Part shown: positions 1 to 24,417 of the stretch, piece after piece
Layout of the letters: each line of letters begins with the position of its first letter
How positions within the stretch are numbered: position 1 is the first letter of the stretch
Virus record (IMG/VR): IMGVR_UViG_3300042449_000414
Span: 1 to 24,417 of that record
Length of the DNA stretch: 24,417 bases
Direction: 5' to 3' (one strand)
From: a virus
Notes under the pieces: generated by a model
Database searches by the model: none
The model's input: only the letters and a program-made list of their open reading frames with translations
Told to the model about the DNA's origin: nothing
Program-made: the position numbers and the translations under genes

Positions 1-26
1 TGGCTATAATCAATTTAGTTATAAAT

Positions 27-57
27 AAAAAAACTCCTGAGAAATTAATCTCAGGAG
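27..57 (-). terminator. Rho-independent terminator of the minus-strand virion operon
   Basis: Read on the minus strand, CTCCTGAGA and TTCTCAGGAG form a stem (34-57) followed by seven U (27-33). It lies 37 bases past the stop of the last structural gene and closes the whole leftward module. Confidence 0.9.
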
Positions 58-91
58 AATCCTGTAAAACCAACAAAACAGGATTTTTATA
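58..91 (+). terminator. Opposing hairpin with T-run, likely plus-strand terminator
   Basis: AATCCTGT (58-65) pairs with ACAGGATT (78-85) around a 12-base loop, and a T-rich tail follows on the plus strand. It abuts the minus-strand terminator, so the pair would separate this operon from a convergent plus-strand unit expected to the left of the window. That unit is inferred, not seen. Confidence 0.55.
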
Positions 92-93
92 TT

Positions 94-639
94 TTATGTA
101 GCACCACACGTACCACAATCACCTTCACTAATACAAGGAGGGGTTTCAGGAACACCAGGGCAATAAGTCACTGTAATTCCTGCAGGAGGTGGAGCTTCAA
201 CTGAACCTGTCACTACACATTCTGTCACTACACTATTTCCTGGGACACCTTGTGGAAACGGAACCCCTGTGTCACAAGGTGTAATTAGTATATCTATACT
301 ACTTTCTGTTGTATTTTCTAATCTAACACACTCACATGGATATGTAGTTGTAGATGTGGTTGTAGTTGTAGATGTACTTGTGGATGTGGTAGTAGATGTA
401 CTAGTAGTTGTAGTGGTAGTGCCACCAACAATTAAATCAATGTAATTAGTACATATAGAATCAGATTTCACTCTTATCACTATGGTTCCATTTGGAACTA
501 AAGAAGATGTGTATCCTGATACTAAAGAAGCTTTAGGTACATTATTTTCAAAAGGAACTACAAACCCATCTACATCTGAATAAAGATCAAATGGTCCTGT
601 ATCAGAACCTGCTATTGTTAATGTTATTAATACTGTCAT
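94..639 (-). CDS. Thr-rich virion protein with Cys-containing C-terminal domain
   Basis: This 181-residue protein is the last gene of the leftward structural operon. Residues 1-72 look like a small beta-rich domain. Residues 74-99 are almost pure Thr/Ser (DNA 343-420), and residues 100-181 form a Pro- and Cys-rich domain with paired cysteines (PCEC, GDCGTCG). There is no signal peptide and no family I can name. The Thr/Ser linker between two domains, and its place beside the collar and lectin-like genes, suggest a fibre or surface-decoration protein. The gene starts 22 bases after the stop of the previous gene, behind an A-rich leader containing AAAACCAAAATAA and no Shine-Dalgarno. Role is inferred from context only. 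Confidence 0.8.
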   Translation of the reverse strand: MTVLITLTIAGSDTGPFDLYSDVDGFVVPFENNVPKASLVSGYTSSLVPNGTIVIRVKSDSICTNYIDLIVGGTTTTTTSTSTTTSTSTSTTTTTSTTTYPCECVRLENTTESSIDILITPCDTGVPFPQGVPGNSVVTECVVTGSVEAPPPAGITVTYCPGVPETPPCISEGDCGTCGAT

Positions 640-660
640 AATTTTTTATTTTGGTTTTAA

Positions 661-1722
661 TTAAAAACTTCTTATTGGGCGAACATAAAAATTGTTAATT
701 CCTTTACCTGAAGGAGATACAGCACCACTACTAAAAAATTGTGCCCAAGAATTATTTATATCAAATTCACTAGAACTCCAATGCGCATTATCATATGTAA
801 ATCCACCAATTGCAACTCTATTTAGGAATAATTTATTTAACTCATCTTTGCTAGGTAAATACCAATCAGAATATCCTCCTTCAACTAAATCATTACATAG
901 TCTAGCAGCGATTCCAGCTGTTGCACATCCTGCAACTATATCAGTTGTATTTTGACTACCTGTACCAAGTGCTGTACCATCTGCTCCTGTAATTAATGTA
1001 CCTTGACAACCCCATATAGGTAATGTAGGAAGATCAGCAACAGTTGCAACCAATCCATGTTCACTAGCTGCATCATATCCAGGATCTCCTGGTTGTAATA
1101 TATATGCAATCTTACCACCTAAAGCAGATTCTCCAATAGTATATGTTCCAGGAGGAATAGGTCCTATTGTAGTTGTAGTGGTGGTTGTGGTTGGTGTAAT
1201 TGTTGTTGTTGTAGTTGTAGTGCTACTACTTGTTGTAGTTGTTGTAGTTGGTGCTACAGTAGTTGTGGTGGTTGTGGTTGGTGTAATTGTAGTTGTAGTG
1301 GTAGTAGTAGATGTACTACTTGTTGTGGTAGTGGTGGTTGGTGCAACAGTGGTGGTGGTTGTAGTTGTTGTAGGTGCTATTGTTGTAGTGGTTGTAGTTG
1401 TGCTACTAGTGGAAGAAGATGTTGTTGTTGTTGTTGTAGGTGTAATAGAACAAGAAGCTACTAATTGACAAAAGTATGCTTGGAGAAGAGGAGTGTTCTC
1501 AATTGTATCTATAATATGTGCTATAAATTCATCAGAGCACATTCTATTATCTATCTTCTGTAAAGCTACTTCTAGATTATCTTTAGATTGAATTCCTGTA
1601 CAAGGTAAATTTGGACCATTGTATATAATTTGAAAACTAGATATACAAGGATCATTACATGCAAATGGAAATGCAATTCTATAAGCTTCATTATAACAAG
1701 GCATTCCTGGTAAACAAGACAT
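661..1722 (-). CDS. Tail-tip/fibre protein: poly-Thr stalk with DUF1566-like C-terminal domain
   Basis: This 353-residue protein has three parts. Residues 1-92 are a Cys-containing head with a TGIQSKDNLEVALQKID motif resembling GIQTGDSLSYVEQALIEFL in the neighbouring collar protein, so the two may attach to the virion the same way. Residues 95-188 are repeated Thr/Ser blocks separated by IAP, VAP, ITP and IGP. Residues 190-353 match the DUF1566/Lcl C-terminal pattern, with WYLPSKDELNKL (288-299), HWSSSE (314-319) and a terminal YVRPIRSF. DUF1566 domains adopt C-type-lectin-like folds and are found on phage tips and as targets of diversity-generating retroelements. A receptor-binding role is inferred. 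The gene follows the collar gene by 9 bases. Confidence 0.85.
   Translation of the reverse strand: MSCLPGMPCYNEAYRIAFPFACNDPCISSFQIIYNGPNLPCTGIQSKDNLEVALQKIDNRMCSDEFIAHIIDTIENTPLLQAYFCQLVASCSITPTTTTTTSSSTSSTTTTTTTIAPTTTTTTTTVAPTTTTTTSSTSTTTTTTTITPTTTTTTTVAPTTTTTTSSSTTTTTTTITPTTTTTTTTIGPIPPGTYTIGESALGGKIAYILQPGDPGYDAASEHGLVATVADLPTLPIWGCQGTLITGADGTALGTGSQNTTDIVAGCATAGIAARLCNDLVEGGYSDWYLPSKDELNKLFLNRVAIGGFTYDNAHWSSSEFDINNSWAQFFSSGAVSPSGKGINNFYVRPIRSF
1159..1440 (-). repeat. Degenerate Thr-codon repeat encoding the poly-Thr stalk
   Basis: About 280 bases of near-uninterrupted ACN/AGY codons, seen on the plus strand as GTWGTNGTN runs. They encode repeated units of 6-8 Thr followed by (I/V)(A/T)P and a Ser-rich patch. 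The synonymous codons are mixed rather than identical, so the protein repeat is older than any recent slippage, although the DNA remains prone to recombination. Confidence 0.85.
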
Positions 1723-1731
1723 AATTTAAAA

Positions 1732-2859
1732 TTAAGGAATGTATATAATATAATTTGTTGCCAAAGCTGGCTGATAATTTGGATGTGATAATCCACCTCC
1801 TGCATTATCTATAGATACAGATACAGTGTCTTGTGCAGAACTACTTTTACCTAAAGTTGGTGTTGTAGTAGATAACATCATCTCATAATCTAAATCTGAT
1901 CCAGGAACAGCTCTAGCTCTTGCAACATTATTTGTAGCATTCACTACTTGTCCAACAGTTGAATTTACATCTGTAGTATACATGAAGTGTGTATGAGGAG
2001 TGACTGTTACAGTGTTTGTATGTGTATGTGCAGGAATTTGTGTTGTAGTTAAAAGTACATTGTTTGTGCCATTCACTGAGTTTAATGTGTATGTAGGATT
2101 ACCTGGAATAGCTGGATCTACTGCAGCAGACATTGCTCCTCCAGGAACACCTGTTGTTACACCTACACCCACTCTACCCCTTTTATCAGGAGTACCATTA
2201 GATCCATTACATATATAAATCTTATCCCATCCTAAGCCTGCAATACCTTTTCCAGAACCATCAAAATTAGATAATGGACCATAGTATTCCACTGCAGTGA
2301 ATGGAACCATCTTAGCGTTCTGTTGAGTGGTTGGAGTTATTGAATCTAGATAGGCTTGTATTAATGCATCTAGATCAGCAAGTTTAACATAGTTTGTATC
2401 TACGTCTACAGCAAGAGCTACTAATGCAGCATCCACATCACAAAGTTTTGTGATTACAGCTTGTAAGATATCATGTGTTCCACTTGTAGCAGATACGCCT
2501 GTTAAACACTCAACATCATAATTTCCCTCAAGAGCTGCAAGTTCTGCAACAATTACATCTATTTGAGCTTGTAAATCACATGTTGCTTCAATTAATGCTG
2601 TAAAAAGATTTAATGCATTTAAGTCTTCACAATCAGGAAGATATTGATTAACCACCTCACAAATAATTGCAGGATCTATAGTTAGTTTAATTCCTGTACC
2701 ATCTAATGTAGATGTAAGAAATTCAATAAGAGCCTGTTCTACATAAGACAGAGAGTCTCCTGTTTGTATTCCCAAAATAGGAACATCTATTCCTGTGTAT
2801 CTAACACACTTATCTGAGACAATCTCAGTACATCCATTATAGCAATTTGAACAAGACAT
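1732..2859 (-). CDS. Phage tail-collar domain protein
   Basis: This 375-residue protein has the marks of the Phage Tail Collar family at its C-terminus. These are WDKIYICNGSNGTPDKRGRVGVG at residues 211-233 split across the usual CNG and TPDKRGR motifs, the His cluster IPAHTHTNTVTVTPHTH at 275-291, and a final SHPNYQPALATNYIIYI (358-374), the standard ending of the family. Residues 1-175 hold a Cys-rich start followed by helical, Leu/Ala-rich segments that may trimerise. Collar proteins are short tail-fibre or tail-tip parts. It starts 3 bases after the stop of the upstream 88-residue gene, consistent with coupled translation in the tail operon. Confidence 0.9.
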   Translation of the reverse strand: MSCSNCYNGCTEIVSDKCVRYTGIDVPILGIQTGDSLSYVEQALIEFLTSTLDGTGIKLTIDPAIICEVVNQYLPDCEDLNALNLFTALIEATCDLQAQIDVIVAELAALEGNYDVECLTGVSATSGTHDILQAVITKLCDVDAALVALAVDVDTNYVKLADLDALIQAYLDSITPTTQQNAKMVPFTAVEYYGPLSNFDGSGKGIAGLGWDKIYICNGSNGTPDKRGRVGVGVTTGVPGGAMSAAVDPAIPGNPTYTLNSVNGTNNVLLTTTQIPAHTHTNTVTVTPHTHFMYTTDVNSTVGQVVNATNNVARARAVPGSDLDYEMMLSTTTPTLGKSSSAQDTVSVSIDNAGGGLSHPNYQPALATNYIIYIP

Positions 2860-2861
2860 GT

Positions 2862-3128
2862 TTATTTATATTTTAAAAGTTTCACCCTACTAGCAATCAT
2901 TTCTACAGTGAATGGTGCAGCGTAATCTGGATTACAAAGTTTATACGTTAATATTCTTTTGTAATTCAGAAGGTCCATCATAGCTTCTGCTGGTATGGGT
3001 TGGTTTAATAAATAGATAATATTATTATATAGATTTTTTGCTAATTCTGTTAGTCTGCAATCTATATCAATTAAAAGTGCTGTAACTGTAGCACATGCTG
3101 GATAAGTGGTAAGTCTAGGAGTTAACAT
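2862..3128 (-). CDS. Small helical virion-operon protein, unknown function
   Basis: This 88-residue protein is predominantly helical, with no motif I recognise. Three cysteines (C12, C24, C67) are spread along it, and the C-terminus is basic (SRVKLLKYK). Its start lies inside the end of the 41-codon Cys-rich gene (14-base overlap), and it stops 3 bases before the collar gene. This tight packing argues that it is a genuine member of the tail module, perhaps a small adaptor or chaperone. That role is a guess from position. Confidence 0.75.
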   Translation of the reverse strand: MLTPRLTTYPACATVTALLIDIDCRLTELAKNLYNNIIYLLNQPIPAEAMMDLLNYKRILTYKLCNPDYAAPFTVEMIASRVKLLKYK

Positions 3129-3240
3129 ATTTTATAACTTGTTTAAACTTTGTAGCAGCTGCACGACACATTGCACAAAGACCATTAACTAATTGACAAC
3201 CACATCCAAAATTTCCATTACATCCTCTACAAGTAGCCAT
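3115..3240 (-). CDS. 41-residue Cys-rich microprotein (zinc-knuckle-like)
   Basis: An ATG at 3240 opens a 41-codon frame ending in TAG at 3115. The protein starts MATCRGCNGNFGCGC and continues with CAMC, giving cysteine pairs CxxC, CxC and CxxC (C4, C7, C13, C15, C22, C25) and then a basic helical tail. Four or more of these could bind one zinc ion. The gene fills the otherwise empty space between the 188-residue and 88-residue genes, 1 base after the former and overlapping the latter by 14 bases, which strongly supports translation. Function is unknown. A structural zinc site in a small tail or assembly factor is plausible. Confidence 0.8.
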   Translation of the reverse strand: MATCRGCNGNFGCGCQLVNGLCAMCRAAATKFKQVIKYVNS

Positions 3241-3241
3241 A

Positions 3242-3808
3242 TTATCTAAAGTTTAAAACGTAATTATTACCAGAGCAATAACAGTTATTTCTAATAAAAT
3301 TATCTAACATATTGTTTGCTTGAGTATAAAGTTTATTAGATTCATCTATTGCACAATTATTTGCAGCAGCTATAGATCCTTGAATAAAGAAATATATACT
3401 TGTAAGATTAACTTTCTGTTGAGTCTTTATAGCTCTATCGCATTCCATCATGTCAAGTTTCATAAATGCTTCATCAAACTTCTCTTGTATTCTATCCACT
3501 CGCATTATGCTTTTTACAACAAAGTTTTCATATGCAGGTTCAACAGTGTATTTAAGAGTGTATATTCCATCAGGAAGAGGTATCAAAGGTTGTCCTAAAA
3601 TACTTAGCCCTAATGAAGCAGATGTAAATATATTAAAATCATTAGGTGTAAAAGGAAGAATTACAATTCCTAATGATGGAACATTTATTTCAATTGTAGG
3701 AGCTGTTACAATAGGAGGATTGGTAGGATATGTTGATGCATCAGCCACACCTAATGTTAACGTACTATATGTAGGTACTACTATTATATCTAGATTTAAA
3801 GCTGGCAT
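3242..3808 (-). CDS. Virion protein with beta N-terminus and helical C-terminus
   Basis: This 188-residue protein opens with about 95 residues of beta-strand and Pro-rich character (IIVVPTYSTLTLGVADAS, EINVPSLGIVILPFT), probably an Ig-like or jelly-roll domain. A helical C-terminal half follows (RIQEKFDEAFMKLDMMECDRAIKTQ onward), ending in NNCYCSGNN. The layout of a beta domain plus helices, and its place just after the hairpin behind the 391-residue structural gene, fit a tail or head-to-tail part. No family name can be given. The start at 3808 is the first ATG after the hairpin, in an A/T-rich leader. Confidence 0.8.
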   Translation of the reverse strand: MPALNLDIIVVPTYSTLTLGVADASTYPTNPPIVTAPTIEINVPSLGIVILPFTPNDFNIFTSASLGLSILGQPLIPLPDGIYTLKYTVEPAYENFVVKSIMRVDRIQEKFDEAFMKLDMMECDRAIKTQQKVNLTSIYFFIQGSIAAANNCAIDESNKLYTQANNMLDNFIRNNCYCSGNNYVLNFR

Positions 3809-3824
3809 AATTAGTTTAAATAAA

Positions 3825-3867
3825 TATGCCAGAGGATCTGAGATTTAATCCTCTCACCTCTGGCATA
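3825..3867 (-). promoter_or_regulatory. Intercistronic hairpin with two competing pairings
   Basis: TATGCCAGAGG (3825-3835) is a perfect 11-base inverted repeat with CCTCTGGCATA (3857-3867). The inner AGAGGAT (3831-3837) can instead pair with ATCCTCT (3848-3854). The two stems share AGAGG, so they exclude one another. On the minus strand the outer stem is followed by TTTATTTAAAC, only moderately U-rich. It sits between the 391- and 188-residue genes and may act as an attenuator or RNA processing or stability element. Confidence 0.75.
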
Positions 3868-3899
3868 GGTTATGTGATATTTAATTTACAACTATCCAA

Positions 3900-5075
3900 T
3901 TATGGAATTAAAGTGGAAGTGGTTGTAGTAGTAGGCCAAATTGTAGTGGTGGTAGAAGTGGTTGTAACACAAGAGTTATCATTAACCACAGTACCTAGAC
4001 CAGCTTCTAATACAGCCTCAATAGCAGCAGCAATTCCACTTACAGCTGCGTTAGGAGCAGCAATAATCACCATAGAATCTTCCATGATATAATCACCCCA
4101 CTGATAAGCAGACTTGTTATACTCATTGAACTTAATGTAATAAGTGTCATAAGTCACTCCTTGAGACACCCAAGACTCAAAGTTCTCGTTGTATCCAGCC
4201 ATTCTGTAAAGATGCTTTAAGTATCCTGCTTGGTAGCTGTAGAAATTTTTCTCTAGTTGAGCAATTTCAGCAGATTGACCTGAAGGATAAGAAGCACGTT
4301 GGATGATAATTGGATCAGCAACAATGTCACAGTTATCAGCAACAATAAAGTCAGCAGTGGTAGCAGGACCATTAAATACAAACGTACGGAAGTACATTCT
4401 GTCATATTCAAAAGGGAATGCAGCAACATCACATGGCTGACCATATACAGTTAGAGGCTTTCCAGTGATACGAAGGATTGCAGAAGCATTGTTTCCTAAA
4501 CGTTCAAATGTGTAGAAAGTGTTGAAGCTAATGTTATCAGGATTGTTACCTGGAGCTTGTTGCTCTAATTTAGCAATAACGCTATCAATGAATTGAGGAA
4601 TATCAACTGAATCACAAGGATTAGCATCACAAGCACAGCAAGGAGCTTGAACAGTTACTGAACGAGTGAAACCATTGAAATACAAGGTGTCAATGTAAGA
4701 AGAATGTGCACGAAGAGTTAATGTAACTACATCACCACACTGTACATTCCAATTAGTTACATCAGTAACTTGAGTTGCAGCAGTGGGACATCCTTTTACT
4801 GTGTACCATTCAGTTACATTAGAATTGCAACCAGAACCTGATGGACATCCTTTAATCTTATCAGAACGTTTAGATCCTTGTAGATAAGTGTTTGTTCTAC
4901 CTTGAGCTATGTAAAAATAAGGAGAAGCAGCAATATTAGCAGCTGTTGCTAAAGTATAGTCACTTCTAAAAATACCCACTTGACCTGCAGTGAGGTCTTG
5001 AGTTGAACCAGAGCTAGGAAGAGCAGTCTGTCCTACTGGAACCACGAATAACGTGGTTAATGAAAAATCAGCCAT
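3900..5075 (-). CDS. Probable abundant structural protein with Thr-rich tail
   Basis: This 391-residue protein begins MADFSLTTLFVVPVG, is rich in short beta segments, and contains Cys clusters (GCPSGSGCNS near residue 76; CCACDANPC near 148). The last 20 or so residues are Thr-rich and split by a Pro (TTTSTTTTIWPTTTTT), the same layout as the stalk repeats two genes further on. It lies downstream of the capsid block, has its own A-rich leader and is followed by a strong hairpin, as expected for a protein made in quantity. It could be a tail sheath or tube protein or a capsid decoration. I cannot decide among these from sequence alone. Confidence 0.8.
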   Translation of the reverse strand: MADFSLTTLFVVPVGQTALPSSGSTQDLTAGQVGIFRSDYTLATAANIAASPYFYIAQGRTNTYLQGSKRSDKIKGCPSGSGCNSNVTEWYTVKGCPTAATQVTDVTNWNVQCGDVVTLTLRAHSSYIDTLYFNGFTRSVTVQAPCCACDANPCDSVDIPQFIDSVIAKLEQQAPGNNPDNISFNTFYTFERLGNNASAILRITGKPLTVYGQPCDVAAFPFEYDRMYFRTFVFNGPATTADFIVADNCDIVADPIIIQRASYPSGQSAEIAQLEKNFYSYQAGYLKHLYRMAGYNENFESWVSQGVTYDTYYIKFNEYNKSAYQWGDYIMEDSMVIIAAPNAAVSGIAAAIEAVLEAGLGTVVNDNSCVTTTSTTTTIWPTTTTTSTLIP

Positions 5076-5104
5076 TTTTTATATTAATTTAATTGTTTAA
5101 AATT

Positions 5105-5836
5105 TTATTCATTTGTTTGTATCCTGTATGCTGCACTTTGTACAGCAGATTGATTCTCAGTATACATTGCAAGATTTTGAACTGTAAGATCTAGAAGTTC
5201 ATCTTCAAGATATAATTCAAGTTCGCAATTTCTATCTACTGATGGAATTCCATCAAATCCAATATATCCTGTTTTATCAATGTATGCAGGATATCGCATA
5301 TACATTATGTTAATAGATGTTGGTGTAAACGTACCATCTGTAAATATGCTCATCTTATCAGTAGAAAGGTAATTGAATGTTTCTTGATATTCAAATGATG
5401 GTTTGTAGTGAACATTATTTAAAAGAAACTGTAAATCACCATGTTTAGTTAAATCATTGTTTATCCAAATCTTTCTATCCTTACATCTACCTTTTTCTGC
5501 TATTACATAGCAATCTAAGTAGAACATGTATTTTGGTACTAGGGAATTTATATTTGCATCCCACTGATTTAATTCTACATTTTCTAATGTTAATGGAAGT
5601 GGTTGATTATTATAATTTACTACAAGACTTTGTAAATCTTCATAACGTTTCTTGAAAGCATCAAGTCCCATTCCACCCACTGTACTAAACCCATCAACCT
5701 TTTGTTTAATTAGCTTTATCTGAGCTTCATTTAATGCTAAAATTTTATCTTCAAGATTAATTTGCTGATGTTCGTTTGTGGATAGCTTATTTAGTTTTTG
5801 ATCTATTTTATATAATAAACTATCTACTGGTATCAT
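5105..5836 (-). CDS. Probable head-to-tail connector or adaptor protein
   Basis: This 243-residue protein starts with a helical, charged segment (residues 1-60, IDQKLNKLSTNEHQQINLEDKI split by helix breaks). A mixed beta region follows, with NIMYMRYPAYIDKTGYIGFDG near residues 178-198, and a C-terminal helix (LELYLEDELLDLTVQNLA). Proteins with a ...RYP..ID... strand and a final helix recur between capsid and tail genes in Bacteroidota phages, and I infer a connector or ring role from that and from position. The assignment is not proven by a catalytic or binding motif. Its gene follows the 322-residue gene across a 24-base gap holding a 9-bp hairpin. Confidence 0.75.
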   Translation of the reverse strand: MIPVDSLLYKIDQKLNKLSTNEHQQINLEDKILALNEAQIKLIKQKVDGFSTVGGMGLDAFKKRYEDLQSLVVNYNNQPLPLTLENVELNQWDANINSLVPKYMFYLDCYVIAEKGRCKDRKIWINNDLTKHGDLQFLLNNVHYKPSFEYQETFNYLSTDKMSIFTDGTFTPTSINIMYMRYPAYIDKTGYIGFDGIPSVDRNCELELYLEDELLDLTVQNLAMYTENQSAVQSAAYRIQTNE

Positions 5837-5849
5837 ACTTTATATTTTT

Positions 5850-5878
5850 AAACTAGCTACTTAAACAGCAGCTAGTTT
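5850..5878 (-). promoter_or_regulatory. 9-bp hairpin across a gene end
   Basis: AAACTAGCT (5850-5858) pairs exactly with AGCTAGTTT (5870-5878) around an 11-base loop containing the stop codon of the 322-residue gene. On the minus strand it is followed by AAAAATATAAAG, not a U-run. It is more likely an RNA stability or attenuation element than a full terminator. Confidence 0.5.
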
Positions 5879-6829
5879 TTTAGATTTAACTTTTTGTTCA
5901 AGAGTGATTAACTCATCTTGATTATCATCGTCGGCAAGGAATTTGATTAAATCTTCTTCATCCTTTGCCACTTCAAACTCACCTTCGTACACTTTGCCAT
6001 TAGTTTTTAATCTATAGACAGAGTGAGTAATTGCTTGTTTTACAAGATCTTTAATATGGAGCAAGTTTTCTTTCATGTCAGCAAATCTGCCAAACACTTC
6101 AACAGGATTCAGTCCTTGGAATTTACCATTAGCAAATTCTGTTTGTTTAAGAACATTATCTACTAAGTTATATACCACTTCTTCTTTAGTATCATCTGTA
6201 ACAGGTAACCCTAATAAGCGTGCCACTTTTCTTTTCTTCTCAGGACTCATTGAATCAAACTTCACAATAGCCTTATTGATTAGTTGTTTCTTCTTATAAA
6301 TCACTGCGTTTTCAATCTCATCATCAGCTACATAAAATTGTGTGTCAGCTGAATATTCTCCACGTTCCCAAGCTTGGTAACTAGAAGCAATTGTAGGATG
6401 AACACGTAACCAAGAAAAAGCTAATTCTTGAAAAGGATTAGTTAAATCGAAATAGTTATCACCATCTAGTAACTTAACAGCTTGTACGTGAAGTACATCA
6501 TCTGCAGAAGTTGATAAACCATAGTTCCAAAAAGAAGAACGTGGTCCTAAATCAACACTACCTAAAGCATCTTCAAGCTTTATTTTAAGAGCTTTAACAC
6601 GTTCAGTTTCTAATTCTCTTTCTAGTGGATCTTGAATTCTGCGAATATATGCAGCATTAACATCTAGTCCTGTTCTATACTGACCATCCAATTCCTTATA
6701 AGGATATTTGAATACACCTGTACCAGGAATTCTTGTCAAACCTTTTGCAGAAAGTCCTCCTTGCATTGTTTGTAATTGAGAGTTATTGTAATCTCTTTTA
6801 AGTGTGGCGATTTTTCCTATCTTGCCCAT
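5861..6829 (-). CDS. Structural-module protein of unknown function
   Basis: This 322-residue protein is mainly helical and charged. It begins MGKIGKIATLKRDY, contains a Gly/Pro-rich early segment (LTRIPGTGVFKYPYKEL), two Lys-rich helices in the middle (KKKQLINKAIVKFDSMSPEKKRK split by turns) and an acidic C-terminus (LADDDNQDELITLE). It follows the capsid candidate directly, after a terminator-like hairpin, and so is likely a head-completion, vertex or internal protein. No signal peptide or membrane segment is visible. The start is chosen at 6829, behind a leader with AAAACCAAAAATAA. Confidence 0.75.
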   Translation of the reverse strand: MGKIGKIATLKRDYNNSQLQTMQGGLSAKGLTRIPGTGVFKYPYKELDGQYRTGLDVNAAYIRRIQDPLERELETERVKALKIKLEDALGSVDLGPRSSFWNYGLSTSADDVLHVQAVKLLDGDNYFDLTNPFQELAFSWLRVHPTIASSYQAWERGEYSADTQFYVADDEIENAVIYKKKQLINKAIVKFDSMSPEKKRKVARLLGLPVTDDTKEEVVYNLVDNVLKQTEFANGKFQGLNPVEVFGRFADMKENLLHIKDLVKQAITHSVYRLKTNGKVYEGEFEVAKDEEDLIKFLADDDNQDELITLEQKVKSKKLAAV

Positions 6830-6919
6830 AATGTAGTTAATTTATTTTTGGTTTTATTATTGCAGAGTGTTTCCATTGAAGGAAATGCAAAGAGACATGT
6901 AATCTCAGTCATCACTCTG

Positions 6920-6972
6920 AAAATGAGAATGTAGGCTCTCCCAGGTGGGAGGTGTGGAGAGCCCACTTCTCA
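6920..6972 (-). terminator. Terminator-like hairpin behind the capsid gene
   Basis: TGAGAA (6924-6929) pairs with TTCTCA (6967-6972). Inside it, GGCTCTCC (6934-6941) pairs with GGAGAGCC (6956-6963). On the minus strand four U follow at once (6920-6923). It would trim or limit transcription after the most highly expressed virion gene. A second, inner option (CTCCC with GGGAG) and a smaller hairpin (TTTCC/GGAAA at about 6870-6885) lie nearby in the same 204-base gap. Confidence 0.7.
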
Positions 6973-7033
6973 GAGAAAAAGCTCATCTTAAGCGACCAGT
7001 TCTTATGGGATGGCAGATGAACGTATTATTGTA

Positions 7034-8587
7034 TTAGAATTGAGGAATTTCTTCAATCAAGACTGTACGAGACAAATCTTCAATAAAGATATCACAACGA
7101 TCTTTCATCCAGATTTCGTATCCTGGGAATTTGTTAGCAGAGCTCATACCTTGAGATTTTGCAAATCCTAAGTGATGACGAGTTCCATCAATATATCCCC
7201 AAGTCATAGAAGGTGCACCCTTCATTCTCACTTCTCTCATGTTATTAATCATAGAACCATCAGACATTGGAGATACATCAAATACCATAAATACTGGTGT
7301 GCTCTTTTTGTTCTGACCAAATTCTAGATTTGATTGTGGTAAATCTAATTCTTTCAAGTGAATAAGTTCAACACGACCAGTCTCACGAGTTACCATTGCA
7401 TCGAATGCAAAGTTGTAAGTGATGTGTTGTCCTTCTCCTTGCATGTATCTGTTTCCAGAATCAGCCATGAATGTTAAACCTGAGTTTAAAGCATCATTCT
7501 TTAGAGCCTGCTGGAATACATCGAATCCTGCCTCATTGGTGTACATCTTTACACGTCTGTCTTTAACATCAACACGTCTGTAGAAAAGATCCCCAAATAC
7601 TGAACGAATCAAGTTAGCAGAGAATTCTCCACGATTGTATTGTACCAAGTTACCATTGTTACGCATTCTGTGGTATACACCTGCAGAGGTACGCTTAAGT
7701 TCTTGTTTAGAACCATTGGTCTTCACTGTACCTGGCTTAGACCAAATCATACGCTTCACCTTAAGTTCAAGCATAGACTTACGCATCCAGAATTCAATGA
7801 ATGGTTCCCACTTAACATCATTACGTGTAAGAGGAAGTTGATTACGTCTCTGTGGAGCATACACTAGAATATCTAGAGCTTTACCAGAAGCATCAACCAT
7901 CATTTTATCATCAGCCCATTCAGTGATTTTGTGCTCATAACCATATGCAGAACCTAAAGATTCAAACATAGTGATCTTCTCACCTAAACGAGGCAATCCT
8001 AATAAATCTTGATCGAATTCACCAATAGCAGCATCAACTAGTTCTAGTTCAATACCAGTCTTTAAGAAGGTGGAACTTACAAAGTCTACTGTTGGGTTAT
8101 CAGTCACTAGTGTGAAAGAATACAAGAATCCCATATTCCAAGGCACAGGATCTTTGATCACGTAGAAACGTGGACCATACTGACGAGAACCTACAGAGAT
8201 GATAGCATTCTTAGAAAACTCGTTAGTATCCAATACTAATGAAAACTCCTGACCATCAATACCTGGTTTGGTCAACGCTAACGTTGAATCAGGAATGTCA
8301 ATGATTTTAGGGAATTTGTAAGGAACTTGTACATCCCATTTCCAAGCATCACTATTATTATCAATGTAATAAGGTGTGCTCTTGTTGATCATGTCCAAGA
8401 AATCATTACTGTACAATGAACTCTGGGTGTAAAGACTAATGATTTTCTTATCATAATCTGCAGGTTCAGTTGAGTGAAAAGACTCTAAGTGATTAGAATC
8501 AGTGAGCTTTCCAACAGCACGTTTGTCCATTGAAGCCACTCTCGCATAAGTAAAACCAGTTAAACCTGGGATTGTTTGAATTGCCAT
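7034..8587 (-). CDS. Major capsid protein (probable)
   Basis: This 517-residue soluble alpha/beta protein is the third large gene after terL (terL, portal, scaffold-like gene, then this one), the standard place for the HK97-fold major capsid protein. It starts MAIQTIPGLTGFTY, carries a long mixed region with basic stretches (VKRMIWSKPGTVKTNGSKQ, YRRVDVKDRRVKMY) and ends IEDLSRTVLIEEIPQF. About 500 residues suits the capsid proteins of large Bacteroidota phages. No short diagnostic motif exists, so the call rests on order, size and composition. The leader is A-rich without a Shine-Dalgarno. A terminator-like hairpin follows the stop. Confidence 0.85.
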   Translation of the reverse strand: MAIQTIPGLTGFTYARVASMDKRAVGKLTDSNHLESFHSTEPADYDKKIISLYTQSSLYSNDFLDMINKSTPYYIDNNSDAWKWDVQVPYKFPKIIDIPDSTLALTKPGIDGQEFSLVLDTNEFSKNAIISVGSRQYGPRFYVIKDPVPWNMGFLYSFTLVTDNPTVDFVSSTFLKTGIELELVDAAIGEFDQDLLGLPRLGEKITMFESLGSAYGYEHKITEWADDKMMVDASGKALDILVYAPQRRNQLPLTRNDVKWEPFIEFWMRKSMLELKVKRMIWSKPGTVKTNGSKQELKRTSAGVYHRMRNNGNLVQYNRGEFSANLIRSVFGDLFYRRVDVKDRRVKMYTNEAGFDVFQQALKNDALNSGLTFMADSGNRYMQGEGQHITYNFAFDAMVTRETGRVELIHLKELDLPQSNLEFGQNKKSTPVFMVFDVSPMSDGSMINNMREVRMKGAPSMTWGYIDGTRHHLGFAKSQGMSSANKFPGYEIWMKDRCDIFIEDLSRTVLIEEIPQF

Positions 8588-8617
8588 TTTTTATTATTTT
8601 AAATTATTATTGATATA

Positions 8618-9871
8618 TTATAAAAACCATGAATCTGATTTTTCTGATTTATTCCCTTTAATTACACCCTTCTGTACTTGTCTTGCCACTTCACCAAATA
8701 AGTCATTTGACTTTTTAGTAATGCCTGTTTTTTGTATAGTTGATAATGTAGGATCTTTTTCTAGAATCTTTAACAACAATGCCACCTTCACTTTCATTTG
8801 GTGATTTTCAGGTTTTTTCATTTCTAGAATAGTTCGGTCAAAATCAGTAAGTGTCTCACCAGATGTTGTCTTATACTTATCTACTAATAGAAAATCCTGT
8901 AGTTCACTTGCTAATTTAGGATTCAATGGAATACCATCAAACTCCTTTGTTTTCAGTTTATCTTGAAGGATAGCCTGAACATTACTTATGTATTGATTCT
9001 TAATACTTGCTTTTTGTTGCAATTCTCTTTCTGAGTTTTGCTCTAGTTGTTGAAGTTTCTGTGCTTCTTTTTTAACTAACACCTTATGATGTTTAGTAGC
9101 AACAGTTTCAAGATCACCATAGTTTTGTAATCTTTCCACTTCAGTTTCTACATCTTCTGCATCAAAACCTTGATCAGTTAATGCTTGTTTAATCACTGCT
9201 ATCTGATTCTTTTCCTGTGAAAGGTCCATATCAGAAAAATTAGCTATAGTGTTAAATGTATCGAAATACTCTTTAGGATTAACTCCTTTAACAAATATGG
9301 CATCAAATGCTTGTTGATAATCTTCACCAAATTGTCCAATGAAATTATTAACAACTTCAATAGCACCTTTCTTTTTCTCTACTTGAAACTTTTCTAAGAA
9401 TTCTTCAGGAGTGTTTATTTGCACATCCTCATCATCATCTTCTTTGGTGAATACACCTAGTTTAAATAAATCATTAGCTAGAGCACCAAATCTAGTCACT
9501 TCTGGTTCAGCATCATCATCATCATCAGCAGCTTCTGATGTTTTCTTTGCAACAGGAGCTTTAGTTTCTTCTTCTTCTTCCTCTTCTTCATCATCACCCC
9601 CTGATAAGAAATCACTTATACTAGCTTTAGTTTCTTCGTCTTTATCTTCAGTGTCTACAACATCATTTCCTATACTTTTTACAGGTGCAGGTTTAGTTTT
9701 TGCAGGAGCAGGATCTTCCACTTCTTTTACAATTTTCTGAAGACCATCAGGACTACTTGTAGAAGTTTCTGGTTCATATAAATCACTTAGTAATTCAGAG
9801 TTTCCCATGCCCATTTCCATAGTGTTTTCAATACTAAATTCGAAAGAAGGGCTATTTAAATTATCAGCCAT
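8618..9871 (-). CDS. Acidic scaffold-like protein
   Basis: This 417-residue protein sits between portal and capsid genes, where phage scaffolding proteins are encoded. The N-terminal half is disordered and very acidic, with runs of Asp and Glu (around residues 92-103 and 115-124), separated by Lys/Ala/Pro linkers (APAKTKPAPVKS). The C-terminal half is helical with strong coiled-coil character (QKLQQLEQNSERELQQKAS) and ends basic. Acidic disorder plus coiled coil is typical of scaffolds that are expelled or cleaved during head maturation, and this role is inferred. The leader contains AAACCAAATATAATAA and lies behind a long hairpin. Confidence 0.8.
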   Translation of the reverse strand: MADNLNSPSFEFSIENTMEMGMGNSELLSDLYEPETSTSSPDGLQKIVKEVEDPAPAKTKPAPVKSIGNDVVDTEDKDEETKASISDFLSGGDDEEEEEEEETKAPVAKKTSEAADDDDDAEPEVTRFGALANDLFKLGVFTKEDDDEDVQINTPEEFLEKFQVEKKKGAIEVVNNFIGQFGEDYQQAFDAIFVKGVNPKEYFDTFNTIANFSDMDLSQEKNQIAVIKQALTDQGFDAEDVETEVERLQNYGDLETVATKHHKVLVKKEAQKLQQLEQNSERELQQKASIKNQYISNVQAILQDKLKTKEFDGIPLNPKLASELQDFLLVDKYKTTSGETLTDFDRTILEMKKPENHQMKVKVALLLKILEKDPTLSTIQKTGITKKSNDLFGEVARQVQKGVIKGNKSEKSDSWFL

Positions 9872-9925
9872 ATGTAGTTTTTTATTATATTTGGTTTATT
9901 AACGTAAAATTATGCAACATCTATG

Positions 9926-9996
9926 GAAATACAAAGACTTATGTTACTATATACCAACTTATTCAGGATAATATAGCATTAAAGTTTTTGTATTTC
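9926..9996 (-). promoter_or_regulatory. Long hairpin in the portal-scaffold intergenic gap
   Basis: GAAATACAAAGACTT (9926-9940) pairs with AAGTTTTTGTATTTC (9982-9996) over 15 positions with one G-U. Further in, ATG/CAT and CTATAT/ATATAG (9947-9952 with 9971-9976) extend the helix around a roughly 18-base loop. On the minus strand no U-run follows, so it is a leader element of the scaffold transcript rather than a simple terminator. Confidence 0.75.
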
Positions 9997-10009
9997 TAAT
10001 CAAAAATGT

Positions 10010-12589
10010 TTACTTTTTCTTTGCTCTTCCTTTAGCGTTCTCTTTAGCCACTGCTAAATCGTTTGCTTGATTCTCTCTAGCCACTTGTAGTTTCTCTCTT
10101 TCAAGTTGTAGTTTTTGAGAAGCTTGTTTGTTTTGAGAATTGATTTGAGCCATTTTCATTTCGTAATCCTTTAGTGCTTTAGTTTGGTCATTAGCAAGTT
10201 TACCAATCTCTAATACATCTGGAACACCACTAACGTCTACATCAGATAGTGGTCCAGATTTAGATTCAGCAGCAATCAAGGCAATCTCTTTCTTATTGAT
10301 TCTATCTAATTCATTTTGATAGTTTTCATTAGCAATGTCTTGATCTTTCATTTGCTGTGCTTGAGCAATTTGAGCTTGAGCAATTTGTCCTTGCTGTTCC
10401 ACCTTCTGTTGTTCAAGTTGTGCTTGTTGTTGCTGCATTGCTTCTTGTTTATCTTTAAGAGATTTAAACACCTTCTTCATCTGTCTTACAGATTTAGTAG
10501 AATACAATTCAATAACATCATATAAAGATCCACCATTCTGCATTAATGGTTGAGCAAGTTGTCTAAGTTCCTCAAACATCTTATTATCTTCAGGACGATT
10601 TGTTAAGAACACCTTTAAGTCTCTAAATTTCAAATCAGATCCATTCACTTGTACAAATGCAGATTCTCCTTCAGATGTAACGTATGATAGCGTACTCTGT
10701 GGTTTAGCACTTTCAATATAAAGAGCTGCATCAATAATAGATTGATACACTTGACCCATCACATACTCATGAGCAACAAACAGAGGCTCTGTCTGTGAAT
10801 AACTTTGTTGCATGGCAGTGTTTGTACCTGTAGCAGATTCAGAGGCTGATATAGAGCCCATACGCTGTCTAGACATACCTACAAGTTCCCAACATTCATT
10901 CTTAATTTGTTGAGCTAATGTATATCGTGCTTGTATCTCTTGTGTACGTGTTAAATCAAGAGATGTAAATTGATTGAATGAACTAGGACTCTTTAAGTTT
11001 TCAGGAGAGTCATCTATAAACACCACTCCTCTATTACGAGCTTCCATTTCCCAAATATCAAGAGCATCTTGAGCATCTCCATCTTTAGGAATAGGAATAT
11101 GCCTAATAGACATAAGTTGCACCTTACCCACTTCTTTTTCAAGAAGCTTATATAATTGGTTCATACAAACATTATATATCACTTGGAAAGGTTTCATCAA
11201 ATCCACTAATGATTTTGATTCAGTATTCTTCACTTCATAGGTTATTCCTATAATAGGACAATAACTAAGTAGCTTATAAGGTTTTATGTGATAAATATCT
11301 GGTCCAATTTTAATTCCTTGATACCATTGATTAATCCATCCCCAATCTAATGAGATTTGTGTAGGAATAGTTCCACTCTTATATGTTTCATCAACAAGTG
11401 TAGATTGTTCATTACCCATTTCATCTGTATAGATGAGTTTACCAATCTTTTTCTTAGATATCCAATAACATCTCACTACAACATACTTGTAACCAAATGA
11501 AGATACGTTAGATGTAAGTCCTAAGAAGTCTTTTAGTCCATCATTATTCTCTTTCATCTCACTCTCAATCATCATTCTTGTTTGTAACACTAATGGATCG
11601 TATGTGTCATATGTAACAGAATCAATACCAGGGGAAACATTAGGATTACCTAGATTAGAGTCTCTAACGTTTATTAGTCCATAATCTTGCAATGAACTAC
11701 GTAAGTGATCTATCTCTTCTTTTGTAAGATCTGGAATAGATTCAATTATCTCAGATAGTTCCATCACTTGCACTGTACCTGCAGCATATGCTCCTTGTGC
11801 TCTTCCTGTAGGATCTGATATATATTTTCTATCTGGTGTAGTGAGGAACCAAGTGTTCTTTGGATTAGACACTTCTACATTAAAACCAAGCTTGCTATTA
11901 TCTTCGTATATATGATAGAACTCTCTACCAGAAATAAGCATGTCTCTAAAGGCATCCTCACTCTTTTCTTTCATATTAAACTCAGCTTTCTGACATGTAA
12001 GAATGTGATTAGCCCATTTCTCTGCAACAGATGTATAGCTATCAAGTTCATCCTTCACTTCACTCATTGTCATTTGCTGAAGTTGCTCTTCATCAATCTC
12101 TTCTCCCTCTAGAGCCACCTTTTCAAGAATTTGTTTCTTGGCTTCCTGCAATACATATTCTTGAAGAATACCTGTTTTGAATTCAAGTTCTTCTGATTTA
12201 GAATCATCATCAAATGCTTTCACCCTAAATGTATCAGGACGTTTTGATATCTCTCCCACTAACTCATTCACTGGTGTAGTGATGATGGAATACATCTTTA
12301 CATATGCTGGTAAACCAATATCTGCTGTTAGCATATCTGTAAAGCTTTTCACTTGTTCTTCTTGATAGAAATCTTCCATACGAAGAATCCCTTTCATCAA
12401 ATCATAATTTTTAACAAATGTATCTCTATTCTTTATATACTCAGCGTATGCTTTGTTTGCAAAATAATCCATTGTGTTCTTAATCCAACTCTCATCCTGC
12501 TTTTCTTTGTCAGTTTTGAATTGGTCAGGAAATATGTTTAAATATGCATACCTGATGGTAGCATCTTTAGTATATCTAATTATTGCCAT
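10010..12589 (-). CDS. Portal protein
   Basis: This 859-residue protein is encoded directly after terL with a one-base TAATG overlap, the normal position of the portal gene. The body (to about residue 700) is mixed alpha/beta, with the long helical wing and stem expected of portals. The last 150 residues are Gln/Ala/Lys-rich coiled coil (KDKQEAMQQQQAQLEQQKVE, then AQIAQAQQMKDQ), which may form the barrel or an extended tail inside the head. Large portals of roughly 800 residues are known in crAss-like phages. The dodecameric portal is the DNA entry channel and docks the terminase. Identification relies on order, length and architecture. Confidence 0.88.
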   Translation of the reverse strand: MAIIRYTKDATIRYAYLNIFPDQFKTDKEKQDESWIKNTMDYFANKAYAEYIKNRDTFVKNYDLMKGILRMEDFYQEEQVKSFTDMLTADIGLPAYVKMYSIITTPVNELVGEISKRPDTFRVKAFDDDSKSEELEFKTGILQEYVLQEAKKQILEKVALEGEEIDEEQLQQMTMSEVKDELDSYTSVAEKWANHILTCQKAEFNMKEKSEDAFRDMLISGREFYHIYEDNSKLGFNVEVSNPKNTWFLTTPDRKYISDPTGRAQGAYAAGTVQVMELSEIIESIPDLTKEEIDHLRSSLQDYGLINVRDSNLGNPNVSPGIDSVTYDTYDPLVLQTRMMIESEMKENNDGLKDFLGLTSNVSSFGYKYVVVRCYWISKKKIGKLIYTDEMGNEQSTLVDETYKSGTIPTQISLDWGWINQWYQGIKIGPDIYHIKPYKLLSYCPIIGITYEVKNTESKSLVDLMKPFQVIYNVCMNQLYKLLEKEVGKVQLMSIRHIPIPKDGDAQDALDIWEMEARNRGVVFIDDSPENLKSPSSFNQFTSLDLTRTQEIQARYTLAQQIKNECWELVGMSRQRMGSISASESATGTNTAMQQSYSQTEPLFVAHEYVMGQVYQSIIDAALYIESAKPQSTLSYVTSEGESAFVQVNGSDLKFRDLKVFLTNRPEDNKMFEELRQLAQPLMQNGGSLYDVIELYSTKSVRQMKKVFKSLKDKQEAMQQQQAQLEQQKVEQQGQIAQAQIAQAQQMKDQDIANENYQNELDRINKKEIALIAAESKSGPLSDVDVSGVPDVLEIGKLANDQTKALKDYEMKMAQINSQNKQASQKLQLEREKLQVARENQANDLAVAKENAKGRAKKK

Positions 12590-14613
12590 TATATAAAAAG
12601 TTTATTTTTTCGTTTAGGAAACATTCCTCTACTCTCTGTGAATAATCTATTCTTTTGTTTTGTGTTAAACATTGATTCAATTCTACCATCTCCACTCTTT
12701 CCTATTTTTCCCATAATAGGATCCATTTTCATGGCTAATGCTACAGCTAACTCTGCAGCAATGATTCTATCAAAGTTACCCATCTCATTATATTGTATCA
12801 TTTCTTCTAATAGAACAGGATCAAATATCTTCACCATACCCTTTGTTTCAGAAATGATATTACCATCATCATCTTTCTCAACATGTAATACATCTTCTGT
12901 GTATTTCTTTAAACATCCATGCAGAAAACTTCTAATCTTATCAGCAGATCTATGTATACCATAATCACGTCTCACTGTTGTATTAGGTACTATTTCTTTT
13001 AACCAATCTGGTTGACGTTCTAGATAATGAGCATCTCCTTTAGCTATCATATAATCTATAAAGGATATTTCATCATTCTCGCATAGTGTGCGAGCATTGT
13101 AATATTTAATAAGAAGTCTAGCTTGTTCTTCCCAAGTTTCTTTCTTGTCTGGTCTAGCTGTGTAAGATGCTACAAACATATCTTGATACTTCTCACCAGA
13201 TATAGCATGCATACGTTTATATATGTATACAGATCCTAATGAACTAGAATATGCAGACTTACCTTGTCTATATGGATCCACTCCTGCAACATATAGTCCA
13301 TAAGGAGGGGCTTCCATAGGAAACTCATATATAACTATAGGAGCATCTTTCTCATCTGAATTTTTTAAAGGAAAGTTAGATATAGGAAGTTTATCTGTAA
13401 ATTCGTGTTTGATATTTCCATCATCACTAAATAATATAACAGGTGTTCCTGTTCTTTCATTTTGTAACAGTCTGGTTTTCTGTCTCTTAGCAGCTTCTAT
13501 ATCAAATATATTTGTATCTTCATTCAAGAATATATCATCCACTTCAATTGGATAATACATCTTTTCTTTTAGATAGGCCATCCTATCTCCTGCTTTCTTT
13601 AGCCTTTCTAAATTAGATGTAACAATTTCTGTAGCTTTTTCTTCATTAGAAACAAGCATGGTTACATTGTGTAAATCACTTTTAGCATCAGCATTTAAAT
13701 ACTCACCTAATGAAGAATCTTCTTTGGCTTCCATTCTATATTTATTAGAAATGAATAAGCCATGTATTCTTTTTGAGTCTTTATCGTTATTGTATTCTAA
13801 GAAGTTGAAGTTGTTTACATCAAACATTAAACTCTTGGCATCCATAAATTTCTTCATGTCACCTCCTGTACCTGTAAGAATAGGACTACATCCCCAACCA
13901 AATGGTGTTGTAAATCCTGGAGTGGCAGCTTGTAGTCCTCTTAAGAAAGATCCTTTACCTATCTCATCAATGATGAGCTTTCTAGGTTTTGTACCTGCAA
14001 TAGCTTCCTCATTGTTTCCCTCATCTAAGTTACGTATAATGATTTGTGAGAAAGGGATTCTCTCTCCTCCTCTGGTCTTGATACCAAGTGTCACTTGATT
14101 CTTCCAGTTGTCCTCAATTCTTTGCCATCTCCATGCTTCAGGGATGAAGTTGAGTCCTTTATCTATCTTATCTGTAATAAGCTTTATATCTGGAGCATTC
14201 AGTCCAGCAATAATATTCTGTGAGTTTTCATCAAATGTAGCACCCCATGCAATATAGGAGCTTTCAATAACAGACTTAGCTAAACGTCTAATGCCTAGAA
14301 TAACTAAACCTTTCTTTTCATTTTGAGCTCTATCTATTTCATTAGTTATCACCCACTCATTATCTCTAAGAAGAGGATTAGCATATTTTTGTGATATCCT
14401 TCCTCTATCATCTATAACATCCACTTCTGTATGCCATATGTTTAAATGCCAATATAAAAATGGATTAATGTAAACACCATCCATCATACATCCATTCAGA
14501 CATATCTCTTTATGAAATTCAAAGAAAGCATCATACTCTTGACTAGTCTTATCAGGAAGTCTTTTCTGATTTATAAACCAATCATGGTAATCAATGCTAA
14601 TTAAATCTGTCAT
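12589..14613 (-). CDS. terL: Terminase large subunit
   Basis: This 674-residue DNA-packaging motor has an ATPase and a nuclease domain. The ATPase carries a Walker-A-like LGIRRLAKS (106-114), a Walker B RKLIIDEIGK (211-220, D216 and E217) and a coupling-type motif PILTGTGGDM (244-253). The nuclease has YVAGVDPY with D446 as the first metal ligand and CEND (511-514) as a probable second acidic site. The Walker A is unusual because Ala stands where the last Gly before Lys-Ser normally is. The gene overlaps the upstream small gene by 4 bases (ATGA) and the portal by 1 base, so the three are translationally coupled. Confidence 0.95.
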   Translation of the reverse strand: MTDLISIDYHDWFINQKRLPDKTSQEYDAFFEFHKEICLNGCMMDGVYINPFLYWHLNIWHTEVDVIDDRGRISQKYANPLLRDNEWVITNEIDRAQNEKKGLVILGIRRLAKSVIESSYIAWGATFDENSQNIIAGLNAPDIKLITDKIDKGLNFIPEAWRWQRIEDNWKNQVTLGIKTRGGERIPFSQIIIRNLDEGNNEEAIAGTKPRKLIIDEIGKGSFLRGLQAATPGFTTPFGWGCSPILTGTGGDMKKFMDAKSLMFDVNNFNFLEYNNDKDSKRIHGLFISNKYRMEAKEDSSLGEYLNADAKSDLHNVTMLVSNEEKATEIVTSNLERLKKAGDRMAYLKEKMYYPIEVDDIFLNEDTNIFDIEAAKRQKTRLLQNERTGTPVILFSDDGNIKHEFTDKLPISNFPLKNSDEKDAPIVIYEFPMEAPPYGLYVAGVDPYRQGKSAYSSSLGSVYIYKRMHAISGEKYQDMFVASYTARPDKKETWEEQARLLIKYYNARTLCENDEISFIDYMIAKGDAHYLERQPDWLKEIVPNTTVRRDYGIHRSADKIRSFLHGCLKKYTEDVLHVEKDDDGNIISETKGMVKIFDPVLLEEMIQYNEMGNFDRIIAAELAVALAMKMDPIMGKIGKSGDGRIESMFNTKQKNRLFTESRGMFPKRKNKLFI

Positions 14614-14945
14614 TTTCTATTCTTTAACCACCTCTCAGCCATTGATGACATTTCACCATTGCCTCTCACCTCCACTTTAGCTTCTTCTGCTTTACGTAAT
14701 TTATCCACCACTTCTAATAAGGCTAGATAATTTTTCATGGTTTCTTGAATAAACTTACCTTGAGATTCAATGGATGCAATCACCATAGGCATTGTTCCAC
14801 CTCTAGCTGTAGGTTTCCATTCAATCCTATCTTTAATAAGATTTAGGGGATTGGCATCAACATAAGCTTTCCATGAACTAAGCTGTTCTTCGGCCCAATC
14901 AAGTTCAGTATTAATGTATGTAGTTTTGTTAGTAGCTTTCGCCAT
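14610..14945 (-). CDS. Candidate small terminase subunit
   Basis: This 111-residue, largely helical, Lys/Glu-rich protein (LDWAEEQLSSWKAYVDANPL, then MKNYLALLEVVDKLRKAEEA) is encoded immediately upstream of terL, with its TGA overlapping the terL ATG. Small terminase subunits are helical DNA-recognition proteins found in exactly this place and are poorly conserved in sequence. I see no clear helix-turn-helix, so the function is inferred from position and fold character. It overlaps the upstream 93-residue gene by 17 bases. The use of TGA as a real stop here also argues against TGA recoding. Confidence 0.65.
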   Translation of the reverse strand: MAKATNKTTYINTELDWAEEQLSSWKAYVDANPLNLIKDRIEWKPTARGGTMPMVIASIESQGKFIQETMKNYLALLEVVDKLRKAEEAKVEVRGNGEMSSMAERWLKNRK

Positions 14946-15210
14946 TATCTTCTTCTTCTAAGATGTTATTTAAATTCATTCCATCTCTAATAATATCTTC
15001 AATATCATTAGAATGTTGTACATCTAGTTCTAATTCAGTTTTGTATTTTGTAAGAATGTATAACAATTCTTTATCTGATATTCCCCATGTATCTCCTTGC
15101 CCATCAAGGGCTGTTGATAAATGCTTTCCTAAATTATATGTAGGAAAACTATTATGTAACTCATTGAGCAAATCTATTATCTGTGTGTAATAGTTTGTTT
15201 TGATTCTCAT
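14929..15210 (-). CDS. Small helical protein of the packaging module
   Basis: This 93-residue protein begins with a basic Tyr-rich stretch (MRIKTNYYTQIIDLLNELH), contains a Gly-rich turn (STALDGQGDTWGIS) followed by helices, and ends acidic (ILEEEDNGESY). Its end overlaps the next gene by 17 bases and it starts 6 bases after the acidic 90-residue gene. I do not recognise the family. The position two genes before terL suggests a packaging or assembly accessory factor, without proof. Confidence 0.75.
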   Translation of the reverse strand: MRIKTNYYTQIIDLLNELHNSFPTYNLGKHLSTALDGQGDTWGISDKELLYILTKYKTELELDVQHSNDIEDIIRDGMNLNNILEEEDNGESY

Positions 15211-15215
15211 GTTAT

Positions 15216-15488
15216 TTATATTAATTGGTTTAAATCGTCATCAGATAAATCAGATGATTTTAATTCTTCCTCGTCATCAGTTTCTTCAAAATCAAAATCT
15301 TCCTCATCAGCCATGTAGTCTTCACGAACATGAATACCAATGATGTCTTGTTCAACATCTGGAACACCTGAAATATCTATATAATCAGCTCCCTGATTGT
15401 AGATTTCCTCCAATGTCTCTAAAAGTCTTTTTAAAGGAATCTTCTGAAGAATTATTGTTTTCTTATTTTCCTCCATCATCATTATCAT
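15216..15488 (-). CDS. Acidic small protein, unknown function
   Basis: This 90-residue protein has a short basic helical start (NKKTIILQKIPLKRLLETLE), a compact middle (YIDISGVPDVEQDIIGIHV) and a strongly acidic tail of mostly Asp and Glu from about residue 57. The first codons are MIMMM, so the true start could be any of the four Met within 12 bases. The outermost, at 15488, is given. It overlaps the zinc-ribbon gene by 26 bases. An acidic tail can mimic DNA or bind a basic partner such as the nearby IHF-like protein. That is speculation. Confidence 0.7.
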   Translation of the reverse strand: MIMMMEENKKTIILQKIPLKRLLETLEEIYNQGADYIDISGVPDVEQDIIGIHVREDYMADEEDFDFEETDDEEELKSSDLSDDDLNQLI

Positions 15489-15768
15489 TTGTTTTAAGAA
15501 TTTCTTGCTCTTCTATTAAGCTCATTAATGGCATCCATTGACCTAATGGACATTCACAAGATAAACATTTTGTTTTAGCATCTATATTACATCCACAATG
15601 TGTGCAATGATCATCTGGTCTTATTGGTGTATGGTGATGTTTTGAATGAAAAGCACATCCATTACATATCACTGTTCTCTCCAGAGATGTCTTTTGTATC
15701 AGGTCTTTTAATGCTGCTGGTGGAAGAAGCTTATTCCTCCATCCCTCGTAAATCTGATTTAATTTCAT
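15463..15768 (-). CDS. Zinc-ribbon protein
   Basis: This 101-residue protein has a helical N-terminus (residues 1-32) followed by cysteine/histidine pairs able to bind two zinc ions: CNGC at 36-39, HSKHHH at about 42-47, CTHCGC at about 56-61, and CLSCEC at about 69-74. The tail is acidic. Small zinc-ribbon proteins of this kind often bind nucleic acid or proteins in phage late modules. No enzyme motif is present. Its start lies within the end of the IHF-like gene (38-base overlap), and the leader contains AAAACCAAAAATAA, which therefore falls inside that coding sequence. Confidence 0.8.
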   Translation of the reverse strand: MKLNQIYEGWRNKLLPPAALKDLIQKTSLERTVICNGCAFHSKHHHTPIRPDDHCTHCGCNIDAKTKCLSCECPLGQWMPLMSLIEEQEILKTNDNDDGGK

Positions 15769-16117
15769 TGTTGGTGTTTATTTTTGGTTTTAATACACTT
15801 ATGTTTAATACAGCACTTTCATATTTTAGTCTTGCATTATTACGCCTTTGTTCTGATAGAGAATCATCATTCATCAACCTCTCAAAGAGTGCTTTTTGCG
15901 AAAGAAGCTTTTCCATCTTCTTAATAGCCTTCTTATTATTAAATATAAACTTACCAAATCCAGAAATCTCAACACTTTTAGTAGATGTCATGGCTTGGGT
16001 GGCAGACTGAAACTGATGCGAAACAATAGCATCTAATGTAAACTCAGGAATCAACATCTTTACAGACATTTTCCTTATCAAGAAGTCTTTGACGGTTAAA
16101 CTCTTAGGCCTCTCCAT
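15731..16117 (-). CDS. HU/IHF-like DNA-binding protein
   Basis: This 128-residue protein has the HU/IHF pattern in its first 70 residues. A helical dimerisation part (VKDFLIRKMSVKMLIPEFT split by a turn, then AIVSHQFQSATQAM) is followed by VEISGFGKF at 49-57, equivalent to the conserved ...GFGxF... strand at the base of the HU arms. A helical extension of about 55 residues beyond HU length follows. HU/IHF proteins bend DNA. crAss-like phages carry IHF-like genes in their virion modules, so a role in packaging or in the virion is plausible. It overlaps the upstream gene by 14 bases. The classic arm tip (RNP) is not evident. Confidence 0.8.
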   Translation of the reverse strand: MERPKSLTVKDFLIRKMSVKMLIPEFTLDAIVSHQFQSATQAMTSTKSVEISGFGKFIFNNKKAIKKMEKLLSQKALFERLMNDDSLSEQRRNNARLKYESAVLNISVLKPKINTNNEIKSDLRGMEE

Positions 16118-16466
16118 GTAACAACTTAATATCTAACATAACATCATTACTAAAATTCAAAAGAATAACAGGATTCACTTTAATCTTACTCCCATCCTTT
16201 ACTAACACACCCATTCTTTTCAATTTAGAAATAATGTTATTAATTGTAGCACTTGTTGTATCATGTTTCTTACAGAAATCTTCTCGTATATACTTATAAG
16301 ACATATTACCACTAATAGCTGTAAAAGCTATCAATTGTATTTCTCTTTGTGTAAGCTTTAAATTGTTAATTGCTGAAAGAATAGCATAATACTTCTCTGC
16401 TAATAGAAAACTATCATCTCTAACCAACTTAAGCTTCTGAACAATTGTTTTTTTGGTTTGTTCCAT
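16104..16466 (-). CDS. Winged-helix-like DNA-binding protein
   Basis: This 120-residue basic protein is the first gene behind the Bacteroidota-type promoter at 16487-16517. Residues about 38-100 read as a winged helix: LTQREIQLIAFTAI, then DFCKKHDTTSATINNIISKL as the recognition helix region, and a short wing, LVKDGSKIKVNP. It could be the activator or repressor of the late operon it heads, or a DNA-recognition subunit for packaging. Neither can be settled here. The leader is short (roughly 15 bases from the expected transcription start) with no Shine-Dalgarno. Confidence 0.8.
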   Translation of the reverse strand: MEQTKKTIVQKLKLVRDDSFLLAEKYYAILSAINNLKLTQREIQLIAFTAISGNMSYKYIREDFCKKHDTTSATINNIISKLKRMGVLVKDGSKIKVNPVILLNFSNDVMLDIKLLHGEA

Positions 16467-16486
16467 AATCTATTACGTAATTAATA

Positions 16487-16517
16487 CAAAGATAGAGCAT
16501 TAATAACTATTCTCAAA
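16487..16517 (-). promoter_or_regulatory. Bacteroidota-type promoter of the leftward operon
   Basis: On the minus strand TTTG (16514-16517) is followed after exactly 19 bases by TATCTTTG (16487-16494). This matches the Bacteroidota housekeeping consensus (-33 TTTG, 19-21 bases, -7 TAnnTTTG). The expected start, near 16480, gives a leader of about 15 bases before the ATG at 16466. It is the only full match I found in the intergenic regions of this window. Confidence 0.75.
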
Positions 16518-16542
16518 TACAATAATTTGATGAATAGCTATA

Positions 16543-16791
16543 TTATGCATTAATATCTTTATGAAACAATACATTAAAATTCACTAACACTAACCCAATT
16601 GTCAATCTATCTACACATTGATACAAATCTTCATACGTTCTATCATACGATACACCTAGATTATAATAAGGACTATCTAACATATTAATCTCCACTAATA
16701 CTTCCATCCTCATATTCCCATATGTTCCATAATATAAAGAAATAATAACCAACAATAACGAAACACTCAACAATAACTCAATTCCTGTCAT
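16543..16791 (-). CDS. Small single-pass membrane protein
   Basis: This is an 82-residue protein if started at the ATG at 16791. In-frame ATGs at 16794 and 16830 would add one or thirteen residues. Residues 4-18 (IELLLSVSLLLVIISLYYG) form one strong membrane segment or signal anchor. The remainder is a soluble domain with no known motif. It ends 26 bases before the promoter of the next gene, so it must have its own promoter in the divergent region. It is less certain than its neighbours because nothing overlaps it. Confidence 0.55.
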   Translation of the reverse strand: MTGIELLLSVSLLLVIISLYYGTYGNMRMEVLVEINMLDSPYYNLGVSYDRTYEDLYQCVDRLTIGLVLVNFNVLFHKDINA

Positions 16792-16794
16792 CAT

Positions 16795-17018
16795 ATACAG
16801 ATGTGTGTGTGTGAGTACTATATGACCCACCCTCCACCCTCAAAGGTCTACATGTTAAACGAGATAACCAAATTTATTTTAAAAATAATTTTTTTTCAAA
16901 ATATAGGGGGGCCTATGTTGGGGAGAGAGTTGACCACTTCCAATTACAACCCCTCCTACAAATTAGCGAATTGGGGATACTCCCCATAGTATTAACAAAC
17001 AATTAAACAACAAAAAAA
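16795..17018 (+). promoter_or_regulatory. Divergent control region and structured leader
   Basis: These 224 bases carry no convincing gene. They contain G and C runs rare elsewhere in the window and three possible hairpins: ATAGG/CCTAT (about 16904-16917, GGGG loop), CCAATT (about 16940-16945) with AATTGG (about 16969-16974), and GGGGA/TCCCC (16973-16985, TAC loop). The second and third compete for the same GG. No TAnnTTTG plus-strand promoter is present, so the plus-strand gene may use a different polymerase or a weaker site. Confidence 0.5.
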
Positions 17019-17381
17019 ATGAAAAAGGAATTAAATTTAAAAGGAAGAGATGTATTAAAAATTAAGGCATTGCCAGGCGAACTTGACTACGACAAAGAAA
17101 GTAAGATGAAAGGCAAAAAGTACAGAAGATTTGCCTACGATAATGCAGTGTTTGTTGCCAATACAGAAGATGCCTTTTGTAAACAGTTCGATGAAGATAA
17201 GTTGTACAGTGTTGATCTACTTTGGGAACAAGATGGGGACAAAGCACAACTTAGTTTAATGAACAACACAAGTATTGATCGTGAGATTAACATGGCAAGA
17301 GCAGAAGCCACCTTGACCAGCATTATGCACAATGTTAAGGCAGAAGCTATTGATGAGGCATTGCTTGATGCTATTAGCTAA
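17019..17381 (+). CDS. Small acidic protein at the head of the right arm
   Basis: This 120-residue protein starts MKKELNLKGRDVLKIKALPG and has a basic first third and an acidic remainder (EDAFCKQFDEDKLYSVDLLW), then a helical C-terminus (INMARAEATLTSIMHNVKAE). No membrane segment, zinc site or known family is seen. It is a single-gene unit, with a structured leader in front and a very strong terminator directly behind, which usually marks a protein made early and in quantity. Its codon choice is slightly more GC-rich than that of the small genes downstream. Function is unknown. Confidence 0.85.
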   Translation: MKKELNLKGRDVLKIKALPGELDYDKESKMKGKKYRRFAYDNAVFVANTEDAFCKQFDEDKLYSVDLLWEQDGDKAQLSLMNNTSIDREINMARAEATLTSIMHNVKAEAIDEALLDAIS

Positions 17382-17382
17382 T

Positions 17383-17407
17383 AAAAGGGGCTTTGCCCCT
17401 TTTTTTC
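17383..17407 (+). terminator. Strong rho-independent terminator
   Basis: AAAAGGGGC, TTT loop and GCCCCTTTT (17383-17403), followed by more T. It begins right after the TAA of the 120-residue gene. Confidence 0.95.
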
Positions 17408-17618
17408 ATATAAAGGGTGGGAGAATTGTGCCCAATTGGGTGGGATATTAAATCCTACTCATTAACCTTTTATTTATTACATAATTAACTATTAATTAGA
17501 TAGTTATGTGTGTAAAAGAATAGATGTGTAACCCTCTCAGACATATAACATGCTCTTTTCAACATCATTAAATCAATACACTAATTAATATACATATAGC
17601 TTTAAACAAAGAAAACAA
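17408..17618 (+). other. Non-coding spacer with hairpins
   Basis: No gene is visible in these 211 bases. They hold a small inverted repeat (AATTG/CAATT at about 17426-17440), a GGAT/ATCC hairpin near 17441-17454, and a perfect 7-bp hairpin, TAACTAT (17486-17492) with ATAGTTA (17500-17506). A promoter for the 55-codon gene that follows is expected here, but no consensus match is found. Confidence 0.5.
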
Positions 17619-17786
17619 ATGGAAAACATTACATTACAAGAGTGGTGTGAACTTAGATTGTTCATGATTGCTGATAATACTTATACATCTGAAGAAATTA
17701 AAGATGAACTTTGTAAATACACTATTATTGATTTAGGTGGAGGTGTGCCTATGTTGAATAGTAAATTAGAGATTGTTGGTACATAA
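17619..17786 (+). CDS. 55-residue hypothetical protein
   Basis: An ATG in the favoured GAAAACAA-ATG context opens a 55-codon frame ending in TAA and followed at once by a terminator. The protein (MENITLQEWCELRLFMIADN...) is acidic, with one helical segment and a Gly-rich turn (DLGGGVPML). No family is recognised. Flanking by its own spacer and its own terminator supports a real single-gene unit. Confidence 0.7.
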   Translation: MENITLQEWCELRLFMIADNTYTSEEIKDELCKYTIIDLGGGVPMLNSKLEIVGT

Positions 17787-17787
17787 T

Positions 17788-17815
17788 GAGCCTTTAATTA
17801 GGCTCTTTTTATTTA
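17788..17815 (+). terminator. Rho-independent terminator
   Basis: GAGCCT (17788-17793) pairs with AGGCTC (17800-17805) around a 6-base loop, with a T-rich tail. It lies two bases after the stop of the 55-codon gene. Confidence 0.85.
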
Positions 17816-17864
17816 TTCACAATTTAAAAAGCAACAGGCATGTTGTAATAATATGCAAAACAAA

Positions 17865-18104
17865 ATGAGCACAGAATTAAAAACACTCAAAGCAAAACTT
17901 GAAGTTCCTAAAAAAGATGAAAGTATGTCATCTAATTACAAAGATGTTGACGTACAATTAAATCGTTTTTGGGGTGGAGAAAAAAGAGGTTTGAGTTTAC
18001 AATTTACTTTTTTAGGAGAAGATGATAATTATCATCATTTTCAACTAGATAAAGAAAATGTACTACTTTTATTATCTGAATTAAAAGACAATTTCAATGA
18101 GTAA
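17865..18104 (+). CDS. 79-residue hypothetical protein
   Basis: The start at 17865 (MSTELKTLKAKLEVPKK) is preferred over an in-frame ATG 12 bases earlier because AACAAA-ATG is the common start context in this arm. The first 30 residues are Lys-rich and probably flexible. The rest (VDVQLNRFWGGEKRGLSLQF, then helix LDKENVLLLLSELKDNF) forms a small alpha/beta domain. No known motif is seen. Its end overlaps the next gene's ATG by 8 bases, so the two are probably co-translated. Confidence 0.75.
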   Translation: MSTELKTLKAKLEVPKKDESMSSNYKDVDVQLNRFWGGEKRGLSLQFTFLGEDDNYHHFQLDKENVLLLLSELKDNFNE

Positions 18105-18312
18105 AGAAATAGTTTATTGGAAACAACGTAATGGTGTGTTAATATCTATAGATGATATGGATGTTAACCACCTACGTAATGTTCTTAAAATGATTGTGAA
18201 GAATAGTAGCAATCGTAAAAAGAGTTTTGTTCTTAATGGTGATGCAGCTAATATGTTCAATGATGATATGCAAAATTATCAAGATGAATGTACTGAAATA
18301 GATATTTATTAA
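18097..18312 (+). CDS. 71-residue conserved-type small phage protein
   Basis: The sequence WKQRNGVLISIDDMDVNHLRNVLKMIVKN (split at residues 8-36) has the pattern ...I.I.DMD..HL.N....., seen in many small uncharacterised phage and bacterial proteins. This is family resemblance, not a known function. The tail is acidic (NYQDECTEIDIY). It is translationally coupled to the gene before it and is followed by the next ATG after 14 bases. Confidence 0.8.
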   Translation: MSKEIVYWKQRNGVLISIDDMDVNHLRNVLKMIVKNSSNRKKSFVLNGDAANMFNDDMQNYQDECTEIDIY

Positions 18313-18326
18313 ATTATACACACACA

Positions 18327-18551
18327 ATGGAGACACGTATTTTAGGTATTGTAGGGAAAACTCTATATATACAAGGATTTTATGCTGGTGATCATTTTCA
18401 TCAGCTTTATATTCCTGAACATGAATTAAATGCATTTATAGATTCTGAAATTCCTGTATATGATAATATTAATTATATACATTGTCAAACACATGGAATG
18501 ACATATGATCAATATATGGAATATTTAGAACAATATAATAAAGAGTATTAA
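18327..18551 (+). CDS. 74-residue hypothetical protein
   Basis: The start METRILGIVGKTLYIQGFYA suggests a small beta-rich fold. The remainder is rich in Tyr, His and acidic residues (FHQLYIPEHELNAFIDSEI; HCQTHGMTYDQYMEYLEQYN). No motif is recognised. The stop codon directly abuts the first structured RNA element, whose conserved 5' end begins two bases later, so the RNA may be the 3' end of this gene's transcript. Confidence 0.75.
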   Translation: METRILGIVGKTLYIQGFYAGDHFHQLYIPEHELNAFIDSEIPVYDNINYIHCQTHGMTYDQYMEYLEQYNKEY

Positions 18552-18555
18552 GTTA

Positions 18556-18690
18556 TTTCCTTTTGCACACACATCATTCTACCAAGAATGAGACAGTTGT
18601 AATGAACAAGACCAAGTTGAGGTTAACGTGACCTTGTAAAAATCGCTTGTGAGGTTTGTTACAACTGAGTGTGTAAAGGGAATTGTTGCA
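18556..18690 (+). ncRNA. Structured RNA element A (three-way junction)
   Basis: Three stems form a junction. P1: TTCCTTTT (18557-18564) with AAAGGGAA (18675-18682), continued by ACACAC (18567-18572) with GTGTGT (18669-18674) after a 2-base bulge. P2: CATTCT/AGAATG (18575-18590, ACCA loop). P3: CAGTTGTAA (18594-18602) with TTACAACTG (18659-18667), perfect over 9 bp. Inside P3, ACAAG can pair with either of two CTTGT copies. It shares its 5' end, 3' end and P3 with element B. It lacks a start codon context and coding potential. Function is unknown. Confidence 0.8.
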
Positions 18691-18766
18691 TATTACATAC
18701 ATAACTATGGAGATATGTATTGTAGGGAACACATGCTTCTTATTATAACTATCACCCAATATACAG

Positions 18767-18848
18767 TTATATAAAGTTGTAATGTGTGTAGAGAGAAGGA
18801 TATTCCCTTAGTATTCTTTTATTCATGACACATTACAGCTTTATATAA
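18767..18848 (+). promoter_or_regulatory. 21-bp hairpin upstream of the 87-residue gene
   Basis: The arms at 18767-18787 and 18828-18848 are complementary over all 21 positions with a single G-U. The 40-base loop holds a small AAGG/CCTT hairpin. The left arm also overlaps a second option, TATAACT (18744-18750) with AGTTATA (18765-18771). No U-run follows on either strand, so a terminator is unlikely. A 5'-leader element or RNase processing site for the next gene fits better. Confidence 0.8.
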
Positions 18849-18867
18849 AATTAAAAAAAACAAACAA

Positions 18868-19131
18868 ATGGAAACAATAGAAATACAAATATTAGCACAA
18901 GATGTTAATAATGCAGGAAACTTTTTAGATAGTAATAATTGTATTTTAGCTACAGCTATTAAAAGACAATTAAATGTAACAGCTGTTATTGAAGATATAT
19001 TGTATTCATATATTATTAATGTTAGATATGATCATGATGGATATGATATGAATGATTACGAAGAAGACAGGGTATTAGCAAGAGGTGTTCCTGATGATAC
19101 ATTAATTAGAACTATTTTATTAACTAAATAA
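18868..19131 (+). CDS. 87-residue hypothetical protein
   Basis: It starts in the AACAAACAA-ATG context 19 bases after the 21-bp hairpin. The protein (METIEIQILAQDVNNAGNFLDSN...) is alpha/beta-looking, with an Asp/Tyr-rich central part (RYDHDGYDMNDYEEDR) and a hydrophobic end. I recognise no family. It is followed after 4 bases by a 47-codon gene, and the two are enclosed between the two structured RNA elements. This places a hairpin, two short genes and element B in one likely transcript. Confidence 0.75.
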   Translation: METIEIQILAQDVNNAGNFLDSNNCILATAIKRQLNVTAVIEDILYSYIINVRYDHDGYDMNDYEEDRVLARGVPDDTLIRTILLTK

Positions 19132-19135
19132 ACAA

Positions 19136-19279
19136 ATGAAAAAGCACACAAAAACATTCTATCTACACTGTAAGACAGAGAGTAGATACCAATTGATTAA
19201 AGAATATTTAATGACTAAATACTCTGTATATACAGCTGTATTTGAGAATGGCTATGGTCATTTTAGAATAGTGTATTAA
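19136..19279 (+). CDS. 47-residue basic microprotein
   Basis: This 47-codon frame begins AACAA-ATG four bases after the previous stop and ends in TAA at 19279, just before the conserved start of RNA element B. The protein (MKKHTKTFYLHCKTESRYQL...) is basic and aromatic, with the pattern of a small alpha/beta unit (YLMTKYSVYTAVFENGYGHF). No family is known. Spacing and start context support translation. Confidence 0.65.
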   Translation: MKKHTKTFYLHCKTESRYQLIKEYLMTKYSVYTAVFENGYGHFRIVY

Positions 19280-19283
19280 ATGT

Positions 19284-19598
19284 TATTTCCTTTTGCACAA
19301 ATTCATTTAAGGGAAAAGGTAAGACTTCTTAGTACGATGTAGAGCAAGATAGTAGTTGCAGGCTAAGATGTGTGAAACCACCTGATTAACAATACTACTG
19401 CCTAAAGGTTGTCAGAATAGTAGGAAGGAGATAGCAGACTCTCTTAATCAGTTCCCAAGGGTGAGCAGTTGTAAAATGGAATAGCTGACCAGCTACGTGT
19501 GACAGCTCTGATATCTGACTCTTAACTGAGAGGATATTATTCAAGTGTCTATTCACGCAATAACAAGTACTGGTACAACTGAGTGCAGAGGGAATTGC
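19284..19598 (+). ncRNA. Structured RNA element B (enlarged homologue of A)
   Basis: P1 is TTCCTTTTGCAC (19287-19298) with GTGCAGAGGGAA (19583-19594): 12 bp, including two G-U pairs. P3 is CAGTTGTA (19466-19473) with TACAACTG (19574-19581). The short P2 of element A is replaced by about 165 bases including a perfect long-range helix, CTGATTAA (19382-19389) with TTAATCAG (19444-19451). Further hairpins lie inside P3 (TAGCT/AGCTA near 19482-19495; ATATC...GATAT enclosing CTCT/AGAG near 19510-19538). The region has stops in all frames and no gene. Function is unknown. Confidence 0.85.
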
Positions 19599-19632
19599 TT
19601 TAGCATAAGAGGCTATGAAACAATGCAGTTTA

Positions 19633-19651
19633 TATTTTAGCTATTAAAATA
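19633..19651 (+). other. Short perfect hairpin downstream of element B
   Basis: TATTTTA (19633-19639) pairs with TAAAATA (19645-19651) around GCTAT. No U-run follows. It may mark the 3' end of the RNA-B transcript or be part of it. Confidence 0.45.
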
Positions 19652-19677
19652 CATATAGGTGAAAGGCCTTGATTTAT

Positions 19678-19800
19678 ATGAACGTTAACCAATTAAACAA
19701 ATGCATGCGTATTAACTATTCATGGTTTTTTTTTAATCAAACGTATGTGTTTGTTTTTTTGGTTATATTTATTCACACAAACAAATTTAAATCATTATGA
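19678..19800 (+). CDS. Possible 40-residue hydrophobic microprotein
   Basis: An open frame, MNVNQLNKCMRINYSWFF then a Phe/Val/Ile-rich segment, ends with TGA overlapping the ATG of the next small gene by 4 bases. The central 15 residues could cross a membrane. The start lacks the usual A-rich context, and the hydrophobic stretch derives partly from T-runs in the DNA, so this may be chance. Confidence 0.25.
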   Translation: MNVNQLNKCMRINYSWFFFNQTYVFVFLVIFIHTNKFKSL

Positions 19801-19877
19801 AAAGATCAGCAGAATACAATATTAAATTATTTTTAGCCATGATATTGTTCATGGCTATCCTATCAGTATTAGTTTAA
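19797..19877 (+). CDS. 26-residue membrane microprotein
   Basis: MKRSAEYNIK is followed by a hydrophobic segment LFLAMILFMAILSVLV to the stop. This has the layout of a single-pass microprotein with a positively charged, cytoplasm-facing start. The leader AAATTTAAATCATT-ATG resembles that of other small genes here. It lies directly before the tRNA cluster. Similar hydrophobic microproteins occur at 20160-20273 and 21089-21193. Function is unknown. Confidence 0.5.
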   Translation: MKRSAEYNIKLFLAMILFMAILSVLV

Positions 19878-19903
19878 AACATGTTGCTGTTTGTTTTTAA
19901 TAT

Positions 19904-19989
19904 GGTGCAGTGGCGAAATGGATAGACGCAGCCCTATCAAGGGGTGGAGGTGAAAGAAACTCATACAGGTTCAAGTCCTGTCTGCACTA
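19904..19989 (+). tRNA. tRNA-Leu-like, anticodon probably CAA
   Basis: The acceptor GGTGCAG/CTGCACT has 7 pairs with a terminal G-U, and the discriminator is A, usual for Leu. The D-arm is GCG/CGC with the class-II Leu pattern, a long variable arm has a GAG/CTC stem, and the T-arm is ACAGG-TTCAAGT-CCTGT. The anticodon arm is irregular. With U33 in place the anticodon reads CAA (19938-19940), but two stem pairs fail. A slipped stem, GCCCT/GGGGT, pairs fully but leaves only a 5-base loop. No CCA is encoded. Confidence 0.75.
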
Positions 19990-19995
19990 CAAAAT

Positions 19996-20066
19996 GGCGA
20001 GTTGTTAGAGTGGTTATATGGAGCTCTGCAAAAGCTCTCACACAAGTTCGAATCTTGTACTCGCCT
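19996..20066 (+). tRNA. tRNA-Cys (GCA)
   Basis: The acceptor GGCGAGT/ACTCGCC is perfect, the anticodon stem GAGCT/AGCTC is perfect with loop CTGCAAA (anticodon GCA), the T-arm is ACAAG-TTCGAAT-CTTGT, and the discriminator is T, usual for Cys. The D-stem is weak. No CCA is encoded. It begins 6 bases after the Leu-like tRNA. Confidence 0.92.
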
Positions 20067-20069
20067 CAA

Positions 20070-20145
20070 ACTGCGAAATGGTAGAGTTGGTTTCTTACGG
20101 TGCTATCATAAGGCATAGACACAGGTTCGAATCCTGTTTGCACCA
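20070..20145 (+). tRNA. tRNA with CAT anticodon (Met or Ile2)
   Basis: The T-arm ACAGG-TTCGAAT-CCTGT is perfect. The anticodon arm GTGCT-ATCATAA-GGCAT is fully paired using two G-U. The acceptor pairs only at positions 3-7, and positions 1-72 and 2-71 are mismatched (A/C and C/C). An unpaired 1-72 recalls initiator tRNAs, but two mismatches are unusual and the GGG/CCC anticodon-stem signature of initiators is missing. It starts 3 bases after tRNA-Cys. Confidence 0.8.
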
Positions 20146-20159
20146 CTAAAAAATAAATT

Positions 20160-20273
20160 ATGAAAATTAGATTACGGACACAAAAAGAAAAGTTTTTTAT
20201 AGGAAGTGTTATCATATTAGTAATTGCTGGTTTGAGTGTAGTAGTAGCAATATTCTATTCTATATTAAAATAA
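20160..20273 (+). CDS. 37-residue membrane microprotein
   Basis: MKIRLRTQKEKFF followed by IGSVIILVIAGLSVVVAIFY: a basic start and one clear membrane segment of about 20 residues. It lies between two tRNA-type genes and begins in an AAATAAATT-ATG context. It is one of several hydrophobic microproteins in this arm. The role is unknown. Holin-like or superinfection-exclusion functions are possible but unsupported. Confidence 0.6.
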   Translation: MKIRLRTQKEKFFIGSVIILVIAGLSVVVAIFYSILK

Positions 20274-20279
20274 AAAAAT

Positions 20280-20428
20280 AGTCAGGTGGCGGAATGAAGG
20301 CACAAAGAGTAATAGTATGTGCTGGATATGGTAGACGCTAAGAAAGAAATTAACTTCGTATCTAAGTGGAAACACATGGTGGTACACTAAAGCATAATTT
20401 CATACAGGTTCGAGTCCTGTCCTGACTA
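20280..20428 (+). tRNA. Oversized tRNA-Leu-like RNA with D-loop hairpin insertion
   Basis: The acceptor AGTCAGG/CCTGACT is perfect and the discriminator is A. The T-arm ACAGG-TTCGAGT-CCTGT is perfect. D-stem GCG (20289-20291) and CGC (20336-20338) flank the Leu-type sequences GCGGAATG and GGTAGACGC, but between them lies an extra hairpin, GCACA (20300-20304) with TGTGC (20318-20322). The anticodon arm is an elongated, mismatched hairpin with TTAA at its tip, suggesting UAA. The variable region is also long. The whole is 149 bases against about 85 for a normal tRNA-Leu. Confidence 0.65.
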
Positions 20429-20444
20429 CAAATTTAAACCATTT

Positions 20445-20576
20445 TCCTGACGTTAGGAAGATGGTGACAGCTTGGAAAGACAAGCAAATTGACCAGGAAT
20501 AGATCTTTTCTTTATTAATCATTTGTTTGTGATCTATGGTGGTATCTCGTGAGTTCGAATCTCACTCTGGTCACCA
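20445..20576 (+). tRNA. tRNA-like RNA with two competing acceptor stems
   Basis: A perfect T-arm (GTGAG-TTCGAAT-CTCAC, 20549-20565) is followed by TCTGGTC, A and an encoded CCA. TCTGGTC pairs with GACCAGG (20491-20497). Alternatively GTCACC (20571-20575 region) pairs with GGTGAC (20463-20468), which precedes a D-arm-like hairpin GCTTG/CAAGC. The two stems exclude each other. Between them lies an extended hairpin, ATAGATC (20499-20505) with GATCTAT (20531-20537). A GTT anticodon (Asn) could sit at its tip in a 6-base loop, but this is uncertain. TTTCCT/AGGAAG forms another hairpin at the 5' side. Confidence 0.55.
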
Positions 20577-20596
20577 AAACAATTTAAACTTAAACT

Positions 20597-20800
20597 ATGA
20601 AATCAAAAGAGAAAATTAACAAACAAAAGAAAGACATTTGTTATTGTAATAAATGTGCATCTCCAATAGGGAGTAAACAAACAGCCTATTCAATTGAAGA
20701 ATTGTATGCTGGAGAAATTGTTAACATATTAGTTTGTAATGATTGTAACAATGAACACCAACTTCAATTGTCATGGTCTATAGATGCTCAAACAAATTAA
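20597..20800 (+). CDS. Small zinc-finger protein
   Basis: This 67-residue protein has a Lys-rich start and two cysteine pairs, CYCNKC (residues about 15-20) and CNDC (about 48-51), separated by a beta-type segment (YAGEIVNILVC). This suits a single four-Cys zinc site of the type seen in small phage regulators. No other motif is seen. It follows the tRNA-like genes by 20 bases with an ATTTAAACTTAAACT-ATG leader. Confidence 0.75.
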   Translation: MKSKEKINKQKKDICYCNKCASPIGSKQTAYSIEELYAGEIVNILVCNDCNNEHQLQLSWSIDAQTN

Positions 20801-20843
20801 TAAATTTTACACACACAATATTAAAAAATAAAACTAAAAAATT

Positions 20844-21092
20844 ATGAAAAATTTAATGATATTAACAGCAGACATGATGAGTTATGATATGTTAATAGAG
20901 GCATTGTTTGACAATCTACTTGAATATAGAACTTCAGAATCAAAAGAAAAAATGTTGGATCAAATTGAAATAGGTTGTCATATGATTTGTTTAAAATCAA
21001 GTATTGACAAAGTGGGAGGTATTGAAAATTTTAACAAGAGAATGGATGATCTGGAAAGAAAAGACAATTTCTTTAAACCATCACAGCAATGA
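20844..21092 (+). CDS. 82-residue helical protein, unknown function
   Basis: It starts MKNLMILTADMMSYDMLIEALFDNLL and continues as charged helices (SKEKMLDQIEIGCHMICLKS, then NKRMDDLERKDNFF). No DNA-binding or enzyme motif is recognised. It ends in TGA that overlaps the ATG of a 34-codon membrane microprotein. It is the first gene of a tightly packed set continuing to 21988, three of whose junctions overlap or touch. Confidence 0.75.
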   Translation: MKNLMILTADMMSYDMLIEALFDNLLEYRTSESKEKMLDQIEIGCHMICLKSSIDKVGGIENFNKRMDDLERKDNFFKPSQQ

Positions 21093-21193
21093 AAAAGACT
21101 ATGTGGAATGTGTTAATATTCTTTGCAGGAGTGTTAGCAATTAGTTTTACAATCATAGGCATAATTGAAGTGGCAATGTTTTTATGCGAATAG
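21089..21193 (+). CDS. 34-residue membrane microprotein
   Basis: MKKTMWN is followed by a 20-residue hydrophobic segment (VLIFFAGVLAISFTIIGIIE) and a short tail. The ATG overlaps the upstream stop as ATGA, and the frame runs 10 bases into the next gene, so it is embedded in a compact operon. This is good evidence for translation of a gene this short. Role unknown. Confidence 0.7.
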   Translation: MKKTMWNVLIFFAGVLAISFTIIGIIEVAMFLCE

Positions 21194-21543
21194 AAGTGTC
21201 AAATGGAGAGATAGTGGATAAAATCACTATCCTCCAAATTAAGAGAAATAAAATCACTCATCCAGATAAACTTATTAATATAAATAACGAGCTTGATTAT
21301 TTAAAAGAAGTGTTATCTAATATTGATGTTACAGATGAAGATGTAAAAGAACTAGAGGAAGTTAATTCTCAATTATGGGAAGTGGAAGATGAGCTTAGAT
21401 TGTGTGAAAATGCTAATAGGTTTGATGATTATTTTACAACATTAGCCAGATTTGTATATAAACTAAATGATAAGCGAGCTGAAATCAAAAAGAAAATTAA
21501 TCTATATACAGATTCTAAATTTATAGAAGAAAAATCATATTAA
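21184..21543 (+). CDS. DUF6165-like coiled-coil protein
   Basis: This 119-residue protein begins MRIEVSNGEIVDKITILQIK, which matches my recollection of the start of the DUF6165 family (...GE..DKITIL.IK...), and continues as long charged helices (LININNELDYLKEVLSNIDV, then EVNSQLWEVEDELRLCEN). The family is found in bacteria and phages, sometimes near glycan or nucleotide metabolism genes. Its function is not known. It overlaps the preceding microprotein by 10 bases and precedes the next ATG by 1 base. Confidence 0.75.
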   Translation: MRIEVSNGEIVDKITILQIKRNKITHPDKLININNELDYLKEVLSNIDVTDEDVKELEEVNSQLWEVEDELRLCENANRFDDYFTTLARFVYKLNDKRAEIKKKINLYTDSKFIEEKSY

Positions 21544-21544
21544 C

Positions 21545-21988
21545 ATGTATTATGAAGCAGAATTAGTATTAAAGAGCTATAAACCTCTTAAATTAGAAGA
21601 AGGAATGTTGTTTATTAATAAAATAGCAAGAACAGATGCTGTTGAACTATTCATTCTTGAAGAACTTCCAGATGATGAAGAAAAGTTTGTAGTGACACAT
21701 GGTTATCCTGTAGAACCATACATCATCCAGCATGAATTATTAAATAATGTAGAAACACCTATTATTCTTGCTATACCAGAACAAATTGGTTGGTGGGATG
21801 ATGGTGATGATGTAGATGAATTAAGAGAAATGTCTATAGAAGAGATTAATAATGTTATTAGTCAATTCACTGGATTATTGGAAATATATCTGGAAGATGA
21901 TGAAATAGGTGATCCACTATTAATAGAAAATAGAGTGATGCTTAGATATCTTACAGATGAAGAAGATTGGGAAGACAATGAAGACTAG
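21545..21988 (+). CDS. Acidic hypothetical protein
   Basis: This 147-residue protein has a net strongly negative charge, with acidic patches at LPDDEEKF, WWDDGDDVDELRE and DEEDWEDNED at the end. The first 80 residues look beta-rich (EAELVLKSYKPLKLEEGMLF). Acidic small proteins of phages may mimic DNA to block host nucleases or regulators. That is only a possibility here. It closes the compact 20844-21988 gene set and is followed by a terminator. Confidence 0.75.
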   Translation: MYYEAELVLKSYKPLKLEEGMLFINKIARTDAVELFILEELPDDEEKFVVTHGYPVEPYIIQHELLNNVETPIILAIPEQIGWWDDGDDVDELREMSIEEINNVISQFTGLLEIYLEDDEIGDPLLIENRVMLRYLTDEEDWEDNED

Positions 21989-21998
21989 TGTGTGATGT

Positions 21999-22037
21999 GA
22001 GAGGGAGATGTGCAGAAATGCCTCTCCCTTTTTTTAT
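21999..22037 (+). terminator. Rho-independent terminator, copy 1
   Basis: AGGGAGA (22002-22008) pairs with TCTCCCT (22023-22029), extended by G-U and A-U pairs, followed by a T-run and ATTATTAAACA. It shares sequence with the terminator at 23333. Confidence 0.9.
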
Positions 22038-22039
22038 TA

Positions 22040-22075
22040 TTAAACAAAGAAATCAAATTTTAAACAAAGAAATCA
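22040..22075 (+). repeat. Tandem 16-base leader repeat
   Basis: TTAAACAAAGAAATCA occurs at 22040-22055 and again at 22060-22075, just in front of the ATG at 22075. A variant, AACAGAGAAATCATGAAA, precedes the gene at 22716. It may be a translation-initiation or promoter element. Confidence 0.7.
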
Positions 22076-22683
22076 TGAAAGTGCAATTTAATCATGATCA
22101 TGCCTTGGCTAAAGATGATACAAGATGGTATCTGTTAGAACAAATGGAAGATCTTCATAAGTATAAACCTAAACTACTCACACTGCCAGCAAATAATTTT
22201 CTATTTGAGCACTTAGTATCCTCTAGATACAATGGTGCTTCAATAGATTGTGTAGAGTATGACAAGGCTGTTTATAAAAAAGCTAAAACTCATAAGCTTA
22301 ATAAATATAACTATGAGTACTTAGATATATTTGATAAAGCACATGCAAATCCAGGTAAATATGATCTTATATGGATAGATTTATGTGGCAATTTGTCTCT
22401 ATCTAACATTAATAATCTTATTAGTGTTATACAAAACACTTTAAAATCTTATTCTATACTAGCGTTTACATTTACAGCTGGTAGAGAGATTGGATTAAAT
22501 AAGATAATGGAAGTTTATGGATGTAAAGAACCTAAAGAATTTAGATTTGAGTTCTTTCCTAATTTATTAGTTAGATTAGGTAAGTTATCTCATCCCAAAT
22601 TCAGACTAGACAATCTTATTAAGTATAAAAACAACAAAGGAAATTCTACACCAATGTGCATGTTTGTATTTAAAACCTATTAA
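22075..22683 (+). CDS. Methyltransferase-like protein lacking the SAM glycine loop
   Basis: The start at 22075 (202 residues, MKVQFNHDHALAKDDTRWYL) is chosen because a longer reading from 21988 would run through the terminator. Residues about 40-125 follow a class I methyltransferase layout: a motif-I-like strand, then SIDCVEYDKAVYKKAK with the acidic end of strand 2, then YEYLDIFD, then YDLIWIDLCGNLS as the motif-IV-like strand. The glycine loop that binds SAM is not visible (LTLPANNFLFEHL). It may be an inactive relative or use another nucleotide. Target unknown. Confidence 0.65.
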   Translation: MKVQFNHDHALAKDDTRWYLLEQMEDLHKYKPKLLTLPANNFLFEHLVSSRYNGASIDCVEYDKAVYKKAKTHKLNKYNYEYLDIFDKAHANPGKYDLIWIDLCGNLSLSNINNLISVIQNTLKSYSILAFTFTAGREIGLNKIMEVYGCKEPKEFRFEFFPNLLVRLGKLSHPKFRLDNLIKYKNNKGNSTPMCMFVFKTY

Positions 22684-22715
22684 TTAAACCAAATAACAAT
22701 TAAAACAGAGAAATC

Positions 22716-23318
22716 ATGAAACAAATTAAAACAAGAGAAACAAGTTTATTATTACTGGAAGATCTTGCTGCTGGAGTGTTAACCAAAAAACAATTAGTGA
22801 CTAAATATAACTATAGTAGTGTAAATAGTTTAAATGCAAGTATATATTGGTTTAAAAAGAGAGGAATGTTTTCTAATGAAGATCAAAAAGTTACTAATGT
22901 AAATATTGATAAAGATTCTACATTTAAACAAAGAAAAATGAAGAATAGAATTTTTCTTACTAAAGTTGAGAAAATTGCAATACTTAAAGATTATACTACT
23001 GGAAATTATAGTCTAAGAGATATTTCAAGAAAATATAATTTTAGTGTAAGTGCAATTCATCAGCTTATAAAAAAATATAAAGAAAATAATATTGATATAG
23101 ATGAATCAAAAACTCCTGAAATAATAGTTCCTGAAACAATCATTAAAACTAAAAGAAAATATAATAAACGTACACATAATGATGTATTAGATTCTAAAAC
23201 AGTTGTTAAATCATTGAGAACCATTAACTTCCCAGATGGATTTGTTATACAAATAGAAAAACAATTTATTAGTGGAGTGTTGATTCATGAAAATGGTAAT
23301 ATCACAATCATTAAATAA
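22716..23318 (+). CDS. Helix-turn-helix protein
   Basis: This basic 200-residue protein has two transposase-type homeodomain-like regions: LTKKQLVTKYNYSSVNSLNA at about 22-41, and LRDISRKYNFSVSAIHQLIK at about 100-119. The second is a standard HTH with its recognition helix. A Lys/Arg-rich linker (IIKTKRKYNKRT) joins to a small beta C-terminal domain (FPDGFVIQIEKQFISGVLI). There is no DDE nuclease. It is probably a regulator of phage transcription or an adaptor rather than a transposase. It follows the methyltransferase-like gene by 32 bases and is closed by its own terminator. Confidence 0.8.
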   Translation: MKQIKTRETSLLLLEDLAAGVLTKKQLVTKYNYSSVNSLNASIYWFKKRGMFSNEDQKVTNVNIDKDSTFKQRKMKNRIFLTKVEKIAILKDYTTGNYSLRDISRKYNFSVSAIHQLIKKYKENNIDIDESKTPEIIVPETIIKTKRKYNKRTHNDVLDSKTVVKSLRTINFPDGFVIQIEKQFISGVLIHENGNITIIK

Positions 23319-23332
23319 ATAATTTACATAAT

Positions 23333-23370
23333 AAGGAGAGATGTGTGTAAATGTCTCTCCTTTTTTTATT
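23333..23370 (+). terminator. Rho-independent terminator, copy 2
   Basis: AAGGAGAGA (23333-23341) pairs with TCTCTCCTT (23354-23362) around a 12-base loop, with a long T-run and ATTATTAAACA downstream. Confidence 0.95.
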
Positions 23371-23388
23371 ATTAAACATTTATAAAAT

Positions 23389-23895
23389 ATGACTATAAAA
23401 ACTAAAGTTTGTAAAAAATGTAGTATAGAGAGAGATAGAGATTTGTTTAATAAAAAAGGAAAACCTCATCATCCAGAAAGCAGAGTATCTACATGTAGAA
23501 TTTGTCAATCTAAAAATGGTATAATTTATAGTTTATATAAATTTCCTACACAGGAAATGAATGAAATAGCTAATGTAAATCACATTAAAATATCTCAAAA
23601 ATTAAAAACAATAGAGAATACTATTAGAAAAAGAATTTGTTCAAGATGTAATACAGATGTTATTCCTTATGGTAAAGAAATATGTACAGCTTGTAGAAAA
23701 AAAAGTGATTTACACCAAAAAAGAATTTCAGAAAAAAGAGGAAGAGATCTTTTAACAGATCATTATATTAAAAAACAAATTAAGGACTCACTAAAAGAGT
23801 ATAAAATAAATAGAATTGATGTACCACAAGAACTAATAGAATTAAAAAGAAAAGAATTATTATTAACTAGAACAATTAGAAACAATGGGAACTAA
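23389..23895 (+). CDS. Protein with two zinc-finger modules
   Basis: This 168-residue protein has a first module at residues 8-39 with CKKC and CRIC about 28 apart, and the pattern K.C..C........F..........C..C common in phage proteins linked with HNH-type or DNA-binding functions. A second module lies at about 84-102 with CSRC and CTAC. A basic helical tail follows (KKQIKDSLKEYKINRIDV). No nuclease motif remains. It overlaps the next gene by 11 bases. A nucleic-acid-binding role is likely; the specific role is unknown. Confidence 0.8.
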   Translation: MTIKTKVCKKCSIERDRDLFNKKGKPHHPESRVSTCRICQSKNGIIYSLYKFPTQEMNEIANVNHIKISQKLKTIENTIRKRICSRCNTDVIPYGKEICTACRKKSDLHQKRISEKRGRDLLTDHYIKKQIKDSLKEYKINRIDVPQELIELKRKELLLTRTIRNNGN

Positions 23896-24118
23896 ACCAA
23901 AAACAAAGAAAGTGTTTGTAACAAATAATATTACAGATGTTTGTAGAGCAGTGCAAGATATTGGTGATACATTAAATGAAGTATTTTGTCACACTGGGGA
24001 TTTAAAGGTGGCTCAAGGAGCTGTTCAAGCTTATTCAGCAGCAATTAATGCTGCTAAAACTCAACTCATCTATAAGAAACTCACTGGCACTCCTATAGAA
24101 ATTGAGTTCTTAAAATAA
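23885..24118 (+). CDS. 77-residue helical protein, unknown function
   Basis: This soluble, mainly helical protein starts with a Lys/Thr-rich stretch (MGTKPKTKKVFVTNNITDVC), followed by DIGDTLNEVFCHTGDLKVAQ and an Ala-rich helix (GAVQAYSAAINAAKTQLIYK). No motif is recognised. Its ATG lies 11 bases inside the end of the zinc-finger gene, and a hairpin follows 20 bases after the stop. Confidence 0.75.
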   Translation: MGTKPKTKKVFVTNNITDVCRAVQDIGDTLNEVFCHTGDLKVAQGAVQAYSAAINAAKTQLIYKKLTGTPIEIEFLK

Positions 24119-24138
24119 TCAAATTTTAATTATATTTG

Positions 24139-24175
24139 TATAAAGGGCTTCAATAGAGCTCTTTATACATTTTAT
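24139..24175 (+). terminator. Hairpin with T-rich tail before a tRNA-like gene
   Basis: TATAAAGGGCT (24139-24149) pairs with AGCTCTTTATA (24157-24167) over 11 positions with one G-U, followed by CATTTTATTG. TATATTTG at 24131-24138 fits a Bacteroidota -7 box, but no -33 TTTG lies 19-21 bases upstream. Confidence 0.65.
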
Positions 24176-24316
24176 TGTAAGGTGATGAAATTGGCAGACA
24201 TGCCCTCTTGTCTCGAGGGTGAGAAACATCTAATAAAGACAGAATATGGGTTGACCACAAATTGATTTTGTTCTGTTCCTAAAGACCTTGTGGAGGTTCG
24301 AATCCTTCCCTTACAG
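24176..24316 (+). tRNA. tRNA-Asp-like (GTC) with very long variable region
   Basis: The acceptor TGTAAGG/CCTTACA is perfect, the D-stem is ATG/CAT, and the anticodon arm CCCTC-TTGTCTC-GAGGG is perfect with anticodon GTC, U33 and C38. The T-arm is GGAGG-TTCGAAT-CCTTC and the discriminator is G. G73, G34, U35, C36 and C38 are the known E. coli tRNA-Asp identity bases. The D-loop, however, is of Leu type, position 37 is U, and about 70 bases replace the short variable loop. Within it ACAGAA pairs with TTCTGT, or CCACAA with TTGTGG. Confidence 0.65.
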
Positions 24317-24332
24317 CTAAACATTTAAACAT

Positions 24333-24417
24333 ATGAAAGAAGAAGAACAAGAAAAGAAAATAGATGAACTCATAGAGATCGTTTGTGAGGTGTTGAAAGT
24401 GGATTATGATGATCTTA
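24333..24417 (+). CDS. Start of a possible DnaA-C-terminal-like protein (cut by window edge)
   Basis: 28 codons are visible: MKEEEQEKKIDELIEIVCEV, then LKVDYDDL. The pattern I.EIV.EV..V...DL resembles the beginning of the DnaA domain IV fold (helices before the DnaA signature), present as a stand-alone small protein in some phages. The diagnostic part lies outside the window, so the family call is tentative. The start follows the tRNA-like gene by 16 bases with an ATTTAAACAT-ATG leader. Confidence 0.5.
   Translation, partial: MKEEEQEKKIDELIEIVCEVLKVDYDDL

Follow-up and report, generated by a model that had tools for sequence, protein, structure and literature searches.

Expression of the phage RNA GOLLD increases during phage lysis, and the RNA assembles into nanocages. 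In the flaviviral xrRNA, a three-way junction with a different helix order from that described below is locked by a pseudoknot between a loop and the downstream tail, and the HK022 put RNA and the Bacillus EAR element are structured RNAs of early or long operons, which act in cis on the polymerase. GOLLD is often found near tRNA genes and has a conserved 3' part and a less conserved 5' part (PMC12286853). ROOL, a phage RNA located near tRNA islands, contains pseudoknots and forms conserved intermolecular contacts; its function is not known (PMC12286853).

Here we analyze a structured RNA that is present in two copies, A and B, in a viral DNA stretch of 24,417 nucleotides (IMG/VR record IMGVR_UViG_3300042449_000414; hereafter the window). 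The initial annotation had proposed a two-copy RNA family with a common stem plan, and we found that this proposal was well founded: many more homologues exist, among which the helices P1, P2, P3 and P4 covary. Both elements indeed open with TTATTTCCTTTTGCACA immediately 3' of a stop codon and close with ACAACTGAGTG-N-GGGAATTG, as inspection of the sequence confirmed. This 3' signature, ACAACTGAGTG...GGGAATTG, occurs twice in the window, compared with 0 occurrences expected from shuffles. A covariance model, R1, in which the arms were collapsed and no window sequences were used, finds A but matches B incompletely, as the P2 loop is opened up in long copies. The features are listed below.

18557..18682, + strand: element A, short form (one arm), extended-P1 subtype; R1 match with E = 0.0012
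18557..18570, + strand: A, P1 5' strand UUCCUUUUGCACAC, 14 bp with 18669-18682
18669..18682, + strand: A, P1 3' strand GUGUGUAAAGGGAA, partner of 18557-18570
18574..18591, + strand: A, P2 hairpin UCAUUCU-ACCA-AGAAUGA, from the fold of A alone; covariation in the family is greatest in P2
18594..18602, + strand: A, P3 5' strand CAGUUGUAA, from sequence and fold
18603..18658, + strand: A, hypervariable arm 3, also present in L003 (short form) and L001 (long form)
18659..18667, + strand: A, P3 3' strand UUACAACUG, from sequence and fold
19287..19594, + strand: element B, long form (three arms), extended P1 plus UUCCC loop; R1 matches a part only, E = 0.055
19287..19298, + strand: B, P1 5' strand UUCCUUUUGCAC, 12 bp with 19583-19594
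19583..19594, + strand: B, P1 3' strand GUGCAGAGGGAA, pairs with 19287-19298
19302..19306, + strand: B, P2 5' strand UUCAU, partner GUGAG at 19461-19465 with two wobble pairs, by analogy with the family's CUCAC/GUGAG
19320..19381, + strand: B, branch of arm 1, with an inner arm sequence that is also found in L001, L064, L076 and L003
19382..19451, + strand: B, P4 CUGAUUAA (19382-19389) / UUAAUCAG (19444-19451) with arm 2 inside; covariation of P4 is seen across 40 distinct long forms
19452..19459, + strand: B, UUCCCAAG, the pseudoknot-forming segment in most family members
19466..19581, + strand: B, P3 CAGUUGUA (19466-19473) / UACAACUG (19574-19581) enclosing arm 3, which is also found in L003

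Element A alone folds exactly as the P1/P2/P3 three-way junction (-49.7 kcal/mol, z = -6.1). The fold of B is less clear (z = -1.7); P1 is kept, and reading of the sequence gives 19452-19456 as an alternative partner for the GGGAA of its P1 3' strand. In the arm 1 branch of B, the CUUCUUA...UAAGAUG part is retained, while the conserved GUGG/internal-loop part is degenerate. The pairing of the two ends, which had been recognized in both copies, is present, although it is longer than noted, with 14 bp in A and 12 bp in B. P3 had been assigned correctly in both, and the sizes of about 135 and 315 bases that had been estimated correspond to a one-arm short form and a three-arm long form. The difference in P1 between the copies had been read as compensated. 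Taken alone, the two copies are weak evidence for this, because their 5' strands are identical across 17 nt and the difference is partly one of wobble and register; it is the homologues that supply genuine covariation. Without homologues, the initial annotation could not reveal the pseudoknot, the dual pairing of the tail, the conserved internal loop found in long copies, the hypervariability of the arms or the recombination between copies.

Searching IMG/VR for exact matches to segments of the element first returned L003, in which both ends are present, and then 33 and 63 stretches; a further DNA scan matched at least 120 contigs. With a fuzzy structural grammar we detected at least 171 copies in 142 sources, a count that includes B, while the divergent A falls under the grammar threshold. 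The same grammar applied to the same 2.1 Mb read reversed gave 0 elements. That A and B are genuine paralogous members of a phage-encoded structured RNA family is in our view practically certain. A protein-coding remnant, which the initial annotation had named as one finding that would speak against an RNA, is ruled out: just 23 of 124 copies are overlapped by ORFs, and these ORFs are short and mostly antisense. The 47 viral matches to TTATTTCCTTTTGCAC were mostly chance-like, with L003 and L027 as the exceptions.

A blastn search with consensus sequences gave no match in 50,697 phage records, and the isolate Leptolyngbya phage Lbo-JY46, which has the nearest terminase, lacks the element under the structural grammar. 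In 84,980 bacterial and archaeal genomes the long-form pattern found nothing, and the 3' pattern found three contigs, one of which, L122, carries a full element in a metagenome-assembled genome binned as uncultured Neisseriaceae. This assembly also contains crAss-like terminase pieces on different contigs, so that mis-binning is likely, and the bin probably contains phage sequence.

The earlier statement that the RNA belongs to no named family was substantiated as well. At the gathering score, no Rfam 15 family matched the element in the window and 10 loci, and permissive searches gave no match up to E = 1 (L054, L064, L071) or E = 10 (window 17400-20600). The covariance models of GOLLD and ROOL remained unmatched at all these thresholds. 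Rfam likewise gave no match to known self-cleaving ribozymes or to group I and group II introns, and the copies lie between genes, not inside them. A literature search, in which the coverage of subscription papers was limited, returned no description of the element. The family is new in the sense that it is uncatalogued in Rfam 15 and in the literature searched; its broad type, a structured phage RNA, has precedents.

The core is a three-way junction of P1, P2 and P3. The short-form consensus reads UAAUGCACC(A..)-CUCAC-UUCCCAAG-GUGAG-CAGUUGUAA-(arm 3, 18-160 nt)-UUACAACUG-A-GUGCA-GAGGG, with UGCAC/GUGCA as P1, CUCAC/GUGAG as P2 and CAGUUGUAA/UUACAACUG as P3. Long copies have a P2 loop that is opened to GUGG/CCAC with the near-invariant internal loop AUAURAAGA/UGAAA and arm 1, followed by P4 with arm 2. 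Copies of this kind, such as B, carry two arms more than the short form, and the family ranges from one to three. The unpaired core bases CCCAAG and AUAURAAGA/UGAAA are nearly invariant within their respective forms, and the borders of the element are sharp, with conservation extending from TAATGCACCA to GAGGG[AG]T.

Covariation is strong in P1, P2, P3 and P4 and weaker in the pseudoknot. In 44 collapsed sequences, 98.9% of the cells are paired, compared with 31-52% for slid structures, and 93 cells show changes on both sides, compared with 20 in shuffles, a value that 0 of 500 shuffles reach; since this set was pre-filtered for paired P1 and P2, these percentages are partly given by construction. 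P2, the most covarying helix, is paired in 679 of 750 cells of 150 unfiltered copies, with many pair types. For P4, 97.5% of the cells are paired in the 40 distinct long forms, compared with 60% in shuffles. G.U cells number 148 and A.C cells 40, and GNRA loops on 5-bp stems are enriched in the sense arms (20 observed, 3.5 expected) and missing in antisense (0 observed, 1.9 expected). From the excess of G.U over A.C and the restriction of GNRA loops to one strand it follows that RNA of the + strand is the functional molecule.

The 3' tail can be paired in two ways. In most copies the UCCC of the P2 loop can form a pseudoknot with the GGGA of the tail, and this pairing is strong in 127 of 140. 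Here 96.6% of the cells are paired, AU replaces CG in two sequences, and variants that preserve pairing are seen as CAC/GUG (L081, L198) and UUCC/GGAA (L074, L095); taken alone, the covariation of the pseudoknot is modest. It gains weight because copies without the CCC loop (for example L132, L086, L115 and L220) pair the same tail through a 5' extension of P1. Such an extended P1 is found in window A, window B, L027 and about ten others, mostly without a CCC loop; A is of the extended-P1 type, and B and L027 possess both strands. Judged from the sequences, the tail GAGGG of the members is predicted to be paired either by the loop pseudoknot or by the extended P1.

The arms are extremely diverse, in contrast to the nearly constant core: grouping 268 arms by similarity yields 201 clusters, of which 155 are singletons. 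Across 29 comparisons of related arms, a predicted pair survives 11 double changes (1.5 expected), and one-sided breaks number 29 where 52 are expected. Together with the GNRA enrichment in the sense arms, this shows that the arms are folded RNA under selection, even though they are mostly unrelated to each other. A separate tally of hairpins in the arms gave 33 of the GNRA type, with 10.8 expected. Hairpins resembling the T arm of tRNA occur 6 times, with 0.6 expected, in arms of L053, L073, L081, L099 and L115; anticodon-like hairpins show no excess over chance, and neither do arm-arm base pairing and palindromic kissing loops among the arms of the family copies.

The arms have very probably been swapped between copies and between viruses. 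L027, which is the same contig as L230, has a terminase 98% identical to that of the window, and its long element has the 3' flank of B together with other arms and another upstream gene. L001 is a chimera, of which the left part resembles window B (19099-19389) and the right part window A (18573-18704), so that a crossover must have taken place inside the core. At the junction where L208 is compared with L145, L208 lacks exactly the element, and a neighbouring module and the element stand in opposite order; L076 lacks exactly one tandem copy of L064. Arms thus appear to be replaced wholesale and the left and right halves of the element to recombine. For this exchange of arms and modules we know of no precedent. 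A trivial explanation would be that assembly joined unrelated sequences at the conserved blocks, given that every contig is a metagenome assembly. We consider this hardly credible, as the conserved blocks measure just ~20-40 nt, the same arm is found with different partners in different samples, and most arms are unique.

Turning to the genomic setting, a crAss-like terminase is present in 31 of 34 host records. The nearest named relatives of the window terminase belong to Leptolyngbya phage Lbo-JY46 (39% identity), Cellulophaga phages and gut crAss-like phages. Records of ~90-130 kb contain at most 1-3 copies. The element and the terminase are divergently oriented, 3.4-31 kb apart, in every one of 24 records, which places the element in the arm opposite the structural genes, probably the early arm. 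The copies are intergenic, and 96 of 124 have the orientation of both neighbouring genes. The distances to these genes vary widely and no promoter motif is enriched, showing that the element is not tied to one gene. The motifs examined were those of sigma-A-type Bacteroidetes and sigma-70 promoters, which a phage polymerase would not use. In crAss-like phages, a virion-carried, injected RNA polymerase transcribes the early genes (PMC7886860), and this may be why sigma-type promoters are not enriched. In 13 of 149 copies (L052, L079, L082, L112, L140, L141 and others), the element is directly preceded by a hairpin that resembles a terminator and has a U run; in many cases this is the identical AAGAGCCTGTAACAGGGCTCTTTT. 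Among 20 relatives selected by their terminase, 3 match the 3' pattern, to which the copy of L027 that the pattern missed has to be added, and a looser grammar applied to the terminase-proximal regions of 14 records gave no added copies. The RNA is accessory and carried by a minority of close relatives; the exact share is uncertain because several of the records are fragments.

The surrounding non-coding DNA contains further features. At least nine other recurrent modules share the non-coding stretches of the element in varying order (for example CAAGGNTTGCAACCTTGTGAGAGTA, 39 matches); their occurrences number 92 on the strand of the element and 1 on the opposite strand. They are found at window 19597-19680 and 20464-20487 and in L001, L110, L145, L196, L208 and others. 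Some resemble small pseudoknots by eye and may be candidates for further structured RNA families. A long imperfect hairpin, TTATATAAAGTTGTAATGTGT...ACACATTACAGCTTTATATAA (window 18770-18855), lies between A and the next gene and is also present in L003. A conserved non-coding block (window 17397-17617; also in L001, L002, L027 and L142), with two GGGTGGG runs in relatives, is placed just 3' of the gene for a conserved 120-aa protein and before a region of small ORFs. ARAGORN and Rfam detected no tRNA or tmRNA in A or B, and only three tRNAs, at 19904-20145, in the window. Ordinary tRNAs are adjoined by tRNA-like genes (window 20281-20432 and 20490-20577; L071 5431-5537 and 5774-5887 (-)), which have normal acceptor and T arms and enlarged or replaced D or anticodon regions and thereby resemble arm-swapped tRNA mimics.

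What could such an RNA do? Our tentative proposal, drawn from the sequence patterns, is that it may be an accessory, co-transcribed RNA of the early arm that acts in trans, with the core as a handle and the arms as exchangeable specificity modules. The element would be transcribed together with its neighbours and then processed out, giving discrete RNAs of ~125 and ~310 nt that would begin near UUAAUGCACC or UUCCUUUUGCAC and terminate after GAGGG. The constant core would act both as a scaffold for folding and as the handle by which a phage or host protein engages the RNA, while the arms would be directed toward varying host molecules. A role in host take-over or counter-defence seems likelier than a housekeeping role, because only a minority of relatives possess the element and because it resides in the putative early arm with small unknown genes and tRNAs. 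The search for an arm target identified none. A bolder and distinctly doubtful extension sees in these stretches islands of structured RNA modules that can replace one another; the hypervariable, recombining arms presented by the constant core could then be exchangeable recognition elements against host factors. This would follow the logic of variable proteins, but built from RNA.

The strongest rival to a trans-acting RNA is action in cis on the polycistronic early transcript, be it in processing or stability, as an exonuclease block or in a put/EAR-like manner, with only the core mattering and the arms as padding. We hold this to be possible, if on the whole rather unlikely. The element is intergenic with both neighbours co-oriented in those 96 of 124 copies, shows no promoter signal of its own, and is always divergent from the terminase, and early genes of crAss-like phages are read by the injected RNA polymerase (PMC7886860); moreover, the 13 of 149 terminator-adjacent copies could hint at a transcription-linked cis role, against our trans proposal. 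However, the restriction to a minority of close relatives and the variable distance to the neighbouring gene do not fit, and the arms are under folding and loop constraints, unlike padding. A near-invariant core with free arms would also be expected of a cis element with unimportant arms or of a ribozyme. A catalytic RNA, self-cleaving or otherwise, with a constant catalytic core and free peripheral arms would indeed follow the usual ribozyme pattern, with CCCAAG and AUAURAAGA/UGAAA nearly invariant within their forms. We nevertheless judge it improbable: window A and other extended-P1 copies have no CCC loop and short forms have no second conserved loop, so that few unpaired bases are universal, and the Rfam ribozyme and intron families are unmatched.

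Catalysis, multimerization and a site acting at the DNA level are all less likely than action in cis. An RNA-only assembly like ROOL or GOLLD, in which the arms mediate multimers, is about as improbable as catalysis; the contacts of ROOL are conserved (PMC12286853), while the arms of the element are not, and neither palindromic kissing loops nor arm-arm complementarity rise above chance, despite the phage location, the tRNA genes that are sometimes nearby, the pseudoknot and the GNRA and T-loop modules within the arms. Sharp borders, the clean absence at two junctions and recombination within the core would also be seen if the element were a recombination site or mobile cassette whose palindromes fold as single-stranded DNA. 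We regard this as very unlikely, since G.U is far above A.C, GNRA loops are confined to one strand, the orientation is mostly that of the neighbouring genes, a genome carries 1-3 copies, and recombination in conserved blocks requires no dedicated site.

In summary, a structured RNA that is missing from Rfam 15 is present on well over a hundred environmental crAss-like phage contigs. What sets it apart is that, around a near-constant core, entire arms are substituted and reshuffled among copies as well as among viruses, meaning that RNA arms are swapped as modules. Should the arms confer specificity, phages of an abundant order would possess a display system that is made of RNA and evolves naturally. 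An element acting only in cis would still provide a well-defined pseudoknot core together with a natural topological equivalent, useful for structural work.

Compared with known systems, the element is nearest in setting to GOLLD and ROOL, with which it shares phages and tRNA islands; their models are unmatched and the plan differs. Like GOLLD it is a structured phage RNA that is sometimes near tRNA genes, but GOLLD is often over 800 nt long and has another core plan, and in the element all arms vary and exchange. With ROOL it has the phage setting and a pseudoknot in common, whereas the comparison of arms and loops among the copies detected no counterpart of the conserved intermolecular contacts of ROOL, and the core of the element measures ~60-110 nt. 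The likeness to the flaviviral xrRNA, a junction with a loop-tail pseudoknot, concerns only how such an RNA might work, as helix order, hosts and enzymes differ and Rfam gives no match. The same holds for HK022 put and EAR, which are also structured RNAs in early or long transcription units; the element differs in being accessory, in its exchangeable arms and in having no Rfam match to them. Group I introns and RNase P RNA likewise combine a conserved core with variable peripheral arms, but the element is intergenic, matches neither in Rfam and is built on an unrelated core.

Follow-up and report, generated by a model that had tools for sequence, protein, structure and literature searches.

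Probable leucine tRNA-like RNA cassettes without an anticodon arm in phage tRNA arrays

The tRNA-like domain of tmRNA (SsrA) works without an anticodon arm and has other RNA in that place. YrlA Y RNAs are bacterial non-coding RNAs with a tRNA-like module, engineered tRNA scaffolds carry an RNA cargo that replaces the anticodon arm, and some GOLLD and ROOL RNAs are found in phages near tRNAs. The tRNA scaffold has been engineered for recombinant RNA (PMC3753655), and GOLLD and ROOL are large, ornate RNAs that are structured and non-coding (PMC12286853). As for tRNA-Leu, E. coli LeuRS requires A73, the A15-U48 pair, G18G19, A20a and D-T contacts; the anticodon and long variable arms are dispensable for leucine charging, and the anticodon arm is needed for LeuRS editing only (PMC9976931).

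Here, we have analysed a stretch of 24,417 nucleotides (the window), a 24.4-kb linear virus record whose tRNA array contains a leucine tRNA-like element of 149 nt. We consider it very probable that this element belongs to a class of anticodon-less Leu-tRNA-like cassettes. Like canonical bacterial tRNA-Leu, the cassettes have the acceptor, the Leu-type D-arm, the T-arm, A15-U48, A73 and the array context; unlike it, they are without an anticodon arm, their centre is variable and D-loop hairpins are optional. By analogy, tmRNA would be the nearest architectural precedent, although the cassettes are Leu-type rather than Ala-type, have no recognised tag frame, measure ∼62-200 nt and occur as many different copies per genome; neither ARAGORN nor Rfam called a tmRNA in the window. 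In contrast to YrlA Y RNAs, the acceptor stem closes the molecule in the cassettes, a Ro/TROVE protein was found in 1/16 carrier contigs, and the class does not group with the Y RNA/Ro systems. Compared with the engineered scaffold, the cassettes are natural, have a Leu shell and lie in phage arrays, and they are much smaller than GOLLD and ROOL, neither of which had an Rfam match in the window. No published description of such elements was found in the open-access PMC literature searched.

The element and its phage

The window comes from a crAss-like phage, as indicated by its capsid protein (PF23898 Crass_capsid, E 5e-27). Its portal and large terminase were assigned by PHROGs; among named terminases, that of Leptolyngbya phage Lbo-JY46 (39%) and those from Cellulophaga phages come closest. 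Two predicted proteins on the - strand at 94-1722 have long threonine tracts. The tRNA array lies on the + strand at 19.9-20.6 kb, where ARAGORN calls for SeC(TCA), Cys and Met are followed by the 149-nt element and then by another tRNA-like unit (Table 1). Blastn of the array against named phages gave no match, and that of the first 62 nt gave 20-nt chance matches only. A close relative (L002; terminase 98%) matches the window directly downstream of the array, and the L002 stretch compared had neither tRNA calls nor a match to the array itself.

An earlier note on this DNA had described an oversized Leu-like tRNA shape of 149 nt, with perfect acceptor and T-arm and a hairpin interrupting the D-loop. 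The sequence bears this out: all seven acceptor pairs and a complete T-arm can be read, and the hairpin has 6 pairs and lies between GGAATG and GGTAGACGC. Where the note had seen an enlarged and mismatched anticodon arm, there is no anticodon arm at all and a 65-nt centre stands instead. The MFE fold contains the acceptor, the T-arm and the D-loop hairpin. Since the folding energy alone is unremarkable against chance (z -1.24), the case for this element rests on conservation. ARAGORN gave no call for it, and there was no Rfam match, RF00005 included, at the gathering threshold or at E up to 10.

Table 1. Features of the tRNA array, in window positions
Feature	Position	Strand	Details
Second Leu-like element of the class	19904..19989	+	ARAGORN tRNA-SeC(TCA)
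Whole Leu-tRNA-like chassis element	20280..20428	+	149 nt; nt 1 to discriminator A73
5' acceptor strand AGTCAGG	20280..20286	+	7/7 pairs with 20421-20427 (CCTGACT)
U8 G9	20287-20288	+	directly after the 5' acceptor strand
D-arm	20289..20338	+	stem GCG/CGC, 20289-20291 with 20336-20338
D-arm residues	20293-20294; 20330-20331; 20333	+	A14 A15; G18 G19; A20a (element 20280-20428)
D-loop insert module	20297..20329	+	17-sequence alignment A1, mean identity 92%
D-loop hairpin GGCACA/TGTGCT	20299-20304 with 20318-20323	+	6 pairs; 13-nt loop AAGAGTAATAGTA at 20305-20317
Centre (payload)	20339..20403	+	65 nt, replacing anticodon and variable arms; U48 is the last nt, 20403
T-arm, 3' acceptor, A73	20404..20428	+	ACAGG-TTCGAGT-CCTGT, CCTGACT, A73
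Leader motif	20438..20485	+	ACC..GGT hairpin, GACA, GCTTGGAAAGACAAGC hairpin; upstream of third tRNA-like unit
Third non-canonical tRNA-like unit	20491..20573	+	acceptor GACCAGG/TCTGGTC; T-arm GTGAG-TTCGAAT-CTCAC

The shell class and the D-loop hairpin

Modular elements of this kind number in the hundreds, and besides the 149-nt element at least one more lies in the window (19904-19989); the earlier note had missed both points. Their carriers are certain crAss-like phages, which have them interspersed with normal tRNA genes. The shell of these elements is AGTCAGGTGGCGGAATGGTAGACGC...ATACAGGTTCGAATCCTGTCCTGACTA around a variable centre. By matching each acceptor start with its T-arm, we counted at least 208 distinct elements, a number that takes in a minority with other D-arms resembling ordinary or other tRNA-like genes. 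As the scan was seeded with the first 18 nt (at least 120 contigs) and the parser required paired ends, the conservation of the shell is partly ascertainment, in addition to shared descent. Among the matches listed, nearly all elements are 62 to 200 nt long; the four longest measure 273-375 nt, and at least three of these are two elements fused by the parser. The 183 parsed elements gave 143 sequence clusters of centres, 115 of them single (among the matches listed). In 12 carrier contigs there are 1 to 9 copies per contig, always on one strand, when up to 2 mismatches are allowed in the first 15 nt. Among 84,980 species genomes, a shell 25-mer was found in 4 MAG contigs, two of them Chitinophagaceae, which are probably misbinned phage.

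Related arrangements were also seen. Elements in L283, L246, L270, L295 and L304 have the same acceptor and a second T-arm (e.g. GGTCGGTTCGAGTCCGAT) at the position of the D-arm. An unannotated Leu-like element of 102 nt lies on the minus strand of a cultured phage, Leptolyngbya phage Lbo-JY46 (PP438436, ∼124040-124141; L385:24040-24141); its loop is apparently of 8 nt and lacks U33.

The D-loop hairpin was searched for by itself in the IMG/VR contigs, with parts of the loop left free and the element ends unused. Thirty contigs matched; 28 have a Leu-like D-arm and give 18 distinct elements, and the remaining two are chance matches lacking such a D-arm. The 84,980 species genomes gave no match to the hairpin. 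Perfect 7-bp acceptors and T-arms are present in 14 of the 16 hairpin-bearing elements with enough downstream sequence, and U48 is found in all 17 D-module elements with the T-arm in reach. The earlier note had proposed that selection keeps the ends, a view to be given up if relatives showed them decaying as well; the intact ends in 14/16 elements count against decay and uphold the proposal. Moreover, acceptors of relatives have been re-paired by compensatory change (GGTCAGG/CCTGACC, GGTCGGG/CTTGACC and AGTTAGG/CCTAACT).

Alignment of 17 loci shows a nearly invariant loop (AAAGAGNAATRGTA) and 3' strand (TGTGC), and the hairpin pairs are kept in 100% of cells, with AU, GU or GC as the outermost pair. 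The covariation score is modest (reached by 95/500 shuffles) because few positions vary, and the stronger argument for a hairpin module is that its letters are conserved beside unrelated centres. Further D-loop inserts occur in L249/L314/L325, L304/L338, L232/L292, L284 and L286.

These results bear on the possibility that the elements are decaying tRNA-Leu pseudogenes, in which the anticodon region drifts and the ends persist through chance or through recombination among the copies. That the centres are mostly unrelated singletons and barely out-fold shuffles would fit with decay, as would the weak or shifted acceptors of L374 and L369. Against it stand the near-invariant and fully paired D-loop hairpin, the re-paired acceptors, the retention of U48 and A73, the compensatory changes within one centre described below, and the presence of several copies per phage. 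For the D-loop module and for one centre family, these patterns already contradict decay, and we regard it as quite unlikely as an explanation of the class.

Leucylation residues and the missing anticodon arm

By reading, the 149-nt element carries all of the LeuRS determinants (A73, A15-U48, G18G19, A20a and the D-T contacts). Among the matches listed, A15 is found in 177/181 elements, U48 in 165/181 and A73 in 159/181; U48 and A73 had played no part in finding the elements. The kept residues are consistent with leucylation of the class. Since they are also expected from tRNA-Leu descent, charging is something that we infer. G73 is an antideterminant for LeuRS, and its presence in 20/181 elements (among the matches listed) should weaken their charging. 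That LeuRS ignores the anticodon would make sense of a leucine shell, and makes the charging of a non-decoding RNA directly testable.

It is conceivable that the elements are functional decoding tRNAs, whose inserts are spliced as introns or tolerated, including odd 8-nt anticodon loops. They do have the acceptor, the D- and T-arms and the elbow contacts of a decoding tRNA, and a few centres almost permit an anticodon arm (L223 TCGC-TTCAAGGT-GCGG, ARAGORN 'caag'). The 5-bp anticodon stem, 7-nt loop and U33, however, were not found as features of the class. Our test called for 4 or more uninterrupted pairs together with Y32, U33 and R37; 4/139 centre clusters contained such a canonical arm against 2.3 expected from shuffles, which is chance level. 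Among the ARAGORN Leu genes that served as positive control, 31/33 of those with other shells passed the test, compared with 0/9 with this shell. Over all ARAGORN Leu calls, 31/42 passed; the 11 failures are the nine with this shell, L335, in which the shell is shifted by one base, and L005, which has the centre type of 19904-19989. The 49 ARAGORN calls on shell members are spread over 14 labels, and ordinary tRNA-Leu genes, canonical and with other acceptors, already occupy the same arrays.

Spliced inserts had been one suggestion of the earlier note. Some members (62 nt in L143) are too short for this, having no room for an anticodon arm plus a variable arm in any splice form; the exclusion of splicing to a canonical arm applies to the shortest members only. 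RtcB was found in 0/16 carrier contigs, and elements that have the D-loop hairpin share centres with others that do not, both of which also speak against splicing. Decoding is, in our judgement, highly unlikely. As partners of the elements, RtcB (0/16 carriers) and TROVE (1/16) were both ruled out.

The second element in the window (19904-19989) is itself called as a tRNA. Its centre is common to AGTCAGG-shell elements of L223 and L321 and to L005; these relatives have a CYCU/AGRG stem, in L223 and L321 with one base fewer in the loop, and there is no U at position 33. With U33 absent and a centre also found in anticodon-less elements, its reading as a SeC(TCA) suppressor is doubtful, and it is probably not an opal suppressor tRNA.

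Payload centres, possible roles and neighbouring units

Centres and D-loop modules occur in different combinations. L085 and L093 have the D-module, and their centre also occurs in L198, L223 and L313 where the module is absent; the L082 centre is also found in L302, and L368 and L223 have one centre with and without the D-module. In genome G008, the whole 149-nt element recurs with 96% identity (L347, L358), and a match to the window's upstream flank (95%) there adjoins another payload, one that lacks the D-module (L365, L328). Exchange of modules via recombination at the constant shell would be the simplest account.

One centre family, with 5 sequences, has a consensus fold in which 8 pairs are changed on both sides. 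Over all clusters, payload folding is slightly above that of shuffles (mean z -0.72), no general stem closing the centre was found across centres, and stems at the centre's start are no more frequent than in shuffled sequence. A hairpin ending beside nt 48, in the fashion of a variable arm, is enriched (hairpins of 5 bp or more, 58% vs 38%; z 5.8). One covarying family, near-shuffle folding overall and the enrichment of the nt-48 hairpin suggest that the payloads are probably a mixture. Function by conservation appears supported for few payloads, most payload clusters being singletons. When the centres were compared with the loci by blast, no long target that would clearly suit an antisense or guide role was seen, in an indecisive test muddied by duplicate loci.

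We think it reasonably likely that the elements are natural RNA cassettes on a tRNA-Leu chassis, bearing variable payloads with a selected role. Of the three suggestions in the earlier note, a scaffolded RNA fared best. The chassis would retain the acceptor stem, T-arm, D-stem and elbow contacts; an interchangeable payload would stand in for the anticodon arm, in many cases together with the variable arm, and the D-loop could add a hairpin module. The cassettes would be transcribed along with the tRNA array, and their RNA would be trimmed and given CCA in a tRNA-like maturation. Host LeuRS, which requires neither the anticodon nor a long variable arm, could then charge the RNA, and it would persist as a stable molecule that presents its payload loops to phage or host factors. 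From sequence, we expect that the cassettes are probably matured like tRNA and perhaps leucylated like tRNA. Tentatively, the likeliest purpose might be to act in the conflict between phage and host, as a diversified set of RNA decoys or inhibitors, with the shell giving stability and access to tRNA-handling enzymes. A role in that conflict is a guess, possible rather than probable. Just as speculative is a combinatorial repertoire of leucine-charged, non-decoding RNAs in tRNA-Leu shells, whose D-loop and centre modules would be recombined against changing host defences, making them the RNA equivalent of a variable binding scaffold.

The shell could alternatively act alone, as a decoy that titrates LeuRS, EF-Tu, RNase P/Z or a defence enzyme that attacks tRNA, with the centre as free filler. 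A constant shell, a hypervariable and often weakly structured centre, and multiple copies per phage agree with such a decoy. Certain centres and D-loop hairpins, however, are kept from phage to phage, with compensatory changes in one of them, and they move as modules; we therefore judge it unlikely. A tmRNA-like RNA for trans-translation, with a Leu instead of an Ala chassis, would share the architecture of a tRNA-like domain with its anticodon arm replaced, and some relatives of the window phage have predicted tmRNA genes. These relatives, however, already have a predicted ordinary tmRNA, no plausible tag reading frame is seen by eye in the window's 65-nt centre, and stems at the beginning of the centre are no commoner than in shuffles, so that this alternative is barely credible. 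The predicted tmRNAs lie upstream of the terminase in L012, L018, L047, L051, L053 and L054, and their tags are varied, ending in AVAA, EAA or MAA.

If cassettes on a tRNA-Leu chassis are the right reading, phage tRNA arrays would, besides aiding translation, harbour non-coding RNAs in tRNA shells, a large family that gene finders overlook or wrongly annotate under scattered isotypes. The odd tRNA of the window suggests that phages use a tRNA shell to carry other RNA pieces, and the cassettes would represent natural designs for tRNA-scaffolded RNA expression.

The third tRNA-like unit (20491-20573) has a perfect acceptor and T-arm and no D-arm consensus, contains a long hairpin (ATAGATC/GATCTAT) and scored 19.3 bits against the Rfam tRNA model, below gathering. 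The leader motif before it, ACC..GGTGACAGCNNGGAAAGACNNGCA with two hairpins, was found in at least 119 IMG/VR contigs (window 20438-20485; L102-L218); its identity as a known ribozyme was dropped, as Rfam gave no match. Among the matches listed, the leader is followed at 3-6 nt by a tRNA-like 5' end in 21/94 occurrences, compared with 0-1 at control offsets, and directly by an 8-nt inverted repeat in 25/94, compared with 4 at a control offset.

Follow-up and report, generated by a model that had tools for sequence, protein, structure and literature searches.

The identity set of tRNA-Asp has been described as G73, G34, U35, C36, and C38, with the G1-C72 pair being crucial in bacterial tRNA-Asp; a U1-A72 pair is reported to confer amidation of Asp-tRNA-Asn, which G1-C72 and U20a block (PMC9976931). 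The family of tRNA-like RNAs analyzed here includes a 141-nt gene at 24176..24316 (+) of the window, the whole 24,417-nt stretch of viral DNA that was analyzed (IMG/VR record IMGVR_UViG_3300042449_000414). The family is like bacterial tRNA-Asp (GUC) in G73, G34, U35, C36, and C38, and its anticodon loop differs from the host loop CUGUCAC at position 37 alone, where it has a pyrimidine. However, it has a class II body, a Leu-type D arm, U1-A72, a long branched variable arm, and another T stem. With tRNA-Leu and tRNA-Ser it shares the class II layout, the long variable arm, and the Leu-type D loop, but it differs from both in its Asp-type anticodon loop and a far larger arm, and from tRNA-Leu in its G73. 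tRNA-Leu carries A73, and a tRNA-Leu identity was rejected because all 51 distinct hits of our covariance model have G73 and none has a Leu anticodon. Allo-tRNAs have an acceptor branch of 12 bp arranged as 8/4 or 9/3, and the family, whose branch is 7/5 in the alignment, does not belong to them. Allo-tRNAs and the selC* tRNA-Cys are, as described in PMC7609411, likewise non-canonical bacterial tRNAs with long variable arms, but their acceptor and anticodon stems are longer than the standard 7/5/5 bp (acceptor/T/anticodon) of the family. The Bacillus cereus pseudo-tRNA "tRNAOther," likened here by its description, is also chromosomal and tRNA-like and is reported to be non-functional in translation, but it comes from another phylum (PMC3399842).

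The gene is supported by the cloverleaf reading, the blastn match, and the model score, and its parts lie on the (+) strand. The 5′ strand of the acceptor stem, UGUAAGG, starts with U1 (24176..24182) and pairs with 24309-24315 (helix 1, with both-side changes in 5/7 pairs); its 3′ strand, CCUUACA, is followed by the discriminator G73 (24309..24316), and CCA is not encoded in the gene. The D arm, AUG / AAAUUGGCAGA / CAU, has a Leu-type loop (24185..24201, helix 2), and the anticodon arm, CCCUC-UUGUCUC-GAGGG (24203..24219, helix 3), carries GUC at positions 34-36, U at 37, and C at 38 (24210-24214). The T arm is GGAGG-UUCGAAU-CCUUC (24292..24308, helix 8), and the spacing between the anticodon and T stems is 72 nt. 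An earlier note on this DNA had read the gene as a tRNA-Asp interrupted by an insertion. What it said of the perfect acceptor and anticodon stems (7 and 5 bp), the full Asp identity set (G73, GUC, and C38), the class II Leu-type D loop, and the oversized variable region agrees with our analysis, in which the T arm is normal. An Asp-identity tRNA-like gene with a Leu-like class II body and an odd variable region is thus supported, whereas an inserted tRNA-Asp is not. It did not mention the pyrimidine at 37 (the loop TTGTCTC has both U33 and U37), the first pair U1-A72, or the membership of this phage copy in a Bacteroidota chromosomal family. This gene was missed both by ARAGORN, whose calls in the window were three other tRNAs, and by Rfam 15 at permissive E values of up to 1, RF00005 included. 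The single-sequence fold of the gene is uninformative on its own (z −0.62).

To describe the structure, we used an alignment of 22 diverse members, the window copy included, with 35 pairs and 770 cells; these members, and the 21 of the covariance model R2, were picked for diversity by a script and then hand-adjusted. Pairing under the cloverleaf with a branched variable arm holds in 96.5% of the cells, a figure that leans toward the drawn structure because this was drawn by hand from the same sequences; the both-side changes, which are unaffected by this, were found in 26/35 pairs and 119 cells. None of 500 shuffles reached the observed pairing or number of both-side changes, and controls with slid partners were 45 to 58% paired. 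The acceptor, D, anticodon, and T stems (helices 1, 2, 3, and 8) all covary, as a tRNA cloverleaf should. The variable arm domain (24221..24289; helices 4, 5, and 6) starts with V1, a 4-bp helix paired in 99% across the 22 members (24221-24224 with 24286-24289, 3/4 pairs forming in the window copy), followed by the 3-bp V2, paired in 96% (24229-24231 with 24283-24285), and V3, paired in 86% (24238-24244 with 24271-24278). The internal loop AUAAA/CUAA, framed by V2 and V3 (24233-24237/24279-24282), is nearly constant. The end of V3 is either a hairpin or a small junction with the motif GG-RUWGA-CC-AC, which reads GG-GUUGA-CC-AC in the window (24248..24258; helix 7 and conserved alignment columns); GGRTWGACCAC occurs in 46/101 bacterial copies among the matches listed and in 12/51 model hits. 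A hand parse that took 143 of 157 sequences (13 parser failures, mostly with U at D-stem position 10, and one sequence with N) found at least three pairs of V1 and at least two of V2 in 119/143 relatives. The apical arm is very variable on a constant body, and member lengths are graded from 93 nt, with a plain arm, to more than 160 nt. Because V1 and V2 covary and the lengths grade down to 93 nt, the variable region is, on this comparative evidence, a retained, structured, branched variable arm and not an intron. What the earlier note had taken for an insertion is thus a conserved arm whose base stem covaries and which some members (93-95 nt) have in plain class II form, and the two mutually exclusive hairpins that it had drawn give way to a single covarying structure in the 22-member alignment.

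Blastn against 50,697 phage records gave some match in 122, of which only LR756504.1, a 636-kb uncultured phage, was significant (72.8% identity over window positions 24174-24317, almost exactly the gene; E 3e-10); the other 121 were weak. The Lak phage matches H2-H10 of this search were rejected as relatives, having hardly anything in common with the gene outside the T arm. Megablast of the whole window against the phages gave no match, blastn of the relative L021 against them nothing, and blastn of the relative L034 solely an incomplete match (39%) to a gene annotated as tRNA-Leu. A search with the variable-arm motif found five viral contigs: L004-L006 carry the gene, L008 is the same sequence as LR756504, and L007 was dismissed as a chance match to the motif. 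A pattern of the D and anticodon arms was found in 75 viral contigs, nearly all with a tRNA-like gene, while a variable-arm-only pattern, silent on the anticodon, found 44 stretches, 19 of them inside a tRNA-like gene; 12 of these 19 lie outside the 75-contig set, and all carry GUC followed by U. With a looser script, the collected loci yielded 64 distinct class II Leu-like genes, 55 with the loop YUGUCUC, of which 40 have a GGRUUGACC-type motif and 15 have other long arms. Relatives of the gene occur in LR756504.1 and in dozens of viral contigs. Among TerL relatives (the best 80 of 456 loci), no family member was seen, many of these loci being too short on the relevant side. A phage variant with an additional D-loop insert and the loop CTGTCTA was also observed (L093:266-431, L095, L114, and L115).

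An anticodon-arm pattern found at least 120 stretches in 84,980 species genomes, and 79/80 loci among the matches listed were titled as Bacteroidota taxa; the 80th (L236, Hyphomicrobium) is without a T arm. The matches listed include 101 complete copies from 77 bacterial loci, with carriers such as Pedobacter, Chitinophaga, Algoriphagus, Cyclobacterium, Flammeovirga, and Saprospiraceae. ARAGORN called a tRNA in none of eight bacterial loci (0/8), and Rfam at permissive thresholds left the gene unmatched in all four loci submitted (0/4), with no match to an intron family. R2, a covariance model built from short-arm members with the window excluded, found one to five copies in each of eight carrier genomes, where family members scored at least 79 bits and other matches at most 61, a gap present in 8/8; tandem copies occur, and one genome has five. 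In 392 Bacteroidota genomes, R2 matched at least 42 with E values no higher than 1e-11, including one doubtful case, a count which is a lower bound because nine candidates were scored per genome. The candidate of that scan in genome G080 (76 nt, 65.9 bits) is probably no family member. The window gene scores 101 bits under R2 over its full length (E 7.7e-21), and it is not a chance resemblance, because of this score and because the significant blastn match covers the gene almost exactly. The sequence comparisons thus solidly support an RNA family with both phage and Bacteroidota chromosomal members, and the structure predicted for it. We found no prior report of the family in the open PMC subset, including the available text of the structured-RNA surveys PMC2864571 and PMC8040213. 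The family is unannotated, and a conserved tRNA-like gene across a large bacterial phylum and its phages escapes the two annotation methods tried, ARAGORN and Rfam.

The -7 promoter box of Bacteroidota is TAnnTTTG, and a promoter-like box matching it, TATATTTG, lies at 24131..24138 (+), 45 nt upstream of the RNA 5′ end. Within 150 nt upstream, TANNTTTG occurs in 57/97 bacterial copies among the matches listed, compared with some 9% of shuffled sequences and 11% of reverse complements. A hairpin, TATAAAG...CTTTATA, is located between the box and the RNA (24139-24167, (+)); since L004 has an altered yet still paired version of it, it perhaps serves as a leader or terminates the upstream gene. 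An Lrp/AsnC-type gene (PF01037, PF13404), always divergent where present, was found 130-366 bp away in 46/77 bacterial loci among the matches listed and was not found in the other 31; these 46 loci are not 46 independent events because many are related species. In a 112-sequence tree, copies from phages and from bacteria are interleaved, with no fewer than seven changes; the supports are modest because only 118 columns were used. Of the 137 model hits, 21 that scored below 79 bits were excluded from the tree: 20 resemble other class II tRNA-like genes, and L093 (56 bits) belongs to the family but has an insert in its D loop. As judged from this interleaving, phages have acquired the gene repeatedly, and phage and host copies are mixed.

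The identity positions were examined in 55 aligned R2 hits from 34 loci, 51 of them distinct. Since the training set of R2 was picked by a pattern that included the loop and the D arm, and its loop was fixed, the constancy of the loop reflects that selection in part, whereas the variation seen at 33, 34, and 37 does not. U35, C36, C38, and G73 are invariant (51/51), and all five Asp determinants are present in 48/51 hits as well as in the window gene. G34 is kept in 48/51 and lost (C or U) in 3/51, for which weaker recognition by AspRS would be expected. Position 37 is U in 42, C in 5, G in 4, and A in none (pyrimidine in 47/51), and U33 is present in 44/51 and replaced in 7/51. The pairs U1-A72, G2-C71, U3-A70, and A51-U63 each occur in 51/51, as does C74, while CCA is encoded in 5/51; few regions of the family are as conserved as the acceptor end. 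Decoding tRNAs have a purine at 37 and U33, a rule that the family does not follow, and with U1-A72 throughout it lacks the G1-C72 pair. A canonical tRNA-Asp with the loop CUGUCAC is present in 7/8 carrier genomes, and because it coexists with the family in the carriers, the family is additional to it. AspRS scored over the cut-off, in one copy, in 17/18 genomes, and GatB was found in 10/10 carriers and 6/8 non-carriers; a dedicated AspRS paralogue or amidotransferase was not found in these genomes of 10 carriers and 8 non-carriers. The distribution of AspRS and GatB is compatible with charging and amidation and is not diagnostic of either.

We tentatively favor the reading that the gene is the phage-borne member of a Bacteroidota family of class II tRNA-like RNAs that would be aspartylated and used little or not at all in decoding. 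Like a tRNA, the RNA would be transcribed, processed at its 5′ and 3′ ends, and supplied with CCA. Since the AspRS determinants are kept, we infer charging by the ordinary AspRS. Considering that nearly all members have a pyrimidine at position 37, that U33 is not fixed, that the T stem is unlike that of the host tRNA-Asp, and that tRNA-Asp coexists, little or no use in decoding is favored, and the job of the RNA is probably other than reading the genetic code. The aspartylated RNA might be amidated to Asn, because U1-A72 permits the amidotransferase, and the charged RNA might then serve a non-ribosomal reaction or sense charging, with the variable arm as a docking site. Expression of the RNA may be controlled by the divergent Lrp/AsnC-type gene, and in infected cells the phage copy may provide this same function or titrate it. 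Against aspartylation stand the absence of G1-C72, the loss of G34 in 3/51, and the fact that a long arm with G73 would also suit SerRS. The fuller scheme, in which Bacteroidota have a dedicated non-decoding aspartyl- or asparaginyl-tRNA with a class II body and its own docking arm, which acts in a non-ribosomal reaction or in charging-dependent regulation under the divergent Lrp/AsnC gene and has been captured many times by phages, is doubtful as a whole. If the RNA is charged and yet non-decoding, it would open a non-ribosomal use of aminoacyl-tRNA and explain its carriage by phages, and such a use, if true, could be tested in cultured Pedobacter, Chitinophaga, and Flammeovirga.

It is possible that the RNA is instead an uncharged small RNA that mimics a tRNA, its shape binding a protein such as RNase P, a modification enzyme, or a defence nuclease, or its loop binding another RNA, with the phage copies as decoys. 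The great variability of the apical arm, set against the constancy of the body, the variants at positions 33, 34, and 37, the tandem copies (five in one genome), and the repeated acquisition by phages would suit such a mimic; however, it would not by itself account for Asp anticodon-loop determinants kept in 48/51, for G73 in 51/51, or for an acceptor end that ranks with the best-conserved regions. It is unlikely that the gene is a functional tRNA-Asp for GAC/GAU codons whose class II arm is simply oversized: although GUC, C38, G73, and the normal D and T loops would fit this, A is absent from position 37, which is mostly U, while U33 is replaced in 7/51 and G34 in 3/51, and host tRNA-Asp genes coexist. 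Charging with serine without reading of the anticodon is quite improbable, for although SerRS is described as needing G73 and a long variable arm (PMC7609411), the D arm is Leu-like, and serine identity leaves the invariance of U35, C36, and C38 in 51 hits unexplained. A tRNA-Asp with an intron or another removable insert in its variable region, for which only the unusual length speaks, is very improbable, since V1, beside the core, covaries (helix 4), V2 does too, members of 93-95 nt with simple arms exist, and neither the window gene nor the four bacterial loci matched an Rfam intron family.

The window contains other tRNA-like genes. The second odd one, at 20280-20428 (+), has relatives in L401 and later loci, and the ends of this group, AGTCAGG-TGGCGGAAT...GGTAGACGC and ACAGG-TTCGAGT-CCTGT-CCTGACT-A, are common to at least 120 viral stretches, the head being fixed by the search pattern. 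The 126 matches listed for it include 88 complete copies with 76 distinct D-to-T cores and total lengths of 73-163 nt; L488 has three copies, each with a different core. No anticodon arm beyond the shuffled expectation was found in the cores, and the exact pattern matched 0/296 Bacteroidota genomes. This group may carry variable RNA segments within a tRNA frame. The window copy has about 33 extra bases in the D loop with a hairpin GGCACA...TGTGCT. At about 20450-20583 (+), there is a tRNA-like GACCAGG...CTGGTC-A-CCA with the T arm GTGAG-TTCGAAT-CTCAC, in which neither a D arm nor an anticodon arm of normal form is obvious. The gene that ARAGORN called tRNA-SeC (TCA) at 19904-19990 (+), 87 nt long, probably represents a UGA-reading class II tRNA whose position 33 is read here as A. 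A third phage group of tRNA-like genes, with a CAAGGAG acceptor, A73, and a long middle region, was seen at L073:4517-4660 (-) and L041:7214-7350 (-), and LR756504 (L002:5250-5430) has two 88-nt genes that ARAGORN called tRNA-Asn and tRNA-Thr, of class II length with class I anticodons. Finally, the predicted proteins at 661-1722 (-) and 94-639 (-) of the window contain long Thr/Ser-rich repeats.
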